Assembly: GCA_030743815.1 (NCBI GenBank)
Contig: JASLRT010000090.1
Location: 1 to 64,000 of the forward strand
Direction: 5' to 3'
Length of the DNA: 64,000 nt
From: Candidatus Neomarinimicrobiota bacterium
Lineage (GTDB): Bacteria; Fidelibacterota; Marinisomatia; Marinisomatales; S15-B10
Of this stretch, positions 1 through 64,000 are shown piece by piece. A program made the position numbers and the translations under genes. Below the pieces are notes generated by a model. The model worked only from the letters and a program-made list of their open reading frames with translations. It was not told the origin of the DNA and did no database searches. Position 1 is the first letter of the stretch. Every line of letters starts with the position of its first letter.

Positions 1-91
1 CATTCTTTCTTTGGTAACAGAATCGTCAGAGGCAAGAATGCGGCCTAGGTTCAGTCGTGAACACACCTCCTGCCCGCTCGCCAGAGAACCA

Positions 92-120
92 TTGACACCT
101 CACCTTTCCCTCCCTATCTT
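92..120 (+). promoter_or_regulatory. Candidate sigma-70-type promoter for the first operon
   Basis: A perfect -35 box TTGACA lies at 92-97, followed by a 17-base spacer and a -10-like TATCTT at 115-120. Transcription would be expected to start near 126-127, which is the GTG codon used here as the start of the protease/barrel gene, so the message could be leaderless. No Shine-Dalgarno sequence is visible upstream, which fits that reading. The promoter is predicted by eye only. Confidence 0.4.
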
Positions 121-125
121 TGGAT

Positions 126-2945
126 GTGAAGACGTCCATACGAATCGCCGCCATCACACTGATACTCTGTTCCGCCGCCTCGGCACAGTTTTACTTCGGC
201 CGCAATAAGATCCAGTACCACCCCTTCGACTGGCACGTCCTTACCACACCCCATTTCGAGATCTACTACTATAAGGAAGAAGAGGAACTGGCATCTGCCG
301 GCGCCTTCTTCGCCGAGGAAGCGTTCAGCGAAATGGAGAAGAAATTCAATTTTACCCTCATCAAAAAGGTACCCCTCATCTTTTACAGCTCGCACCTCCA
401 CTTCCAGCAGACTAATACTCTTCCGTATCTGATTCCCGAAGGGGTCGGCGGATTCTTCGAATTCATCAAGGGGCGTGTGGTGATCCCCTATATGGGGTCA
501 ACCTTCCAATTTAAACGGGTCATTCGTCACGAGCTGGTGCACGTATTTATGCATAACAAGATCGGCCAGATTCTCAGGATGCATAACATCCAGACCTACC
601 GCGTACCCCCCCTCTGGTTCACCGAAGGGTTAGCCGAGTTCTGGGCCAACCAGTGGGATTCTAAGACAGAGATGGTCATCAGGGACGCCTTCATCAACGA
701 TTACCTTGTCCCCCTCGACCGGCTCGACTTATCCAGTTCCGGTTTCCTCCTCTACAAGGAAGGTCAGTCATTCTTGCGTTTTATCGACGAATCTTACGGC
801 CCCGAAAAGATCCTTCATATCATGGAGAACATCTGGCGCGACGGCAATTTCTACACGGTCATGGAATCGGTACTTGAAAAGGACTTTCAGGAAATCAGCG
901 ATGAGTGGCGCTATTTCTACAAGAAAGAGATCTATCCTCTGCTTGAATCGAGCGACACGCCGGGGAAGCAGTCGCAGCAGATTACTGATGTCGGCATCAA
1001 TTCCGCACCCGTTTACTACCACGGCGAGAGCGATAGGGTACTCTACCTCTCTAACCGCACCGGCTATTCGGAAATTGTGCTTCAGTCGCTCTATCCCCAC
1101 GAATCAGACGCCGATGCAGAAGTGTTGATAGAAGGCGAACGGACAGCCGGTCTGGAATCCCTCCATCTGCTGCAGACCGATATGGATGTAAGCGGCATGG
1201 GTATCCTGATCTTCTCGTCCAAATCCGGAGCAACCGATGTGCTCAATTTCTTCCATATCGATTCCGCGAAGACTGTCGCCACCTTCCGCCACCCGGATCT
1301 CATTTCAATCATTTCACCCAAATGGTCACAGGATGAATCGAAGGTAGTCTTTACTGGTGTCGACTGGCGCGGTTACGAGGATCTTTACCTTCTCGACCGA
1401 CAGACCATGGAGCTCACCCGCCTGACGGACGATTTCTACGGAGACCGGACGCCCTCTTTTTCGCCTGACGGCCGCACAGTCGCTTTTAGTTCAGATCGTG
1501 GACAACACGGCGCCGATGGGTTCTTCAACATATTTGCCTACGATCTGGAGAAAGGCAGCATCATCCGCCTCACCGACGGCCCGTACAACGATCTCTCTCC
1601 CGACTGGTCCCGCGCCGACCGCCCAAGCATCCTCTTCTCATCAGACCGTGACGGCGTTTACAATCTATGGCTTCTGCGAGACACCGGTACGGCGGAAAGC
1701 CCCTTTCCTCTTCAGCAATCGACTCTCGTTCCGCTGACACATTTCACCACCGGCGCCTTCGATCCGCGCTGGGCCGGCGAGAATGACCAGGATGTCGTCT
1801 TCAGCGCCTTCGAAAAATTCAGGTTCCAGATTCAGCTGCTGCAAAACGCCACTACCCTGGCTGAAGACGGGCAGGAGGCCGCTGCCATCCAGACACCGGT
1901 TTCGCCCCCCTGGCACAGAGAACAACTAACCGCCGAAACTAAACGGAGCGCGCTACCCTACAGGAAAAGATTCACCTTCGACATCGCCCAGACAGCTATT
2001 GCCTACGATCCCATTTTCGGTTTCATCGGCGGCGCCCAGGTGACTGTCTCCGATCTCCTCGGCAACGACTACTACCACTTCCTCCTCTTCAATTCCGCCC
2101 AGTCGTCCTCCGAGTTTTCCAACCGGTTTAACCTAGCCGTCACAAAAGTCGATATCTCGCGCCGGATCAACATCAGCTACGGACTGTTTCATTTCGCCAA
2201 CGACTACTTCACCTATTCCAGCGGATTCTTTTTTGAACAGCGCTACGGGGGCCAGTTTGCCCTCAGCTATCCCTTCTCAGTCTTCAAGCGGATGGAGGTC
2301 ACATCGAGCCTGTGGCAAACTTCACGTGACTACTACGGCGCCTCCGATACATTTGATGCACTCCTCGTCTCCAACTCAGCCTCATACGTTTTCGATAACT
2401 CCATCTGGGGACCGGTCGGCCCTATAGACGGCACCAGCCTTCGCTTCACCGTCGGTCAGACTATCGATTTCTCCCGCTCCCGCATCTACTACACCGGTCT
2501 CCTGGCAGACTACAGAAAATACTTCCGGACATCACTGCAGACGCTCTACGCCTTGCGCGTCATGACATGGCTCAACGAAGGAGAAGACCTGTTCCGCTTT
2601 TTCATCGGCGGCAGTTGGGGCATCCGGGGGTACGAGCGGACGGCGGTTTCTGGCAAGAGCTTTCTTATGATCAATAATGAATTCCGTTTTCCGTTTGCCA
2701 GTCAGTTGGTGCTCCGTTTCCCATCCGTCGATTTCGGTCTGGCGCCACTGCGAGGAGCCCTCTTCTTCGATCTGGGTAACGCCTGGAACGACAGCTTTGA
2801 CGGTCTGCTGGGCAGCTTCGGCATCGGCCTTAGAGGCAACTTCCTACGCGTCATGGTGCTGCGTCTCGACGTCGGCAAGACAACCGATTTTCATTCCGTC
2901 TCAAAGGGACTCTTTACTCAATTCTTTTTCGGCTGGAACTACTGA
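126..2945 (+). CDS. Metalloprotease / TolB-like propeller / Omp85-type barrel hybrid protein
   Basis: Predicted outer-membrane protein of 939 aa built from three parts. A signal peptide (about 1-21) is followed by a gluzincin-like domain with HELVH (His135, Glu136, His139) and WFTEGLAEF (Glu167 as likely third zinc ligand), as in the peptidase MA-like family. WD40/PD40 TolB-type repeats span about 300-540, with motifs such as FSPDGRTVAFSSDRG. From about 613 to the end is a beta-barrel with Omp85 hallmarks: IRGYERTAVSG, then a NEFRFP strand and FFDLGNAWND. No POTRA domains are seen. There is no Shine-Dalgarno sequence. A TTG at 120 is an alternative start, but GTG at 126 gives a cleaner signal peptide and matches the predicted transcription start. 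The stop overlaps the next start by one base (TGATG). Protease activity and zinc binding are inferred from motifs. Confidence 0.8.
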   Translation: MKTSIRIAAITLILCSAASAQFYFGRNKIQYHPFDWHVLTTPHFEIYYYKEEEELASAGAFFAEEAFSEMEKKFNFTLIKKVPLIFYSSHLHFQQTNTLPYLIPEGVGGFFEFIKGRVVIPYMGSTFQFKRVIRHELVHVFMHNKIGQILRMHNIQTYRVPPLWFTEGLAEFWANQWDSKTEMVIRDAFINDYLVPLDRLDLSSSGFLLYKEGQSFLRFIDESYGPEKILHIMENIWRDGNFYTVMESVLEKDFQEISDEWRYFYKKEIYPLLESSDTPGKQSQQITDVGINSAPVYYHGESDRVLYLSNRTGYSEIVLQSLYPHESDADAEVLIEGERTAGLESLHLLQTDMDVSGMGILIFSSKSGATDVLNFFHIDSAKTVATFRHPDLISIISPKWSQDESKVVFTGVDWRGYEDLYLLDRQTMELTRLTDDFYGDRTPSFSPDGRTVAFSSDRGQHGADGFFNIFAYDLEKGSIIRLTDGPYNDLSPDWSRADRPSILFSSDRDGVYNLWLLRDTGTAESPFPLQQSTLVPLTHFTTGAFDPRWAGENDQDVVFSAFEKFRFQIQLLQNATTLAEDGQEAAAIQTPVSPPWHREQLTAETKRSALPYRKRFTFDIAQTAIAYDPIFGFIGGAQVTVSDLLGNDYYHFLLFNSAQSSSEFSNRFNLAVTKVDISRRINISYGLFHFANDYFTYSSGFFFEQRYGGQFALSYPFSVFKRMEVTSSLWQTSRDYYGASDTFDALLVSNSASYVFDNSIWGPVGPIDGTSLRFTVGQTIDFSRSRIYYTGLLADYRKYFRTSLQTLYALRVMTWLNEGEDLFRFFIGGSWGIRGYERTAVSGKSFLMINNEFRFPFASQLVLRFPSVDFGLAPLRGALFFDLGNAWNDSFDGLLGSFGIGLRGNFLRVMVLRLDVGKTTDFHSVSKGLFTQFFFGWNY

Positions 2946-4129
2946 TGAAGACGTCGCACGGTCATATCCTGTCGAACATCGCTATTCTTTCTGTTACAGC
3001 GGCAGTCATCTCATGCGCCGGGCGGATTTCACTTGACACTGAGGCCAGCGAAGCAGTCGATTGGATGACAGAAGGAAAGGATTTCTCCCGTCTCTATCAT
3101 GTTCCCGGTGCCAATCTCACACCGCCCCTCACTCTGGTCTGGAAGGAGAAGTTCATAGCGGGCATATCCAGCTCGCCTCTCCTGGCGGGCGACCGTCTCT
3201 TCCTGCCACTCCTGAACGGAGAGTTAGTGGTCCTCAGCGTGAAAACAGGCAAGAAGGTGGCTCGCAAGAAACTGTCCCGCGGCCCCATCTTCGGCCTCAC
3301 CCTGGCGGACTCCACCATATACTTCGGCGTCGGTCAAAGGAAGACGACGTTCAAGGCATACGACATCCGCAAGGGGCACTACGACTGGCAGCTGGAATTG
3401 GGTCCTATCGAATCGGCACCAGTAGTGAACGGCCGGCATCTCTATGTCGTCAGCCGGTCGCGCCAGCTCTACTGTCTTAACCGAAAGGATGGATCTGTTC
3501 TGTGGCAGAGCACAGATGGATCCACCGTCCGCGATGCACCAATTGCCATAAGCGGTAACCTCGTATATCTCGATCAGGATGGTAATCTCATTGCGAGCCG
3601 GATGGAGACGGGTGCACTGAACTGGACTGTCACCCTGCCGCCCGATGGGCGCGGCTCGCCCCAGAAGAGTGACACCTCCCCAGCCGCCACAGCGAAGCAG
3701 ATCTTTGTCACTACCCTTTCCGGACAGCTACTGGCTTACGACGCCGGCGGCGGTGCTCTCCAGTGGCGCTACGACTGCGGTTCACCCATTTATACACCAC
3801 CTTCTTGTGACGGTTCACTGGTGTTCGCGGCGGCGTCATCAGGAACGGTCTTCTGCTTGAATGCTGAAACAGGCACACTGGTTTGGAGCTACGACGTGGG
3901 CAGTGTTATCAGCACCGCTCCGGTCATCGCCGGGACTCGCCTCGTAGTCACCGCCAACAGGGGTGATATCATTCTGCTGAACAGTCGCTCAGGCGTAGAG
4001 CTGTGGTCAGACAGACTCCAGGGACGCATTGCCGCGGCACCGGTCATCGGCGGATCTCACATGGTGGTGGCTGACGATAAGAAGACAATCTATCTCTATA
4101 CCGCCACCGGCGAAGAAAGTAACCAATGA
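2945..4129 (+). CDS. BamB-like PQQ-propeller lipoprotein
   Basis: Predicted periplasm-facing lipoprotein of 394 aa. The signal peptide ends in a lipobox (VISC, Cys24). The mature part is a beta-propeller of PQQ-type repeats, each with a pattern like SSPLLAGDRLFLP, SAPVVNGRHLYVV, DAPIAISGNLVYL or TAPVIAGTRLVVT, followed by a W or L and a G. The fold is that of BamB, the lipoprotein that assists the BamA barrel-assembly machine, and of PQQ dehydrogenases. No quinone-binding or dehydrogenase motif is seen. It overlaps the upstream barrel gene by one base and the downstream gene by four (ATGA), so translation of the set is probably coupled. A BamB-like partner for the preceding Omp85-type barrel is a reasonable inference. 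Confidence 0.75.
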   Translation: MKTSHGHILSNIAILSVTAAVISCAGRISLDTEASEAVDWMTEGKDFSRLYHVPGANLTPPLTLVWKEKFIAGISSSPLLAGDRLFLPLLNGELVVLSVKTGKKVARKKLSRGPIFGLTLADSTIYFGVGQRKTTFKAYDIRKGHYDWQLELGPIESAPVVNGRHLYVVSRSRQLYCLNRKDGSVLWQSTDGSTVRDAPIAISGNLVYLDQDGNLIASRMETGALNWTVTLPPDGRGSPQKSDTSPAATAKQIFVTTLSGQLLAYDAGGGALQWRYDCGSPIYTPPSCDGSLVFAAASSGTVFCLNAETGTLVWSYDVGSVISTAPVIAGTRLVVTANRGDIILLNSRSGVELWSDRLQGRIAAAPVIGGSHMVVADDKKTIYLYTATGEESNQ

Positions 4130-4536
4130 GTAAGAGAAAACATCTGACCCTGGTCACTCTCGCTTCGATATGTTGTTTACTGTGGCCGGCATCATTGACC
4201 GCATCTCAACCTGAACAATCAAATGGTAAAGCGTCTCTCAATGCCGCTCAACAGGATTCAGTTAGTGAGGCGGATGCCAGGCAACACAGATTGAGGGTCG
4301 TATCAGGAATTTCATTGGCGGTTGCCGTGGCAGCCAACCTTGCCGGGCAGGATTTTATTCAGCAGTCCGATAGTCAATATGAACGCTACCTCAATGCGGG
4401 AAACCCGGCCGATATGAATCGCTATTTCAATCGCAGTACCGCACTGGACAAAAACGCCGGCTACAGCTTCGTCCTCTTTGAAGCAGCTCTTACGACATCT
4501 ATCTTCACCTTCTTCTTCTCCCTTGCCCAGCCGTGA
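4126..4536 (+). CDS. Small membrane protein of unknown function
   Basis: Not recognised as a known family. The 136-aa product has an N-terminal hydrophobic segment (about 6-26) that reads as a signal peptide or anchor, then a polar Gln/Ser/Asn-rich stretch, and two hydrophobic segments near residues 62-75 and 107-132 separated by a polar loop rich in Asn, Tyr and Asp. The pattern resembles small proteins that accompany outer-membrane biogenesis operons in FCB bacteria, but no motif assigns a role. It starts inside the stop of the propeller gene (ATGA) and ends with a GTGA overlap into the next gene, so it is surely part of this operon. Confidence 0.6.
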   Translation: MSKRKHLTLVTLASICCLLWPASLTASQPEQSNGKASLNAAQQDSVSEADARQHRLRVVSGISLAVAVAANLAGQDFIQQSDSQYERYLNAGNPADMNRYFNRSTALDKNAGYSFVLFEAALTTSIFTFFFSLAQP

Positions 4537-5801
4537 GATCGTCACCACTTCTTCTGGTAGTTTCTTCGCTGCTTATCACCTCCTGCTCGGAAAGGGAACG
4601 CCTTAATCCCCTCGATCCGCTCAATCCGGCGACGGAAGGTAAACCTCCCGCCATCACACTGTCGTCCGATGAGCATTCCATTTTCCTCAGCTGGAGCGGC
4701 ATCGATCTTGACGGAATTAAGCAGTTCAATATTTGGCGCAAAGACGGTTCTGATCCCACTGACTCCGTCTTGATTAAGGTGGCGCCGAAAATGGCGGAGT
4801 TTATCGACACAGCACCAGACTACGATGTTGAATTGAACTACCGCCTATCTGTGGAAACGGACGGTTGGGAGAGTCCCCTCTCTGATCCAGAGTCCATCAC
4901 GCCCGGCCCCTTCAACTACTGGATCTCCGATTACTGGGGTACTTCTGTCACCCGCCTCTCTTATGATGGCGGCCACCAGCTATACCAGAGCTTCGACTAC
5001 TTTCCCGTGGCGCTGCAGTACGACCCAGTCCGTTCCCGTGTCTGGGTGGCCAGTCACTATCCTCACCGCTTGGTAAGGCTCAATGACACAGGCGAGGCAG
5101 AGTTTGAAATCGAACTAGATGCGCCACCGCTGGATATGACAATCAACTCGACCACAGGTGATATTTATCTGATCCTGGCCAACACGTCCGCACTTCAACA
5201 TTTCGAATCCAATGGAACCGCAAACGAACCTGTAATTATTCCTTTCGTACTCGGTAACGGAGCACAGATCGCTATGATCAGGCAGACAGGAACCCTCTGG
5301 ATCACTGAACCCGATTCTTCCGCTGTGCTGAAAATCGATGTAACCGATCCCGACAATTTTACGCTGTTCAACGATCTTCAGAATCCTCGTGTGATTGCAG
5401 CCCTGCAGGAAAAACGGACGGTATGGATAGCAACGGATTCCGGCCTTATTTCAGTTGTTGATGATGACACTTTCATGACGTACCTCTCTGGCTACTATAT
5501 CGTTGACCTGGATATCAATGAAGCTGAGGAGTCGGTCTGGGTAGTGGCGTACCATTCAGACTCTCACAGTTGGACGGTAATCAAGATGTACGAAAGTACA
5601 GGTGAATGGAAATCAGAGACCGTCACAACGCCGTTCACTGACTACATTTCAAAGATAGCGGTCAATCCTGGGCTGGAGCACCCAGGTCTTTTGCTCTATG
5701 ACGAATTGAATCGGGAAGTTGTGAGGGTTAGTCCCGCAGGCGACGAGCTTGGCCGCTACGGCAGTTTCACATTCCGGCTCAATATAGCTGTAGAACAGTG
5801 A
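4533..5801 (+). CDS. Propeller lipoprotein with fibronectin-type-III-like N-terminal domain
   Basis: Predicted lipoprotein of 422 aa with a GTG start inside the preceding stop (GTGA). The signal peptide ends in a lipobox (ITSC, about residue 18). The tail NPLDPLNP is typical of secreted FCB lipoproteins. Residues about 38-110 look like one FnIII/Ig-like sandwich (SWSGIDLDGIKQFNIWRKDG). The rest carries repeated short strands with W-V/I-A motifs (VWVASHYPHRLVRL, LWITEPDSSAVLKI, VWIATDSGLISVV, VWVVAYHSD), suggesting an NHL/SMP-30-type propeller. No enzyme motif is visible. It is the last gene of the four-gene envelope operon. A ligand- or glycan-binding role is possible but not shown. Confidence 0.7.
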   Translation: MRSSPLLLVVSSLLITSCSERERLNPLDPLNPATEGKPPAITLSSDEHSIFLSWSGIDLDGIKQFNIWRKDGSDPTDSVLIKVAPKMAEFIDTAPDYDVELNYRLSVETDGWESPLSDPESITPGPFNYWISDYWGTSVTRLSYDGGHQLYQSFDYFPVALQYDPVRSRVWVASHYPHRLVRLNDTGEAEFEIELDAPPLDMTINSTTGDIYLILANTSALQHFESNGTANEPVIIPFVLGNGAQIAMIRQTGTLWITEPDSSAVLKIDVTDPDNFTLFNDLQNPRVIAALQEKRTVWIATDSGLISVVDDDTFMTYLSGYYIVDLDINEAEESVWVVAYHSDSHSWTVIKMYESTGEWKSETVTTPFTDYISKIAVNPGLEHPGLLLYDELNREVVRVSPAGDELGRYGSFTFRLNIAVEQ

Positions 5802-6048
5802 TTATTGGTACCACGGCAGTCACCGTTAATTATCAACATTATTTCCACATTTAAAGAACCAATCATTAGTACGCTTGAACTCTGAAACCGTTAAACTAAT
5901 TTATCAAACACTGTAAAGTGGTTTACAGAGTTACTTTAAAACATCTAAACTTATACTTTAATTAACTACCGTATTCTCAATTTTTCTTCTGTGATTGATG
6001 GTTCTAAAAGTATAACTTAAGGCATGAAAAGATTATACATTAAATAAC
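5802..6048. other. AT-rich convergent spacer
   Basis: No coding signal is seen in this strongly AT-rich stretch between the plus-strand envelope operon and the minus-strand DUF309 operon. It contains one perfect inverted repeat, CTGTAAA (5911-5917) and TTTACAG (5922-5928), separated by four bases. That could be a small hairpin or an operator. It lacks a following T-run, so it is not a convincing terminator. Confidence 0.5.
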
Positions 6049-6078
6049 TTGACACGTATTTAATTAAAGCAGTATTTT
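6049..6078 (+). promoter_or_regulatory. Candidate promoter of a small RNA
   Basis: A perfect -35 TTGACA (6049-6054), an 18-base spacer and a -10-like TATTTT (6073-6078) precede a strongly structured segment with no open reading frame. Predicted transcription start is near 6083-6087. The spacer length and boxes are seen directly. Activity is inferred. Confidence 0.4.
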
Positions 6079-6080
6079 AA

Positions 6081-6170
6081 GGAGAGGCCCTAAAAAGCCT
6101 CTCCCGCGAGGTAGGGGTAGATCTTCAAAATGCTCCGAGGTCATTTACGAAGTCTACCCCTATTTTATTT
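6081..6170 (+). ncRNA. Candidate small non-coding RNA
   Basis: The segment downstream of the 6049 promoter can fold into two hairpins. Hairpin 1 pairs GGAGAGGC (6081-6088) with GCCTCTCC (6097-6104), although the predicted start may trim its 5' arm. Hairpin 2 is long: 10 pairs (6112-6121 with 6153-6162), a one-base bulge, CTTC with GAAG (6123-6126, 6149-6152), a small internal loop, and AAATG with CATTT (6128-6132, 6142-6146), closing on a nine-base loop. It ends in TATTTTATTT. No SRP RNA, tmRNA or 6S signature is present. It could instead be only a transcription terminator for the convergent genes. Confidence 0.4.
6112..6170 (+). terminator. Rho-independent terminator in the convergent spacer
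   Basis: A 10-base-pair perfect stem (TAGGGGTAGA with TCTACCCCTA), extended inward by further pairing, is followed on the plus strand by TTTTATTT. It would stop transcripts from the upstream envelope operon or from the candidate small RNA. The 3' end overlaps the last codons of the DUF309 gene on the other strand. Confidence 0.65.
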
Positions 6171-6557
6171 ACCGATCCCAAGTACACTGTCACTCAACAG
6201 ATACCGCGCCATTTCCTTAGCCTCCATCTCAGGGCTGTTGGAAAGCGTCTCACTCTCCATTGCCGTCTTGAGTGATGTCAGATAGTCTATGGTAACGCTG
6301 GAAACGAGGTGTTCATCTTCCTCGTCGTGCGCCAGATTGTTCACCGCTTTTCTTATCAGATAGTTCGCGCTGCCCGGCTGATTTGCCTTCAGCTTGAGCA
6401 AGGCACCTGTCAGTTGAATAAATCCTCTGACCCATTCCCTGTTTCTGCCTCTCCCTTTTTTCCAGATGTCTTCCCAGGCCGTGTGCGCCTTCAGTAATTC
6501 CCCCTTCCTGAGAAATTTGACCCCTTTTCTGAACTTCTTCAGCTCCGTTGACGTCAT
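6165..6557 (-). CDS. DUF309 family protein
   Basis: A 130-aa soluble protein matching the DUF309 pattern: a small all-helical domain with FRKGVKFLRKGELLKAHTAWEDIWK near the N-terminus, then a W-x-R-G-F-I-Q-L-x-G-A-x-L-K helix, and a third helix with a conserved small-residue spacing (PGSANYLIRKA). The family's Glu/His/Glu positions (AHTAWE) are kept. The biochemical role of DUF309 proteins is not known to me. The gene starts within the stop of the upstream gene (ATGA overlap, 6554-6557), so the two are probably translated together. It ends at the hairpin terminator region shared with the convergent spacer. Confidence 0.75.
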   Translation of the reverse strand: MTSTELKKFRKGVKFLRKGELLKAHTAWEDIWKKGRGRNREWVRGFIQLTGALLKLKANQPGSANYLIRKAVNNLAHDEEDEHLVSSVTIDYLTSLKTAMESETLSNSPEMEAKEMARYLLSDSVLGIGK

Positions 6558-6904
6558 GGTGTTCTGGGGTGTTTGTAAACCCCATCCTTGCGGTAGTAAT
6601 CGAATAGCTCACCATCGAACGGCTCAAAGCGCAAATGTTGCCTCCCCTCAACAGGAAAAGCTGCCTTAAAAGATTCCTTTTCGTTTTTCTTCAGAAAGAA
6701 AATAATCGAAATTTCGCGCCTCTTACCGGGCCCATCCTCAGCCTCATAAACGGTCTCAGACCACTCCCATAAGAAATGATCCTCATGAGCCCATTCTAGA
6801 ATAAGGTTGATCAATACGGTTTGACTCTCCCATAGTGTAATTTTGGCCGCGAAGGTATATCCGCGTCTGGCCAGTTCTGTTCCTGTTACTGATCGCAAAA
6901 TCAT
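6554..6904 (-). CDS. Uncharacterised 116-aa protein
   Basis: No family is recognised. The frame is open further upstream (to 7024), but those codons overlap the preceding gene and a terminator. The ATG at 6904 is therefore preferred, giving a protein that begins MILRSVTGTELARRGYTF. It is mixed alpha/beta, rich in aromatic and charged residues (ILEWAHEDHFLWEWSETVYE, then ISIIFFLKKNEKESF), with no signal peptide or membrane segment. Its start lies only 13 bases beyond the T-run of a rho-independent terminator, so it is expressed either by read-through or from a promoter inside the upstream gene. The four-base overlap links it to the DUF309 gene. Confidence 0.55.
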   Translation of the reverse strand: MILRSVTGTELARRGYTFAAKITLWESQTVLINLILEWAHEDHFLWEWSETVYEAEDGPGKRREISIIFFLKKNEKESFKAAFPVEGRQHLRFEPFDGELFDYYRKDGVYKHPRTP

Positions 6905-6917
6905 ACTTTCCAGCAAT

Positions 6918-6941
6918 AAAAAAGGGGATCGTGAAATCCCC
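6918..6941 (-). terminator. Rho-independent terminator/attenuator
   Basis: On the minus strand GGGGAT (6941-6936) pairs with ATCCCC (6929-6924) around a six-base loop, followed directly by six T residues (6923-6918). It sits after the coiled-coil gene ending at 6975 and just before the start at 6904. It may be a plain terminator or an attenuator for the two downstream genes. Confidence 0.7.
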
Positions 6942-6974
6942 CTCCCATCAAACTCAGCGCATCGACCGCGAATC

Positions 6975-7472
6975 TTAGTCTTTTTCCTTCTTCTTAGGCA
7001 CCCGCTCATTAAGATCAGCGACATCGGTCTCAGCTGTTGTCAGCCTCTGATCTATATCACCGATCTGTCTGTTTGCGAGTCGCTTAAATGAGTTAAACTT
7101 ATTTTCTACTTCCTCAATGTTTTTATCTACTTCTGTGAATTTACCTTCAGTGTCACGGCTGAAATTTTCCAAGTTTAGTTGAACTGTCTCAATTTTGCGC
7201 GACAGCGAATCGGTAACATGGTGAATAAGCTGAGTGTTGGCGATAATGTCTTTCTGTGCTTTTCTCAGGTGCTTCCCACGCCCGATGAATTGTAAATTGA
7301 GAGTCTTCAAGTCTTCGCGGAATTCCTGATTGACTTCATCCACATGCTTCAGTTGTTGCTGTCCCATCTCATCCATTCGGGCGAACATGGAATCAGAGGT
7401 AGTCTTGAAATAGACCCCTGCCGCTATCCACGCAATGATTATCAGAATCAGTAACTTATCTCTGTTTTCCAT
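6975..7472 (-). CDS. Membrane-anchored coiled-coil protein
   Basis: A 165-aa protein with one N-terminal membrane segment (about residues 6-20, LLILIIIAWIAAGVYF) followed by a long, highly charged helical region with heptad-like spacing (FREDLKTLNLQFIGRGKHLRK, IETVQLNLENFS, VENKFNSFKRLANRQI), and a basic tail PKKKEKD. The start at 7472 is chosen over an upstream in-frame ATG because it has a good Shine-Dalgarno (GAGGGAG) overlapping the stop of the preceding gene. It is likely a bitopic protein whose coiled coil lies in the periplasm or, if inverted, the cytoplasm. It forms a two-gene unit with the acidic coiled-coil gene upstream. Function unknown. Confidence 0.65.
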   Translation of the reverse strand: MENRDKLLILIIIAWIAAGVYFKTTSDSMFARMDEMGQQQLKHVDEVNQEFREDLKTLNLQFIGRGKHLRKAQKDIIANTQLIHHVTDSLSRKIETVQLNLENFSRDTEGKFTEVDKNIEEVENKFNSFKRLANRQIGDIDQRLTTAETDVADLNERVPKKKEKD

Positions 7473-7483
7473 CTGTACTCCCT

Positions 7484-7822
7484 CTATTTTTTCTCCATTT
7501 CTTCCAGACGCTTTTCCCATGCACTCATCTCATGCTGATCCTCATCCTTGGCCTCGCTGACTTCCTCTTCTTCTTTTTCTTCTTCATCTTCGCCCGATTT
7601 TATCTTCTCCAACAACTCCTCCCGCTTTACTCCGATCTCTTTGAGCTGCTCCATCAATGAATTAACCTCATCATTGAATTCATTGACTGTCGCCTCAAGG
7701 CGCGAAATCAACTCTTCCATAAGAGTTACACCATAAGATTCGTTAATTCCATCGAGAAGATCATCAAGCTTCTCAGCGAGGTAGTTCTTCCTTTTGTCTG
7801 AATCAGTCAGGTCGACTGCCAT
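7484..7822 (-). CDS. Acidic coiled-coil cytoplasmic protein
   Basis: A 112-aa protein without signal peptide or membrane segment. It has two helical stretches: residues about 5-65, with a leucine/isoleucine heptad pattern (LAEKLDDLLDGI, ISRLEATVNEFNDEVNSLMEQLKEI), and a C-terminal helix (MSAWEKRLEEMEKK). A very acidic linker of Glu/Asp (about 77-95) joins them. AAGGA lies before the ATG. Eleven bases separate it from the membrane coiled-coil gene, so the two products probably act together, perhaps as a cytoplasmic partner of a membrane tether. No family recognised. Confidence 0.6.
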   Translation of the reverse strand: MAVDLTDSDKRKNYLAEKLDDLLDGINESYGVTLMEELISRLEATVNEFNDEVNSLMEQLKEIGVKREELLEKIKSGEDEEEKEEEEVSEAKDEDQHEMSAWEKRLEEMEKK

Positions 7823-7997
7823 ATCTTTGTCCTTAATTGATTCTTTGCTTTAGAATATCTCGTGTCTGATTCTTTAGTAAAGACGAGCATTAATTTAATC
7901 TGCTTGCACTATTTTCAGAAATAAAATGCATTCTCTTGTTCAACGCTAAATTATACGTATAGGTTAGGGACATACAGTTACAAGATCAACCCTAAAC

Positions 7998-9131
7998 TTA
8001 CTCCATCCGATTCTGAGAAGATGACGGATCTGAAAAGAGAGTATCGCGCATCAATTCTTCATGAATAACAGGAAATTGATCTGTCATCTGGACAAACCTC
8101 GGCCGGGTTAAGGATATCATGATATTATGCCTGTTACCCTTGAAGGTTACCTCGCGTGTCAGGTGTACATAATTCTCTTGCCGTGCTGATGGAGGAAAAA
8201 ACCACAGACGAACCTGATTTTCCATCGTCCTCTGCAATTCATCTTCCGGGGTGTTGAACGAAGTAGTTAGATATACTCGTGAATCTATGACGCGACCCGT
8301 GGGCGCCACAATCCAATCCATGCGTCCCTCTGCCCTGTAATCCTGGTACCTCTCCATAACATCAAGAATTGCACGTTCCATCAACTCGTCTTGCGCCAGC
8401 ACAACTTTACTCATCTCGATTAGCGACCAGTCACGTACATCCCTGTCCCTGTAAAACACCACTTGGTGTTCAGCATCAAGGACAGCATCGTGCCGGGCAT
8501 CATCCCGCTCCAGACTGTAGTCAGTCAGCAACTCTCGTCGCTCCTTTTTTTCTCCGGTCACCCTCTTCTTTCTGATAGATGCTAACCGCTTCAGCCTTTT
8601 CTCTTCATAGGCCCGGATCTCATTGTCATCGGCCGGATTCTGTCGGGCAGGATTCCACAGCTTGATACCTCCGCGGGCGAACTCGCTGCTGATGGGATTG
8701 AAAATGGCACGCTGAAAACGGAGACTCAGATCATTACTGGCATCCTGAGCAACCAGCTCTCCGGCGCTGAGACCCATCTGTGACGCGCGGCGAAAAGTCC
8801 GCACTTCCGAATAAACAATCACATCGATTCGGTCTTCAATGGTGACAAAAACGACGTACTCTATCGGCTGGAAAAGACGCTTTATGGTTCTCACTTTTGT
8901 CAGAAAATGACCATCTACCGGATCAATATTATCTATTTCGTAGCCAAGACCGGTGATGGCTCGCTGGCACTGGGTTAGCGCCTCCTCACGGGGGATATCG
9001 TAGTTGTAGGTTCTCACCATGGCCGGAGGGCGATAACATGCAGAAATCCGCAAACTGTTGGCGAGAATAAGAACTACACAGGAGAATCGTACCGAGGAGG
9101 ATTGACTGAGTTTCTTGTCAGTACTCCTCAA
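7998..9131 (-). CDS. Lipoprotein with BamC-like and AgmX/PglI-type C-terminal domains
   Basis: About 377 aa. A signal peptide with a lipobox-like LRISAC near residue 32 indicates a lipoprotein. The first domain (about 35-110) has a pattern seen in BamC-like helix-grip modules (REEALTQCQRAITGLGYEID, then GHFLTKVRT). A basic linker follows (KRLKRLASIRKKRVTGEKKERR). The C-terminal part (about 255-350) resembles the AgmX/PglI or TonB-C-like fold: an N-terminal helix, GRMDWIVAPTGRVIDSRVYLTTS, a middle helix, then VRLWFFPPS. The start is uncertain. TTG at 9131 overlaps the upstream gene's stop by 14 bases and gives a credible signal peptide. The role is probably envelope-related. Confidence 0.6.
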   Translation of the reverse strand: MRSTDKKLSQSSSVRFSCVVLILANSLRISACYRPPAMVRTYNYDIPREEALTQCQRAITGLGYEIDNIDPVDGHFLTKVRTIKRLFQPIEYVVFVTIEDRIDVIVYSEVRTFRRASQMGLSAGELVAQDASNDLSLRFQRAIFNPISSEFARGGIKLWNPARQNPADDNEIRAYEEKRLKRLASIRKKRVTGEKKERRELLTDYSLERDDARHDAVLDAEHQVVFYRDRDVRDWSLIEMSKVVLAQDELMERAILDVMERYQDYRAEGRMDWIVAPTGRVIDSRVYLTTSFNTPEDELQRTMENQVRLWFFPPSARQENYVHLTREVTFKGNRHNIMISLTRPRFVQMTDQFPVIHEELMRDTLFSDPSSSQNRME

Positions 9132-9882
9132 GTAGATTCTCTTCAGGGATTTCTGGCGTTTCGGGTTCAACTGTCCCATAAAAAGTTGGGTGATAATAGT
9201 AGAGTCTCAGTACGGACGGGACATCATCGAAAACAGGAACATCCTCAGGATCGTATGGCGCCACCGCATCCAGAAGCAGCTCGATGTGAACGGTATCGAC
9301 TTTCCAAGATGTTCGAAAATAGGCACGCGAAATTTTTGGAAAATCTGAGAAGAGATACTCCTGTCCGATCCCCATATCGTTCTGACTTGTCCTTTTTGGA
9401 TGACCATAACGCTTTGTTAATAAACCTTCCACACGATGAAAATCTTCAATGTAATCATCTGTCAATTTCGCTTCTGTGTCATAGTCAATCCGGACTTTCC
9501 AGAATCCCTTGTCTGAAAATGAATAGACATAGGTCACAGTATCCTGCCCGAGAGTTCCCGAAACTGTAACAGAGTTGTCGTCGCTGGTAGCAGCGGTGTC
9601 GCCGTCGGTACTCCCCTCAAACTGATCTTTGGCCATACCCCATAGGTAGTTCTTGTATCCGGCGGTAAGAGCCGTTTCTGATTCGACAGGTACGGCGGCT
9701 TCTGGCGCTAAAGTGTCTTCATCAGCTTCTTCAAATTCCAGGTCTTCTTCCGTCTCTTCTTCCGCCAGTGTGTCAGCTTCCACCGCTTCATCAGGTTCAC
9801 CGACTGTTTGATCTACATCCGCTTCCTGCGCCAGAACGGCACCGCAAAACAGTAAAATGAAAAGTATCACTGACTGTTTCAT
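9118..9882 (-). CDS. Secreted acidic protein of unknown function
   Basis: A 254-aa protein with a clear signal peptide (cleavage after VLAQ, about residue 19), then an extremely Glu/Asp/Ala-rich linker (about 20-70), then a folded part. That part has a pattern I associate with small periplasmic domains of FCB bacteria: YLWGMAKDQF, a strand pair ending VYSFSDKGFWKVRIDY, a helix, and LLTKRYGHP, followed by aromatic strands (LRLYYYHPTFYG). No catalytic motif. A strong Shine-Dalgarno (AAAGGAG) sits before the ATG. Its 3' end overlaps the downstream lipoprotein gene, so the two are probably co-translated. Confidence 0.65.
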   Translation of the reverse strand: MKQSVILFILLFCGAVLAQEADVDQTVGEPDEAVEADTLAEEETEEDLEFEEADEDTLAPEAAVPVESETALTAGYKNYLWGMAKDQFEGSTDGDTAATSDDNSVTVSGTLGQDTVTYVYSFSDKGFWKVRIDYDTEAKLTDDYIEDFHRVEGLLTKRYGHPKRTSQNDMGIGQEYLFSDFPKISRAYFRTSWKVDTVHIELLLDAVAPYDPEDVPVFDDVPSVLRLYYYHPTFYGTVEPETPEIPEENLLEEY

Positions 9883-9951
9883 GATAAAAACTCCTTTTTC
9901 ATTTAATAGAAGAGATTGTACTGGAACATGTTAATTGTCTCAAAACTATAT

Positions 9952-10368
9952 TCATTTTACCGAGACTTCTTCTTCATCGCCGCCGCCCATAAGCGTCGGA
10001 AGATAATTCATCAGATAATAGACAACCGCTGTCACGATTACGGCCTGAAGTAACATCCCTGCACCGACACACATGCCGATGACCGCTACCATCCATACAG
10101 GCGCTAGCGACTGGAGAAGATCATTCCAGTTTCCAACTTTCTGAAACTGACTGTATGATATCATGGCAATTGCCACAAAAAGGGAGCCTACAATCAGACC
10201 GGAATCAAGTTTATCGGAAATAATGGTCATGGTAGCTGCAATAATCGATATCAGGGAGTAGATGCCGATTCTCTCTTTGGCAACGACCGACTTTGGGCCG
10301 AAGAACAGCAGCACGACGATGGCCGCCGCGATGAGGATTTTTATGGCGAAACCGATTGCGCTAAACAC
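9952..10368 (-). CDS. MgtC/SapB-like membrane protein
   Basis: A 138-aa integral membrane protein with about four hydrophobic segments. Its plan follows the MgtC/SapB N-terminal domain: an ERIGIYSLISIIAATMTIIS segment in the place of the family's R-T-H-x-L-V stretch, a GLIVGSLFVAIAMISYS segment in place of the G-I-G-F-L-G-A-G stretch, and VWMVAVIGMCVGAGM matching the family's A-A-I-G-L-A-x-G-x-G. The family's conserved Asp and Gly positions are weakened, so this is a distant or degenerate member. The tail GGGDEEEVSVK is hydrophilic. It lies between the signal peptidase gene and the secreted acidic protein gene. A simple unknown 4-TM protein is the alternative. Confidence 0.5.
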   Translation of the reverse strand: MFSAIGFAIKILIAAAIVVLLFFGPKSVVAKERIGIYSLISIIAATMTIISDKLDSGLIVGSLFVAIAMISYSQFQKVGNWNDLLQSLAPVWMVAVIGMCVGAGMLLQAVIVTAVVYYLMNYLPTLMGGGDEEEVSVK

Positions 10369-10490
10369 GTGAAACAGATACCTCGGCTATTGTGGGTGAT
10401 AACTTCCTTTAATCCCGAAAATAATACACATTGCCTGATGGATTGTCAATGGAATTCTCTCTGCACTGTATTTTAGAGAAAAACGGCGAT

Positions 10491-11555
10491 TCAGCGTATG
10501 ATTGTACCGACACGGCTGAATCTGGGACCCCCTCCTTTGAAGTCCCAGGACATATAGACGAAGAGAGCTTCCCCAAGAATCAGATCATGCGGGACGAATC
10601 CCCAATAGCGGGAATCGGCACTGTCGTCGCGGTTATCTCCCATCATCCAGTAGTAGTTCTGCTTCACGGTGTAGCTGCCGAGCTCACTCAGCGGTCTACC
10701 GTCGATAGTAAGATACTTGCTAGCTTCATTAGTAAAGTGAAAGTTCCACACATTGAGGAATTCCCCATTCTGATTGACATTTGAATAGTATCTTCCGTAA
10801 AGCCGTTCCACCTTACGTGATCCGTACGGTTTGCGCGAAAACATGCTGAAAATCTTGCTACCCAATCCGGACATGTAGCGTCGTGCCACATCGTTAGGAT
10901 CGCGCATCGTAAACCTGTAGCGCCTGTCCAGACCTTCACCCTCAACCGTCACTTCGTGTCCATCCATGATCATAATAGGCAGGAGATAGTCCCAGTTGGT
11001 CTCTTCATCAATGTTTATTATGTCGCCACCTTTCGGCATAGTGATGGGACCGAGATTGTCCCGGTTTGATTCACCGCGCATAAAGATCCCCGGCTGTCTG
11101 AAATCTGGTGACAGAACATTTCTATCTACAAACTTGCCGTTTTGCGGAAGTTCAAATTCTTCTCCATCAATCCAGACACTCTTCTCACGTACCTCGATAG
11201 TCTGTCCCGGCTCGGCAATGCACCGCTTGACGTATTTCTGGAAATCGTCACGGGGATACTTGAAAATGACAACATCACCTCGCCTCGGCTGTCTGAACTC
11301 CGGGAACCGTGTCCACGGCACATAAGCACCAATTTCTGTGTAAGGAATTCCGATCCAGTCCGGCGTCCTCATACCGTAGACAAATTTATTGCCGATAAGG
11401 AAATCACCCGTCATGATGGTATTCTCCATAGAGCCGGTAGGAACGATATAGGCTTCGATGACGGTGGCTCGCAGAGAAAGGGCAATCAGAATAATTATGA
11501 AGAGAGACTTGATCTCCCTCACTATCTTTGTAACCGTTGATTCCTTCATTATCAT
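10491..11555 (-). CDS. lepB: Signal peptidase I
   Basis: Type I signal peptidase, which cleaves signal peptides from exported proteins at the periplasmic face of the inner membrane. The 354-aa product has an N-terminal membrane segment (about 16-36), the catalytic serine in PTGSMENTI (Ser42), the lysine general base in FQKYVKRC (Lys110) and the conserved GDNRDDSADSR box (305-315). Between the two conserved blocks lies a long insertion (about 165-290), so the protein is longer than many bacterial enzymes. Large insertions at this place are known in the family. The start MIMKES has two ATGs two codons apart, and neither has a strong ribosome binding site. The many secreted proteins in this window would be its substrates. 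Confidence 0.93.
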   Translation of the reverse strand: MIMKESTVTKIVREIKSLFIIILIALSLRATVIEAYIVPTGSMENTIMTGDFLIGNKFVYGMRTPDWIGIPYTEIGAYVPWTRFPEFRQPRRGDVVIFKYPRDDFQKYVKRCIAEPGQTIEVREKSVWIDGEEFELPQNGKFVDRNVLSPDFRQPGIFMRGESNRDNLGPITMPKGGDIINIDEETNWDYLLPIMIMDGHEVTVEGEGLDRRYRFTMRDPNDVARRYMSGLGSKIFSMFSRKPYGSRKVERLYGRYYSNVNQNGEFLNVWNFHFTNEASKYLTIDGRPLSELGSYTVKQNYYWMMGDNRDDSADSRYWGFVPHDLILGEALFVYMSWDFKGGGPRFSRVGTIIR

Positions 11556-11765
11556 TTTAACAATTTAAGGGTATCGCTGCTAAGGCGCCAAGAAGCAAAG
11601 CGGAAGATTATCCTCGTTTGAAATGGCAGGGGCAGATACTCTAGCGGTCCCTCTATTCCGGCAGAAACCTTCCGCCTAAGCAACAGCACAGGCAGGCGAC
11701 TTCATCACTTGAGACTCAACAGAACAGATTGCTTCGCTCCCCTCCCCGGCGATTTCTCATCACAT

Positions 11766-12704
11766 CTAGTTGAGACAATCCTCATAATGCCGCACGGATG
11801 GACGCCCCTTGCCGAATCGTACGGTCATCATATCAAAACGGCTCTCTTCAATGTTATCATTTTCAGAGATGAATACCTCCATGGCGTTGGCCAGTTTCTC
11901 AATCTTGGTTTCATCTACCTGATCTTCGGGTCGGCCCAGCTTCTCCTGAGATGCTGTCTTCACTTCTACGAATACAATCATTTCTCTGTTCCGGGCAACG
12001 ATATCGATTTCTCCATGCGGTGCTGCGTTAAAATTCATCTCAATAATGTCATACCCCTTGCGCACCAGATGCTGGGCAGCCAAACGCTCTCCCCACTGAC
12101 CCAGTCTGCGATTCTTCTTCAAATCACTCAACCTCGGCATGTGATCCTTCACGGGGCGGAACGATTTTCTGTGAACTGAACACGCGAGGTACTCTCTCAA
12201 TTGCTGCAGATGTTGTCTGGTGCCGTACCCTTTGTGCTGGGCAAAGCCATACTCGGGAAAGATGATATCATAGTTCCGCATCATTCGGTCTCTCGTCACC
12301 TTCGCGATAATGGATGCCGCACTTATAATATGAACTTTTTCATCCCCATCAATGATCCCCCGATTCTTCACCACTTGATCCGGAAGAGCATAGCCGTCGA
12401 TGAGTGCTTCATGAGGCGCTGGCGAAAGTTGTCCCAAAGCGATGCGCATGGCCCGTCGTGTTGAATCCAGTATATTCTCACGGTCAATCTCATCCTCATG
12501 GATGATCCCGATACCGACGGCAACAGACTTATCCATTATTTCATTGTGTAGCCTTTCCCTCTTCTTCTCGGCGACCTTCTTGGAATCCCGTACGCCATCG
12601 ATGGTGAGTCCATTTGGAAGGATGACCGCTGCCGCCACCACGGGGCCGGCGAGAGGCCCGCGACCGGCTTCGTCAACACCTGCTATCAATTTGGATCCAA
12701 TCAC
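11766..12704 (-). CDS. rnhB: RNase HII fused to YraN (UPF0102) nuclease-like domain
   Basis: A 312-aa fusion. Residues 1-188 are RNase HII, which nicks RNA-DNA hybrids to remove ribonucleotides: GVDEAGRGPLAGP with Asp11/Glu12, LIDG (Asp103), and AKVTRD (Asp139) complete the acidic site, and HRKSF marks its usual end. Residues about 195-312 match YraN/UPF0102, a predicted endonuclease-like fold: LGQWGERLAAQHL, HGEIDIVARN, IVFVEVK. The two genes are commonly neighbours in bacteria, and here they are one reading frame. An internal ATG at 12140, at the junction (Met189), has AAGGA five bases upstream, so a separate YraN could also be made. The start at 12704 is the only one before the DEAGRG motif. 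Confidence 0.9.
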   Translation of the reverse strand: MIGSKLIAGVDEAGRGPLAGPVVAAAVILPNGLTIDGVRDSKKVAEKKRERLHNEIMDKSVAVGIGIIHEDEIDRENILDSTRRAMRIALGQLSPAPHEALIDGYALPDQVVKNRGIIDGDEKVHIISAASIIAKVTRDRMMRNYDIIFPEYGFAQHKGYGTRQHLQQLREYLACSVHRKSFRPVKDHMPRLSDLKKNRRLGQWGERLAAQHLVRKGYDIIEMNFNAAPHGEIDIVARNREMIVFVEVKTASQEKLGRPEDQVDETKIEKLANAMEVFISENDNIEESRFDMMTVRFGKGRPSVRHYEDCLN

Positions 12705-12790
12705 GTCAGCTCAATTAAATTGAGGCGCTTCTATAAAGTTACGAATCTGGCAGATTTGGTAGAATCTGTCAGGTCTGAACCGGGGGAATA

Positions 12791-13045
12791 TTAATTGCAG
12801 CAGCAATCATCTACGATCGTGATCGATTCGGCCGTCAGGCCGGAGGCAACCTCCCACCGCATACAGGCGTCAACCTCGATGCCTTCAACTGTGGCAAAAC
12901 TGGCAAAGTCCTCCTCGGTTACCAGCCGAAAATAGTATTTCAGTTTGCTGCCGCAGTCCGCACACTCAGCATCTTCATCGCAACCGAGAATAAAGAAACC
13001 GAGGACGAGACAAATCACACTTACTGTCTTATGAAACTTCTTCAT
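12791..13045 (-). CDS. Small cysteine-rich lipoprotein
   Basis: An 84-aa protein with a signal peptide and lipobox (FILGC, Cys22). The mature part is short and cysteine-rich: EDAECADCGSK near the lipid anchor, a central Cys in VDACMRW, and a terminal DDCCCN. This hints at disulphides or metal binding. A Phe/Tyr-rich middle (LKYYFRLVTEEDFASF) could form a small beta/alpha fold. No family recognised. A purine-rich ribosome binding region (GAGGAGCAGGG) lies upstream. It follows the PorV-like gene on the same strand after a 169-base gap that holds its own candidate promoter. Confidence 0.6.
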   Translation of the reverse strand: MKKFHKTVSVICLVLGFFILGCDEDAECADCGSKLKYYFRLVTEEDFASFATVEGIEVDACMRWEVASGLTAESITIVDDCCCN

Positions 13046-13126
13046 ATCTCAACCCTGCTCCTCTTTTTGTTTTTTGGGGTAGTGTCAGTTTAATTCCGTG
13101 ATGAATGAAAATCAATGAAAACGGCG

Positions 13127-13157
13127 ATTATAGGTATTCAGGTTTTCAGAGGTACAA
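13127..13157 (-). promoter_or_regulatory. Candidate promoter of the Cys-rich lipoprotein gene
   Basis: On the minus strand TTGTAC (13157-13152) and a perfect TATAAT (13132-13127) are separated by 19 bases. The -10 box is ideal, the -35 is weak and the spacing is long. A leader of roughly 75 bases would precede the ATG at 13045. Confidence 0.3.
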
Positions 13158-13214
13158 TTTGCAACGGCCCAAATAGAGGTTAGAAGGAAATCTGGAAGGC
13201 GCTCTCAAGAAGAA

Positions 13215-14237
13215 CTAAAACGCCATCTCCAGTGAGAACAACTGCACAAAACCGAGCCTGTCGTTATCAACCAGGGCAAAGTCAAGGTTAAGGCGCCGCT
13301 TATCCACATTGAAGGCAACTCCCAGTCCATAGGAGAGTTTTGGTGCATCGTATTTGTTGAAATAGCCGAGCCGGGCTGAGAGGATATTATTCCACTCATA
13401 TTCCATGCCAAAATTACTTTGCGCTCCCACATCGTTGAACTCATTGTACTGTCCTAGCACCGTAAGACGATGTGTTTCGTGCTGTGCGATCTGGCTGGTA
13501 CCTCCTATCACATCCACAGCCACGCCCACCTGGAAGCGCCACGGAAGGGGCCAAGGTTCCGTCTTCAATTCAGCTCCCCGTTCAATAGTGAAAGCTTCTG
13601 TTTCCAGCGGAAATTTCAGATCGTCACCTCCCAGTTTCATATCTGTACCGAAGTTCGAAATACTCATACCGAGTTTCATTCCCAGTACACCCGTTTCCAG
13701 AACGGACCCGATATCGAACGCTACCGCCTGTGCACTTTCATTCCAGACATCTTCCCGCACATACTTGATCGTTCCGCCCAGCATAAGCCATCCTGTCATG
13801 TAGCGTGCAAAGCTGAAACCGAATGCATAGTTGCGCACGTGGAACAGGGCACCCGTCCCTTCAGGCTGAGAGACGGTAGTCTGTTCAATCTCGCCCGAAT
13901 CGAGTATGATGGCACTTACCCCTACAGCACCATTCCGCGGCAGCGGCATGACTATACCAAAAAAGGAATGTCTGATCCCGAAATAAAGGTCAGAATAAGT
14001 CAGCGCCATGGAAGTCTGTTTCAGAGCGGCGATGCCGGCGGGATTCCAGTGTAGTGAAGCAACATCACCATAGAGACCGGCGTGACTGCCCGCGAGGGCC
14101 GCGGTGCGGGCGTCAACCGGAAACTTGAGGAACTGGGCGGCAGATGTTCCCGCTTTGGAAAACTCCTGTCCCCACATAACAGTACCCAGCATTAGGATCA
14201 TTACTGTTATTCTCTTAAGTATGTTCCGAATTGTCAT
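13215..14237 (-). CDS. PorV/PorQ-family outer-membrane barrel protein
   Basis: A 340-aa outer-membrane beta-barrel of the PorV/PorQ (FadL-like, UPF0164) family. The family signature is clear after the signal peptide: SAAQFLKFPVDARTAALAGS, then ASLHWNPAGIA, and an early LTYSDLYFG strand. The rest is alternating aromatic beta strands ending in a typical terminal Phe (FSLEMAF). PorV proteins serve type IX secretion as shuttles or anchors for surface cargo. The start at 14237 is preferred over an upstream in-frame ATG at 14306 because it lies four bases after the previous gene and begins a normal signal peptide (MTIRNILKRITVMILML). It sits downstream of two probable cargo genes in the same operon. 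Confidence 0.85.
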   Translation of the reverse strand: MTIRNILKRITVMILMLGTVMWGQEFSKAGTSAAQFLKFPVDARTAALAGSHAGLYGDVASLHWNPAGIAALKQTSMALTYSDLYFGIRHSFFGIVMPLPRNGAVGVSAIILDSGEIEQTTVSQPEGTGALFHVRNYAFGFSFARYMTGWLMLGGTIKYVREDVWNESAQAVAFDIGSVLETGVLGMKLGMSISNFGTDMKLGGDDLKFPLETEAFTIERGAELKTEPWPLPWRFQVGVAVDVIGGTSQIAQHETHRLTVLGQYNEFNDVGAQSNFGMEYEWNNILSARLGYFNKYDAPKLSYGLGVAFNVDKRRLNLDFALVDNDRLGFVQLFSLEMAF

Positions 14238-14241
14238 ATGG

Positions 14242-15093
14242 CTACGGCGGTGTGATAGTGAACTTCCTCTGAGTAACGATTCTGCCGAAATAGGCGGAAT
14301 CGACAACAGCCACCATGTTCAGTGTGATTGGATCGCCTCCGGCCGGAAAAAGGTCCGTATAGTAATAATCGGTCGCTTCGCCGTCAGAGTCGGTAACCAG
14401 ATATGCGTGTGATTCGGCGGTGGGTTCAGGCCCCGTTTTGAAAGTACCGGCAAGTCCCCCACCAATAGGCGGTTCGCCGTTGCTCAGATCGACATTGATA
14501 CCCGCAAGGGGCTGTTGATTTTTATCATAAACCCGTGCCCTTACCAGCGTACTGTCCGGGTGCGTTCCGTGATCACCTGACGACAACGTGTCGCCTGTCT
14601 TCCAGCTACCTTCTTCCGGATCGGAAAAATCGAGTAATAGATAGTAGGCGTGACCTACTATGACCGCGACAGTGACAGTGTCGAGCCCGAAACCGTCGCC
14701 CCAGACCAGCGTTGTGGAAAGACCGGGCTCCCTTGCACCGTAAAACAACACCGTTCCCTGTCCGTTTGAATTCGTCTCGAACGAAATCTGCGTCATTTTT
14801 TCACCGCTCTCGAGGAAGTAGCCGTGTATGTCGGTCATCATATGAACTGTAGTGACAGAAGCAAAATCGGTGGTGAGACCGTCCTCCTCCTGTATCAGTT
14901 GAACACTCCACGTTGACACTTCCCTGCCGCCAGAGAGGATGGTCGATTTATCTACACTGATTGCAGCGTTCGTCGGCACATCCCCGCGCCCATCCGGGCC
15001 TATTACATCCTCTTCCGATTCACACTGCATCAAGAGAGAAGTCAGGAATAGCAGAACTATGGGAATTACATAATGTTTCATACCTGCCATCAT
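14242..15093 (-). CDS. Lipoprotein with Ig-like domains
   Basis: A 283-aa predicted lipoprotein with lipobox LLMQC (Cys24) and an acidic start to the mature part (ESEEDVIGPDG). Two beta-sandwich regions are suggested. One (about 40-140) has GQGTVLFYGAREPGLSTTLVW. The second (about 170-283) has LVRARVYDKNQQPLAGINVDLS and a DSDGEATDYYYT strand, as in invasin/Big_1-like or CarboxypepD-like modules. No catalytic residues are seen. The gene begins one base after the large surface-protein gene, with AGGTAG before the start. An alternative start, Met5, lies at 15081. It is likely exposed at the outer membrane with the surface proteins of the same operon. Confidence 0.65.
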   Translation of the reverse strand: MMAGMKHYVIPIVLLFLTSLLMQCESEEDVIGPDGRGDVPTNAAISVDKSTILSGGREVSTWSVQLIQEEDGLTTDFASVTTVHMMTDIHGYFLESGEKMTQISFETNSNGQGTVLFYGAREPGLSTTLVWGDGFGLDTVTVAVIVGHAYYLLLDFSDPEEGSWKTGDTLSSGDHGTHPDSTLVRARVYDKNQQPLAGINVDLSNGEPPIGGGLAGTFKTGPEPTAESHAYLVTDSDGEATDYYYTDLFPAGGDPITLNMVAVVDSAYFGRIVTQRKFTITPP

Positions 15094-15094
15094 T

Positions 15095-18000
15095 CTACCT
15101 GATCACCACAAACTTACCCGCCGTTTTCGTACCATCCTCCATCTCCACCACGTAGAGATACAAGCCGTATGCTACCATCTTATTGCTCTCGTTAAGCAAA
15201 TTCCAGTATTCCCACCCTTCTGATGCCGCGCGACGCTTAATCTTCTTGATCAGCTCACCTGTCATTGAATAGATATAAATATCGCACGATGGCGGGAGGT
15301 TGGTGAATGCCAGCTTCCTGTAGTTTACGTTCAGCTCCCATTCAGCCGTCACAATGTATGGATTGGGCACCACCTTAACAGCTTTGAGTTCGTCAGACGT
15401 AACGGCTTCACTTACCTCATACCCCTCGACGCTGAACTCAAAGATATCATCAGAGGTAAAAGGTTTCTGCGTCCTGATGTAAATCTCATCGCCGACTGAC
15501 GGCGGATTCGGTGGTATGTACTGATACTGAACGGTGGTATCGTTGCCGAAGATTACAGTATCCACCGGGATGGACGTGGTTTCCCACAAGAGCGAATAGA
15601 ACCATGTCGTCACGGATGTTCCGTCAACCACTTCGATGAATTTAAAAGTCTCCTCCCCCGACTCTTCAGAAATATCTACTGTCTCGTGCAGAATAGCGGA
15701 TGACTTCCCCGGATCGTTAGTAACGTTGTAGACGGAAAAACTGAATTCTGAAGATGAGGCGGAAGTGAACGCCATTACATAGTCCCACGGTTGTGGTATA
15801 TCACCATCAGTAAGGGTGCCAAACTGGATAGTACTCGTATCGTCTTCCACGTTGATCCATTCATTCTCCAGAAAAACGAGTGATTCATAGTCTTTTATGA
15901 TCAGACGGATACCGTCAAAAACGGGTCCTCCATCGCTACCGGTTGTACCACTACTCCGATCGACAAGGAGAGAATCATTTTCATCCCAGACTGAATAGAT
16001 AGTTGCAACTGTGTCAGACGTATCTTCGAAAGCAACCGTGTAAGTGTGGCTTGTGCCTGCCTGATTAGGATCTATCAGGACTGCCTCGATGGAACCTTTA
16101 CCCAGAAATGCCGGGTCAGGAGTAAGTTCAAACAAGACCGGTTCACTGTACCCCAGCGGTTTACGCCCGGGGACGACTTCTACCAAGTTGGACACTGCAT
16201 CGGGGTTATTGCCCTTGGCGTTTTCCAGGTAGTTGAGATCTGCCCAGTTGTCTGGATTGAGCGTCGAATCATTTTCAGCGCTGATACCGCGGTCGTATGC
16301 CGTCACAGTGTACCAGTATGTGACGCCGTTCTTTACATCATCATCCGTCCACGAATGAGCCAGTCCCGTGTTGGATCCCCTGTCGAGATAGGGGTAAATC
16401 GGATCAGCCCCGCTTATGGAGTTCACCAGGTCATACTGTGCCACGGGCTGGAAGCCCACCTCGTTGCCGAGACCGTCGGTGATCACCTCTCCCCATTTGT
16501 CATTGGAGGGATGAACCTCTGATCGGTATATCTTATAACCCTCATAATCATCATAACGGGAAAGGATATCCACGGATGATTCGGCAGCATCGTCCCAGTA
16601 CAGCGTCACCGTTTCGTCTCCAGGCACTGCTGTCACTGTCGGCGCTTTGGGCGGATCGGCTCCCAGATAGTTGAGGTTGTACATAAGCTGCGCGGCGCGT
16701 GCATTCAGTTTCAGGTCGTTCAGGTTATCCCCCATAAGGAGCGCAAAAGAGAATGTGGTGGAATCCCCCGGCGCAAGTGTGAACGGTCCCGAACTCATGA
16801 TGAAAACGCAATCGAGGTCAATCCACTGTTCCCGCGCAAAGATAGAATAGTCGTCGAAATGTGGGTTGAGTTTCCCTGTCTCATCGGGGTGGAACCAGGC
16901 GTCTTCGGCAATATGCAAGCCGGTCAACTCATAAACGGTGCCGTCGGACATGGTATCCGCCATGAACAGATCACCCTGGCTCACCTTGAAATCTCCCCAG
17001 TCGTTCTTAGAATTATCCCAGAGGGTCGCCTTACTACCGCCGCTCAGGAGTTTGTACTGCTCCCACTCTGCCCATTCACTCTTGATGACGCCAGGGCGAT
17101 TCTCCCAGCGGAACCAGTGCCAGTCGGTAATGCCGAGCTGATCACCGTTGATGATATCGACTTCGCCGTTCCCGTCAAGATCGATGTCTTCTGTAGCCAG
17201 TGGCGTTTCCAGCAGCTTGATGGATGTATAGGCGACAGGCCCCGCACCACCATACGGCTCCGATTCCTGATCGTAAATGAATGCCATATCATAGCGGTAT
17301 GTGGTATCGAGAGAAGCGTCGTACTCTTCCCTCAGGACCGCCATCCAGTCTTCGCGGTGATTGATGGTACCGCCCTCGTTGTATTCAGGTGCATCCACAT
17401 CGATGTAGAATCCAAGATAAACGCCTTTGAGGGTATCCTTGCCAGTGTAAACGATTTTCATGGGGAAAAAAATGAAATCTTCCGCAAAAGAACGGCCGTA
17501 ACCGATGGCTTGGATGTTCATCTGCACGCCGAGAGAATATCCCTGCCTTGAATCGCCATCGCCTTCAGCATATCTGAAACCACGATCGTCAAGATCGAAG
17601 TCGTTCATGGCGAAAAAGAGTTCCTTGTCGCCAGCGAACTCACCTGTTTTAACGAAGTCGTCTTCTGTACGAGCGATACCATCTTTACCGGGATCTATGG
17701 CCCACGAGCCAGGCCAGCCGCTTTCGGGCCACGTCTGCGGTATGCCGCTGGTCGCCATGACAGGAAATGGAGGCGGCGCACCCTTTGCCGATATTTCATC
17801 AATAAAGACTTCTCCGGAATGATAGGTACCCATATGGCTCGCTGCCGGCCCCCAGTCTTCACCGACATTTTGATCAGTAACGGAGGGGCCCATTGAAAGG
17901 GAGTCGCCGCTGGCGCCGTCGTAGAACTTTGGCGTCCACGGGCCTTCGGGCACACCAATCATCATGGAGAGGTCCGGAATGTATCCGTACCCTTTATACC

Positions 18001-18286
18001 ATCCGCCGGGAAGGGCGAGATAAATCTCGCTGTTCCATCCCCAAATCGATGCTAAGCTTCCACTGTTATCGATACCGTGCTGAAGTTTTCCCGCATCGAT
18101 GAGCCCCACGGCATAGTCCGTCGACTTGGCCGCCTTCTGCAGACGGCGGACCCGTTGCTCCATCTTGAGCTTGCGGTTGTCCTTAGCCTCAGCGTTGCTG
18201 AATAAAAAGAAGAGCAGTACGGCGGAAATTAGCGTAATTACAGTTCGTGTAATACCAGTCTCAGTATGTCTGTGAATCATAACCAT
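15095..18286 (-). CDS. Large secreted surface protein with FnIII and T9SS-type C-terminal domain
   Basis: A 1063-aa protein with a signal peptide (about 12-34, ending SNAEA). It has a long N-terminal region of unknown fold with many Trp/Tyr/Asp residues, including Asp-rich loops (LDLDDRGFRY, DIDLDGNGEVDIINGD) that look calcium-binding. An FnIII-like module lies around 550-690 (PKAPTVTAVPGDETVTLYWDD). From about 974 to the end (VKVVPNPYIV, then IYIYSMTGELIKKI, NMV-type turn and KFVVIR) it resembles the type IX sorting domain. This layout is common in large extracellular proteins of FCB bacteria. It follows the TonB-dependent receptor by 36 bases and is followed one base later by a lipoprotein gene. 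The biological substrate cannot be told from sequence. Confidence 0.8.
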   Translation of the reverse strand: MVMIHRHTETGITRTVITLISAVLLFFLFSNAEAKDNRKLKMEQRVRRLQKAAKSTDYAVGLIDAGKLQHGIDNSGSLASIWGWNSEIYLALPGGWYKGYGYIPDLSMMIGVPEGPWTPKFYDGASGDSLSMGPSVTDQNVGEDWGPAASHMGTYHSGEVFIDEISAKGAPPPFPVMATSGIPQTWPESGWPGSWAIDPGKDGIARTEDDFVKTGEFAGDKELFFAMNDFDLDDRGFRYAEGDGDSRQGYSLGVQMNIQAIGYGRSFAEDFIFFPMKIVYTGKDTLKGVYLGFYIDVDAPEYNEGGTINHREDWMAVLREEYDASLDTTYRYDMAFIYDQESEPYGGAGPVAYTSIKLLETPLATEDIDLDGNGEVDIINGDQLGITDWHWFRWENRPGVIKSEWAEWEQYKLLSGGSKATLWDNSKNDWGDFKVSQGDLFMADTMSDGTVYELTGLHIAEDAWFHPDETGKLNPHFDDYSIFAREQWIDLDCVFIMSSGPFTLAPGDSTTFSFALLMGDNLNDLKLNARAAQLMYNLNYLGADPPKAPTVTAVPGDETVTLYWDDAAESSVDILSRYDDYEGYKIYRSEVHPSNDKWGEVITDGLGNEVGFQPVAQYDLVNSISGADPIYPYLDRGSNTGLAHSWTDDDVKNGVTYWYTVTAYDRGISAENDSTLNPDNWADLNYLENAKGNNPDAVSNLVEVVPGRKPLGYSEPVLFELTPDPAFLGKGSIEAVLIDPNQAGTSHTYTVAFEDTSDTVATIYSVWDENDSLLVDRSSGTTGSDGGPVFDGIRLIIKDYESLVFLENEWINVEDDTSTIQFGTLTDGDIPQPWDYVMAFTSASSSEFSFSVYNVTNDPGKSSAILHETVDISEESGEETFKFIEVVDGTSVTTWFYSLLWETTSIPVDTVIFGNDTTVQYQYIPPNPPSVGDEIYIRTQKPFTSDDIFEFSVEGYEVSEAVTSDELKAVKVVPNPYIVTAEWELNVNYRKLAFTNLPPSCDIYIYSMTGELIKKIKRRAASEGWEYWNLLNESNKMVAYGLYLYVVEMEDGTKTAGKFVVIR

Positions 18287-18322
18287 CGCTGATATAAGTG
18301 GTCGATCGGAAGCTCTCTGTTC

Positions 18323-21226
18323 TCAGAAGCTTACCCTGATCCCAAGATCGATTTCCCGTCGCAAATTAAAGTAGTCGGGACGGTCAAAGTATGTACTATA
18401 CCCCGAAGCACCGGGACCTGGATCATTCGGACTGCCTGTCTGATCATAGACGGTCAACGGATTCTTGCGATCGAAAAGATTGGTTATCCTTGTAAACAGT
18501 TCGAATCGTCCGCCAAGGATTTCAAAGCCGCGAAACATATTCATATCTACCGATTTACGTGACGGCATCCTGGCGGACATAGGTTCGCCCGCTCGTGCAC
18601 TACCGGTGACAGGGGTGTAGGGATAACCGGTCAAATAGGTCAGAACGAAGCTGATCCGCCATAGGCTCAACGGCTTGATGCCAAAGAGAGTGGGACCGAA
18701 TCCGGATGGTGAGCGGAAAGAGATCCAAGCGTCCAGCGAGTGCGTCTGATCATACGGCTGCAAGATTTCGCGCTTAGGCTCTGTCTCCGCCGTTTCACTG
18801 TTCCAGTAGCCGCTCCAGGAATAGTAGCGGTTGGCCGTCGCCCGCGAAAAGGTGTAATTGACCTGCGCTTCAAACAGATGTCCGAATCGCTTATCTATGG
18901 TGATATCAATACCTCGTGCCGTTCCGTGATCGTAATTATCGAACAGATAATAGCTGTAAAGACCGAGAGAATCGGGATCGAAACCTATGATATTAATGGT
19001 GCCTGACTGACCTTCCAGCGATTTCGTCCAAACCTCTGTCTCTACCGCCCACAAGGGACCTACCTGCTGCCGGATGCCAAATTCGTACTGCGTCGTCTGC
19101 TGCGCCTGAAGATAGGGATTGCCGATGAGAGGACGACCTGTAGTGAGATCGCGCGTGGCAGTTCCAACGTAAAGATTTCTATATTCCGGTATCTGAAAAA
19201 AATGTCCGTAATTGAAGTGAAAGGTTGTCCTATCCGTAATCCGGTATCCGAATCCCAGGCGGGGACTGAACTGCCACTTGTCTTTACCGCGCTGAAGAGC
19301 CGTTGTGGGATCCTTGGGATCGCTCCACAGTTCTCCCCGCGAATCGGAGAAGTCCGCCCGCCAGCCCAGATTGAGTATCACGCGGTCCAAGTCCAATTTG
19401 TCCTGAATGTAAAATGCCGCTTCCTCGGGATATTCGTGGTAGTTATCGGCGTAAGGACTCTCCAGATAGGGAAGCTGAATCTCCCTGAAATAGATGTCCA
19501 ACTTCTGAATCTCAAGACCGCTCTTCATTTCATGTCGTTTGCCAAATTGCCCTGTGAGAGCGATTTTTGCACTTTTGGATTCATAATAGTCCCGATGCCA
19601 GTAGCGCATGAGACCACCTTTGTAAAGGTAAACGCCTCGGGAAGAATCAAATCCTACCGTTGAGAGTGGATAGTAGAATGAGCCCAGCGAGCTGGGCGTC
19701 GGATGATCGGGATCTTCCGGTTCATAGTGCCACAGTTCATCAGGATCGTCAGGAGCACCCAAATCATCATGGTCGTAATCGCTCGTGTTGAGACCGGGAC
19801 CAAACTCATCGTCGTGAAGGCCGGGGGTGTGGTATCTTCGGTCTTTACGTAAACGACTTAGGTTGACTGTATAATAAACTCTTGTATTGATCTGGTGATG
19901 GAAAGTCAGTCCCTGTTGCAACGACTCGTCTTTCGTGATGTGACGTACGTTCATGGCGTAGCGCCAGCTGTGGGCATAGTTGCGGAATTGTCTGTAAGTG
20001 TCCCTATGGAGGAAATTGAACTTTATAACCGGAGAAAGGTAGTAGGTCAGTTTCAGGTTCCAATCCCAATTGTCCCGAAAACCGAAAGCTTTCCAACCGG
20101 TGAACGAATCGAAGGGATGGGCACGCCTCTCCTGGCCGTAGATATCGGTATAGGTGGTGTCTCCCACTCGGCTGCCGAAGTAGGTATCTGTCGGATCAGT
20201 TATGAGAGTCGAATCGTAGGTGATATCATCAAATTCATACACCCTATCTTTGTGATCGCTCTTTTCTCCCGAGAGGAAGAAACTGAGTCCTTTGATCAGA
20301 GGCACAGGCCCGGAAAAGGATGCCAGAAGATCGGAGTAGTCACGAAGGGCGTCAGGAGTAGAAAGGGGTGCGAGACCGCCGGATCCGTCAAGATCACTCC
20401 AATTGCTGGTACTGGCTTCAAAGCTGGCGTGGTACGAATCAGTCCCCTCCTTGGTAACGATGTTCACCACGGCCGATTGGGCGTTGCCGTATTCAGCATT
20501 AAAGCCGCCGATTTCAACCTTCATCTCCTCGATAGCGGCGCGATTGATGACCGTTCCCATGCCGGCGTAGATGGCGTCTTCCACATACATGCCGTCCACC
20601 ATGTAGGAGATTTCGCCGTTTCTTCCGCCGCGTACATGCGTCTGATCAATTCCCCGATCCTGAAAACCTGCGATCTGATTGAATCTACCCTGAACTTGAA
20701 CCACACCCGTCTGCATCCTTAGAATGTCTTGTGAGGATTTCACCGGCAGAGACATGATGGTTTCTGAATCGAAAGAGAGCGATTTGTTGGTGACTTCCGC
20801 TTCAATGAGCGGACGTTTCGCCGTTACCACCACTGTTTCGAGCTCAAGGGTCACGAGGTCGAGCTCAACGTCCACTTCAGATGTCACATCAATCCGGACG
20901 CGTAGGTTCTTCACAACCACAGTATTGTAGCCGATCATAGAAAATACAACTGTATACCGGCCGGGCGGCACATTGGTGATGAAGAAGAATCCTTCTTTGT
21001 CGCTTGCAGCTCCACGGGAAGTACCTTCAATAATTACATTAACTCCGATGAGAGGATCGCCAGTCTCCTTATCCTTAACTGTTCCACGTATTTTCCCCGT
21101 AGTACCGGCTTGTAAGACTGCCCCGTTAAAGGCAAGTACGATTAGAAAAGCGAGTATAAATGAGCGAATCAGATAATGACCAACACGACGCTGACCATTC
21201 ATCATATTATTGATGCAGGAGTGCAT
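18323..21226 (-). CDS. TonB-dependent receptor with carboxypeptidase-like N-terminal domain
   Basis: A 967-aa outer-membrane receptor for TonB-energised uptake. The signal peptide ends near residue 40. A CarboxypepD-reg-like domain follows (about 43-125: GKIRGTVKDKETGDPLIGVNV, then PGRYTVVFSMIGY). Next is a plug (about 140-245) with ETVVVTAKRP at its start, LPVKSSQDILRMQTGVV, HVRGGRNGEISYMVDG and NAEYGNAQSAVVNIVTK, then a 22-strand barrel ending DLGIRVSF. The start at 21226 is chosen because GAGAGGAG lies seven bases upstream. Other ATGs upstream lack this. It leads an operon of surface genes from a strong promoter at 21281-21309. The imported ligand is unknown. Adjacent cargo-type genes suggest peptide or polymer scavenging, or a role in surface assembly. 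Confidence 0.9.
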   Translation of the reverse strand: MHSCINNMMNGQRRVGHYLIRSFILAFLIVLAFNGAVLQAGTTGKIRGTVKDKETGDPLIGVNVIIEGTSRGAASDKEGFFFITNVPPGRYTVVFSMIGYNTVVVKNLRVRIDVTSEVDVELDLVTLELETVVVTAKRPLIEAEVTNKSLSFDSETIMSLPVKSSQDILRMQTGVVQVQGRFNQIAGFQDRGIDQTHVRGGRNGEISYMVDGMYVEDAIYAGMGTVINRAAIEEMKVEIGGFNAEYGNAQSAVVNIVTKEGTDSYHASFEASTSNWSDLDGSGGLAPLSTPDALRDYSDLLASFSGPVPLIKGLSFFLSGEKSDHKDRVYEFDDITYDSTLITDPTDTYFGSRVGDTTYTDIYGQERRAHPFDSFTGWKAFGFRDNWDWNLKLTYYLSPVIKFNFLHRDTYRQFRNYAHSWRYAMNVRHITKDESLQQGLTFHHQINTRVYYTVNLSRLRKDRRYHTPGLHDDEFGPGLNTSDYDHDDLGAPDDPDELWHYEPEDPDHPTPSSLGSFYYPLSTVGFDSSRGVYLYKGGLMRYWHRDYYESKSAKIALTGQFGKRHEMKSGLEIQKLDIYFREIQLPYLESPYADNYHEYPEEAAFYIQDKLDLDRVILNLGWRADFSDSRGELWSDPKDPTTALQRGKDKWQFSPRLGFGYRITDRTTFHFNYGHFFQIPEYRNLYVGTATRDLTTGRPLIGNPYLQAQQTTQYEFGIRQQVGPLWAVETEVWTKSLEGQSGTINIIGFDPDSLGLYSYYLFDNYDHGTARGIDITIDKRFGHLFEAQVNYTFSRATANRYYSWSGYWNSETAETEPKREILQPYDQTHSLDAWISFRSPSGFGPTLFGIKPLSLWRISFVLTYLTGYPYTPVTGSARAGEPMSARMPSRKSVDMNMFRGFEILGGRFELFTRITNLFDRKNPLTVYDQTGSPNDPGPGASGYSTYFDRPDYFNLRREIDLGIRVSF

Positions 21227-21280
21227 AGATTTTCTCCTCTCTACCATTGCTTCGAAAAGCATGAGATCTATAACATTAAG

Positions 21281-21309
21281 AATATATTACATTGTAGAAT
21301 GATTTTCAA
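21281..21309 (-). promoter_or_regulatory. Strong sigma-70-type promoter of the TonB-receptor operon
   Basis: On the minus strand TTGAAA (21309-21304), a 17-base spacer and TATATT (21286-21281) match the consensus at five of six positions in each box. Transcription would begin near 21274, giving a leader of about 48 bases that contains the GAGAGGAG ribosome binding site. The spacer also contains an ACATTG/CAATGT inverted repeat (21289-21294, 21307-21312) that could be an operator. Confidence 0.6.
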
Positions 21310-21381
21310 TGTCATTATCGTGTCGCCACCCAATAGTGAATGTGTACTCAGCAGGTATATGTCATAGGGTATTGCGAGTCT

Positions 21382-23502
21382 CTATTTGAGGAGAATGAGC
21401 TTCATCGTCTGGTGTAGATTTCCTGCAATGAGTTGAGCGAAGTAAAGTCCACTCGGGAATCCCGACGCATCCCACGCTACTTCATGTCTACCAGTTATCA
21501 CTCCACCACTCACCAGTACTGCCACTTCCCGGCCGCTTAAATCGTAGATCGCGATGCGCAACTCAGATGCTTCAGGAACGTCGAAGCCGATGGCAGTCGT
21601 TGCATTGAACGGATTAGGGTAGTTCTGGTACAGAGAATAGTACTGCGGCAAGGTTGGTTCCGTGTCGACACTTACGGTCAGTTCGCCGAAGAGCATATCC
21701 TTGAATTCCCAGTCGCGATGAAGCTGCCACTGGTCATCAAAATGAGGGCTCCTGACGCCCATCCAACTGATAAAGCCGCTCTGGCCCGGAGGCACAATAT
21801 TTTCGTCGATCCAGCCGTCACCAGTGAGTTCAAATACCTGTTGATAAGAACCGTGGCTGTTGAGATTCTGCGGCACCGCTTTTACATCATCATAAGCGAT
21901 CGATGAGATGGGATCAACATATTCATACATTAACCTGACACGATGATCACCAACCCAGGGGACGTTGTCGCCATTGTCCCACCAACTCACCGGTTTGTTG
22001 TTCCAGTTGACAAAGTATTCCTGATCTGTGCTATCAGCTTGCGGCAGATCTTCGAACGGAATAAAGCCACCCCACTCCTCCGAACCGTCGCCCTTGTGCG
22101 GCAGACGCGGATCGACACCATCACTCCTGTCCTGGAACTTACCCGCATGCCAGTACTTCACGTTCTGATCCTGATCGGCATAGTGGAGGTTGAAATTCAT
22201 AACGAAGTGATCTCTCACCAGATTCTCAAACTGTTCAAGGGTCGTCGCCTTATAGCTGTTATAGAAAAATTTCATCATCGTTACCTCTTCTTTCCAGAAT
22301 GCCATTTTTTCAGCGAAAACCTGTTGTTTCTCAAGGTCTTCAGCGATGATGGGGCCGTGTACCGTCCTGTAGTGCGTAAATATTTCGCTGGCTCCCAGTC
22401 TGACATGGATTGTATCGGTGATGACCTCAAAATCGTGCCACTCGCCATTGTAGTAGTACTGACTAAAGGAGGCGTCTTTAGTAGAATCGATATAGATATC
22501 TGTATTATCGGAGACCCCGCTGGTCATGCTCCACGCATGATGATCCGTATGTCCGATAATAACACCAGGGATGCCCGCCACGGACATACCGCCGACGTGA
22601 AACTGGGGACAATCCAATTCTACTTCATTGGCAATCTGAACTTCATTATACCGTGGTTCTCCCATTTGTGGACAGCCGAGCAAAATCACATTCCCACTGC
22701 TGGATCTTTCCGGCGTTACTAGAACCGCAAAGCTACCGAACTTCGTGGGCAGATTATATTGATCCGCAATGACCTTTATCCCGGTTTGACGGCGCTCCAG
22801 TTTGTCCACAACTTCCGGTCTGACGGTCATTCCTGAATAATGCCATTCTCGCTGTGCCGCCGCGCCGCCATCCTGGATTGTGGTGGGAGCTTCAGGATCG
22901 TTGATGGGACGGTTATCATCGAACCAGTCTTGACCCTGATTCTGAAGTTCCACCAGGCGGCTGAGTTCGCTCCCGCCGAACTGTCCGAAATTGCGCCCCA
23001 GGTATTGACTGACAGCAAGGCTGTTAGAGGTCGTCCACGGTTCCATCTTTATATTAAGAAGGACGATCTCCTGCGGTTTGTATTTATTCGGATTGAGCGC
23101 CATGGTATCAAGAAATGTATTAACTCCCATAGCGTAGGCAGAGACGAAACTCTGAATCTGAAGCGGAAGATCGTCATACTGTTGCCGCCTCTCCTCTTCC
23201 GTATAGCCTACCGTTCTCGCTAACTTATCCCAGCCGAGAAGATCACCGCCGAGGACTTCCGCCATCCGCCCTTCCGCCGCGCGGCGATGGAACTCCATTT
23301 GGTTGAGACGGTCTTCCGCCACTGCAAATCCCTGACCAAAAAAGACGCCCACTTCATTTTCCCCTATAATGTGCGGGACACCGTACTCATCACGCAGGAT
23401 AGATACTGTTGAGCCGTCGGGGGCGGTTAGGGTACGATCGGCAGCCAGCGAAGCTGTAATCAATGCCGCTGTGAGGACAACAACCGTAATAAGTCTATTC
23501 AT
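21382..23502 (-). CDS. Secreted penicillin-acylase-family Ntn hydrolase with T9SS sorting domain
   Basis: A 706-aa secreted protein. After a signal peptide (about 1-21) it follows the penicillin amidase (S45) family: ILRDEYGVPHIIGENEVGVFFGQGFAVAEDRL, WDKLARTVG, and a candidate autocatalytic serine in TKFGSFAV (Ser257), with VGGMSVAGIPGVIIGHTDHHAWSMTSG matching the family's beta-chain core. A PGQSG...SPHFDDQW block near 585-605 matches the usual end of the domain. About 330 residues lie between Ser257 and that block, fewer than the family's usual 500 or so, so an inner segment seems missing. Residues about 624-706 (YQNYPNPFNATTAI, IYDLSGREV, GLYFAQL) are a classic type IX sorting domain. Likely acts at the cell surface on amides or acyl-homoserine-lactone-like substrates. 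This is inference. Confidence 0.88.
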   Translation of the reverse strand: MNRLITVVVLTAALITASLAADRTLTAPDGSTVSILRDEYGVPHIIGENEVGVFFGQGFAVAEDRLNQMEFHRRAAEGRMAEVLGGDLLGWDKLARTVGYTEEERRQQYDDLPLQIQSFVSAYAMGVNTFLDTMALNPNKYKPQEIVLLNIKMEPWTTSNSLAVSQYLGRNFGQFGGSELSRLVELQNQGQDWFDDNRPINDPEAPTTIQDGGAAAQREWHYSGMTVRPEVVDKLERRQTGIKVIADQYNLPTKFGSFAVLVTPERSSSGNVILLGCPQMGEPRYNEVQIANEVELDCPQFHVGGMSVAGIPGVIIGHTDHHAWSMTSGVSDNTDIYIDSTKDASFSQYYYNGEWHDFEVITDTIHVRLGASEIFTHYRTVHGPIIAEDLEKQQVFAEKMAFWKEEVTMMKFFYNSYKATTLEQFENLVRDHFVMNFNLHYADQDQNVKYWHAGKFQDRSDGVDPRLPHKGDGSEEWGGFIPFEDLPQADSTDQEYFVNWNNKPVSWWDNGDNVPWVGDHRVRLMYEYVDPISSIAYDDVKAVPQNLNSHGSYQQVFELTGDGWIDENIVPPGQSGFISWMGVRSPHFDDQWQLHRDWEFKDMLFGELTVSVDTEPTLPQYYSLYQNYPNPFNATTAIGFDVPEASELRIAIYDLSGREVAVLVSGGVITGRHEVAWDASGFPSGLYFAQLIAGNLHQTMKLILLK

Positions 23503-23627
23503 AAACGTTCAAAAATAGAGTCTATCAGCAACAATACCAACAGTCCTGTTAAATGTTCGCCCCTCTTGTCTAATCCCTGGTGGCTAAATATGACGGGATC
23601 TATCTCCGTTTTTATGCAAAAACCTAC

Positions 23628-23656
23628 TTGATAAATACTATTTTGGTGTTTACCTT
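23628..23656 (+). promoter_or_regulatory. Candidate promoter of the signalling operon
   Basis: TTGATA (23628-23633), a 17-base spacer and TACCTT (23651-23656) lie about 50 bases before the TPR lipoprotein start, in the divergent spacer shared with the penicillin-acylase-family gene. A GAGGAA ribosome binding site follows in the leader. The -10 box is only moderate. Confidence 0.35.
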
Positions 23657-23702
23657 ATTATTTACGTATTGCTTTTGAATACATAACGCTGAGGAATTAT
23701 AT

Positions 23703-25217
23703 ATGGGTAAATGCAGGTTCACTTTGCTACATATTTCAGCACTCTTACTTCTTTCGTGCTCAAGTCAGCCCATTGAAGAGCTGACTATTACTGCATCTTC
23801 ATCTAAGGCTAAGGAACTATTCCTGGAGGCTCGATATGCCTCTCAGGAAAACAATGGTGGCGACGCCCGCGAAAAGTACAGAGCAGCGCTTGCCGAAGAT
23901 ACCGACTTTGTGCTGGCCAAACTATACATTAATGAACAGGACCCCATCAAGAACCGGCAGTACAGGCAAGAAGCTTTTGCCGCCAAAGATCGTGTCTCAG
24001 ACATGGAACGGTCATTCATCCAAATTGAAGAGAATATATTTGAAGGCAATTCGGACGGTAGGCTCGAAGCCGCACAGAAGTTGGTCGCCGATCATCCCAA
24101 TCTCCCGGAGGCGCATCTAGAACTGGGTTGGGCCTACAATGTGAGGAGAGAGCTCGATCAAGCAGCGGCGTCTTTCAAACAGTCCGTGGAGATTGACCGC
24201 GATTTCTATCCTGGTTGGTTCTCTCTCACATCACAACATGTGGGGGTCGGAAACAACATTGAGCTACCCGATGAAGAGAAGGACATGGACCTTGCGCTGG
24301 GCTACGCGGACGAGATGATACGAATCCGCCCCGACGCCGGTTACTCCTATCAGTTGAAGGGAAACATTTACCGGCATGCCAGCGATTTCGAAGCGGCCAA
24401 GAAAGTCTATGAGAAAGGGATCGAAGTCGATGAAGAGAGCGGCTCATCTCATATCAATACCGCCATACTGGTCTCCGCCCACAATCTTATGTTTAACGGT
24501 GAGTTTGAAGAAGCGCACGAACGCTACAGCCGTTCTATCTCTCTTGCTTCCAACCCTAACGGCAAGCTTAACTTGACCATTTACAAAATGTTCTCATACT
24601 TGCATCAGAACAGGTTTGATGAGGCAATTGACCTCCTCGCCGAAACGGAGTCAGGAATCGACGATATGGATCTGTCTGAAACGGCGGCCCTCGGCTGGAA
24701 AGCAGGACTTAATTTTCAGAAGTTCCTTGTCTATGGACACAGCCAGAGAAAGAAAGAAGCGTTCGAGGCTGTCGAAACGAATATCGCTCTCAGAGAGAAG
24801 ATGATGGTTAAACTGGATGATGAAATTACGAAACGGGACAACACAGCCGGCTTTGCATCACTGCGCGCCTGGTGCAATGTCCTGTTTGGCAATTATGATA
24901 CCGCTGAAAATCATCTTAACGAGGCAAAAGCTATACTTGAGAACATCAAAGATCCGACAATACTTGAAGGGTATTACGGTCTCAAAGGTATGATCGCCCT
25001 CAACCGCGGAAAGACCGATGAGGCGGTGAAGTTTTTCGAGAAGGTGGATGAAGCGAATAATCTGTACTACGGCTACTTCAAGGCGCTTGCGCTGAAGGGG
25101 GCTGGTGAGGATGAGCGGTCAAACAAAATTATTGAGGGGATCACCCGCTGGAATTTCTCCAGCTGGCACAGCGCCATTGTCCGCAACCTGGCTAAAAAAC
25201 AGCTTGGCTTATCCTAA
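23703..25217 (+). CDS. TPR-repeat lipoprotein
   Basis: A 504-aa lipoprotein (lipobox LLLSC, Cys19) made almost wholly of tetratricopeptide-type helix pairs. Clear repeats include AHLELGWAYNVRRELDQAAASFKQSVEID, YQLKGNIYRHASDFEAAKKVYEKGIEVD and YGLKGMIALNRGKTDEAVKFFEKVDEAN. Such proteins are scaffolds. It resembles the periplasmic TPR part found next to eukaryote-like kinases and sensors in FCB bacteria, but no enzyme domain is fused to it. GAGG lies eight bases before the ATG. It opens a plus-strand operon that goes on with a secreted TonB-C domain and the phosphatase sensor, so it may take part in sensing at the inner face of the outer membrane. Confidence 0.75.
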   Translation: MGKCRFTLLHISALLLLSCSSQPIEELTITASSSKAKELFLEARYASQENNGGDAREKYRAALAEDTDFVLAKLYINEQDPIKNRQYRQEAFAAKDRVSDMERSFIQIEENIFEGNSDGRLEAAQKLVADHPNLPEAHLELGWAYNVRRELDQAAASFKQSVEIDRDFYPGWFSLTSQHVGVGNNIELPDEEKDMDLALGYADEMIRIRPDAGYSYQLKGNIYRHASDFEAAKKVYEKGIEVDEESGSSHINTAILVSAHNLMFNGEFEEAHERYSRSISLASNPNGKLNLTIYKMFSYLHQNRFDEAIDLLAETESGIDDMDLSETAALGWKAGLNFQKFLVYGHSQRKKEAFEAVETNIALREKMMVKLDDEITKRDNTAGFASLRAWCNVLFGNYDTAENHLNEAKAILENIKDPTILEGYYGLKGMIALNRGKTDEAVKFFEKVDEANNLYYGYFKALALKGAGEDERSNKIIEGITRWNFSSWHSAIVRNLAKKQLGLS

Positions 25218-25250
25218 TTACAATTTCAATTGAATTGAGGACTAAAAATA

Positions 25251-25661
25251 ATGCCATTAAAACGAGGATTTAATATGATAGCCGTAAGAACATTCTTTCT
25301 CCTGGTGCTCCTGATAACATCATCGGTCGCGGTCGCGCAACAAAAAGACGAACAGGGCATCTACCTTGTCGCTGAGAAGATGCCTGAGATTAAGGGAGGT
25401 GTACAGACTGTCGCCAAGAAACTAAAATATCCGAAACAAGCGAAAGTTATGCAGGTTCAAGGTGTCGTCTATGTCGGTTTTATTGTCACTGAAGAAGGTA
25501 AAGTTAAAGAACCGAAAATCTTAAGACCGCTGGGTGCAGGTTGCGATGAAGAAGCTTTAAGGGTTGTTGAGGAATTGGAGTTTGTTCCCGGCTACCATCA
25601 AGGCAAGGCTGTTCCCGTGAGATTTGTCCTCCCTATCAGGTTCAGGCTCAAGAGGAGTTAG
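25251..25661 (+). CDS. Secreted stand-alone TonB C-terminal domain protein
   Basis: A 136-aa protein with a signal peptide (cleavage near VAVAQ) followed by a TonB C-terminal (TIGR01352-type) domain: KKLKYPKQAKVMQVQGVVYVGFIVTEEGKVKEPKILR, then CDEEALRVVEELEFVPG and VPVRFVLPIRFRL. It lacks the transmembrane anchor and proline-rich spacer of a true TonB, and no ExbB or ExbD gene is near. So it is probably not the energy transducer but a periplasmic protein that may bind a receptor or peptidoglycan. Both Met1 and Met9 (25275) have purine-rich ribosome binding sites, so the start is uncertain. It sits seven bases before the phosphatase-sensor gene and is probably cotranscribed. Confidence 0.75.
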   Translation: MPLKRGFNMIAVRTFFLLVLLITSSVAVAQQKDEQGIYLVAEKMPEIKGGVQTVAKKLKYPKQAKVMQVQGVVYVGFIVTEEGKVKEPKILRPLGAGCDEEALRVVEELEFVPGYHQGKAVPVRFVLPIRFRLKRS

Positions 25662-25667
25662 AGTTCG

Positions 25668-28600
25668 ATGAACGTAAGGCGGCGAATGCGGCTAGTAGTA
25701 CCATCTATCATTCTGTCCAGCTTCTTGTTGGCGGCGAACGGACAAATGGTCTTCCAGAGGATTACTAATGAAAATGGCCTGTCGGATAACGTCATCGGTT
25801 CAATTTCTGATGATAACAACGGTTTTGTCTGGCTTGGGACAACGGAAGGTCTCAACAGGTACGATGGTTATGACGTAACTGTTTTCTCCTCTAACCCGTT
25901 CGACAGCACGGCACTGTCAGGAAATAGAATCTGGAACCTCTACAAAGATTCCGCAGGTGATCTCTGGGCAATAACCGATAAGGGGCTGGACTTGTACCGT
26001 TATGGTAAGGACTCGTTCACACGATATACGACCGCGAGTAGACCTGTTTACGTCTTGGAGGACCGTGACGGCGTGCTCTGGGCAGCGACAAAACAGAGCG
26101 GCGTCTACAGAATTGATAAGTCGACGGGTGAAGTGAAGAGTTTTCAGTTCAGTCCATTAGACCCATATACGATTTCCAGTGACGATTTTGATGAAACACA
26201 GTTTACTCCAATTGTGGAGGACACCCTGGGCAATCTCTGGTTCGGCACCACCAACGGGCTTAATTACTATCGTAAGGATAAAGATATATTCATCCGTTTT
26301 TTCCACTCAGAGTCAGACACAAACACCGTATCAGACAACAGAATAAATACACTACTCATACTGGATAACAGCCTATGGGTAGGTACCCCGAGCGGACTGG
26401 ATAGAATCCGGATTGGCGATCTGAAGGTAGAGCGCTACGCCCGTACTCGCTGGTTCTCTATGGCTCAATCGTATGCGGTATCTCAATTAATACCGTTTAA
26501 GACAGGCGCACAAATGTCAGGATTCTGGATGGCCACTTACAGCGGACTTGTCTATTACGACGCGAATATGGACATGTTTGATGATGTGATTTACGAAAAC
26601 CTCTTTGGCAAGTTCGTCAGAGCCGTTTATGAAGGGATTGATGGTGATCTATGGATATATGTGGCTGGGTTCAAAGGCATTATCCATTTTAAGACTTCAA
26701 ACTTCTACAGTATGTATGGTCTGATTGATGAAGATGTAGATTTCGAAACGGCTGTACACGATCCTGAAGATGCCGGATCAATCTCTGGAAATGAGATAAC
26801 AAGTTTATTTATTGATGAAATGAAGAATGTCTGGATCGGTACTACAAAAGGGCTGAATAGACTCATCAAGACACCCAAGTACTTCCAGACACTCAATCCA
26901 AATACAACGAAGGATATCGTAAGGGGTCACAATATTGAATCAGTGAGAATTGATTCTGATAACTCTGTCTGGATTGGACACGAAAAAGGAGTTGACCATT
27001 TAACCAGTTCCCATGAACTGATCCGTAGCTACATCTCCGATCCAATGGATGAAAACTCATTGCTCACGGCGGAGACGGGTATTCTCGAGATTTCACCTGA
27101 AGGAGGGATCTGGATTGCAAGTCAGTACGCCGGCTTAACCCTAATAGATCCAGACAGTAATAAGTTTACGAGATTCCCCAATATTGAAGACGTTGACAGA
27201 GGTGATCAATTAGCAGGGAAAATACGTACCATCTACAGGGATCGAGAAGGGATTATGTGGTTCGCGACGTACGACGGAATTGCCAAACACAAGCTGGACA
27301 GATTCGTTATTTATAAGTACAACCCCAGTATGCAGAATGCGCATGTTGCCGGTGTCACAGCCTTTTTGGAGGACTCTGGAAACCACTTCTGGATTGGAAC
27401 GGAATCGAACGGTCTGTTCCGTACCGATAAGAAGACAATGGAACCAACAAAACACTACATTCTCGATCCAGACGACCCAAACAGTTTCTCCTCGAATGTA
27501 GTGGCATCCTTGTATGAGGACGGAGATGGTACCCTGTGGATCGGATCGGCGGGAGAAGGACTATACAGGTACAACAGGGACGCGGACAACTTTGCGAGAT
27601 ATTCAGTTGGCGACGGCTTGCCCAGCAACACTATTTCGTCAATTACCGCTGATAATGAAGGATTCTTATGGATGGGCACTCGACGCGGCGTAGCGAGGAT
27701 GAATCCCCAGGAAGAGTCATTCCAATCATTTACTGAATCAGACGGACTACCGGGGGATATCTTGAATCCGGCATCCATTGCCGTCAGTTCTCTTGGCAGG
27801 CTGTATTTTGGTGGTGTAGCTGGGCTTACAACAGTAAATCCTGGCAATATAACCACTAACCTTGACAAGCCTGCTCTGGCCATTGAAACGGTCGAAACGA
27901 TCGATTTCAGAGGTAACAAGCAGTTAGTCGATTTTTCAGAGGGTGCGATTGAGATTGATCACAGAATACAGTCAATTATCGTAAACTTCGTCGGCCTGAG
28001 CTACAATAAGTCAGTGAAGAATCAGTACGCCTACAGCCTAGAGAATTACTTGACCAACTGGGTTGACAACAGCACCAACAGATCGGTCTCACTGCAGGGG
28101 CTCGATCCTGACTCTTATACCTTCAAGTTCAAAGCAAGCAACAATGACGGCTTGTGGAACGAACAGCCGTACACTCTTCAAATAAAGGTGAATCCACCTT
28201 TCTGGAAGACTTGGTGGGCATATTCATCTTACGCCTTGGTGGTGCTGGTTGCAGGAGCATTTGTCGTCCATCAGGTAGACCGGGCTCAGCGCAGAAAGAT
28301 CGAAGAGAAACGAAAGACGGATGAACTCGCTGAGGCCAGAGATCTCCAGTTGAGCATGATTGCACAGGAAATGCCTAATATTTCCGGGGTAGAAGTTGAA
28401 GCCTACATGCGTACCAGCACAGAAGTAGGCGGCGACTATTACGATTTCTTTGAATTGCCGGACGGTAATATTTATGCTGTCTGTGGTGACGCAACAGGAC
28501 ACGGCACAAAATCGGGCATGATGGTCTCGATCACAAAAGCCGGGCTTTCCGGAATAGAATCGGAATCACCGGATGATATACTGAACTTGCTCGATCGCGT

Positions 28601-29051
28601 AGTAAAGCGGGTAGAGACTGGCAGACTGAGGATGTGCCTCAACATATGTGTGTTCAAGAACGGCGAAATTCATCTCGGTTCTGCAGCAATGCCACCCATT
28701 TACCACTACTCGGCGTCATCGCGGCAAGTGGAAGAGATAGCGATATCTAATCTGCCTTTGGGAGGTGGTGTTCAAGAACAGTTTGAGAAAGTAGAAAGGT
28801 CTTTTAACGATGGGGATGTTCTGGTAATGCTCTCAGACGGACTGCCTGAAGCACCCAATAATGAAGGTCACTTGCTTGACTATCCCGCAGTGAGGGACTG
28901 TATCGAGAACACCGCCAGCGGTGGTGCAAGAAAGGTCAAGGAGGCGCTGATAAGCCTTGGCGACGAATGGATGGCCGGTGTCCAAAACCCTGATGATATC
29001 ACTTTCATCGTCTTTGAGAAGAAAGAGTCCGCTCAAACCGCCACGGCGTAG
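25668..29051 (+). CDS. Two-component-propeller / Y_Y_Y / SpoIIE-type phosphatase sensor
   Basis: An 1127-aa membrane sensor. A signal sequence is followed by two seven-bladed Reg_prop propellers (about 30-730) with the usual W-L/I-G-T repeats (FVWLGTTEGLNRYDG, NLWFGTTNGLNYY, TLWIGSAGEGLYRY). A Y_Y_Y domain follows (about 765-842, YSLENYLTNWVDNS, GLWNEQPYTLQIKV), then one membrane helix (about 847-869). The cytoplasmic PP2C/SpoIIE phosphatase domain (about 895-1118) has its metal aspartates in VGGDYYDF (Asp923, Asp926), GDATGHG (Asp941), SDGLPEA (Asp1057) and NPDDITF (Asp1109/Asp1110). The usual partner of this sensor module is a histidine kinase. Here it is a Ser/Thr phosphatase, whose likely substrate is the STAS protein encoded two genes downstream. 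Confidence 0.92.
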   Translation: MNVRRRMRLVVPSIILSSFLLAANGQMVFQRITNENGLSDNVIGSISDDNNGFVWLGTTEGLNRYDGYDVTVFSSNPFDSTALSGNRIWNLYKDSAGDLWAITDKGLDLYRYGKDSFTRYTTASRPVYVLEDRDGVLWAATKQSGVYRIDKSTGEVKSFQFSPLDPYTISSDDFDETQFTPIVEDTLGNLWFGTTNGLNYYRKDKDIFIRFFHSESDTNTVSDNRINTLLILDNSLWVGTPSGLDRIRIGDLKVERYARTRWFSMAQSYAVSQLIPFKTGAQMSGFWMATYSGLVYYDANMDMFDDVIYENLFGKFVRAVYEGIDGDLWIYVAGFKGIIHFKTSNFYSMYGLIDEDVDFETAVHDPEDAGSISGNEITSLFIDEMKNVWIGTTKGLNRLIKTPKYFQTLNPNTTKDIVRGHNIESVRIDSDNSVWIGHEKGVDHLTSSHELIRSYISDPMDENSLLTAETGILEISPEGGIWIASQYAGLTLIDPDSNKFTRFPNIEDVDRGDQLAGKIRTIYRDREGIMWFATYDGIAKHKLDRFVIYKYNPSMQNAHVAGVTAFLEDSGNHFWIGTESNGLFRTDKKTMEPTKHYILDPDDPNSFSSNVVASLYEDGDGTLWIGSAGEGLYRYNRDADNFARYSVGDGLPSNTISSITADNEGFLWMGTRRGVARMNPQEESFQSFTESDGLPGDILNPASIAVSSLGRLYFGGVAGLTTVNPGNITTNLDKPALAIETVETIDFRGNKQLVDFSEGAIEIDHRIQSIIVNFVGLSYNKSVKNQYAYSLENYLTNWVDNSTNRSVSLQGLDPDSYTFKFKASNNDGLWNEQPYTLQIKVNPPFWKTWWAYSSYALVVLVAGAFVVHQVDRAQRRKIEEKRKTDELAEARDLQLSMIAQEMPNISGVEVEAYMRTSTEVGGDYYDFFELPDGNIYAVCGDATGHGTKSGMMVSITKAGLSGIESESPDDILNLLDRVVKRVETGRLRMCLNICVFKNGEIHLGSAAMPPIYHYSASSRQVEEIAISNLPLGGGVQEQFEKVERSFNDGDVLVMLSDGLPEAPNNEGHLLDYPAVRDCIENTASGGARKVKEALISLGDEWMAGVQNPDDITFIVFEKKESAQTATA

Positions 29052-29071
29052 GTACGAAGGGGAAACATAAA

Positions 29072-29491
29072 ATGCATGCAAAACCAAAAACGACAGTAGA
29101 ATTATCGATACCCGTAATTCACGACATGGAACTTGCCGCTACAAACACTGCGGAAGTAGTGGCAAAACATATGGATCTTAATGAAGAGGCCACCGCTGAA
29201 ATCAGTATGGCGCTCATCGAAGCGTGCCTGAATGCATTTGAGCACTCCAGATCGGATGGAGCAAACGTGTTCATACATTTTATCATAGAAGAAGATACTC
29301 TGATCATAAAAGTTGAAGATAAAGGCGTCGGTTTCGAAAGTGAGAAGGTTGAAATACCGGATATTGATGATAAACTGAAAGGCCAGAGAAAACGCGGGTG
29401 GGGACTTCAGATCATCAAAGAACTTATGGATTCAGTTGAATTTGAGTCTTCTGAATCGGGGACAACTGTAACAATGGTCAAGAATAAGTAG
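29072..29491 (+). CDS. RsbW/SpoIIAB-type anti-sigma serine kinase
   Basis: A 139-aa GHKL-fold ATPase of the anti-sigma-factor family (HATPase_c_2). The N box is ALIEACLNAFEHS (Glu50, Asn54), the G1 box is KVEDKGVGF (Asp83, Gly85), and the second glycine box is RKRGWGLQIIKELMD. These kinases phosphorylate a STAS partner on serine and bind a sigma factor or another target when the partner is phosphorylated. AGGGG lies before the ATG. The gene lies 20 bases after the phosphatase gene and 23 before the STAS gene, completing a partner-switching set. No sigma factor gene is adjacent, so the output target may be unlinked or may be the cyclase that follows. Confidence 0.9.
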   Translation: MHAKPKTTVELSIPVIHDMELAATNTAEVVAKHMDLNEEATAEISMALIEACLNAFEHSRSDGANVFIHFIIEEDTLIIKVEDKGVGFESEKVEIPDIDDKLKGQRKRGWGLQIIKELMDSVEFESSESGTTVTMVKNK

Positions 29492-29514
29492 AAGACTCTT
29501 AGGAGAGCAAAAGC

Positions 29515-29862
29515 ATGACAGATTTTGGCTTAGATGTTCGCGAAGCAAACGGTATCGTAATACTTGAGACCGATGGTTACCTGAATAACATCGCCGGGGA
29601 AAAGATTGCTGAAGTGTGTTCAGAGAAACTCGAAGAAGACAAGAAGATGTTTTTGATCAATCTGGAGAGAACTAAAGTAGTAAATAGTATTGGTGTATCG
29701 ATACTGATCGAGATAATTGAAAAGCTTCAAGGTGTAAATGGTAAACTTGGCTACTACAATTTGGTCCCAATTGTTGAAAAGACGTTCAATATCATGGGTC
29801 TGACCAAGTATTCCACTATCTTCCCCTCCGAAGAAGACGGCTTGGAAGCGTTTGCCGACTGA
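29515..29862 (+). CDS. RsbV/SpoIIAA-type STAS anti-sigma-factor antagonist
   Basis: A 115-aa STAS-domain protein. The fold pattern IVILETDGYLNNIAGEKI, MFLINLERTKVVNSIGVSILIEI, then KLGYYNLVP and IMGLTKYSTIF is typical. The phosphorylatable serine is expected at Ser58 in the loop VVNSIGVS, where many relatives have D-S-S-G. In this scheme the RsbW-like kinase phosphorylates Ser58 and the SpoIIE-like phosphatase removes the phosphate, freeing the STAS protein to hold the kinase. A good ribosome binding site (AGGAGAG) precedes the ATG. It is the third of three consecutive partner-switching genes, and the cyclase starts nine bases later. Confidence 0.9.
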   Translation: MTDFGLDVREANGIVILETDGYLNNIAGEKIAEVCSEKLEEDKKMFLINLERTKVVNSIGVSILIEIIEKLQGVNGKLGYYNLVPIVEKTFNIMGLTKYSTIFPSEEDGLEAFAD

Positions 29863-29871
29863 TCCTTCCCT

Positions 29872-31905
29872 TTGAACTCTGATTCCGATTACAAGGATCA
29901 AGTTGAATTCTACCTGAACGCCCTCGATGAATTGGGCGCTGTCCTGATAGATGAGGACAAGTCTTCCGGGATCAGCCGAGGCATACTGAGGATTATCCTT
30001 GGAACGATGATGGCGCCGAGAGGCGCCATTTTCATTCACAGCTCAGAAGGTCTGAAAGTAATGGCCGTCCAGGGAAACAAGAAGCTGAAATCACCACTGC
30101 CGTGGTCAGAAGAAGTCAGTAGTCAGTTGAGGGAGTTCAAACATTCGTCTCTCAGCGGCGGAGAAATCGACAGTCTCCTCAGCGATCTGCCCGAAAAGAC
30201 AAGGCGCTATTTCTCTGAGCTGGGCTGTGAACTGTATGTACCTCTCTACCACAAGAATTCTTTCATTGGGCTGCTTGCCCTGGGAAGGAAGTTCACTAAC
30301 GAAGATTTCACCGAAACAGAGATGAAAATCCTTGAGATTATCTGCAATCATCTCACTGACGCGCTCTATAATCAGGAACTTATTGAAGACATCCAGGAGA
30401 AAAGAACCGACTTACGCCTCAAACTGCTCGAATTGCAGACACTCTTTGACGTAAGTCTCGCCATAAGTTCTGTCCTCGATATGGACTCCCTCACGGAAGA
30501 AGTGCTCATTCGAGCCGCGGCAACGTTGAATGCTTCCACGGGATTCGTACTGATGGCTCAGGAGAACAGCCCAATCTTGAAACTGAAAGCCAGTTTCAAC
30601 GCCGATGAAGACCATCTGAACAAGATCATGTTTTCAACTACAAAGGGGGTACTCGCCGAGATCTGGAAAGGTCAAGAACCGAAAATGCTTTCGGTTGACG
30701 ATAATACTGAACTCCAGTCCAAGATCATGCACGATAATCTCTTGTTAGCACCACTCATCGGAAAAGACGGTGTGCTTGGATGTCTAGTGTTATGTGATAA
30801 GGAATCTCGAACTGGGATTGGTCCTTTTGCTTCTGAAGATCTAGAAATGTTGATGTCTCTGGCGGCGCAGGCGGGTGTAGCGATGGACAATGCTCGGCTG
30901 TTCAGAAACATCACTGATGCAAAACGTTTTAGTGAAAGCATCATGGGAAGTATTGCCACCGCTGTCATAACCACCAATCTATTAGGAGAAATAGACTCTG
31001 TCAACGACGCCGGCCTGAGGATTCTACAGATGCCGTCAGAGGAAATCATAGGAAATCACTATCAATATCTGTTCGAAAATGATTCCGCTGTGTGTGATGT
31101 CATATTAGCCGCCGAAACTAACCGGAAGATCGCTTCAGAGATGCATATCTCTTTTACCATAGGTTCAGATGAAACAATGATTAACATATCCGCCGCCCCG
31201 CTGACCGACTACCAGAACCAGCACCTGGGGATGGTTATTGCTATTGAAGATATTTCAATTGAAAACAAGATAAAGAACACTTTTAAACGTTATGTTTCCA
31301 AACAAGTAGTAGATCAATTACTCGATGATGAACGGGCACTGAATCTGGGTGGAGAAGAACGAGAGGTCACAATTCTTTTCAGCGACATCCGGGGTTTCAC
31401 AACCATGAGCGAAAACATGACGCCCGAGAAAGTGGTATCGACCCTGAATGAATATTTCAGTGAAATGATTGACATTGTTTTCAAACATAATGGTACTTTA
31501 GACAAGATCGTGGGTGATGAGCTGATGGTAATTTATGGGGCTCCCATTTCGTCTGAAGACGACTCTACTAACGCGATTGAAACAGCCATCACAATGACTG
31601 AATCGTTGAACAAATTGAACAATAAACGGATTGCCCGAAATGACGTGCCAATTAATATTGGAATCGGAATTAATCGTGGAAAAGTTATCTCTGGTAATAT
31701 CGGTTCAAAAGATCAGATGGATTATACCGTCATCGGGGACACCGTCAATTTGGGATCACGCCTTTGTTCAGTTGCTCAGGCGGGCCAAATACTCATATCC
31801 AAGGCTGCGAAAGAACACGCCCGAGGCTCCTTCAATTTTCATGAATTGGATCCGATTGAATTAAAAGGAAAAGCTAAACCGATACAAATCTACGAGGTGA
31901 TGTGA
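29872..31905 (+). CDS. Class III adenylate cyclase with GAF and PAS domains
   Basis: A 677-aa cytoplasmic protein that probably makes cAMP. Order: GAF-like domain (about 15-165), second GAF (about 185-345, TLFDVSLAISSVLDMDSLTEE), PAS (about 350-465, ITTNLLGEIDSVNDAGLRIL), a short linker, and a class III cyclase domain (about 488-677). Metal aspartates lie in LFSDIRGF (Asp505) and VGDELM (Asp549). Lys545 in LDKIVGDE and Thr619 in MDYTVIGD sit where adenine is read. A Thr there is typical of class IIIb (bicarbonate-responsive) cyclases. Asn626 and Arg630 of VNLGSR complete the site. The start is TTG with no clear ribosome binding site, nine bases after the STAS gene, so translation may be coupled. 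The Crp-type gene at 53389 is a candidate reader of its product. Confidence 0.88.
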   Translation: MNSDSDYKDQVEFYLNALDELGAVLIDEDKSSGISRGILRIILGTMMAPRGAIFIHSSEGLKVMAVQGNKKLKSPLPWSEEVSSQLREFKHSSLSGGEIDSLLSDLPEKTRRYFSELGCELYVPLYHKNSFIGLLALGRKFTNEDFTETEMKILEIICNHLTDALYNQELIEDIQEKRTDLRLKLLELQTLFDVSLAISSVLDMDSLTEEVLIRAAATLNASTGFVLMAQENSPILKLKASFNADEDHLNKIMFSTTKGVLAEIWKGQEPKMLSVDDNTELQSKIMHDNLLLAPLIGKDGVLGCLVLCDKESRTGIGPFASEDLEMLMSLAAQAGVAMDNARLFRNITDAKRFSESIMGSIATAVITTNLLGEIDSVNDAGLRILQMPSEEIIGNHYQYLFENDSAVCDVILAAETNRKIASEMHISFTIGSDETMINISAAPLTDYQNQHLGMVIAIEDISIENKIKNTFKRYVSKQVVDQLLDDERALNLGGEEREVTILFSDIRGFTTMSENMTPEKVVSTLNEYFSEMIDIVFKHNGTLDKIVGDELMVIYGAPISSEDDSTNAIETAITMTESLNKLNNKRIARNDVPINIGIGINRGKVISGNIGSKDQMDYTVIGDTVNLGSRLCSVAQAGQILISKAAKEHARGSFNFHELDPIELKGKAKPIQIYEVM

Positions 31906-31950
31906 TCACCCTTATGAGCGAGTCCCATGTACAACTGATTCATGAGGCGT

Positions 31951-32685
31951 TCACTCCTCAGATGATAGGTTCTCGATCTTCTGGGCAATATCGTCCAGTT
32001 TATATTCTATAACGGTATAGTGCGTCTCGATCCTGTGTAACCGTTCCTCAATCTCCTCATCCAGGATAAAATAATCTGTCACCATGGAAATAAAGGTGCC
32101 GAATAGAACCAATCCGGAAAAGATCAGTGCAACCGAAATAACCTTCCCTTCTACTGTTGCAGGCTCAACATCGCTGACGAATCCTAGCGTCGTGATGGTG
32201 ATAAGATTCCACCAGACACTATCTCCCAGTGTATTGATGTATTCGTTAGCAATTTTCTCGAATTGATAAAAACTTATTGAGGAAAGAAGCAATATTAGAA
32301 CTGTGAGGAACACTATATTTTGAAATGAGGATAAAGCGTCATTTTTATTAAAAATAAAATGCACATGCCTCAATGAACGGACCAGTCTAAGAATTCTGAT
32401 AATTCTAAATACTCGACCGTACCGAAGGAATCCGACTGCAGGGATTGATGATACCGCATCAATCCAACGAGACTTCAGGTATTTCGTTTTGTTGTCTGAC
32501 TTCACGAGGCCAACCGTAAAATCTCCGAGGAAAACGAAGCAGATGAGAGTGTCTATGATCAAGAGAATGTCCAGCGTTCTATCTGAAAAGGTTACGACCG
32601 TTTCGAGATAGACCTCAGCAATCACATAAACGGATAAGACAAATATGAACTTATCAAAGCCGCTTAATCCTTTTAAGAACTTCAT
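31951..32685 (-). CDS. Voltage-sensor cation channel with atypical pore filter
   Basis: A 244-aa membrane protein of the voltage-gated ion channel family. Segments S1-S3 lie within about 13-100. S4 carries seven arginines three residues apart (Arg88, 91, 94, 97, 100, 103, 106), a textbook voltage sensor. S5 is about 124-141, and the pore loop has LITITTLGFVSDVEP (about 161-175). Known potassium channels have T-V-G-Y-G-D here. This one reads T-L-G-F-V-S-D, with one extra residue and no second glycine, so selectivity is uncertain. S6 (about 182-205) and a short coiled tail (IEERLHRIETHYTVIEYKLDDIAQKIENL) could form a tetramer. AGGGGG lies before the ATG. Confidence 0.85.
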   Translation of the reverse strand: MKFLKGLSGFDKFIFVLSVYVIAEVYLETVVTFSDRTLDILLIIDTLICFVFLGDFTVGLVKSDNKTKYLKSRWIDAVSSIPAVGFLRYGRVFRIIRILRLVRSLRHVHFIFNKNDALSSFQNIVFLTVLILLLSSISFYQFEKIANEYINTLGDSVWWNLITITTLGFVSDVEPATVEGKVISVALIFSGLVLFGTFISMVTDYFILDEEIEERLHRIETHYTVIEYKLDDIAQKIENLSSEE

Positions 32686-33083
32686 TTGACCCCCTAGTCT
32701 CTCTTTTTGATCTCTATTATTGAATTATGAAAAAACTGTCATGCATTGCTAATAACAACTTTATCTCTATTTCATTTTGTCGCATTTGTAAGGCTCACCT
32801 CACATTTAGCGATCATTGGTCTCAGGTCATCTTGCATCGATTGATTGATATCGAATCATGCTGAGTCCTCACCCCCCTAAGTACACAGTTATGGAAATGT
32901 TAGCGAACTTTTATATGACAAGTCAAGTTATTTTGAAAACAGGTGGGTGCGCATCTGTTAATGAAAGCGGATGAATAAGGGATGATCACGATCTGGCCAT
33001 CCCATTTGATTTTCACAACTCCAAGCGCTGCCCGGAATAACCAGTCCATGTATAATTGCGGCTACCTGGCTATATCTGTTTTA
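32686..33083. other. Spacer with structured leader of the channel gene
   Basis: No gene is seen. On the minus strand a candidate promoter (32897-32926) would give a roughly 200-base leader for the channel gene. Within it lies an imperfect palindrome at 32821-32865: CTCA with TGAG, GCAT with ATGC, CGAT with ATCG, nested around an eight-base loop. A GGGATG/CATCCC inverted repeat (32979-32984, 32998-33003) lies just past the ComEC stop and could be a weak terminator for comEC. Confidence 0.35.
32897..32926 (-). promoter_or_regulatory. Candidate promoter of the channel gene
   Basis: On the minus strand TTGACT (32926-32921) is followed by an 18-base spacer and TAACAT (32902-32897). The -35 matches five of six consensus bases, the -10 four of six. 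Predicted leader length is about 205 bases. Confidence 0.3.
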
Positions 33084-35462
33084 CTAGCGCCACTCATGAC
33101 GCCAGATGCGTCGTCCGTCGCTTTTAAACCAGACAGCTCCTTCCAGATCAGTTCTCAGCACCTGCGCGCCGGAATCCCGGACTCTTTCCATAACCAGCGC
33201 AGACGGGTGATTGAACTTGTTCCTGTCTCCTACCGAAACGACAGCAAAGTTAGGCGTAATAAGATCCAGAAGTGGTTGCGTTGAACTGGTGATGGAACCG
33301 TGGTGCCCTACTTTCAGCACGTCTGTATCGAGCTGATCCGTGAAAGCAATTGTCTCTCTGTCACCTTCCCTCTCAAGATCACCCACGAACAGGTATGACG
33401 ACTCGCCGTACGTGATCTTCATAACGATGGAGATATTGTTAACGTTCCTCTCATGAATGGCCCACAGACTGTCGGGATGGAGCAGATATAGCTGGGCAGG
33501 ATCAAACCGCGATTCCAGCTCCCCTGCTCCAACCCGCCTGTAAATGATTTGACCTTCTTCGATCCGATTGCGAATCGCCTGGTACAGCCGTGAGTCATAA
33601 TCTGAGAAGGTGTCCCATATTTCCTTAACCGGGACCGCATCAAGCAGTGCCTCCACACCGCCGATGTGATCGCTGTGAGGGTGTGACATGACAAGCAGAT
33701 CAACCGTGTCCACGCGCAGATATTTCAGCACGGGTACCACCACCTTCTCACCAGCATCGCGAGTGAATGTCTTCGGTCCGACGTCTACCAGGATTGTCTT
33801 CACACCGTCTTCCGTGGGAACATGCAAGACAGCGGCATCGCCCTGCCCCACATCGAGGAAAATGACGTCCATGACGTCATGATGGAGCGCCCACGGCCAG
33901 ATGAACAGATTCGCCGCAAGTGTCAGTGCAATGGCACCCTTCCAGAGAAGACGGCGCAGCATTAGAAACAGAGCTGCGATGAAGAGCCCGTACTGAATCA
34001 AATTGACGGTGGATGGCGTACCGGCGTCCAGATAAGCAAACGGAAGATCAGAAAAGAATCGTGTCAGAGCAAAAGTCACTTCACTCAAAAACCATGCTGA
34101 ATTGCCGAACGCATCGCCCACAAACGGCAGCCACGATCCTATAAGCAGGATGGCAAAACCGATGGAGACGATGAGCCCGATGACCGGCACGATGAGCACA
34201 TTGGCAACCATGGAAATGATGGGAATGCGATGAAAGAACGACCACGTGAACGGGATGGTGCCCATTTGCGCCGACGCCGTTACAATGACGAGAGCGAAAG
34301 TCCCTCTCACAAGCGGATTCCTTATGTTCGAGGGTCGAGCCTTTTCCGGCAGAACAGAGTCAATCTGGCTATAGAAAAAGACGATAGAAATAACGGCCGA
34401 GTATGAGAGGAGAAAGCCGACGTCGAAAAGGTAGTTCGGACTGACCAGCAGAAGCGTAAGAGCAGATGCGGCAAGTATGTTCCACAGACTGACATTTCGC
34501 TGAAACAGCGGCGCCGCTACGTAGAGTGATGCCATTAGTACCGCTCGCCAGACGCTGGCCCGCCCGCCGGTAATGATCGCATAGAACATCAGCGCTGCGA
34601 TGACGGCAACTTTGTCCCATCGGTATGGAATCCTGATCAGCTTCGCCAGCGCCATGATGATGATCAGCACATAGCCTACATGTAGTCCGGAGACAGCCAA
34701 TACATGAATGACACCGGTATCAGCAAAGTCCTGCCTGATTTCGCTGGGAATCTCTTCGCGCAAGCCGATGATAAGGGCCGTCATCAGTCTAGCGGCGTCC
34801 CCTCCCACCGTGCCGTGGAACAGCCTTCTGGCCCACTGGCGGAATGCCTCTATCCAAGCAATGACTGTTGCTGTATTATTCTCTGCCGTTTCAACGGATA
34901 CTCCCTTCGCCAGGTAAACATTGGCCCAGATATTTTTTCTCTCGTAGAAGGTCTTAAAATTAAAATCACCGGGATTGCGAGGACCGCGGATTGTCATCAT
35001 TTCGCCGCGCAACATTACACCACCGCCAACAACGACTTCACCTCCCTTTTCGCTGTATACTTGAATTCGGAAGTTATCGGGTCGCCACTTGAGAGAGTCA
35101 CTCGTTATTCCGTCAACCTCCACAAGGTATCGGTATCCCCGCTCCATCTGCCTGATCTCCCGTACCTCTCCCGAGACTTCCACTTCGCGTTGGTGGACGC
35201 CTGATACGAACTCTCTTTTTTCACGCTCATCGTATTGTACGATGGACAGCCTCAGTCCACCGCAAACAACCGTCATGACGATCAAGAGGGTGATCAGTCT
35301 GTTATCATGGCTGACCCTCCACAGCGGGATCAGCGCTACAGCGGCGATTACGAGGAGTATTAGTGCTGGAAAGTGAAAGAACTGTTGAAGGAGTATACCG
35401 GCGACGAAAGCGAGACAGAAGGATACCAGAGGGGACTTCTGGAAGAAGATCGGTATATTCAC
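33084..35462 (-). CDS. comEC: ComEC/Rec2-family DNA uptake channel
   Basis: A 792-aa inner-membrane protein expected to carry single-stranded DNA into the cytoplasm during natural transformation. It has the full three-part layout: an N-terminal membrane and DUF4131/OB-like region (about 1-190, EVEVSGEVREIRQMERGYRYLVEVDG), the Competence domain (about 205-500) with ALIIGLREEIPSEIRQDFADTGVIHVLAVSGLH, and a metallo-beta-lactamase domain (about 525-792) with FLDVGQGDAAVL, a SHPHSDHIGG metal motif and VGHHGS. The start is GTG with AGGA upstream. No other competence gene lies in the window. The length is normal for a complete ComEC, so uptake competence is plausible for the organism. Confidence 0.95.
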   Translation of the reverse strand: MNIPIFFQKSPLVSFCLAFVAGILLQQFFHFPALILLVIAAVALIPLWRVSHDNRLITLLIVMTVVCGGLRLSIVQYDEREKREFVSGVHQREVEVSGEVREIRQMERGYRYLVEVDGITSDSLKWRPDNFRIQVYSEKGGEVVVGGGVMLRGEMMTIRGPRNPGDFNFKTFYERKNIWANVYLAKGVSVETAENNTATVIAWIEAFRQWARRLFHGTVGGDAARLMTALIIGLREEIPSEIRQDFADTGVIHVLAVSGLHVGYVLIIIMALAKLIRIPYRWDKVAVIAALMFYAIITGGRASVWRAVLMASLYVAAPLFQRNVSLWNILAASALTLLLVSPNYLFDVGFLLSYSAVISIVFFYSQIDSVLPEKARPSNIRNPLVRGTFALVIVTASAQMGTIPFTWSFFHRIPIISMVANVLIVPVIGLIVSIGFAILLIGSWLPFVGDAFGNSAWFLSEVTFALTRFFSDLPFAYLDAGTPSTVNLIQYGLFIAALFLMLRRLLWKGAIALTLAANLFIWPWALHHDVMDVIFLDVGQGDAAVLHVPTEDGVKTILVDVGPKTFTRDAGEKVVVPVLKYLRVDTVDLLVMSHPHSDHIGGVEALLDAVPVKEIWDTFSDYDSRLYQAIRNRIEEGQIIYRRVGAGELESRFDPAQLYLLHPDSLWAIHERNVNNISIVMKITYGESSYLFVGDLEREGDRETIAFTDQLDTDVLKVGHHGSITSSTQPLLDLITPNFAVVSVGDRNKFNHPSALVMERVRDSGAQVLRTDLEGAVWFKSDGRRIWRHEWR

Positions 35463-35566
35463 ATTACTGTCCTACCCGCCACGGTTCCCACTCAAAACTG
35501 GTATTCGCTTCTGAGCTACCTGCCGGGCAAGCAGCCCAACAGACATTCAGAATACTATCAAAGACT

Positions 35567-35998
35567 CTATCGTCCCTTGAGGAGTTCTTTCTGCTTCATG
35601 AGAAGCAGTTCGTTCGCCCGCTGAATCTTCCCGTTCTGATGCAGCATGACGATGTGCAGTGCGTCTAGGAACTCGATGTGGAGGTTATCGGGATTCGAGT
35701 AGAATGCGTCTAGAAATGCGGCGATGACCTCATAAGCCGGCATTTCGTCCGCGTAATACTCTTTCAGCCGCTTGGCGGAGTTTTCGTGGGAGAACGGCGG
35801 CGACCAGTAAGCATCCTCCCTCTTCTGCCTGAGTGCTTCCTGCTGCAGAATGTTGAGACTTTCTGTGAATCCCGTATAGAGTCCCTGAAGGAACAATACT
35901 TTGCCGCTGTCGCTGAGAGATTGCCAGAAATCGCTCTCGGATCGGTCCTGTCCACCCAAGACAGTTATCATCAGTAGAATAAAGAGAGTCTTTCTCAT
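35567..35998 (-). CDS. Secreted protein of unknown function
   Basis: No known family recognised. The 143-aa product has a short signal peptide (MRKTLFILLMITVLGGQ) and is otherwise predicted helical: SDFWQSLSDSGKVLFLQGLYTGFTESLNILQQEALRQ, then an aromatic/acidic middle (AYWSPPFSHENSAKRLKEYYADEMP), and a C-terminal helix ending in Lys-rich LLLMKQKELLKGR. The layout (small helical secreted protein with a conserved W-x-x-x-x-D-x-x-K helix) resembles Rap1a-like small periplasmic proteins, but only loosely. It starts three bases after the NadE stop and is followed after 104 bases by comEC, all on the same strand. Confidence 0.6.
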   Translation of the reverse strand: MRKTLFILLMITVLGGQDRSESDFWQSLSDSGKVLFLQGLYTGFTESLNILQQEALRQKREDAYWSPPFSHENSAKRLKEYYADEMPAYEVIAAFLDAFYSNPDNLHIEFLDALHIVMLHQNGKIQRANELLLMKQKELLKGR

Positions 35999-36001
35999 TG
36001 A

Positions 36002-37615
36002 TCAATCATTATCGAAGTGATTCACGATGGGATAGCGCCGTCCCATTCCGAAAGCTTTGCCTGTCACTCTCAGACCGGGAGCCGCCTGTCGGCGCTTGAA
36101 TTCAGCGCGACGAATGAGAGAAGATATTCTTTCCACAAGGGCATCGTCGTACCCCATCTGCACCAGTTCCTTCTTTCCCCGGTGGTTCTCAACAATCTCG
36201 TCCACAAGTGGACTGACCACATCGTAATCGAACGGATCTACCTGTCTTTCCGCAAGCTCGGCAGATGGCTCTTTCAGTAAGATGTTTTGCGGGATCATCT
36301 CTTTACCGCGGGATCGGTTGTACCATTCAGCCAGCGCATAAACATCAGTCTTACTGAGATCGCTGATGGCGGCAAGTCCCCCGCTCATGTCGCCATAGAG
36401 CGTGCAGTAACCCAGGGCAAGTTCGGTCTTGTTTCCCGTGGAGAGAACCAGATAACCAAGTTTGTTGGAAAAGGCCATGATGATGTTGCCGCGGATTCTT
36501 GCCTGAATATTCTCTTCCGTGATATCGTGTCCCATACCGTCGAAGTGAGGAGAGAGAACTGAATCATAATCGTCCATGAGGTCTTCGATGCTGATATTCA
36601 GTAGTTCGATTCCCAGATTCTTCGCCAGCTGGGTAGAATCATTCACACTATGCCCGGAACTGAAATGGGAAGGCATAGTGATGCAAGTAACGTTTTGACT
36701 CTCCAGCGCCTCTTTGGCTAAACACGCTGTCAGCGCCGAATCGATACCACCGCTTAGAGCTATCACAGAGTGAGCGTGACCCGTCTTACCGAAATAGTCC
36801 CGGATTCCAAGAACCAGTCCGTTGAACAACTCCGCTTCCCTGTCGTAGGGACGGGCGTCAATTACTACTGGATTGTCGAGATCAATTAAGATAAACTCTT
36901 CCTCGAATTGGGCCCCCTCGCGAATCAGTTTTCCGCCGGAATTGTAGACAAGAGAGTGGCCGTCAAAAATCAGTTCGTCCTGCGCCCCTACCTGATTGCA
37001 ATAAACAAACGGTACGTTGAGACTGGCGCTTTTGTTCTCAATAAGATTAATCCGCTCGAAACGTTTGCCTTCACTGAAAGGAGATGCTGATATGTTGATA
37101 ATCAACTCTGCCCCGTTGTTTACCATTTCATCTGTCACCTTGCAGTTGTACCCTTCATCCCAGAGATCCTCGCATATCTGTAGACCAACTTTCACATCCT
37201 TGCCTGCAATTGGTATTGTGACAGGTTGCAGGTTCTTCCCCGGAGAAAAATAGCGATGTTCATCAAAGACATCATAGGTTGGAAGAAGCACTTTATCATA
37301 GGCGGCAATCATCTTCCCTTCTCTGGCCACAACAGCCGAATTGAAAATGCGGTCGTTCTCTTTTCTGACAGCGCCGAAAATGGCAGGAATTTGATTAATC
37401 TTCTTAATGACAGACGCCACAGCCTCTTCTGTTCGGACAATGAAGCGGTTTTCGGTGAGCAGATCCTGGGGCGGATAACCGGTGATGACCATCTCAGGAA
37501 AGATAACCAGTTCAGCTCCATTTGACGTGGCCTCATTATAATATCTGAGTACCAAATCGGTGTTGTAACTGAGATCTCCAACAGTTGGATTTACCTGGCA
37601 AAGTACAAGTTGCAT
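36002..37615 (-). CDS. nadE: Glutamine-dependent NAD+ synthetase
   Basis: A 537-aa two-domain enzyme making NAD+ from deamido-NAD+, ATP and glutamine in the cytoplasm. The N-terminal nitrilase-like glutaminase domain (about 1-250) has its Glu41-Lys-Cys triad in VIFPEM, AYDKVLLPTY and VGLQICEDLWDEG. The C-terminal ATP-pyrophosphatase domain (about 270-537) has the PP-loop ALSGGIDSALTA, the STGNKTELALGYCTLYGDM block and a KTDVYALAEWYN stretch, then KEPSAEL and the typical C-terminal end GRRYPIVNHF. Length fits the short two-domain bacterial form. It precedes the small secreted-protein gene and follows the acylphosphatase gene by 21 bases. Confidence 0.96.
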   Translation of the reverse strand: MQLVLCQVNPTVGDLSYNTDLVLRYYNEATSNGAELVIFPEMVITGYPPQDLLTENRFIVRTEEAVASVIKKINQIPAIFGAVRKENDRIFNSAVVAREGKMIAAYDKVLLPTYDVFDEHRYFSPGKNLQPVTIPIAGKDVKVGLQICEDLWDEGYNCKVTDEMVNNGAELIINISASPFSEGKRFERINLIENKSASLNVPFVYCNQVGAQDELIFDGHSLVYNSGGKLIREGAQFEEEFILIDLDNPVVIDARPYDREAELFNGLVLGIRDYFGKTGHAHSVIALSGGIDSALTACLAKEALESQNVTCITMPSHFSSGHSVNDSTQLAKNLGIELLNISIEDLMDDYDSVLSPHFDGMGHDITEENIQARIRGNIIMAFSNKLGYLVLSTGNKTELALGYCTLYGDMSGGLAAISDLSKTDVYALAEWYNRSRGKEMIPQNILLKEPSAELAERQVDPFDYDVVSPLVDEIVENHRGKKELVQMGYDDALVERISSLIRRAEFKRRQAAPGLRVTGKAFGMGRRYPIVNHFDND

Positions 37616-37636
37616 TGTCTTAGTTAAAGTATCGCT

Positions 37637-37918
37637 CTAATATTTGATGCGGAATCCGCGAAATCTTTTTTTGAAAGGGCCCCACTTGACGTCCACTTCA
37701 TCAACCGAAGCGATTCTCGGACCCTGCTTGAGTTCGGTAATGAGTTTCTCAATGGTCGTTTTCTTTCCCTCAACCTCCGCCGAGACTGAACCGTCGGGAT
37801 TGTTGCGTACCCACCCGTCAAGGTAGAAATCCTCAGCCCACTGCTGAGTAAAGAATCGGTAACCAACCATCTGTACACGGCCGGTTATCCTGATAAAAGC
37901 GGACGCTTTTTCACTCAT
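37637..37918 (-). CDS. acyP: Acylphosphatase
   Basis: A 93-aa enzyme that hydrolyses the carboxyl-phosphate bond of acylphosphates. It keeps the catalytic arginine (Arg21 in GYRFF) and asparagine (Asn39 in WVRNNPDGSV), and the usual GRVQ-x-VGYR loop, but Met17 replaces the common glycine (GRVQMVGYR). The rest (VEGKKTTIEKLITELKQGP, VDEVDVKW) fits the ferredoxin-like fold. The start at 37918 overlaps the upstream gene's stop (ATGA), which supports it over an earlier in-frame ATG at 37987. A small housekeeping gene, probably translationally coupled to the SLOG-family gene. Confidence 0.9.
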   Translation of the reverse strand: MSEKASAFIRITGRVQMVGYRFFTQQWAEDFYLDGWVRNNPDGSVSAEVEGKKTTIEKLITELKQGPRIASVDEVDVKWGPFKKRFRGFRIKY

Positions 37919-38367
37919 ATAAGGCCGAGGATTTTTGCTACAGCTTCTTTGGGAGTTTCTGCATCTTGCATCCCCTTGATTTCCCAACTCCCCAGACCGA
38001 CAACCGGTTTCCCCTGTCCCAGTGTGTGAGCGATCTCAGAGAGTGTTCCGTATTCGCCGTCGATGGCAATGGCTCCATGGACCGAATTGGCGATCATGAC
38101 ATTGCGGGCCTGGCCGGAACCAGTAGCCACCGGTATTGACACGTGACCATTAGCGTTATCGCAGTGATCATCGGGGAGAACCCCCACAGCGGTTCCACCT
38201 GCTTCCGCAACGCCGCGGCAAACGGCTTCCATCACACCTGTCCTGCCTCCGCAGTAAACAATGACATCCTCTTGCGCCAATAGACGACCCACCTCCATAG
38301 CTTTCTTGCTCGTCTCAGCATCACACACTGATCCTCCAAACACAGCAATCCTTGCCTTTCTTGCCAC
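37915..38367 (-). CDS. SLOG-family (TIGR00725/LOG-like) Rossmann protein
   Basis: A 150-aa Rossmann-like protein of the TIGR00725/YvdD group. Motifs: ARIAVFGGSVCDAETSKKAMEVGRLLA, VYCGGRTGVMEAVCRGVAEAGG, GVLPDD, ARNVMIANSVHGAIAIDGEYGTLSEIAHTLGQGKPVVGLG. Family members bind nucleotides or nucleotide-like ligands. Those with P-G-G-x-G-T-x-x-E release cytokinin-like bases, but here the motif reads DGEYGTLSE, so that enzyme activity should not be assumed. A DprA-like ligand-binding role is possible. It lies directly upstream of the acylphosphatase gene with a four-base overlap. Confidence 0.8.
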   Translation of the reverse strand: MARKARIAVFGGSVCDAETSKKAMEVGRLLAQEDVIVYCGGRTGVMEAVCRGVAEAGGTAVGVLPDDHCDNANGHVSIPVATGSGQARNVMIANSVHGAIAIDGEYGTLSEIAHTLGQGKPVVGLGSWEIKGMQDAETPKEAVAKILGLI

Positions 38368-38466
38368 TTCTATCTCCCACTCATCAATCGAGAATAATCA
38401 ATCATCATTCGAAAATAGATAACCTCGCAACCGCCATAAGTTTTGGTCTCCTTAATCATCCATCTT

Positions 38467-38501
38467 CAATCGACAATCATCAATCAACAATCAACAATTC
38501 T
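38467..38501. repeat. Heptanucleotide tandem repeat after asnS
   Basis: Five seven-base units, CAATCGA, CAATCAT, CAATCAA, CAATCAA and a degenerate CAATTCT, abut the asnS stop codon. Related CAATC units without strict spacing continue upstream in the same spacer (about 38381-38411). The minus strand, which is transcribed, reads (TTGATTG)n. Confidence 0.75.
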
Positions 38502-39801
38502 ACGGCTCCAGCCTGTAAATCATCCTCGGAAATGGTATAGTTTCCCGCAAGTGTGACAGTCCGCATATCCAGGTGACCGTACGTTCAAGTCCAAGACCAA
38601 ATCCGGCGTGCGGTACAGTACCATATTTCCTCAAATCGAGGTACCACTGAAAAGCTTCTTCAGGAAGTTCATGATGTTTCAGATTGCGCAGTAGTGCATC
38701 GTAATCAGGTTCACGTTCACCACCACCGATAATCTCTCCATATCCCTCAGGCGCAAGAAAGTCCATCCCGAGCGCCAGCCGATCATCTTCAGGATCACGC
38801 TTCATGTAGAACGCCTTTATGGCCGCCGGAAAACGGTGTACAATGACGGGACCTTCGAACTGATCCGAGATGATCGTTTCGTGTCCCCCGCCGAAGTCAC
38901 CGCCCCATCCGAACTCTTCGCCACTTTTATGAAGAATTCCCACTGCGTCACTATACGAAATGCGAGCAAATGGTTTCTTTATTTTTTCGAGCTGCGACGT
39001 GTCTCGCTCCAAGACATCAAGCTGCTCTTTGCATCGATTGAGCGCCCAGTCTACAACGTGACAGATAAGTCCTTCAGCCCACTCCATATTTTCATCGAGG
39101 TCGCAGTAAGCCATCTCCGGCTCCAGCATCCAGAATTCTGTAAGGTGGCGGCGCGTCTTTGATTTTTCAGCCCTGAATGTGGGGCCAAAACAGTACACCT
39201 TTCCGAAAGACATGATGTTCGCTTCATTATAGAGTTGACCACTCTGAGCCAAGAATGCCTGCTGGCCGAAGTAATCTGTTTCAAAAAGAGTGGTGGTACC
39301 TTCGCACGCGTTACTGGTGAAGATCGGTGTATCGAGGTTGACGAAGCCGTTGCTGTCCAGAAAATCACGGCACGCTCTGATTATCTCCGCCCGCACCTTC
39401 AAGACAGCATTCTGACGCTTCGAGCGAATCCAGAGATGGCGATTGTCCATCAGGAAAGCCGTTCCGTGGTCCTTCTTTGAGATGGGGTAGTTCTGTGCAA
39501 CCTGATGGACTGTGATATCGCTCACCTCAAGCTCATATCCTCCCACAGCACGCTTGTCTTCCTTAATGTACCCCGTCACCGAAACGGATGATTCCTGAGT
39601 CAGAACCGTGTCAAGATTGGACAGCTCATCCTTCACCTGATCCTTAAGGACAACGCACTGCGTATATCCGGTTCCGTCCCGCAGGATAAGAAACCAGATC
39701 TTGCCGCTGGATCTCTTATTGTAGACCCAGCCGTGAAGAGTAACTTCCTCTCCCACCTTATCCTTCAGATCTGCGATGTACGTATGTTTCACAATCACCA
39801 T
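38500..39801 (-). CDS. asnS: Asparaginyl-tRNA synthetase
   Basis: A 433-aa class IIb aminoacyl-tRNA synthetase that charges tRNA-Asn. The N-terminal OB fold (about 1-105) has [24 protein letters not shown]. The catalytic domain has motif 2 ([28 protein letters not shown]) and motif 3 ([18 protein letters not shown]). Absence of the long insertion and the DMD-type block seen in AspRS, together with the TEFWMLEPE and [10 protein letters not shown] motifs, supports AsnRS. Length fits the short bacterial form. A GGTGAGGA ribosome binding site overlaps the LptE stop, three bases ahead of this start, so the two are coupled. A heptamer repeat follows the stop. Confidence 0.96.
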
Positions 39802-39804
39802 TCC

Positions 39805-40368
39805 TCACCAAGTTGATACGATATCATTAATAATGTCGGCACTTATTTTCCCTACCGCGACCTTTGTTGCCAATACTCTTGGATCCCCCGTTTCATCCGG
39901 ATCTTCTGCATCGATCTCACCGTCGCCGTCATTGTCAATTCCATCGGAAGCTATGTCCTGTGTCAAACTGTAAGCACCCCAGCTGGAGTAGTTTTTTTTC
40001 AGCAGAGTTTCTTCACGCGAAACGTCAAACCATTCTACCTGGATTGTAACAGAAAACCGATATTCCAGCACTTCTTCAGTTTCGGAGTAGGTGTAGGGTG
40101 AATCGTTAACCTTCTTAATTGTCCCCTTCAATTGAGAATCCGACAGATCACCTTGTACAACTTTAAGTATGTTTTCCTCCAGAAAGGTATTCGTCACCTC
40201 ATCAGTAATTGACTCAGCGACTCCAAACTCGGCAGTTTCGTTCACAAAAAGAGGGATGCTGATACTTTTGATGTGTGGCGGAATCGAACCGGTGAAGGAG
40301 TAGATGCCGCACGCCAGCCAGAGCATCGTGATTATAGTTATAATAGAAGCCTTAATTCCCCGTTCCAT
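39805..40368 (-). CDS. lptE: LptE-like LPS-assembly lipoprotein with acidic insertion
   Basis: A 187-aa lipoprotein of the LptE family, which sits inside the LptD barrel and helps move LPS to the cell surface. It has a membrane-spanning signal peptide and lipobox (WLACG, Cys20) followed by the family's YSFTGSIPPHIKSISIPLFVN start and a long C-terminal helix (ATKVAVGKISADIINDIVSTW). A break in the usual pattern is the segment about 139-164, with SDGIDNDGDGEIDAEDPDE, a thrombospondin-type-3 or EF-hand-like acidic loop that could bind calcium. The start at 40368 is chosen because a long upstream extension overlaps another gene and lacks a signal. It lies in one operon with a sigma-54 activator gene and asnS. 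Confidence 0.85.
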   Translation of the reverse strand: MERGIKASIITIITMLWLACGIYSFTGSIPPHIKSISIPLFVNETAEFGVAESITDEVTNTFLEENILKVVQGDLSDSQLKGTIKKVNDSPYTYSETEEVLEYRFSVTIQVEWFDVSREETLLKKNYSSWGAYSLTQDIASDGIDNDGDGEIDAEDPDETGDPRVLATKVAVGKISADIINDIVSTW

Positions 40369-40405
40369 AATCCCTGTTCCACGCTCATCAAACCGCAATC
40401 CACAT

Positions 40406-41605
40406 TCACTCCTTAATCTTCTGTTTCCTTTCGAGGCCGTATTCGTTGATCTTGCGGTAGAGTGTCCGTTCACTGATGCCCAGCACCTTGGCAGCCTTGC
40501 GTCTGTTCTTGTTAAATTTCTTGAGCGTCCGCGTAATTATTTCTCGCTCAAAATCATTCATACTCATTTCCCCGATCGCCGATGACCTGATGCTTTTCAT
40601 CGATTCAGGATCAAGTGGCGCCAGCGGCAGATTGGAGACAGTTCCTTCCGGATTTAGATAACCGACCTCTCCACTGCGATCTAGGGCATCCTCCCCAATC
40701 ATCGATTTCAGATCGCGCATATCCTGCCTCAGGAAAAGTAGCTGTTGCAGGATCAGCTCTCGCTCCGCCTGATCGGTTGACTTGTTCACGGGGACAGGAA
40801 GGTTGCCTGACACAGTCTCCACCATGGGACTCAAATGTTTAATCACCATATCACTGGAGATACGATTTCCCCGTTCGAAAATGATGATACTTTCAACAAA
40901 ATTCTTTAATTCGCGCACATTCCCGGGCCAGTCATACTGCTTCATAACGCTCAGGGCATCGGAAGTAAAACCGCGAAAAACGATGTCATTACTGCGGGAG
41001 AATTCCAGAGCAAACCGGTCCGCCAGCAGATCGAGATCATCCAGCCTGTGGCGCAGCGGAGGAACGTCGATGGTGACGGTTCGCAGACGGTAATAGAGGT
41101 CTTTTCTGAAAGCTTCCTTCTCAGTCTCTTTCATCAGGTCTTTGTTAGTGGCCGCAATGACGCGCACGTCCACACGGCGTGTCTTGGCATCCCCAACCCG
41201 CATGAATTCACCCGATTCGATAACTCGCAGCAGTTTTACCTGCGTCTCAACTGGCGTCTCTCCGATCTCATCTAGAAAGATCGTCCCCCTGTCGGCCTCC
41301 TCAAAATAGCCCTTCCTGTCATCAGATGCGCCGGTAAAGGCCCCCTTTCTATGTCCGAACAGTTCACTCTCGATGATCCCTTCCGGTATGGCACCGCAGT
41401 TGACGGTCACAAGTGGCTGACTCGAACGGCGGCTCGCCTTGTGAATCGCCTTGGCGATAATCTCCTTGCCGGTACCTGATTCACCTGTGATCAGCACGGA
41501 GATATCTACAGGTGCCACTTCTGTTACCATCTCCAGCACCTGCTCGATGCCGTCTGAATTACCAATAATGCCGGAAGTACGGCGTATACAATCTATATCA
41601 CTCAT
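40406..41605 (-). CDS. Sigma-54-dependent activator without receiver domain
   Basis: A 399-aa transcription activator of the NtrC/PspF type that opens sigma-54 promoters using ATP. No receiver or sensor domain precedes the AAA+ core, which starts near residue 13 (GIIGNSDGIEQVLEMV). The core holds the Walker A (ITGESGTGKE), the GAFTGA loop (KGAFTGASDDRKG), Walker B (TIFLDEIGE), the sensor region (VRVIAATNKDL) and the WPGNVREL signature. The C-terminus is a Fis-type HTH (NRRKAAKVLGISERTLYRKINEYGL). Activity may be set by a partner protein. It overlaps galE by four bases upstream and precedes lptE, suggesting envelope-stress control. Confidence 0.92.
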   Translation of the reverse strand: MSDIDCIRRTSGIIGNSDGIEQVLEMVTEVAPVDISVLITGESGTGKEIIAKAIHKASRRSSQPLVTVNCGAIPEGIIESELFGHRKGAFTGASDDRKGYFEEADRGTIFLDEIGETPVETQVKLLRVIESGEFMRVGDAKTRRVDVRVIAATNKDLMKETEKEAFRKDLYYRLRTVTIDVPPLRHRLDDLDLLADRFALEFSRSNDIVFRGFTSDALSVMKQYDWPGNVRELKNFVESIIIFERGNRISSDMVIKHLSPMVETVSGNLPVPVNKSTDQAERELILQQLLFLRQDMRDLKSMIGEDALDRSGEVGYLNPEGTVSNLPLAPLDPESMKSIRSSAIGEMSMNDFEREIITRTLKKFNKNRRKAAKVLGISERTLYRKINEYGLERKQKIKE

Positions 41606-42582
41606 GAAACTAATTTCTCCTCAGGCTTGTAGACTTGCCACATGGTATTAAGAATCGTATCAAGATCGGAGCGTTTTGGCCTCCATCCCAGTAGGTCCGC
41701 CGCTCTCTTTGATGTGGCGATTAGTTCGGCAGGATCGCCAAGCCTACGATCCATAACACAGAAGGCAATCTCTTCACCGGTAATCTCTCTCGCCTTGTTG
41801 ATCACATCCAGTACCGAAAAGCTTTCTCCGGCGGCGAGATTTACAGTCAGTGAACTATTCTCATCCAAATGTTCAAGAGCGCGGACGTGGGCCTCCGCCA
41901 AATCTGTCACATGAATGTAGTCACGGACGCCCGTGCCGTCAGAAGTTTCATAATCGTTTCCGAAGACTGCCATCTCTTGCCGGATTCCAGCGGCCGTCTC
42001 CATGACAACAGGCAGCAGATTTGCGGGATTCTTTTCAAGTCCGCGCACACGCCCTTCTGGATCATATCCCGCAGCATTGAAGTAGCGCAGAGCGGCGAAA
42101 CGGAGTCCTCTCAGCTTGCCATACCAATCCAGGCACTCCTCGATCATCAGTTTCGTGAAACCGTAGTAATTGGCCGGTTTCACGGGATGTTCTTCATCCA
42201 TAGGTAGATACTGGGGATCGCCGTACACCGCCGCCGTCGATGAAAACACGAACTTATTCACCCCGCAGTCGAGCATGGCATTGAGGAGATTTAGAGTGCC
42301 GTCAATGTTATTGTGCGTATACTTCTCTGGCTTTTTCATCGATTCGCCCGCGGCTTTGAAGGCTGCCAGATGGATGACAGCTTCGACACCATCGCTGAGT
42401 GCTTCTTGGAGAAGATCGCTTTCGTGAGTTGATCCCTTTATGAAGCTTGCCCTGCTGTCCACATTCTCCGCCCAACCTGATGAGAGATCATCCAGGACAG
42501 CCACCTCATATCCGGCATCAATCAGGTCCAGAACCACATGAGAACCGATATAACCCGCTCCTCCTGTAACTAAAATCTTCAT
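41602..42582 (-). CDS. galE: UDP-glucose 4-epimerase
   Basis: A 326-aa NAD-dependent SDR enzyme interconverting UDP-glucose and UDP-galactose in the cytoplasm, feeding sugar to LPS and other surface polymers. It has MKILVTGGAGYIGSHVVLDLIDAG, the catalytic FSSTAAVYG, YYGFTKLMIEE (Tyr, Lys), FAALRYFNAAGYDPEG and a typical C-terminal end (TSKRAADLLGWRP). The start at 42582 is set by the conserved MKILVTGGAG; the frame is open 23 codons further back but that part has no homology. Its last base pairs overlap the start of the sigma-54 activator gene (ATGA). It follows uvrB on the same strand. Confidence 0.95.
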   Translation of the reverse strand: MKILVTGGAGYIGSHVVLDLIDAGYEVAVLDDLSSGWAENVDSRASFIKGSTHESDLLQEALSDGVEAVIHLAAFKAAGESMKKPEKYTHNNIDGTLNLLNAMLDCGVNKFVFSSTAAVYGDPQYLPMDEEHPVKPANYYGFTKLMIEECLDWYGKLRGLRFAALRYFNAAGYDPEGRVRGLEKNPANLLPVVMETAAGIRQEMAVFGNDYETSDGTGVRDYIHVTDLAEAHVRALEHLDENSSLTVNLAAGESFSVLDVINKAREITGEEIAFCVMDRRLGDPAELIATSKRAADLLGWRPKRSDLDTILNTMWQVYKPEEKLVS

Positions 42583-42658
42583 CTGTAGTACATCATGAGC
42601 GACAAAACAGACGTGTAACCTAACCGAGGTACCGCATTCCAAATTCCGCAATCCAAAA

Positions 42659-44647
42659 TCATGCGATTTCCTCCCTCAACCGTTCGATCTCGTCACGAAG
42701 CTTAGCAGCCTTTTCGAACTCCAGTTTCTCGGCAGCCTCCAGCATCTCATTCTTAAGCATATCGAGAACCGCCGCTTTATCCAGATTATCAAACAGATCG
42801 CCCCTGGACGCATATTCTCCCACGGAACTGTCCCGGCATGCGTCTGCCACTGATGTGGAAGCCAGCACATCTTCTACAGACTTGTAAATGGTGGTCGGTA
42901 TGATGCCGTGCTTTTCATTGTATTCCCTCTGGATTTGCCGCCGCCGATTAGATTCGTCAATAACACCCTTCATGGAATCGGTGATTCTGTCAGCGAAGAA
43001 GATCACTTTGCCGTTAATGTTCCTGGATGCGCGCCCGGCAACCTGCATCAGCGATCGTTCTGATCTTAAAAATCCCTCTTTGTCGGCATCCAGCACAGCC
43101 ACCAGTGAAACTTCTGGAAGATCCAATCCCTCTCGCAGCAGGTTTATTCCTACAAGCACGTCGAATTCCCCCAGTCTCAGATCACGCAGAATCTTCACTC
43201 TCTCGAGCGAATCGATTTCAGAATGGAGGTATCTGACCCGTAAATTCATCCCCGAAAGGTAATCTGTCAGGTCCTCCGCCATCCGTTTGGTAAGAGTCGT
43301 CACGAGGATTCGTTCCTTATCCTTGATACGCGACTTGATTTCGCCAATCAAAACATCGATTTGGCCTTCTGTAGGTCTCACTTCAACCTCCGGATCGATG
43401 AGTCCCGTTGGTCGTATGATCTGTTCAACGACCACACCATTGCAATACTTTAGTTCCCTCTCCGCCGGTGTCGCCGAAACAAAGATAGCTTGATTGATGG
43501 CGGCTTCAAATTCATCGTACATCATCGGGCGGTTGTCCAGCGCCGACGGGAGACGAAAACCGTACTCCACCAGAACTTTTTTCCGGCTCCGGTCCCCGTG
43601 ATACATCCCTTGAACTTGCGGCAATGTCACATGGGATTCATCGATGACTATGAGATAGTCTTCGGGGAAGAAATCTAGGAGCGTCCACGGCCGCTGTCCG
43701 GCGGCTCTCCCCGAGAAATATCTCGAATAATTCTCGATACCGGAGCAATACCCCACCTCAAGCATCATCTCGAGATCGAAGTTCGTTCGCTGTTCCAGCC
43801 GCTGAGCCTCTAACAGTTTTCCCTCGCCCCGCAAGAATTCTAACCTGTCCGCCAGCTCAAGTCTGATTTCATCCATGACACCTTCGATGGTCGCCTCATC
43901 GGTAACAAAGTGTTTCGCCGGATAGATATAGAGGGAATCCACCGTCCTGATAACCTCGCCTGTCATAGGATCAAATGAGCTTATCTGCTCAATTTCTTCG
44001 CCAAACATCTCGATCCGCACAGCCACATCCTCGTAAGCGGGAAACAGCTCAATAACATCGCCGCGGACGCGGAAACGGCCCCGCTCCAATACAGCATCGT
44101 TCCGTGCATAGTGAATTGCTATCAGTGATAAAAAGAATTCGCGTCTGTTAAGTTTCTGTGTCCTCTCAATATGAACGACCTTTTCCTGGTACTCTTTCGG
44201 GGAACCGATGCCGTAAATGCACGAAACACTGCTGACGACGATGACATCCCGCCGCGATAGTAATGAACTGGTAGCCTTCAGCCGGAGTTTGTCGATCTCC
44301 TCGTTAATGGAGGAGTCCTTTTCAATGAAGGTGTCTGTCACCGGCAGATACGCTTCCGGCTGATAGTAGTCGTAGTAGCTGATGAAATACTCAACAGCGT
44401 TCTCTGGGAAGAAGGCCTTGAATTCACCGTAGAGTTGAGCCGCCAGCGTCTTGTTATGAGAAATCACAATCGTCGGCCGCTTGACTTCCTGAATAATATT
44501 GGCCATGGTAAAAGTCTTGCCGCTGCCAGTTACACCTAACAGCGTCTGATACTTCTCACTGTTGCGCAGGCCGCTGGACAATTCGGCAATGGCACTGCCC
44601 TGATCGCCCGTCGGCTTGAAGTCCGTATGTATACGAAAATCTGCCAT
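42659..44647 (-). CDS. uvrB: Excinuclease ABC subunit B
   Basis: A 662-aa helicase-like component of UvrABC nucleotide excision repair, which loads at lesions and makes the pre-incision complex. It shows the DEAD-box-like core: LLGVTGSGKTFTMANI, the Tyr-rich beta-hairpin (EYFISYYDYYQPEAYLP), DESHV, SATP, RPTGLIDPEVEVRP, YLHSEIDSLERV, LLREGLDLPEVSLVAVLDADKEGFLR and QVAGRASRN. The C-terminal UVR coiled coil (EAAEKLEFEKAAKLRDEIE) is present. The start at 44647 has GGAG upstream and is preferred to an earlier in-frame codon. A perfect -35 box lies close by, so the leader may be only a few bases long. uvrA is not in the window. Confidence 0.97.
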   Translation of the reverse strand: MADFRIHTDFKPTGDQGSAIAELSSGLRNSEKYQTLLGVTGSGKTFTMANIIQEVKRPTIVISHNKTLAAQLYGEFKAFFPENAVEYFISYYDYYQPEAYLPVTDTFIEKDSSINEEIDKLRLKATSSLLSRRDVIVVSSVSCIYGIGSPKEYQEKVVHIERTQKLNRREFFLSLIAIHYARNDAVLERGRFRVRGDVIELFPAYEDVAVRIEMFGEEIEQISSFDPMTGEVIRTVDSLYIYPAKHFVTDEATIEGVMDEIRLELADRLEFLRGEGKLLEAQRLEQRTNFDLEMMLEVGYCSGIENYSRYFSGRAAGQRPWTLLDFFPEDYLIVIDESHVTLPQVQGMYHGDRSRKKVLVEYGFRLPSALDNRPMMYDEFEAAINQAIFVSATPAERELKYCNGVVVEQIIRPTGLIDPEVEVRPTEGQIDVLIGEIKSRIKDKERILVTTLTKRMAEDLTDYLSGMNLRVRYLHSEIDSLERVKILRDLRLGEFDVLVGINLLREGLDLPEVSLVAVLDADKEGFLRSERSLMQVAGRASRNINGKVIFFADRITDSMKGVIDESNRRRQIQREYNEKHGIIPTTIYKSVEDVLASTSVADACRDSSVGEYASRGDLFDNLDKAAVLDMLKNEMLEAAEKLEFEKAAKLRDEIERLREEIA

Positions 44648-44657
44648 TATGTCTCCA

Positions 44658-44686
44658 AATTTACCCTCTTCCGAGGAGCATGTCAA
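44658..44686 (-). promoter_or_regulatory. Candidate promoter of uvrB
   Basis: On the minus strand a perfect TTGACA (44686-44681), a 17-base spacer and TAAATT (44663-44658) precede uvrB. Only ten bases separate the -10 box from the ATG, so the leader would be very short, and the GGAG motif would lie before or at the transcription start. Confidence 0.4.
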
Positions 44687-44725
44687 GGAATTGAGTCGGA
44701 ATAATTTGCAGGGAGCGTTGAGATG

Positions 44726-45118
44726 TTACGGTGCGAATACGCGATACACTCGATCGGTGGCGATGGCACAGAAGACACCGATTCCACCTTCGATGCCGAC
44801 CGATCTGGAGGATGATCCTTGACCCAGAGCAAAAGAACTGAAATCGTCTCCCGAACCGTAGCGGATAAAGTGGTCGTAGTAGTTCTCATCCATTGCCCGA
44901 ACCTCGATCAGAATCGAATCCGGTTCGTCGCTCTCCCAATACCAGTTTGTAGGGGAATCATCCTCATCGGATTCAAGCATTAGCTGATACGCATCAAGGA
45001 TGTTATGTCGAAGTTCGTCCAGGGTTTTCCTCTGACTAAAGATTCCAGGCACTTCCTTCAACTTGCCCACATACCACCCTTCATCTTGCCAATACTCCAG
45101 TGAGTAGAAACGCTTCAT
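44726..45118 (-). CDS. HicB-like protein with an outer-membrane-protein-like C-terminal segment
   Basis: A 130-aa protein. Residues about 3-50 match the HicB/DUF1902 antitoxin-like fold (YWQDEGWYVGKLKEVPGIFSQ, LDELRHNILDAYQLML). After an acidic linker, residues about 66-130 (SILIEVRAMDENYYDHFIRYG, then VGIEGGIGVFCAIATDRV) instead resemble the C-terminal end of DUF4249-type outer-membrane lipoproteins. It may therefore be a chimera made by deletion or recombination. No toxin gene of the HicA type is found next to it: the 120-base gap upstream is too short. A working toxin-antitoxin system is not supported. It sits between ftsY and uvrB. Confidence 0.6.
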   Translation of the reverse strand: MKRFYSLEYWQDEGWYVGKLKEVPGIFSQRKTLDELRHNILDAYQLMLESDEDDSPTNWYWESDEPDSILIEVRAMDENYYDHFIRYGSGDDFSSFALGQGSSSRSVGIEGGIGVFCAIATDRVYRVFAP

Positions 45119-45238
45119 CCCTTAAGCTCCCAATGCTGGTTTTTCAGTTTACACTTTCCCTTGTTCAGTTTCCAACTGATTCAGGTCTTCAGAGTGATGC
45201 TGATATGTGATCGTCCCACGTTTATCGGTAACGATTCC

Positions 45239-46144
45239 TCATTCAACACCAAGTCCCAGTAAAGACGCCACATAGTCTTCCGCATTAAACTCAACAAGAT
45301 CGTCCAATGTTTCGCCCACACCGATGTATCTCACAGGAATTCCGAGTTCGCGATAGATTGGAAAGACAATTCCACCCTTTGCCGTCCCATCCATCTTGGT
45401 CAGAATCACTCCGTCCAGTGGAATGTGTTCGTTGAAGGTCCGGGCCTGTGTGAGTGAATTCTGACCGAGGTTTGCATCGAGAGTAATATAACTGATAACG
45501 CTGAAATGGGGGAATTTCGTAGAGGCGATACGGTACATTTTTTCCACTTCGCTCATGAGGTTTCTGCAAGTGTGTAACCTTCCCGCCGTATCGATAATGA
45601 CCGTAGCGGCATCTCTTGCTGATGCCGCCTCCAATCCATCATATATGACGGACGACGGATCTCTCGCACTCTCGTTGCAGACGAGCGGGACATCTGTTAC
45701 TGAGCACCACTGTTTAAGCTGTTCCACCGCCGCCGCGCGATAGGTATCTGCTCCCACAAGCATCACTGAGATTCCACTTGATTGCAGCAAATGAGCAAGT
45801 TTGGCGGTCGATGTCGTCTTCCCTGTGCCGTTTACCCCCACAATGAATACGACCGCCGGCTCCGATTCAGCCGAGAAACTTTCATCTGTTTCCGCATTGA
45901 GAAGATCTTGCAGATAGCTTCTGAGATCGTTTCCCACTGAGGCGGAGGCGGCATCTGATTCGAGCCACTGAACGATCTCGTCAGTCGTCTCCACACCAAC
46001 GTCGGCACTCAACAGTAGCGCTTCTATCTCCTGCAGACTGTCGGAAGATACCTTGGCTGCGGCAATCTTGCGAACAGCGTTTGACATCTTTTCACGTGTT
46101 CGTGACAACGACTGAAACAGCCGACCGAGAGAAGAGACAACCAT
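45239..46144 (-). CDS. ftsY: Signal recognition particle receptor FtsY
   Basis: A 301-aa SRP GTPase that docks ribosome-SRP complexes at the inner membrane. It has the N-domain helices (about 10-70, LQEIEALLLSADVGVETTDEIV) and the G domain with VGVNGTGKTTSTAKLA, the DTYRAAAVEQL and DTAGRLHT motifs, TKMDGTAKGG and the closing GVGETLDDLVEF. It has no acidic A domain, as in many bacteria. It follows pgsA by 13 bases on the same strand and ends before the HicB-like gene. The 4.5S RNA and Ffh partners are not in the window. Confidence 0.96.
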   Translation of the reverse strand: MVVSSLGRLFQSLSRTREKMSNAVRKIAAAKVSSDSLQEIEALLLSADVGVETTDEIVQWLESDAASASVGNDLRSYLQDLLNAETDESFSAESEPAVVFIVGVNGTGKTTSTAKLAHLLQSSGISVMLVGADTYRAAAVEQLKQWCSVTDVPLVCNESARDPSSVIYDGLEAASARDAATVIIDTAGRLHTCRNLMSEVEKMYRIASTKFPHFSVISYITLDANLGQNSLTQARTFNEHIPLDGVILTKMDGTAKGGIVFPIYRELGIPVRYIGVGETLDDLVEFNAEDYVASLLGLGVE

Positions 46145-46157
46145 AGGACGTGTAACG

Positions 46158-46718
46158 CTATTCTCTGACTTGAGAGAAATGTCTTAGAATGTATTGCACC
46201 CAGCTGATGAGTGCCAGAAGAGTAGCCAAAAGTACAATGTAGAACCCAACGGTCTCGATCCTGAGAACATAAAGGAGAATGGCGAGAGCGGTCATACTAA
46301 CGGTCCATTTCCCGATATAATTCGATGACAGTACCACGGCATAATGGTTCATCAGGTAGACGCCGCCGAGAGCTATAGTCAACTGCCTCGTCATATAGAG
46401 AACGAAGAACCAGAAAGGAAAACTTCGCGATGTGTCGAGAGAAAGGAAAAGAACAACGGCTGCCACTGCGATGGAATCAGCTACGGGATCGAGGATCTTG
46501 CCCAGATTAGTTACTTCGTGAGCCTTGCGTGCGAAATAGCCGTCGAGAAAATCGGTCGCCACCGCAATCAAGATCAATATCACCACGGAAACTATGTAGT
46601 CGTGCTCAAGGCAGTAAACGATGGGCAGGGAAAGGAATCCACGCAACACGCTCAGACCGTTGGAAAGTGTAATCACTCTCGTCGGATCGGTAATTCGTAT
46701 TGGCTTCTCCTCATGCAT
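46158..46718 (-). CDS. pgsA: CDP-diacylglycerol-glycerol-3-phosphate phosphatidyltransferase
   Basis: A 186-aa inner-membrane enzyme of the CDP-alcohol phosphotransferase family, most likely the one that makes phosphatidylglycerophosphate. The family motif is clear: TDFLDGYFARKAHEVTNLGKILDPVADS, with D-x-x-D-G-x-x-A-R...G...D-x-x-x-D residues. It has about six hydrophobic segments. The length and the first segment (LSNGLSVLRGFLSLPIVYCL) fit PgsA rather than cardiolipin synthase or phosphatidylserine synthase, but a paralogue cannot be ruled out. It overlaps the upstream ABC ATPase gene by eight bases (46711-46718) and precedes ftsY. Confidence 0.85.
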   Translation of the reverse strand: MHEEKPIRITDPTRVITLSNGLSVLRGFLSLPIVYCLEHDYIVSVVILILIAVATDFLDGYFARKAHEVTNLGKILDPVADSIAVAAVVLFLSLDTSRSFPFWFFVLYMTRQLTIALGGVYLMNHYAVVLSSNYIGKWTVSMTALAILLYVLRIETVGFYIVLLATLLALISWVQYILRHFSQVRE

Positions 46719-48033
46719 GAGATATCCTTGTGAATTGATCTTGCCTCAGTTCTCCGTCACGGATAACGACGCTTCTGTCACATACTGCTTCGGCAAGCCG
46801 ATCGGAGTGTGTAATGAGTATGAGATGTTTTTCTTTCAAGTATTGCTCAAGAATCTCCAGAAACAATCTCCGCTGAAAAACGCCGAGACTGAACAGCGGC
46901 TCGTCCAGAATCACAACATCATACGATGCGCAGCACATTAACACTGTCAGCGCTATCCGGACAACGGAAATTCTCAGATTATAAACAGGCCGATCGTGTA
47001 TGAGATCCCATGAGATCTGGTACTTTCTGAGTGATTCAGTCAATTCCCTGAATTGACGTTTGGACAGCAAACCGTGCTCCATGAGCTCTTCAACAATCTG
47101 GCCCGCGGTCCATCCTCCGAAAAATCGCTCAGGAGACTGGGGTAAAAAGCCGATCCTCACCTTTCGCCTGTGATTCAAAGCAAGAATACTCTCTCCATGT
47201 TGCGGCGCAAGAGAACCAACAATGATTGATCCCAAGGTCGACTTTCCCGCTCCGTTATCTCCCAGCAGAGCGAGTGAACGAAAAGAATCGACCACGATTG
47301 TCTGATCTGAGAAAAGATTTTCTTCCCGGCCATATCCAAAAGTGATTTTCCTAAACTCCAGACGGGCCCTCCCCGGTGGAACATCGATCGCTCTGAATCG
47401 CTTGTGATCCTGTAATTCAGCCGGCTTCAGACCGTCCAGGGTAAGCTCCAATGCCTGAGTACCATACTGTAGATCCCAAGGTGCCGGCGTCAGCCAGATT
47501 ACACTGGCTTTGTCTTCCTGACAGTAATCGCCCAAGATTGACAGCATCCTCAATTTATTCTCATTGCTGAGAAAAGCGAGGGCATCATCCAGTACAACCA
47601 GAGAAGGTTTCACCGACAGGGTAGTTGCCAGATTAAGGATTTCTCTCTCTCCTCCCGAAAGTGTGGCGGGATGACGATGGAGGTCCCATTCCAGTTCAAA
47701 CAGAGCTACAGTTTCTTCGATCCTCTCCCTGATCTTTTCGCTCTCCCAGCCGAGATTTTCAAGGTTAAAGGCGAGTTCAGAATAAATCGTTGGCGCCACA
47801 ATCTGATCATCAGGATCCTGCATCACCAGCATTGCATCATCAATACCTCGTATGCGCGAGAGGGTAAAGTTCACTGCTGTTTCAGGCTCCTTACCCGAAG
47901 AAAGCCAGCGGCAGATAACGCTCTTCCCTACTCCACTTTCTCCGTAAATAACAGTGATGCCGGTCTCTATTTCAACCTTTCTGGGAGATGTGTCGAAGCG
48001 CGGAAACTGGATGGTGAAAGATACGTCAGTCAC
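46711..48033 (-). CDS. Tandem ABC ATPase (ECF/CbiO-like), two fused nucleotide-binding domains
   Basis: A 440-aa protein with two ABC ATPase domains and no membrane part, as in ECF-type vitamin or metal importers. Domain 1 (about 1-215) has YGESGVGKS, the Q-loop VMQDPDDQ, a good signature LSGGER and Walker B LVVLDDA, with Asp in place of the catalytic Glu. Domain 2 (about 225-440) has LGDNGAGKST, FLPQSPERFFGG, a degenerate signature (YNLRISVVR in place of LSGGQ) and an intact Walker B ending in Glu (VVILDEPLFS). No EcfT or substrate-binding S gene is next to it. It overlaps waaA by eight bases and pgsA by eight bases, so all three are likely cotranslated. Confidence 0.85.
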   Translation of the reverse strand: MTDVSFTIQFPRFDTSPRKVEIETGITVIYGESGVGKSVICRWLSSGKEPETAVNFTLSRIRGIDDAMLVMQDPDDQIVAPTIYSELAFNLENLGWESEKIRERIEETVALFELEWDLHRHPATLSGGEREILNLATTLSVKPSLVVLDDALAFLSNENKLRMLSILGDYCQEDKASVIWLTPAPWDLQYGTQALELTLDGLKPAELQDHKRFRAIDVPPGRARLEFRKITFGYGREENLFSDQTIVVDSFRSLALLGDNGAGKSTLGSIIVGSLAPQHGESILALNHRRKVRIGFLPQSPERFFGGWTAGQIVEELMEHGLLSKRQFRELTESLRKYQISWDLIHDRPVYNLRISVVRIALTVLMCCASYDVVILDEPLFSLGVFQRRLFLEILEQYLKEKHLILITHSDRLAEAVCDRSVVIRDGELRQDQFTRISHA

Positions 48034-49309
48034 GGATGATTCCCCTTACTACTCTGGTGGCCGACCCAAGGTTCTGGTGAATAACGTCCGTGGCCGCAAG
48101 ACTCGCTTCCACCAAGAATCCTTTATCTTTTAGTAACTTCTCCAAGGCAATTTGGAACTCATCGGCAGTGGTGATAGAAAAACCGCCACCGTTTTTTATC
48201 AGCGCCTCAGCGGCATCCGAGTTATGGAATTTTGGACCGAAGATTGTCGGTAACCTGGCGATGGCTGGCTCCATCACATTGTGAACACCGGGCGAAAATC
48301 CACCGCCGACGTATGCAACCCTTCCCTGCCAGTAAAGATCAGAAAGGATACCGACCCGGTCCACAATGACACTCCTTCTTGTGCGGAAATTACCTTCCTC
48401 GCATTGCGACAACACAACTACATCAATGTTCGAATCATCAAAAGTTTTCTTCATCCTCGTTACGTATTTTTCAGAAGGTTCATGAGGCACCCAGTAAACA
48501 GACAAACCGTCCCATTCATTCATCATATCGATTGTCCGGTCGAGGATAATTTCGTCGTCCTCGGGCCAGACACTGCCAGCTATGAATCTGAACGGTCGGG
48601 TTGAAATGAACTTGGGGTGATTGTTGACCGATTTGTCAGCCATTTCTTTTACCCGGTCATAGCGTGGATTTCCGAGCACTCTGACAAAGGGACGATTATT
48701 TTGGGTGAGAAGTTTTCTAAGGGAGTGGTGATCCTGTTCAGACACCGTATAAACTGCAGCCAGGCTTGAATAGACCTGTCTGTAGAGACCGCGCAGGATG
48801 GGCCACACTTTAGCACTCTTCTTCTGAATCCTTGCTGAAAACAGTGTCGTCTGGATTCCCATTTTTTCCGCCACCCAGACGAGATTCGGCCAGAGGTCAT
48901 ATTCAGCGAAGATCAGTTTGTGAGGATGGACAATTCTGAGCGCACGGCGAACATTCCAATAAAAATCGGTAGGAAGATATATCTTGCAATCGATATTCGT
49001 ATCTTCCACATTCTCGTACCCTGATGGCGAGAAAAAACTGACAACACACTGGCAGTCCGGATCAATCTCTTTCAGACCAGCCAAGACAGGACCGATCTGC
49101 TCAAATTCTCCATGCGAAGCAGAGTGGAACCAGTAGACCAACTGATCCACTGACATGCCGTCAAAGAAATCTTTCAGGATCGACAGAGTCTGTCTCCTGC
49201 CAGAAAGGCCCTTGCGTACTTTCTTATTGAAAATTGACAGTAGCCACGAAACCAGATAGACGGCAGGCAACAGGAAGAAGTTGTAAGTCAGTTTCCAGAA
49301 TGATTTCAC
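48026..49309 (-). CDS. waaA: 3-deoxy-D-manno-octulosonic acid (Kdo) transferase
   Basis: A 427-aa GT30 glycosyltransferase that adds Kdo to lipid A precursor at the inner face of the inner membrane. It has an N-terminal anchor (FFLLPAVYLVSWLLSIF), the catalytic-type WFHSASHGEFEQIGPV, the PTDFYWNVRRALRIVHPHKLIFAEYDLWPNL block typical of the family, a NPRYDRV linker, and the C-terminal VGGGFSPGVHNVMEPAI motif. Its presence argues for a Kdo-containing LPS outer membrane. It follows the GT9 transferase gene by one base and overlaps the ABC ATPase gene by eight, so all belong to one operon. Confidence 0.94.
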   Translation of the reverse strand: MKSFWKLTYNFFLLPAVYLVSWLLSIFNKKVRKGLSGRRQTLSILKDFFDGMSVDQLVYWFHSASHGEFEQIGPVLAGLKEIDPDCQCVVSFFSPSGYENVEDTNIDCKIYLPTDFYWNVRRALRIVHPHKLIFAEYDLWPNLVWVAEKMGIQTTLFSARIQKKSAKVWPILRGLYRQVYSSLAAVYTVSEQDHHSLRKLLTQNNRPFVRVLGNPRYDRVKEMADKSVNNHPKFISTRPFRFIAGSVWPEDDEIILDRTIDMMNEWDGLSVYWVPHEPSEKYVTRMKKTFDDSNIDVVVLSQCEEGNFRTRRSVIVDRVGILSDLYWQGRVAYVGGGFSPGVHNVMEPAIARLPTIFGPKFHNSDAAEALIKNGGGFSITTADEFQIALEKLLKDKGFLVEASLAATDVIHQNLGSATRVVRGIIRD

Positions 49310-49310
49310 T

Positions 49311-50327
49311 TCACGCTTCCGCCAGGATTTGCATTGCTGCCTTTGCTACCATTTCAGCAGAGATCTCAGTCATACAGTACTGTCGGCTCCGGTAGCAAGA
49401 CCGACTGCCGTCTTTCGAACACGGTCGACACCAGACATCTGCTGCCAGTTCACCTGAACTGGTATGTCTTACGTGAGCACCAGTCTGCCATGATGTTGGG
49501 CCAGTTATCATGACAACCGGTGTCCCCACAGCCTCTGATGCGTGGACAAGTCCAGTATCACCGCCAACAACCAGTCGAGCTCTGGAAAGAGTGGCGAATG
49601 CCTCCCGCAGGCCGGTGCGACCTTTCAGGTTAACAGTACCATGGTTCGCTTCATGAACCTGATCACATGCCGCACTGTCTTGCGTACCCAGAAGTACCAC
49701 AGGCATCCCCGTCTTTTGTTTGAGTAGAGCGATCATTTCACCGTAAGCTTGAGGCGACCACTCTTTTGCCTTCCATGCTGCACTGGGGACCACCACCACA
49801 AAATCATCTCTGACGCCCTCATTTGCCAGTAAAATATCAACCCTGTTATGCTCCTCATCTGATAGATAAATTCTGGGCGGCGGAACGCGTTCTTCAATAG
49901 AGCCGTTCTGTATCAGATTCGCATATTCACGGGTCACTTCGTAATTCTGGTGAAAGCGGTCTATAGTAAGATAGAAAAGTAGAAAACGGCTCAACCTCGG
50001 TTTGCTGAAACGGTTCCAGCGGCAATCCTTCATACGCCACCTGAGATACTTCGATCTGAGTGAATTGTGCAGATCGAGGCAGACATCGTAGTCATAATTG
50101 GACAGTTGAGCAGCAAAGTTTCGCAAGGCCTTTGGCGCAGTGTCAGCTGGCAAGCTGATAATTTTAGTCAGATGAGGGTTTCCCTCCAGTATTGGACGAT
50201 TCCGATCAAGGGTGATAAAATGGATTTCACACCGTGGCTGATTACCGGCCAGGAGTTCTATCAGCGAAGTGGTGAGAACAACGTCGCCGATAGAACTGAA
50301 CCTCACAAGCAGATATCTCTTCAGCAT
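49311..50327 (-). CDS. GT9-family heptosyltransferase-like enzyme
   Basis: A 338-aa GT-B glycosyltransferase of family 9, normally adding heptose (or another sugar) to LPS core. N-terminal RYLLVRFSSIGDVVLTTSLIELL and the NPHLTKII block are typical, and the C-terminal domain has VVVVPSAAWKAKEW, LKGRTGLREAFATLSRARLVVGGDTGLVHASEAVGTPVVMITGPT. A cluster of cysteines (DVWCRPCSKDGSRSCYRSRQYC) near the end is usual in this family. Which sugar it transfers cannot be told from sequence. It lies between the polyprenyl synthase gene and waaA (a one-base gap to waaA), in keeping with LPS core assembly. Confidence 0.9.
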   Translation of the reverse strand: MLKRYLLVRFSSIGDVVLTTSLIELLAGNQPRCEIHFITLDRNRPILEGNPHLTKIISLPADTAPKALRNFAAQLSNYDYDVCLDLHNSLRSKYLRWRMKDCRWNRFSKPRLSRFLLFYLTIDRFHQNYEVTREYANLIQNGSIEERVPPPRIYLSDEEHNRVDILLANEGVRDDFVVVVPSAAWKAKEWSPQAYGEMIALLKQKTGMPVVLLGTQDSAACDQVHEANHGTVNLKGRTGLREAFATLSRARLVVGGDTGLVHASEAVGTPVVMITGPTSWQTGAHVRHTSSGELAADVWCRPCSKDGSRSCYRSRQYCMTEISAEMVAKAAMQILAEA

Positions 50328-50388
50328 GCTAAGATTTCGTTCTCCCGACCAAGATGATGTAAGTCATCTGGCCGAATTCAGACCAAGT

Positions 50389-51375
50389 CTAGCGAGTGCG
50401 CTGTGCGTTGTAGAGCGAGAGATCGATGAGCGATCTTTTGTAGGGACTGTCAGGGAATTGAGCCAGAGCTGCAACAGCTCTATCAGAGAATTCTTCAATT
50501 TTATTCATGGCGTATTCAAATCCCCCGTATTCTTTCACGATCTCTTTTAAATGTTTGATATTCTTCCTGGAAGCACCTTTGGACATGGTTCTGCGGATAT
50601 GGTTTCGCTCAGCCGTCGTAAGCTGGGAACCGAGCGTATGGATGATGGGGAGCGTTACCATATTCCTGGTGACGTCTGAATTGGCGTCTTTACCGGTCGA
50701 ATGCTCCGAACCAAGTATATCGAACAGATCATCCTTGATCTGGAATGCCATGCCGAAGTTTTCGCCATATGTGCCAAGTGCAACTTTGTGACCTTGTTTC
50801 TTGGATGCGGTCATGACGCCGAGTTCACAACAGGTAGAGATAAGGGAAGCTGTCTTGTCCCTGATCATCCTGTAATAGACGTCCTCGGTCATATTGTTTT
50901 TAAAACTTCGCTCAATCTGAAGCATCTCCCCGGAACTGAGTCTTTCGGCTGTGTGTGATATCAGCTCCAGCGCGTCAAAATCTTTGAGGCCGGTCAGATT
51001 CGTGAGAACCTTGCTCAGAATAAAGTCGCCCATGACAATAGACGTCTTATTCTTCCAGATTTTATTTACTGTGGGAAAACCACGCCGCTTATCGGCTTCA
51101 TCAACCACGTCATCATGCATCAATGTTGCCATGTGCAGCAGTTCGACCATGGCCGCCGCCTTATAGCTGTGGAGACTCGGACCTCCACTCATTCGGGCCG
51201 ACAGGATGGTCAAGATGGGGCGGACTCCCTTTCCCTTATGTCTCATGAGATAGCGGCCGATAATATTGATTAGCCGTACTTCCGATCGCAGCGCCGCCTC
51301 GAATTCCTGCTGGAAAAGTTTCATGTCTTCGAAGATCGGCTCAACGATCTGCCGCAATTCTTTCGTCTGTTTCAT
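50389..51375 (-). CDS. Trans-polyprenyl diphosphate synthase
   Basis: A 328-aa all-helical prenyltransferase that lengthens isoprenoid diphosphates. First aspartate-rich motif LMHDDVVDEADKRRG (Asp88, Asp89, Asp92), and the second in FQIKDDLFDILG (about 215). RPILTILSARMSGG, QIERSFKNNMTEDVYYRMIRDKTASLI and the GTYGENFGMAFQ segment place it with the octaprenyl/heptaprenyl/geranylgeranyl synthases. A small side chain (Ala/Leu) before the first motif suggests a long-chain product, so the side chain of a quinone is a likely use. It is the first gene of the LPS operon and could also feed the isoprenoid reductase near 62 kb. Confidence 0.88.
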   Translation of the reverse strand: MKQTKELRQIVEPIFEDMKLFQQEFEAALRSEVRLINIIGRYLMRHKGKGVRPILTILSARMSGGPSLHSYKAAAMVELLHMATLMHDDVVDEADKRRGFPTVNKIWKNKTSIVMGDFILSKVLTNLTGLKDFDALELISHTAERLSSGEMLQIERSFKNNMTEDVYYRMIRDKTASLISTCCELGVMTASKKQGHKVALGTYGENFGMAFQIKDDLFDILGSEHSTGKDANSDVTRNMVTLPIIHTLGSQLTTAERNHIRRTMSKGASRKNIKHLKEIVKEYGGFEYAMNKIEEFSDRAVAALAQFPDSPYKRSLIDLSLYNAQRTR

Positions 51376-51672
51376 AGATTTAAATTTACTCCAGCAGTAA
51401 CATCAGAAACAGGTAAAACTTTGTCTCGTCGTAACATCTCTCCGGACGGGTCGTCAAAAGTCCTCCAAGGAAAATGGACTACGTTTGTCAAACGGTAAGA
51501 GACAATTTCAGGCTTTTCATGGCACAGAGAACTTGAAGGACCAATCGAGGGTAATGACGCTTGATAGAGTTAGGGTAAGTCTGTAACTCTTATCATTCGA
51601 TAACACCCACCTTGAATACTAAAGAAACTCCGTGATGAGTTCGTTATGCAGGCCGTCCTATCCCCTTTCTAC

Positions 51673-52392
51673 TCAGATCGGTTTAGTAAAAATCCCTGAT
51701 ATACCGATACTCAGTTCATAGAGAACTATCAACGGAAGAGACATCATGAGCAGGCTGACGGGATCAGGCGGCGTAAAAAACGCGGATAGAAGGAGTATGG
51801 TCACGATGGCGTGACGGCGATAGTGCCGCATAAACGCGGGAGTTACAAGTCCGATAGCGGAAAGGATCATAACCAAGACCGGAAGTTCAAAGAGAAGTCC
51901 CGCTGCCACGAGCACCCATAGAATATAACTAAAGTAATAGTTTATGGAGAAGTTGTTTGCCACATCCACATAGCCCATTGAGGCGAAGAAATTCAGCGAT
52001 ATGGGGATGATAATAAAATAGGCAAACATGACACCACAAACGAAAGCAATAAACGAAAACAGGATCACTGGGAAAGAGTACCTGCGCTCGTTTTCCAGCA
52101 GTCCCGGTGCCACAAACTTCCAGATCTGATAGGAAACCAAAGGCAGCGCCACAACCAATCCCCCTACTAATGCAATGCCCCACTTAAGCAGGAACATACC
52201 GTGAATCTTCAGCACCTGAAGTTTAGGAGGCTCATCCAGGGAGAGGACAGGATCAAGCAGAATCTGAAACACCTGGTCCATGAATGCAAACACCACAATC
52301 GCTCCCACTACGATCCCAAGTAGAGACTTGATAATTCGCCATCTCAACTCCTCGAGATGCTCCAGAAATCCCATTTCCTTTTCTGTGGTCAT
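51673..52392 (-). CDS. tatC: Twin-arginine translocase subunit TatC
   Basis: A 239-aa inner-membrane protein, the receptor subunit of the twin-arginine export system for folded proteins. It has the family's amphipathic N-terminus (GFLEHLEELRWRIIKSL), six membrane segments, the conserved LVVALPLVSYQIWKFVAPGLLENERRY loop with the signal-binding Glu, and the SALGLVTPAFMRHYRRHAIV-like region (here AIGLVTPAFMRHYRRHAIV). No tatA or tatB gene lies nearby. It follows meaB by six bases on the same strand and is followed by a 297-base spacer in which nothing is recognised. Confidence 0.95.
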   Translation of the reverse strand: MTTEKEMGFLEHLEELRWRIIKSLLGIVVGAIVVFAFMDQVFQILLDPVLSLDEPPKLQVLKIHGMFLLKWGIALVGGLVVALPLVSYQIWKFVAPGLLENERRYSFPVILFSFIAFVCGVMFAYFIIIPISLNFFASMGYVDVANNFSINYYFSYILWVLVAAGLLFELPVLVMILSAIGLVTPAFMRHYRRHAIVTILLLSAFFTPPDPVSLLMMSLPLIVLYELSIGISGIFTKPI

Positions 52393-52398
52393 ATCGAT

Positions 52399-53337
52399 CT
52401 ACTCCAGTTCATCGACAAGCCGGCGGGCGGCTTCATACGGGGACATTTGTCTTTCGCGCAAACCGTCAATTTGCTTTATCAGTGTCAATTCGCGATCGCT
52501 GTTCCAGAATCGCCCAGCTAATTCATCGCGAACAGCATTTCTCACCCGTGTCAGATACTGATCATTGCGCCGCTTGCCGATGGTCCCGGACTGCTGAAGT
52601 TCGGCCATCAATAGGCGGCATTGCTCCCATAACTCTTCTATACCCTCCCCTGCGGTCGCTTCGGTCAGTATAATTTGAGGCATAAATTCACGTTCACCGG
52701 AAAAATCATTCATGTAATCCTGAAGCAGGTGCTGGATCCTGTCCGCACCTTCAAGATCGGCCTTATTAATAACGAAAATATCACCCACTTCCACCGGTCC
52801 CGCCTTCATAACCTGGATAGCATCTCCTGACTCAGGCATGAAAACGACAATGACGATGTCCACATTCTGGACGATTTCTGTCTCCGCCTGTCCTACGCCG
52901 ACGGTTTCCAGCAGGATAAAGTCCTTGCCTGTGCACGCAATAACATCTGCCACCTGGTGAGTCATGCGAGCGAGCCCTCCCATCTGACCGCGGCTACCCA
53001 TACTTCTCACATAGACGGCGGGATCGAGAGAATGCCGGTTCATGCGGACGCGGTCTCCCAGCAGGGCGCCGCCGGTAAAAGGGCTGGTAGGATCGACTGA
53101 GACAACGCCGACCGTCCGGTCTTCAGCCCGGATTTCAGCAATCAGTTTATCGATGAGTGTACTCTTGCCAGCCCCGGGCGGACCGGTAATTCCGATTCTA
53201 ACCGAATCCCGGGAATGAGGAAAAAGATCGTTCAGGGTCGCACTGATGCTGTTATCGCCGTTCTCAACGGCTGAGATCAAGTTGGAAATAACACGTGTGT
53301 CGTTTTCCCTTAGACTATGTAGGAGGTCGGAGGTCAT
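52399..53337 (-). CDS. meaB: MeaB/ArgK-type GTPase, mutase chaperone
   Basis: A 312-aa G3E-type GTPase that protects and reloads cobalamin-dependent acyl-CoA mutases such as methylmalonyl-CoA mutase. It carries the P-loop ITGPPGAGKSTLID, VGVVSVDPTSPFTGGALLGDRVRM, the VRSMGSRGQMGGLA switch region, VETVGVGQAETEIV and INKADL for guanine recognition. The mutase itself is not in the window. It lies between tatC and the Crp-type regulator, so its neighbours give no hint on its mutase partner. Length is normal for a complete family member. Confidence 0.95.
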   Translation of the reverse strand: MTSDLLHSLRENDTRVISNLISAVENGDNSISATLNDLFPHSRDSVRIGITGPPGAGKSTLIDKLIAEIRAEDRTVGVVSVDPTSPFTGGALLGDRVRMNRHSLDPAVYVRSMGSRGQMGGLARMTHQVADVIACTGKDFILLETVGVGQAETEIVQNVDIVIVVFMPESGDAIQVMKAGPVEVGDIFVINKADLEGADRIQHLLQDYMNDFSGEREFMPQIILTEATAGEGIEELWEQCRLLMAELQQSGTIGKRRNDQYLTRVRNAVRDELAGRFWNSDRELTLIKQIDGLRERQMSPYEAARRLVDELE

Positions 53338-53388
53338 GGGTATTCCAATACAACGGGCCGAATTCAGGAAGGAAGGTTGAACAGAGTC

Positions 53389-54069
53389 TTAGCTGAATGT
53401 CCGCTTGAAGAGGGTATAGTCCTGTATGGAAAGAGTGTGCGCCTTTCGTTTGATCATCCCCTTTTCTTCCAACAGTTTGAGCATTCTCGAGACGGTCTCG
53501 CGAGATGTCCCAGCCATGTTGGCAAGATCCTGCTGATAAGGCATTTTGGTAATCTCAACCACCCCATGACGAATCGTACCCAGCTCTTCGGCGAGCCTCA
53601 GTACGGTCATCCCGATTCGATGTTCAGCATCGCTCAGAGAGAGGCTCTCAATCTGCTGATCGCTCTTGCGGATCCTGCCGGCCAACTCTGACAGGAGTGA
53701 GATGGCTATCTTGGGATATTTCTGCAGCAGGTCAATAAAATCGTGACGCTTTAGAATCAGAACTTCCGCATTATCAAACGCAATGGCGTTAGCCGATCTT
53801 GTCTCTCCATCGAGCAGAGACATTTCACCGAAAAAATCTCCCTCACCAAGCATGGCCAGGATAACTTCACGTCCCTCTTCACTTACACGGGTGATTTTTA
53901 CGGTCCCCTTACTGATGATGAAGAATGTATCGCCGAACTCATCCTCCATGAGGATCATGTTATTCTTTTTGTACTTCTGTCTGGACATACGGGAGTGCAA
54001 CTCGTCCAGTTCTAAAGAGGTTAGATCCGAAAAGATGGGGACAGATGCAAGAAGTTCGATGTCACTCAT
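53389..54069 (-). CDS. Crp/Fnr-family transcriptional regulator
   Basis: A 226-aa one-component regulator. The N-terminal cyclic-nucleotide-binding-type domain (about 8-125) has FGDTFFIISKGTVKITRVSEEGREVILAMLGEGDFFGEMSLLDGETRSANA, where the FGEMSLL-x(4)-RSANA block matches the phosphate-binding cassette of cAMP-binding members, and no Fnr-type cysteine cluster is present. The C-terminal winged helix has DLANMAGTSRETVSRMLKLLEEKGMI. Binding cAMP is plausible, given a cyclase gene at 29872 in this window. ATG at 54069 is taken as start; a GTG just before it is possible. A CRP-like half-palindrome lies about 50 bases upstream. Confidence 0.9.
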   Translation of the reverse strand: MSDIELLASVPIFSDLTSLELDELHSRMSRQKYKKNNMILMEDEFGDTFFIISKGTVKITRVSEEGREVILAMLGEGDFFGEMSLLDGETRSANAIAFDNAEVLILKRHDFIDLLQKYPKIAISLLSELAGRIRKSDQQIESLSLSDAEHRIGMTVLRLAEELGTIRHGVVEITKMPYQQDLANMAGTSRETVSRMLKLLEEKGMIKRKAHTLSIQDYTLFKRTFS

Positions 54070-54117
54070 CACCGGAAACTAAATGCGTATTGTGAAAAAA
54101 TCAATCTGTTTTGGGAT

Positions 54118-54133
54118 TGTGAGTAACTTCATC
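54118..54133. promoter_or_regulatory. Candidate CRP-type binding site
   Basis: TGTGA (54118-54122), six bases, then TCATC (54129-54133) matches the CRP half-site pattern TGTGA-N6-TCACA at eight of ten conserved positions. It lies between the divergent start of the Crp-type gene and the promoter of the plus-strand Fe-S gene. Autoregulation would be expected if the site is real, but the match is partial. Confidence 0.3.
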
Positions 54134-54189
54134 TTTCAATCAAGATATGTACAAATCTTCATGGTTCAATAACCTTGACGGTATTAGAG

Positions 54190-54218
54190 TTGACAGGTTT
54201 CTAAGTATGGAATATCAA
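54190..54218 (+). promoter_or_regulatory. Candidate sigma-70-type promoter upstream of the truncated Fe-S gene
   Basis: A perfect TTGACA (54190-54195), a 17-base spacer and TATCAA (54213-54218) lie about 130 bases before the ATG at 54352. The boxes are seen directly. Activity is inferred. Confidence 0.45.
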
Positions 54219-54351
54219 TGTAAGATACGTTAATTTCAAGGGAGAAACAGGACTGATGGAGAGTATTCATCTGTCAACAGTATCGCAATTGTAAAATTAC
54301 TTAATATTTCCTTTAAGTCGCTGATGCGTGTCATCCTCAGTAAAAAAGAAT

Positions 54352-54660
54352 ATGACAGATAAGATCAACAAACTGTTCCGTTTGACCTGGTTTCCCCTGG
54401 CGTTTCAACTGTTTACCCTTGTGGTATTCATCATGCTGATAATCGGTGGTTTACAGGCCAATACCGGTGACATAGAGTTTGCCAAGGAACTGCGCAATAC
54501 CAACCTGTCAAACTTAATCGTCTGGTCCTACTGGTGGCCGCTCATTGTTCTTTCCGCGATATTCCTCGGGCGCGTCTGGTGTACTGTCTGTCCTATGGAG
54601 CTGGTCACTTCGCTTGCCGCCAAGGTAGGATATAAGCGTAGACCGCCAGACCTACTGTAA
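54352..54660 (+). pseudogene. Truncated NapH/MauN-like Fe-S membrane protein
   Basis: A 102-aa product with two hydrophobic segments (about 12-36 and 64-85) and one Cys pair in GRVWCTVCPMEL, the first cluster-binding motif of the polyferredoxin-type electron carriers with NapH-like layout. It stops soon after (KVGYKRRPPDLL). Known relatives of this type go on for several hundred residues with more cysteine motifs, none of which follow in the 198 bases downstream. So it is probably a broken remnant, or possibly a short protein that still anchors one site. ATG at 54352 is taken as start; a GTG at 54328 extends it by eight residues. It has its own good promoter. Confidence 0.6.
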
Positions 54661-54700
54661 CTGTGGCGATTAAAACAGTTCACTGTATAGCTACAAATCT

Positions 54701-54767
54701 GCCTCGGCGCGGCTTCTCAATCTTTATCTCTATCCTGATAATAACTTAAGCTGTGCCGCGGAAAGGC
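54701..54767 (+). other. GC-rich interrupted hairpin upstream of rpsT
   Basis: CGCGGC (54708-54713) pairs with GCCGCG (54755-54760), and outside an internal loop GCC (54701-54703) pairs with GGC (54765-54767). The loop is 41 bases. It could be a terminator of the preceding gene or a leader element for S20. No T-run follows, which counts against a rho-independent terminator. Confidence 0.35.
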
Positions 54768-54858
54768 AATGTTTGCTTATTCTTATATCCACCCATAAAT
54801 TTGCCGCCGTTCTGACACTATATTAAGTAAAACTATTAATTGAATAAAAAGGTGACAA

Positions 54859-55116
54859 ATGGCAGAAAGATCGCAATCGGTAATTAAACGTCAACGGCAA
54901 CTAGCTCGCCGGACAGAGAGAACTCAACGTTTGAAGTCTAAGATGAGGACGGCGGTTAAGAAGGTGATGAATGCCAGCAAGAAAGATGAGGCTGAACCGC
55001 TCTACCGAGAGGCAGTATCTATTATCGACAGTCTTGTGTCGAAGAAGGCCTTAAAGAAAAACACTGCTGCGCGGCGGAAATCCTCCATCACGCGGCACTT
55101 CAATTCCCTCGCCTGA
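54859..55116 (+). CDS. rpsT: Ribosomal protein S20
   Basis: An 85-aa basic small-subunit protein that binds 16S rRNA in the body of the 30S particle. The all-helical pattern is complete: QSVIKRQRQLARRTERTQRLKSKMRTAVKKVM, then EAEPLYREAVSIIDSLVSKKALKKNTAARRKSSITRHF. AGGTGACAA lies before the ATG. It is the only translation gene in this part of the window, and it faces the convergent guaB gene with only 34 bases between the stops. A GC-rich hairpin lies about 90 bases upstream. Confidence 0.97.
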   Translation: MAERSQSVIKRQRQLARRTERTQRLKSKMRTAVKKVMNASKKDEAEPLYREAVSIIDSLVSKKALKKNTAARRKSSITRHFNSLA

Positions 55117-55150
55117 AATCCCCAGAGTAAGCGCAAATCTCCCGGACTGA

Positions 55151-56626
55151 CTACGAACGATCTTTTGCCTGGTAGTTGGGTGCTTCCTTTACGATTTTGA
55201 CGTCGTGGGGATGACTTTCGCTGTAACCTGCTGAACTGATGCGGACAAAATCTGTCTCTTTCTGCATAGCTTTGGTGTCCTTCGCCCCGCAGTAGCCCAT
55301 GCTCGCTCTCAGTCCTCCGATCATCTGGTAAACGGTACTGCGCAGGTTTCCGCGGTAAGGAACCAGCCCCTCCACACCTTCGGGAACTAGCTTGATATTT
55401 TCCTCGCCTTCTTGAAAATAGCGATCGGCGCTGCCCTCCTTCATAGGTCCCAGCGATCCCATTCCTCTGAACGCCTTGTACTGGCGACCTTCGTGGAGAA
55501 TTATCTCCCCGGGACTTTCATCGAGACCGGCAAGTATACTCCCCAGCATGACACAATCAGCGCCGGCGGCCATAGCCTTGGCGAGGTCACCCGAAAAACG
55601 GATGCCGCCGTCAGATATGACGGGGATATCACTCTTGGAAGCTTCCTCTACACAATCGAGTACGGCGGTAAGCTGGGGGACTCCGATGCCGGCAATAATC
55701 CGCGTAGTACAGCTTGCACCAGCACCCTGACCCACCTTTACCGCATCGGCACCGTGATCAATAAGAGCGCGTGTACCTTCAGCAGTGGCCACATTACCGG
55801 CAATCAACGGCAGATGGGAGAAATCCTTTTTCACAGAAGATATACCATCAAGCACACCTTGGGCGTGACCGTGCGCTGAATCGAGAACGAGGACGTCTAC
55901 ACCCGAATCCACAAGGGCACTCACTCTCTGGAGAAGATCATCGGTAGCACCCACAGCCGCCGCCACCATGAGCCGATAATGGGTATCGAGAGAAGCATTG
56001 GGGTGCTTTTCCTTCATGAGGATGTCCTTCACCGTTACCATACCTGCCAGAAGATTCCCTTCCTCTACGATTAGAAGTTTCTCGATGCGGTGTTCCTGCA
56101 AAATCTGACGCGCCTCGTTGAGGGTCGTCCCCTTGGGTGCTGTCACAAGATTTTCCTTTGTCATACATTCGGTTATAAGGCGGTCGAGATTAGACTCAAA
56201 ACGAATATCCCTCCCGGTAATAATACCGAGTAGTGCACCTTTATCATCAACGATGGGCAGACCGGAAATGTTGTGACGCTTCATGACAGCAATTGCGTCC
56301 CGCACTGTCTTATCCGGCGAGAAGGTGACGGGATCGATAATCACGCCGCTCTCAGCCCGCTTTACACGTATCACCTCTTTGGCCTGCCTCTCAACGGACA
56401 TGTTCTTATGAATGACGCCCAGTCCACCTTCACGTGCAAGGGCGACGGCCATACCATTCTCCGTCACCGTATCCATAGCTGCACTGATAATAGGAATCTT
56501 AAGCGAAATGTCCTTTGTCAGCCGGGTGGAAACATCCACGTCCCGCGGCAACACTCTTGAGTGTCGCGGCACAAGTAAAACGTCATCAAATGTCAATGCA
56601 TTCCTGAAGTTTTCACTCTTTACCAT
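55151..56626 (-). CDS. guaB: Inosine-5'-monophosphate dehydrogenase
   Basis: A 491-aa NAD-dependent enzyme making XMP, the first step to GMP. It has the N-terminal TIM barrel start ([19 protein letters not shown]), paired CBS modules (about 92-205, [19 protein letters not shown] and MVTVKDILM), and the catalytic loop with [17 protein letters not shown] (the active-site cysteine), followed by the flap [19 protein letters not shown] and a [11 protein letters not shown] stretch. Length and order match complete bacterial enzymes. It starts three bases after hutH ends, and its stop faces rpsT. No guaA is nearby. Confidence 0.97.
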
Positions 56627-56629
56627 ACC

Positions 56630-58150
56630 TTACTCCAGCCTAATCTTTGACTCAACCACGGCTATCAATCTGCCGCCGGCTACCAATTCCGCTGCCTTCT
56701 CCATATCGTGCGAAAGAACCCTGTCGCCCCGGGCAAACTTGATGTGCCGCCTTACCAACGCTTTCACAAGAGCCGTCACGGTAGCCGGTTTAAGCGGCTT
56801 ATGCAGATCCAGCATCTGAACGGCTACCATAAGCTCTATGCCTAGAATATGGGTAACATTTTTCAAGATGCGCAACAATTTTCTTCCGGCCCACGGCGAC
56901 ATGGCCACAAAATCTTCCTGATTACTTTCGGTTGGGATTGAGTCCACGGACGCTGGAAATGCCTGTGTCTTGTTCTCAGAGGCGAGAGCGGCGGCGGAGA
57001 CCTGCGCCATCATGAATCCAGATTCGAGACCGGGATTATGGGCAAGAAATTTAGGTACCTTTCCCTCAACTCCTTCCATCATACGAAAAATGCGCCTCTC
57101 AGAGATGCCACCCAGTTCTACCGCCGCAATGGCGAGTGAATCCACCGCCTGCCCAATCACTTCACCGTGGAAATGCCCGGAATAAACGATGCCGTCCCTC
57201 GCGGACAATACAAGTGGATTATCACTGACACTGTTGATCTCATTTTCAACGATCTTCTTCATCGATGCAAACAGTTCGCGGCTGGCGCCGTGAACGTGCG
57301 GCATACACCGCAGACTGTAAGGATCCTGAACTATGCCACACTCCTTGTGCGATCCGACAATCTGGCTTCGGGTAAGGATACGCCAGATGTTGCCCGCGCT
57401 CTTACGCTGCCCGGGATGTTTCTTTAAATTATGAATCTTCGGGTTGAAAACCTTTCGTGACGACAGTGTCGCCTCCACCGTCATGGCGCCGATAATGTCG
57501 GCTGTCTTGAGGATCTTCTCCATCCGATGGAGTCCAAGAACAGCAAAAGCCGTGGAAACCTGAGTGCCGTTCACCAGCCCGAGACCTTCTTTCGGTCCCA
57601 GTTCAAGCGGTTCAATTCCTGTTTCACGCAGCGCCAGCATGGTGGGAATCACGCGGTCGTTGAAATGAACTTCTCCTTCCCCGATAAGGGCTAAGCTTAA
57701 ATGTGAAAGAGGCACAAGGTCACCGCTGGCACCCACCGATCCTTGCGACGGAATAACAGGCATGATATCGTGATTGAAGAAATCGCATAACTGTTGCACG
57801 ACGCGCCATCGCACACCGCTGTAGCCGTGGCTGAAATTGATCAGTTTAAGGAGTATAATAGCCCTTGTCACTCCCACATCGATGGGGCGGCCCGTCCCGG
57901 CACAGTGGCTGCGAATCAAATTCAACTGCAGCTGTTTCAGTTCAGATTCTTCGATGCGGTGCTCGCTCAGAGCCCCAAAGCCTGTATTGACACCGTAGAT
58001 AGCTTCACCGGCATCAAGATGCTGACCAAGTAGATTGTGACTTTGCTCGACCTTTTTTCTGATGTCAGAGGATACACGAACCTTCTGTGGCCGGGAAAAG
58101 AGCAGCGCAAAATCGTCTATAGTGAATGTTTGACCGTTAATTATTATCAT
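56630..58150 (-). CDS. hutH: Histidine ammonia-lyase
   Basis: A 506-aa MIO-type aromatic ammonia-lyase that turns histidine into urocanate. The Ala-Ser-Gly triad that forms the electrophilic MIO group lies in [27 protein letters not shown] carries the lid tyrosine, [11 protein letters not shown] has the Ser-His pair typical of histidine rather than tyrosine enzymes, and [12 protein letters not shown] and [19 protein letters not shown] fit the family. The other hut genes are absent here, so it may support histidine breakdown from another locus. It lies between guaB (three-base gap) and the DinG-type helicase gene, with no evident functional link. Confidence 0.92.
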
Positions 58151-58206
58151 ATAAGATCAGAAAATTTACCGTCGATGAATTCACTGAAACAAGTCATTTG
58201 CTGATT

Positions 58207-61029
58207 TCAAAGTTCCTCAGGCGAGGTGAATATCTGCATCTCCACCGGTATGGCTGACTGAAAGTACTGACCATACCTTTTCTTCACCACCCTGTTGTCC
58301 ATGTTGATGAACACTCCCTCATCATAACTACTCCTGATAAGTCTGCCGAATCCCTGCCGCAGCCTGATGGCGGCGGCTGGAACTGAGTGCTCAATAAATG
58401 CATTCATTCCCCGCTGTTCGATTATGTCATTGTAGGATTCAATCAGCGGATCAGAGGGGACATCGAAAGGAAGTTTGGTTACAATAAGGACCTCCAGCAG
58501 ATCACGTGGCAAGTCTACCCCTTCCCAGAAGGAGCTGGTTCCCAGAAGCAGTCCTCCTTCAGACTCCCTAAGCCCCTTGAGCATCGAACCTCTGGAAGCT
58601 GAAGAGAGTTGGGCGAAGACATCGTGGTCGTTTAGGTAGCCCCTCAATTCCAGTGCATCATAGCATTCTTCCAAAGCTTTCCTCGCCGTAAAAAGGACCA
58701 TTGTCCTTTTGCCCCATTTGGCTATGACGTGTTCGATAACATCGCTCAACACCTGCGGAAAATCGGCCGATCGCTGATCAGACTCACCGCCCCACTGGTA
58801 GTACTTGCACTGTTCATTGTAAAAGAAGGGACTGGAAAAGGTGCGAGTTTCTACAGTTCTCCCTTCAATGTTAACCAGTCCGAGACGGGAAAGAAAATAG
58901 TGGAAATCTCCGCCAATGGTCAAAGTTGCAGAAGTGGCAACTACGGAATCAAGCATCCGAAACATAGATTCAGTAAGATCATTCCCTATATCAACAGGAA
59001 CACCATTTAGTGAAATCATAAGATCGTCATTCTTAAAGCTGCCTTCCTCCCAGTACACCCAATCTTCCTGTTTCCTGAGGGCAACGGCATCAAGTAAAAC
59101 AGTCAGTTCGTTCACTGAGTCAACCACCCGTTCTACAGCGGTCACGGTTTCAGCCTCGATTTTCTCCTCCGACATTGCGCTCAGCAACTCAAACAGCACG
59201 TCGGCTTTCTGGACAGTTTCCCTCAGACTCTCAGCCAGCAGCGTCGTCTCTTTTGATACCAAAGCGAATTGATCATTAAAATCGGTGTAGCGCTGCTTCT
59301 GGGAATAGCGAACATCCTGCCGATATGAGGTTGCGTGCTCTTCCGCCAGACGGGTAAACAGTTCACTGCTGGCGGATAGTACTTTCTCTGACGCATCCTG
59401 AAGATGACCAAACGCCGTGCCGACCTCGGGATTCACTTGCGTCAGAGCATTTATCTGACCTTTCAGCCGTTTTGATCTGATTGAAGCGGGATTAACGGAA
59501 CTGAGCCTGTCGGCGATAATTCGACGGGAGAGTGAGCGTTGAAAGTGATCGTAAGCTACCTTCACCAGGTTGTGTGCCTCATCTACCACCACCCGCGTCA
59601 GTTGTGGCAGGACCCGGTTTTCGGACAGTTCAGATAACAGGAGCGAGTGATTGACTACAATGAGATCACTCTTTTGAGCTTTCTCGCGCAAGGGACCGAC
59701 GAAGCATCCATCGTGTTTTTTACAGATTGTACGGGTACAGAATCCCGGATCACTCTGGATCAGCGACTTGATCCTCATGGTGGACCGGTTGAGAAAACCG
59801 GGACATTCATCAAAATCGCCTGTCTTGGTCCAATTCAGCCAGATGAGGGCGGGGATGAGCGCCTCGGCTTCGAACGGTGCCAGGAGCTTATCTGCATCTT
59901 CGATGAGCCAGTCCAAACGGGTCTTACAGAGATAATTCTGACGTCCTTTCAAAACGACAGCCGCAAAGCTGACATCCAGCGATTGGGCCAGTTTGGGGAC
60001 TTCCTGATAAAAAAGCTGATCCTGAAGATGCTTCGTGTAGCACGAAATCACAGCCGGTTCATACTCTCGTTCCAGAGCGAATTTGAGCGAAGGGTAAAGA
60101 TAAGCCAGCGACTTACCCAGACCGGTTCCGGCCTCAGCCAGTGCGGTGGTGCCTTCGGCAAAGATGTGCGCAATGAATTCTGAATAAGCTATCTGATCCG
60201 GCCGTTCCTCGTATTCAAACGAAACGTTATCTTCCCGCCGTAGAGTCTTTTCCAGCCTTCCCTCTTTGCCGAAGACTTCCTTCGCCGTCTCCGCCACACT
60301 ATCTGCCTGGCCTTCATAAACGAAAACGTTTGAAGACGCTTTCTTCTCGATGGACGAAGGTAGGATCCCTTTACTGAGCAGATTCTCCTGTATCAGGATA
60401 TTTGCCAGATTCACATAGAGTTCCTTATTGGGGACTTCATGATGTTTAATGGCGGCGAGAACTTTCTGGATCACTGAAAGGTCGTACGAACACGCTTCGC
60501 CGATGAGGTCGAGGAAGATTTTGCCTACTTTTTCCGTATCGGCGCCGGCCCGGTGCTCACCTCCACGTGAATAGTTGAAGTATTCGGCTACCGTACCAAG
60601 CCTGTGGTTCGGCAGGAAGAAGAGGAAAGCGCGCGCCAGGGGCAGGGTATCATATTGCACGTTAAGCACTTCGCTCCCCGGAAGAACAATTTGGAAAAGT
60701 CGTGTCAGGAACTGTATATCAAAACTGATGTTATGGGCAACAATAGGACTATCGGCGATGAAATCGATGACCTTGCCCGACACCTCATTTTCCGTTGGTG
60801 CACCAGCAACCATCTCATCACTGATGCCCGTGATATTGGTGATTTCACGAGGAATCGGAATCTGCGGATTGACGAGGGTCTCGTAAGCGTCGTCCCGTTC
60901 ACCGTTTACGAAACGGATAGCCGCAACTTCGGTAATCCTGTCGCTTTCCGGATCGAGGCCGGTAGTTTCAAAATCGAATGCTACAAAGGTCTGAAGATCG
61001 AGGCGACTGAGTAGCTTGCTGAATTCCAT
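58207..61029 (-). CDS. dinG: DnaQ-like exonuclease fused to DinG-type helicase
   Basis: A 940-aa fusion. The N-terminal DEDD exonuclease domain (about 10-185) has TFVAFDFETTGLDPESDRI (Asp-Glu), VAHNISFDIQFL and HRAGADTEKVGKIFL. The C-terminal XPD/DinG-type superfamily 2 helicase has Walker A ALAEAGTGLGKSLAYL, VVDEAHNL, four cysteines of the iron-sulphur site (NYLCKTRL, GFCTRTICKKHDGC) and the late motifs TSSFWEGVDLP and RLRQGFGRLIRS. Such fusions occur in Firmicutes and other groups, and act on R-loops, G-quadruplexes or flaps. Its start overlaps the reductase stop by one base (TGATG), so expression is coupled to the isoprenoid genes upstream. Confidence 0.93.
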   Translation of the reverse strand: MEFSKLLSRLDLQTFVAFDFETTGLDPESDRITEVAAIRFVNGERDDAYETLVNPQIPIPREITNITGISDEMVAGAPTENEVSGKVIDFIADSPIVAHNISFDIQFLTRLFQIVLPGSEVLNVQYDTLPLARAFLFFLPNHRLGTVAEYFNYSRGGEHRAGADTEKVGKIFLDLIGEACSYDLSVIQKVLAAIKHHEVPNKELYVNLANILIQENLLSKGILPSSIEKKASSNVFVYEGQADSVAETAKEVFGKEGRLEKTLRREDNVSFEYEERPDQIAYSEFIAHIFAEGTTALAEAGTGLGKSLAYLYPSLKFALEREYEPAVISCYTKHLQDQLFYQEVPKLAQSLDVSFAAVVLKGRQNYLCKTRLDWLIEDADKLLAPFEAEALIPALIWLNWTKTGDFDECPGFLNRSTMRIKSLIQSDPGFCTRTICKKHDGCFVGPLREKAQKSDLIVVNHSLLLSELSENRVLPQLTRVVVDEAHNLVKVAYDHFQRSLSRRIIADRLSSVNPASIRSKRLKGQINALTQVNPEVGTAFGHLQDASEKVLSASSELFTRLAEEHATSYRQDVRYSQKQRYTDFNDQFALVSKETTLLAESLRETVQKADVLFELLSAMSEEKIEAETVTAVERVVDSVNELTVLLDAVALRKQEDWVYWEEGSFKNDDLMISLNGVPVDIGNDLTESMFRMLDSVVATSATLTIGGDFHYFLSRLGLVNIEGRTVETRTFSSPFFYNEQCKYYQWGGESDQRSADFPQVLSDVIEHVIAKWGKRTMVLFTARKALEECYDALELRGYLNDHDVFAQLSSASRGSMLKGLRESEGGLLLGTSSFWEGVDLPRDLLEVLIVTKLPFDVPSDPLIESYNDIIEQRGMNAFIEHSVPAAAIRLRQGFGRLIRSSYDEGVFINMDNRVVKKRYGQYFQSAIPVEMQIFTSPEEL

Positions 61030-62210
61030 CAGACGCCGGCGAAAACCTTTACAACGTCTTTAATGAGGCTCGGCTTTTTAAAGAGTGCCTTCATAAACAG
61101 TTTTGTAAGCGTTCTTTCCTCCGGCGGCACCGCCTCAACCGCCTCAGCTATGCTGTCAAGATCGTCATCAGAAAGTTGATGGGTAGCCTCCTTGATAGAG
61201 TAAAACCGTTCGTGGTTTTTGCCACCGATCTTGTGCCACGCTTTAGCGTAACGCGACAGAAACTTTTTACTCGTATCACCCTTCTTGACAGCCTCAGCTG
61301 CCGTCTCGCCGGCCAGCATTCCGCCACGCATACCGGGCACGATACCGCCACCTGTCATTGGATTTACCATGTGAGCCGAATCTCCGGCCAGCATCAGACC
61401 ATTGCTGACTATATTCTTCAACGGTTTGGCACATGGTACACCGCCGAGAGTGGACGTGACGACGGAACAGCGGGGATACTTTGCTTCGAGGAATTCATCC
61501 AGAAATCTCCAGGCCGCTTTTTCCTGACTATATTTTCCCGAAACACCCAGTCCAACATTGGCTGAGTTTTTCCCTTTGGGAAAGACCCACAGGTAGCCGC
61601 CGGGTGCCAGCTTACTTGAGAGATAAAAGTCAAATCGATTCTCATCTATTTCAATGCCAGTAATAGTCTTCTGAACACAAGACTCCATATCCTTCATCTT
61701 AATTTGAGTTCTCAGTCCACCCCACCTACCAACGCGACTCTCAACTCCATCAGCTCCAATTACAACGCGTGCACCGACTTCGAACTGTTCGCCAGCATAT
61801 TCCCCTTTGACGCCGGTGACGGCGTCACCATCCTGAAGCAGACCTGAGACATAGGCTTTCGTCACGATCTGCGCCCCTTCAGCAGCGGCATAATGGGCAA
61901 GGTCGCGATCGAAGACCCGCCGATCAAGGATGTACCCTTTTTCACCAAGGTCCATATCGACCGTCAGACCGCTGGGAGAAACAAGGCGCATGCGGGTGAC
62001 TGTTGCATTAATCCAGCTCTCCTGCGGCTCCACGAAAATCTTGAGCCCCGCATCGCTTACCGCCTCACCGCAACGAACAGGAACACCGATTTCGCGGTCC
62101 TTCTCCAGCAGCAACACCTCAGCACCACCCATTGCGGCGTAGCGTGCGGCAGTGGAACCAGCCGGACCGCCACCTACTACAATTACGTCAAACTTCCGCT
62201 GTCTCCACAT
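61029..62210 (-). CDS. Archaeal-type geranylgeranyl reductase family protein
   Basis: A 393-aa FAD flavoprotein that saturates double bonds of isoprenoid chains. FAD-binding N-terminus DVIVVGGGPAGSTAARYAA (Gly13, Gly15, Gly18), the conserved PVRCGEAVSDAGLKIF block with Cys47, as in archaeal enzymes that act on geranylgeranylated lipids, GYILDRRVFDRDLAHYAAAEGA, and the C-terminal AGDSAHMVNPMTGGGIVPGMRGG. The start at 62210 is preferred; it has GAGGTG upstream and overlaps the ferredoxin gene by 23 bases. A ferredoxin gene directly upstream is a likely electron source. The substrate could be a menaquinone tail, a carrier or a lipid. Confidence 0.88.
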   Translation of the reverse strand: MWRQRKFDVIVVGGGPAGSTAARYAAMGGAEVLLLEKDREIGVPVRCGEAVSDAGLKIFVEPQESWINATVTRMRLVSPSGLTVDMDLGEKGYILDRRVFDRDLAHYAAAEGAQIVTKAYVSGLLQDGDAVTGVKGEYAGEQFEVGARVVIGADGVESRVGRWGGLRTQIKMKDMESCVQKTITGIEIDENRFDFYLSSKLAPGGYLWVFPKGKNSANVGLGVSGKYSQEKAAWRFLDEFLEAKYPRCSVVTSTLGGVPCAKPLKNIVSNGLMLAGDSAHMVNPMTGGGIVPGMRGGMLAGETAAEAVKKGDTSKKFLSRYAKAWHKIGGKNHERFYSIKEATHQLSDDDLDSIAEAVEAVPPEERTLTKLFMKALFKKPSLIKDVVKVFAGV

Positions 62211-62373
62211 CTTCAAACACCTCGATGGGACAGATATACAGACACAGCTTACAGTCGATACAGATATCGTAATCGATGGTAATTTCCGCTGCCTTTAACT
62301 CGATACAGTCTTCAGGACAGATACCGACACAACAGCCGCAGAAATCACAAGTGCCGGGTTTGATTTCAATCAT
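62188..62373 (-). CDS. Two-cluster [4Fe-4S] ferredoxin
   Basis: A 61-aa bacterial-type ferredoxin with two CxxCxxCxxxCP motifs: CDFCGCCVGICP (Cys9, 12, 15, 19) and CIDCKLCLYICP further on. It should carry low-potential electrons in the cytoplasm. It overlaps the end of the UbiA-like gene by eight bases and the start of the reductase by 23, so the three genes are made together. It is a natural electron donor for the geranylgeranyl reductase, since family members often need reduced ferredoxin. Too short for any other domain. Confidence 0.93.
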   Translation of the reverse strand: MIEIKPGTCDFCGCCVGICPEDCIELKAAEITIDYDICIDCKLCLYICPIEVFEDVETAEV

Positions 62374-63319
62374 GACCCACGTGGAAAGTGGGATAGTCTA
62401 CCGAAAACCTGAAATAGTGATACAGTTTGGTTAGGTAGAATGTTATAAAGAGAGCAGCGAAACACCACGGATACCTGACGCAGACGAAGATGGCGAGTAT
62501 CAGGATCGGATAGCGTACCGTCCTCATGACGTGTTCTGCCCGCGGAGAGAGAAGCGCTACAATGAAGAAAGGGAAAGAGACTATCCCCGCCGTACTGGCG
62601 ACGGGATCATGCAGAAGATACCCCGACACTGCCGCCATGGCGACTGAGATGGTGGCCAGAGCAAGCTCTCTCTTCACACCGCCCACCTTATCCCTGAAAT
62701 GATCGGCATGTTCAGCACTGTTCAAGGCCGGCAAAAGGATGAAGACGGCTTGAGAACCGAGCAGGTACGGCACAGACTTGATAAAACCGGCAACGATATC
62801 AGCAGACACAATCTGCCATCCGATCATGAAGAGAGCGAGACTGGCAGCGGCGGTCAGCGGAACTCCCTTTACCGGCAAAGTTTCTTTTTCGTTTACACAC
62901 CGGCGAAAGTAGGTCTGCAGTGCAAAGAATGCCATGATAGCCCACAGCAGTGAAATCCAGACGTTGCTGTGACCGGTCACGGCCATATAACCAACTGTCA
63001 GGACGGTTACTGATACACCGGCAGTCAATACAATGCGGGACGACCCTCTGATGCGCGCCCCGGCAATGTTAATCAAAGTGGCACTGATAAGAACGGTAAC
63101 CCCCACAAAGAGATAGAATACACTCCAGTCCACTGCGGTCCACCAGTAGAATTCGGGTTCTGCGACACCCTTTGCGGCACTCATGCCTGACGTCATCAGA
63201 ATCCAGATTGGGAAAAACCAGACGGGGCGAAACTCAAAAATCCAGTCTAATGAACGGGAAATATCGTTTAGACTTACGTAGAGTTTCGTATCAGGTTTAA
63301 TCCAGCGTGAAATCACCAT
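62366..63319 (-). CDS. UbiA-like polytopic membrane protein lacking the first aspartate motif
   Basis: A 317-aa protein with about eight or nine membrane segments. The layout recalls UbiA-type prenyltransferases: an N-terminal FEFRPVWFFPIW helix, a loop after the second helix, and a second loop with ALNSAEHADHFRDKVGGVKR (Asp206, Asp210), which resembles the second Asp motif (D-x-x-G-D-x-x-G). The first motif, normally N-D-x-x-D, reads NIAGARIRG (from Asn84) and lacks acidic residues. So it may be an inactive or altered member. It overlaps the ferredoxin and reductase genes and is probably part of the same pathway. A different fold cannot be excluded. Confidence 0.55.
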   Translation of the reverse strand: MVISRWIKPDTKLYVSLNDISRSLDWIFEFRPVWFFPIWILMTSGMSAAKGVAEPEFYWWTAVDWSVFYLFVGVTVLISATLINIAGARIRGSSRIVLTAGVSVTVLTVGYMAVTGHSNVWISLLWAIMAFFALQTYFRRCVNEKETLPVKGVPLTAAASLALFMIGWQIVSADIVAGFIKSVPYLLGSQAVFILLPALNSAEHADHFRDKVGGVKRELALATISVAMAAVSGYLLHDPVASTAGIVSFPFFIVALLSPRAEHVMRTVRYPILILAIFVCVRYPWCFAALFITFYLTKLYHYFRFSVDYPTFHVGHD

Positions 63320-63349
63320 TTCCTACAGAATAAGTAGCTAAGGCAAGAG

Positions 63350-64000
63350 TTATCCAATCAGTGCTACACCGACAATTTTAGAATAAATTTCGTTGAATAT
63401 AATAAAGGCCACAACTCCGGCTGCAATGGAGAGTAAAAATAAAATCAAAACCTCAAACAATACTTTTACTGTTCCTTCAGACAAGTTTATGATTTCTAGT
63501 CCGTTTTTCAATTCGTTAAAAAAGTTTGGGACACGCCATTTTTTCAAGACAAATACAGCCGTGAACATTCCACCAAGCGGAAGCATGTATTTTGAGGATA
63601 AATAATCCACAGCATCAAAAAATGATATACCCAGGAATTCTGTGATATTGATTCCACCTCCCAGTGAGAAGGAACAGAATATCCCGACGACAGTTATGAC
63701 GGCACCGAATTGTATCGTGGCTTTTTTCCTGGACCACCCTTTCTGGTCAATAAAGTATGCTGTCACCACTTCAAGAATTGAAATTGCGGATGTGAGGGCT
63801 GCCATGAAAAGTAAAACAAAAAACAATGTTCCCCATAAAGTGCCGGCAGCCAATTGTGGAAACACAGATGGCAAAACAACAAAAATCAAACCCGGACCTT
63901 CAGCAGGATTCGCACCTAAAGCGAAAACAGTAGTAAAAATTGCTATGCCTGCCAGCATGGCGATCGCCGTGTCTAGTGCAATGACCCAAAGGGCTGAATT
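63350..64000 (-). CDS. Sodium-dependent (NSS/SNF-family) transporter, C-terminal part
   Basis: The last 217 codons of a gene that continues beyond the window. The segment IALDTAIAMLAGIAIFTTVFALGANP, then GPGLIFVVLPSVFPQL, LFFVLLFMAALTSAISILEVVTAYFID and LGGMFTAVFVLKKW follow the neurotransmitter:sodium symporter family (LeuT type), covering about TM7 to the C-terminus. These carry amino acids or related compounds with sodium. The start is outside. It ends 30 bases before the UbiA-like gene on the same strand, so the two may be cotranscribed. Confidence 0.88.
   Translation of the reverse strand, partial: NSALWVIALDTAIAMLAGIAIFTTVFALGANPAEGPGLIFVVLPSVFPQLAAGTLWGTLFFVLLFMAALTSAISILEVVTAYFIDQKGWSRKKATIQFGAVITVVGIFCSFSLGGGINITEFLGISFFDAVDYLSSKYMLPLGGMFTAVFVLKKWRVPNFFNELKNGLEIINLSEGTVKVLFEVLILFLLSIAAGVVAFIIFNEIYSKIVGVALIG

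Follow-up and report, generated by a model that had tools for sequence, protein, structure and literature searches.

Gene organization of the locus

The stretch of DNA analysed here (the window, 64,000 nucleotides) stems from a metagenome-assembled genome of Candidatus Marinimicrobia, an uncultured ocean bacterium. We found a series of six genes on the plus strand, encoding a TPR lipoprotein (23703–25217; TPR matches in Pfam and a lipobox-like LLSCSS in the translation), a small exported protein with a TonB_C domain (25251–25661; PF03544, 1.9e-17), a sensor phosphatase (25668–29051), an RsbW/SpoIIAB-type Ser/Thr switch kinase (29072–29491), an RsbV/SpoIIAA-like STAS switch protein (29515–29862) and a CyaB-like class III adenylate cyclase with two GAF domains and a PAS domain (29872–31905). 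The last four had been placed at 25668–31905 by an earlier sequence-only reading, and each is indeed an open reading frame on the strand it gave; the spacing of nine bases that it reported between the STAS and cyclase genes is also correct (29863–29871, from the STAS stop to a TTG start). Pfam matches to SpoIIE (PF07228, 1.3e-23), HATPase_c_2 (PF13581, 2.6e-22), STAS (PF01740, 3.7e-11) and Guanylate_cyc (7.5e-34) bear out its description of a full partner-switching set followed by a class III cyclase, and the catalytic residues are intact in the enzymes of the operon. The two upstream genes appear to be members of the same unit.

The sensor phosphatase combines a signal peptide, a two-component-regulator propeller (Reg_prop, 2.8e-44), a Y_Y_Y domain, a single transmembrane segment near residues 849–867 and a SpoIIE/PP2C domain (residues 931–1117) with the metal-binding Asp motifs GGDYYD, GDATGHG, SDG and DDIT, as judged from Pfam, hydrophobicity and motifs. 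A sensor module known from histidine kinases is thus coupled to a PP2C phosphatase, as had been proposed: unlike in hybrid two-component systems with a propeller sensor, Reg_prop and Y_Y_Y are fused to SpoIIE, which sits where HisKA and receiver domains would be, and the latter are absent. The protein carries the only SpoIIE domain in its genome. The TPR lipoprotein is probably an outer-membrane or periplasmic accessory of the sensor; its orthologue lies at the matching position in G133, G146 and L007, and the TonB_C orthologue is found immediately 5' of a propeller-SpoIIE gene in G146, G075, G076, G086 and G104.

The switch kinase, whose solved relatives are RsbW (6m36) and SpoIIAB, has an N box (E50..N54), a G1 box (D83xG85xG87) and a G2 box (G109-W-G111) that are invariant across 14 orthologues, and it is the only HATPase_c_2 member in the genome over the curated cut-off. 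The STAS domain of the operon is likewise the only one in the genome. Its Ser58 (VVN-S58-IGVSIL) aligns with the phosphoserine of SpoIIAA and is invariant in the orthologues, marking it as the putative phospho-acceptor.

The cyclase contains GAF and PAS domains in addition to Guanylate_cyc, and GGDEF is absent (Pfam). An AlphaFold model places a GAF domain at residues ~32–137, a helix at 148–199, a second GAF domain at ~204–340, the PAS domain at ~363–460 and the catalytic domain at ~496–676, for which the closest solved structures are Cya2, CyaB and CyaC. The same GAF-GAF-PAS-catalytic layout is found in CyaB1 and CyaB2 of Anabaena. Active-site residues for metal binding (D505, D549), adenine specificity (K545, T619) and transition-state stabilization (N626, R630) are invariant, and all match the catalytic domain of Pseudomonas aeruginosa CyaB (3r5g). 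Judged from the substrate residues K545 and T619, which are the same in that enzyme, the active site is of the adenylate type. At the position of the NKFDE motif typical of cyclic-nucleotide-binding GAF domains, the second GAF domain is NK..F..D-like in most orthologues, but reads D-K in the window cyclase. Residues 181–200 (LRLKLLELQTLFDVSLAISS; 30412–30471) terminate a predicted helix of 52 residues and have a mean conservation of 0.86, equal to that of the catalytic core; we consider them a candidate docking or transmission element. CRP-like cNMP receptors are also encoded in the genome.

The best-known role of partner switches is the release of sigma factors. The window switch shares its three protein families and their catalytic motifs with RsbU-RsbV-RsbW and SpoIIE-SpoIIAA-SpoIIAB, but whereas such systems target sigma B or sigma F, no sigma factor of the SigB/F/G or FliA type scored over the model cut-off in this genome. 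The four sigma factors that it does encode, two RpoD-like and two ECF (all with sigma-70 region 2), lie on other contigs, in agreement with the earlier observation that none is adjacent.

Distribution of the switch and the cyclase in the phylum

The sequence-only reading had proposed co-occurrence of the four genes in other genomes as a check, and we compared 245 genomes of the phylum in this respect. The GAF-GAF-PAS cyclase is present in 16 of them, always together with the orthologous STAS protein, which occurs in 22 genomes overall. RsbW orthologues were found in 21 genomes, and G123 is the only genome with the cyclase that lacks one, its contig ending inside the STAS gene. The co-occurrence of cyclase and switch gives a Fisher p of 1.5e-20 over the 245 genomes, uncorrected for relatedness. 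The order RsbW-STAS-cyclase is kept in five families, in every genome whose contig extends far enough, and this recurrence argues that the linkage is more than chance. The gap between STAS and cyclase genes is mostly 5–14 nt. Few flanking genes are common to the operons of the five families, and the neighbourhoods otherwise differ. In G114, G115, G121 and G131 no SpoIIE gene adjoins the cyclase operon, a point against the interpretation that we favour below. In G024 a STAS gene lies on either side of the cyclase. In one family (f13), dnaN-recF-dciA-gyrB-gyrA are conserved neighbours, which we rejected as partners because they reflect replication-origin-type synteny. Three further cyclases (L008, L009, L010) share the catalytic domain only, and no switch genes were found there by homology to the window proteins.

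Six genomes (G075, G076, G086, G095, G103, G104) have the sensor, RsbW and STAS genes followed by ExbB-ExbD-ExbD-TonB or by a contig edge. The GAF-GAF-PAS cyclase was not found anywhere in these genomes, which do contain other class III cyclases. The tree places the six loci as a single event within the cyclase-bearing operons; its basal support is weak. As the switch is kept here without the cyclase, it is possible that it serves another target in these genomes, or that it has two targets everywhere. Upon loss of the cyclase, STAS shows clearer changes than RsbW, namely K70 to E or D and a STAS/RsbW divergence ratio of 1.49 versus 1.22, a weak signal from a single event.

An N-terminal GAF domain shared with sigma-54 activators

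Four genomes from two further families (G222, G242, G243, G244) have RsbW and STAS genes followed by a gene for a sigma-54 activator, and in the latter three its start overlaps the STAS stop. The N-terminal GAF domain of the cyclase (residues ~8–175; 29893–30396) is nearest to the N-terminal GAF of these activators (hhalign scores of 98–103, versus 13–69 for other GAF groups), and in this, as in the coupling of its gene to a switch, the window cyclase differs from other CyaB-type cyclases. That two such outputs have this domain in common suggests that the N-terminal GAF receives the signal of the switch and that outputs can be swapped. Extending this to the phylum, we tentatively propose, at somewhat less than even confidence, that RsbW-STAS and an N-terminal GAF receiver form a portable switch whose output, a class III adenylate cyclase or a sigma-54 activator, is swapped by family. 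If so, some partner switches would form a class whose targets are GAF-bearing effectors and not sigma factors, and the shared domain gives a specific and testable hypothesis of how STAS addresses different outputs. GAF domains at other RsbW-STAS loci (families f8, f1 and f25) were rejected as outputs, as they belong to GAF-SpoIIE phosphatases and are more likely inputs.

A possible route from an outside signal to cAMP

The interpretation that we favour, with slightly better than even confidence, is a partner-switching operon with an adenylate cyclase as its output: kinase and phosphatase determine the state of the STAS protein, which in turn binds the cyclase and gates its activity. The periplasmic propeller, perhaps together with the TPR lipoprotein and the TonB_C protein, would sense an outside signal and tune the cytoplasmic PP2C domain. 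Ser58 of STAS would be phosphorylated by the RsbW-type kinase and dephosphorylated by the PP2C domain. STAS in one of its phospho-states would then bind the cyclase via the N-terminal GAF and helix region of the enzyme. By analogy with SiaC, this is most likely the unphosphorylated state, although the polarity is uncertain since HsbA works oppositely, its phosphorylated form binding the cyclase (PMC5085249). Binding would alter cyclase activity, so that the outside signal becomes a change in cAMP, to be read by CRP-like proteins. A route of this kind, in which partner switching connects an outside ligand to cAMP, had been suggested by the sequence-only reading; the conserved linkage, the constant presence of STAS with the cyclase, the absence of a typical sigma target and the output-swapped relatives speak clearly for it, while we infer its ligand, phosphorylation, binding site, polarity and cAMP steps.

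Retention of RsbW-STAS in the six genomes without the cyclase would also fit a classical switch, in which RsbW sequesters an unlinked RpoD-like or ECF sigma factor and the cyclase is merely co-transcribed. A primary-type sigma factor can be an RsbW target, as reported for Chlamydia sigma66 (PMC4552016). We nevertheless regard this as unlikely, since no typical or adjacent sigma partner was found (see above), the cyclase never occurs without the switch, and an unrelated output with the same N-terminal GAF occupies that position in other families. RsbW might itself bind or phosphorylate the cyclase while STAS titrates RsbW away, much like the RsbT-type kinase MtT and the diguanylate cyclase MtG of Moorella described in PMC7647112, and gene order and co-occurrence are equally compatible with this. 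However, it is STAS that adjoins the cyclase most closely, that is duplicated around it in G024 and that shows the clearer, if weak, single-event changes upon cyclase loss, which makes a direct role of the kinase somewhat less likely again. The least likely of these alternatives, in our estimate, is that switch and cyclase have just a promoter in common and feed into distinct pathways, the target of the switch being TonB-energised uptake (ExbB/ExbD/TonB) or something else. The TonB_C gene within the operon and the ExbB-ExbD-ExbD-TonB genes adjoining the switch in family f11 would agree with this, but in the f11 genus that has the cyclase, exb-like genes are encoded on the other strand, and they are absent beside the switch in other families, whereas RsbW-STAS-cyclase stays together.

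Relation to known systems

For c-di-GMP, there are precedents of a partner switch that controls a nucleotide cyclase. The closest of these is SiaABCD of P. aeruginosa (PMC7278518, PMC8457831, PMC7647112), which also has a membrane PP2C phosphatase, a kinase, a STAS-like protein and a nucleotide cyclase in one operon without a sigma factor. SiaD, however, is a diguanylate cyclase, and unlike SiaABCD the window has a kinase and STAS protein of the ordinary RsbW/RsbV Pfam families and a propeller in place of a SiaA-type sensor. In the HptB-HsbR-HsbA-HsbD system of P. aeruginosa, the STAS anti-anti-sigma factor HsbA binds and activates a nucleotide cyclase, but it does so when phosphorylated, also binds the anti-sigma factor FlgM, and the product is c-di-GMP (PMC5085249). 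In Sinorhizobium meliloti, the phosphatase/kinase pair BgrU/BgrW sets the STAS protein BgrV, which controls the diguanylate cyclase BgrR; the output is again c-di-GMP, and the part of PMC7647112 dealing with this system mentions no propeller sensor.

New here are cAMP as the proposed output, a cyclase of the CyaB-like type, a propeller as the input and an N-terminal GAF shared with another output. The view that the arrangement is unusual holds for the cAMP output; it does not hold for propeller-SpoIIE fusions, which are not rare in the phylum (G133 has six SpoIIE domains, several of them in propeller-bearing proteins), nor for cyclase control as such. In the open-licence literature, all the cyclase-controlling partner switches that we found make c-di-GMP, and no report of one controlling an adenylate cyclase was found. 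Within that literature, the proposed route would be the first from a partner switch to cAMP; the operon would extend partner switching to this second messenger, and a large, uncultured phylum of marine bacteria would have a defined path to it from an outside signal. An Asn precedes the switch residue both in SiaC (N67-T68) and in the window STAS protein (N57-S58); STAS proteins with other linked outputs have it too, and we rejected it as diagnostic of cyclase control.

An operon joining a partner switch to a class III cyclase

Translation of the open reading frames and Pfam searches bore out the sequence-only reading of four forward-strand genes, encoding a propeller-SpoIIE sensor (25668-29051), an RsbW-type kinase (29072-29491), a STAS protein (29515-29862) and a cyclase (29872-31905). 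The sensor combines Reg_prop repeats and Y_Y_Y with a SpoIIE domain carrying the PP2C motifs; a signal peptide was recognized by eye, and a single transmembrane segment is predicted near residue 849. In the kinase, whose solved relatives are RsbW and SpoIIAB, the N, G1 and G2 boxes are invariant across 14 orthologues, and Ser58 of the STAS protein aligns at the SpoIIAA phosphoserine position, inside the almost invariant VVNSIGVSILIEII. Judged from such motifs, the parts of the operon look functional. The cyclase has a GAF-GAF-PAS-catalytic layout, and its catalytic residues D505, D549, K545, T619, N626 and R630 are invariant in orthologues and match those of P. aeruginosa CyaB (3r5g), which predicts ATP as the substrate. 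Its predicted structure is confident at the level of domains, but their arrangement is poor (pTM 0.35). Residues 181-200, which end a 52-residue predicted inter-GAF helix, match the catalytic core in their degree of conservation, but they also coincide with the start of the second GAF.

Two more genes precede the four closely and co-directionally, one (23703-25217) for a TPR lipoprotein and the other (25251-25661) for a TonB_C protein. The TPR gene recurs at the equivalent position in the relatives G133, G146 and L007, and the TonB_C gene in G146 and in genomes that keep the switch without the cyclase; because of this spacing and placement, the operon probably comprises 23703-31905. Downstream of the cyclase gene lies a convergent ion channel gene (31951-32685). 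Promoter and terminator scans gave no signal exceeding shuffled expectation. A penicillin-acylase-like large protein is encoded on the reverse strand at 21382-23502; by eye only, its C-terminal segment (YPNPFN...) resembles a secretion sorting domain.

Conservation across the phylum

The full cyclase was found in 16 of 245 phylum genomes. Co-occurrence in other genomes had been proposed as a check on the sequence-only reading and, when run, spoke for it: the STAS orthologue is present in 22 genomes, including all 16 with the cyclase (sharp score gap, ~160 vs 64 bits, except for a contig-edge fragment in G123), and RsbW orthologues in 21 (gap 199 vs 78 bits). The order RsbW-STAS-cyclase is kept wherever the contig reaches (families f1, f2, f11, f13, f18), and the STAS and cyclase genes are mostly 5-14 nt apart. 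The Fisher p is 1.5e-20, but the genomes are related and independent events are therefore far fewer than this count implies. When representatives of the families are compared, they share the genes for switch, sensor and cyclase but not most of the other neighbours. Judged by cyclase sequence, the genomes nearest to the MAG that contains the window are Candidatus Marinimicrobia/Neomarinimicrobiota MAGs. In G024 (L055:7275-10556), the cyclase is flanked by two STAS genes, one per side, the downstream copy being the more divergent.

In f13 (L047-L054) the cyclase operon adjoins dnaN-recF-dciA-gyrB-gyrA, and is thus probably near the replication origin. Contig MPSY01000005.1 (L007), labelled Methylococcales, carries, judged by gene size and order, the Marinimicrobia f13 operon together with its dnaN-gyrA-type neighbourhood; the label probably reflects MAG contamination.

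The N-terminal GAF as the part proposed to be addressed by the switch

Four genomes from two other families (G222; G242, G243 and G244) have, after RsbW-STAS, a gene for a ~480-residue protein whose N-terminal GAF is joined to a sigma-54 AAA+ domain and a Fis-type HTH (L136:6814-8997, L179, L180, L193; families f30/f31); in G242-G244 the STAS stop and activator start overlap as ATGA. This appears to be a partner-switch output not previously reported. In profile comparison, the activator GAF and the first cyclase GAF (N-GAF) are mutual best relatives (score 98-103); the activator GAF reaches only 26 with the second cyclase GAF and 13-53 with other GAF groups. The STAS and RsbW sets beside the activators also score best against cyclase-linked sets, a result that the deeper cyclase-linked profiles favour; from the cyclase side, a second f13 STAS family scores slightly above the sigma-54-linked STAS. 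The STAS helix is alike in both sets (NSIGVSILIEII and NSLLVAIFFEIL, vs SSAGL types elsewhere). A trio inherited whole, with the C-terminal output alone exchanged, would make most sense if the N-GAF were what the switch addresses.

Most likely, a ligand sensed by the propeller would tune PP2C activity, RsbW would phosphorylate STAS Ser58, and the STAS protein would gate the cyclase through the N-GAF and the following helix. In SiaD it is the coiled-coil stalk to which SiaC binds (PMC8457831), which is no more than a structural analogy. In SiaABCD the dephosphorylated switch protein is the active form (PMC7278518), whereas HsbA acts when phosphorylated (PMC5085249); the polarity here is likely that of SiaABCD. 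Among known systems, SiaABCD comes nearest in its logic. The operon would work like it but is not a member, as its cyclase, sensor and kinase/STAS families differ. HsbA-HsbD and BgrUVW-BgrR are further partner switches with c-di-GMP output. In the open-licence literature searched we found no report of a partner switch controlling an adenylate cyclase. The operon consists of ordinary parts; their wiring is conserved and apparently unreported, and yields a specific receiver-domain hypothesis.

A probable loss of the cyclase in f11

Six f11 genomes keep sensor-RsbW-STAS without the GAF-GAF-PAS cyclase and, where the contig continues, have ExbB-ExbD-ExbD-TonB after STAS on the same strand. All six group in a single clade (100) of an RsbW+STAS tree. 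Its sister is the clade with the window (100), and it is nested among cyclase-bearing operons (deeper nodes 86 and 51), a position that reads as a single cyclase loss. Members of the six-genome clade have D/E in place of STAS K70, a residue of the helix that follows the phospho-site, and their STAS/RsbW divergence ratio is raised (1.49 vs 1.22 in range-matched pairs). Both weakly fit release from a cyclase contact, as one event. At L123-L127 the switch genes adjoin an S41 peptidase gene as well as ExbB-ExbD-ExbD-TonB, and a link to TonB-energised uptake is possible.

Other candidate partners and related loci

In the MAG (2.1 Mb, 97% complete), SpoIIE and STAS domains each occur once, as does HATPase_c_2 at scores above the cut-off, and all three are at the operon. 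Of the four sigma-70 proteins that the MAG encodes, two are RpoD-like and two are ECF; none of its proteins passes the cut-off of the SigB/F/G and FliA models. There is also a second class III cyclase, and there are six cNMP-binding matches. One, a CRP-like regulator (53389-54072, reverse strand), has an FGEMSLL...RSA cassette of the kind typical for cAMP binding and is a candidate for reading what the cyclase makes.

The second f13 STAS family (L129, L130, L131, L132) has the motif VNNYG, with no Ser at the switch position, and its gene directly precedes another propeller-SpoIIE gene; at L131 a TonB-dependent receptor gene lies two genes upstream. At L130:2747-6541 a propeller and the first half of a SpoIIE domain are in frame with DUF3500, either a fusion or an assembly artefact.
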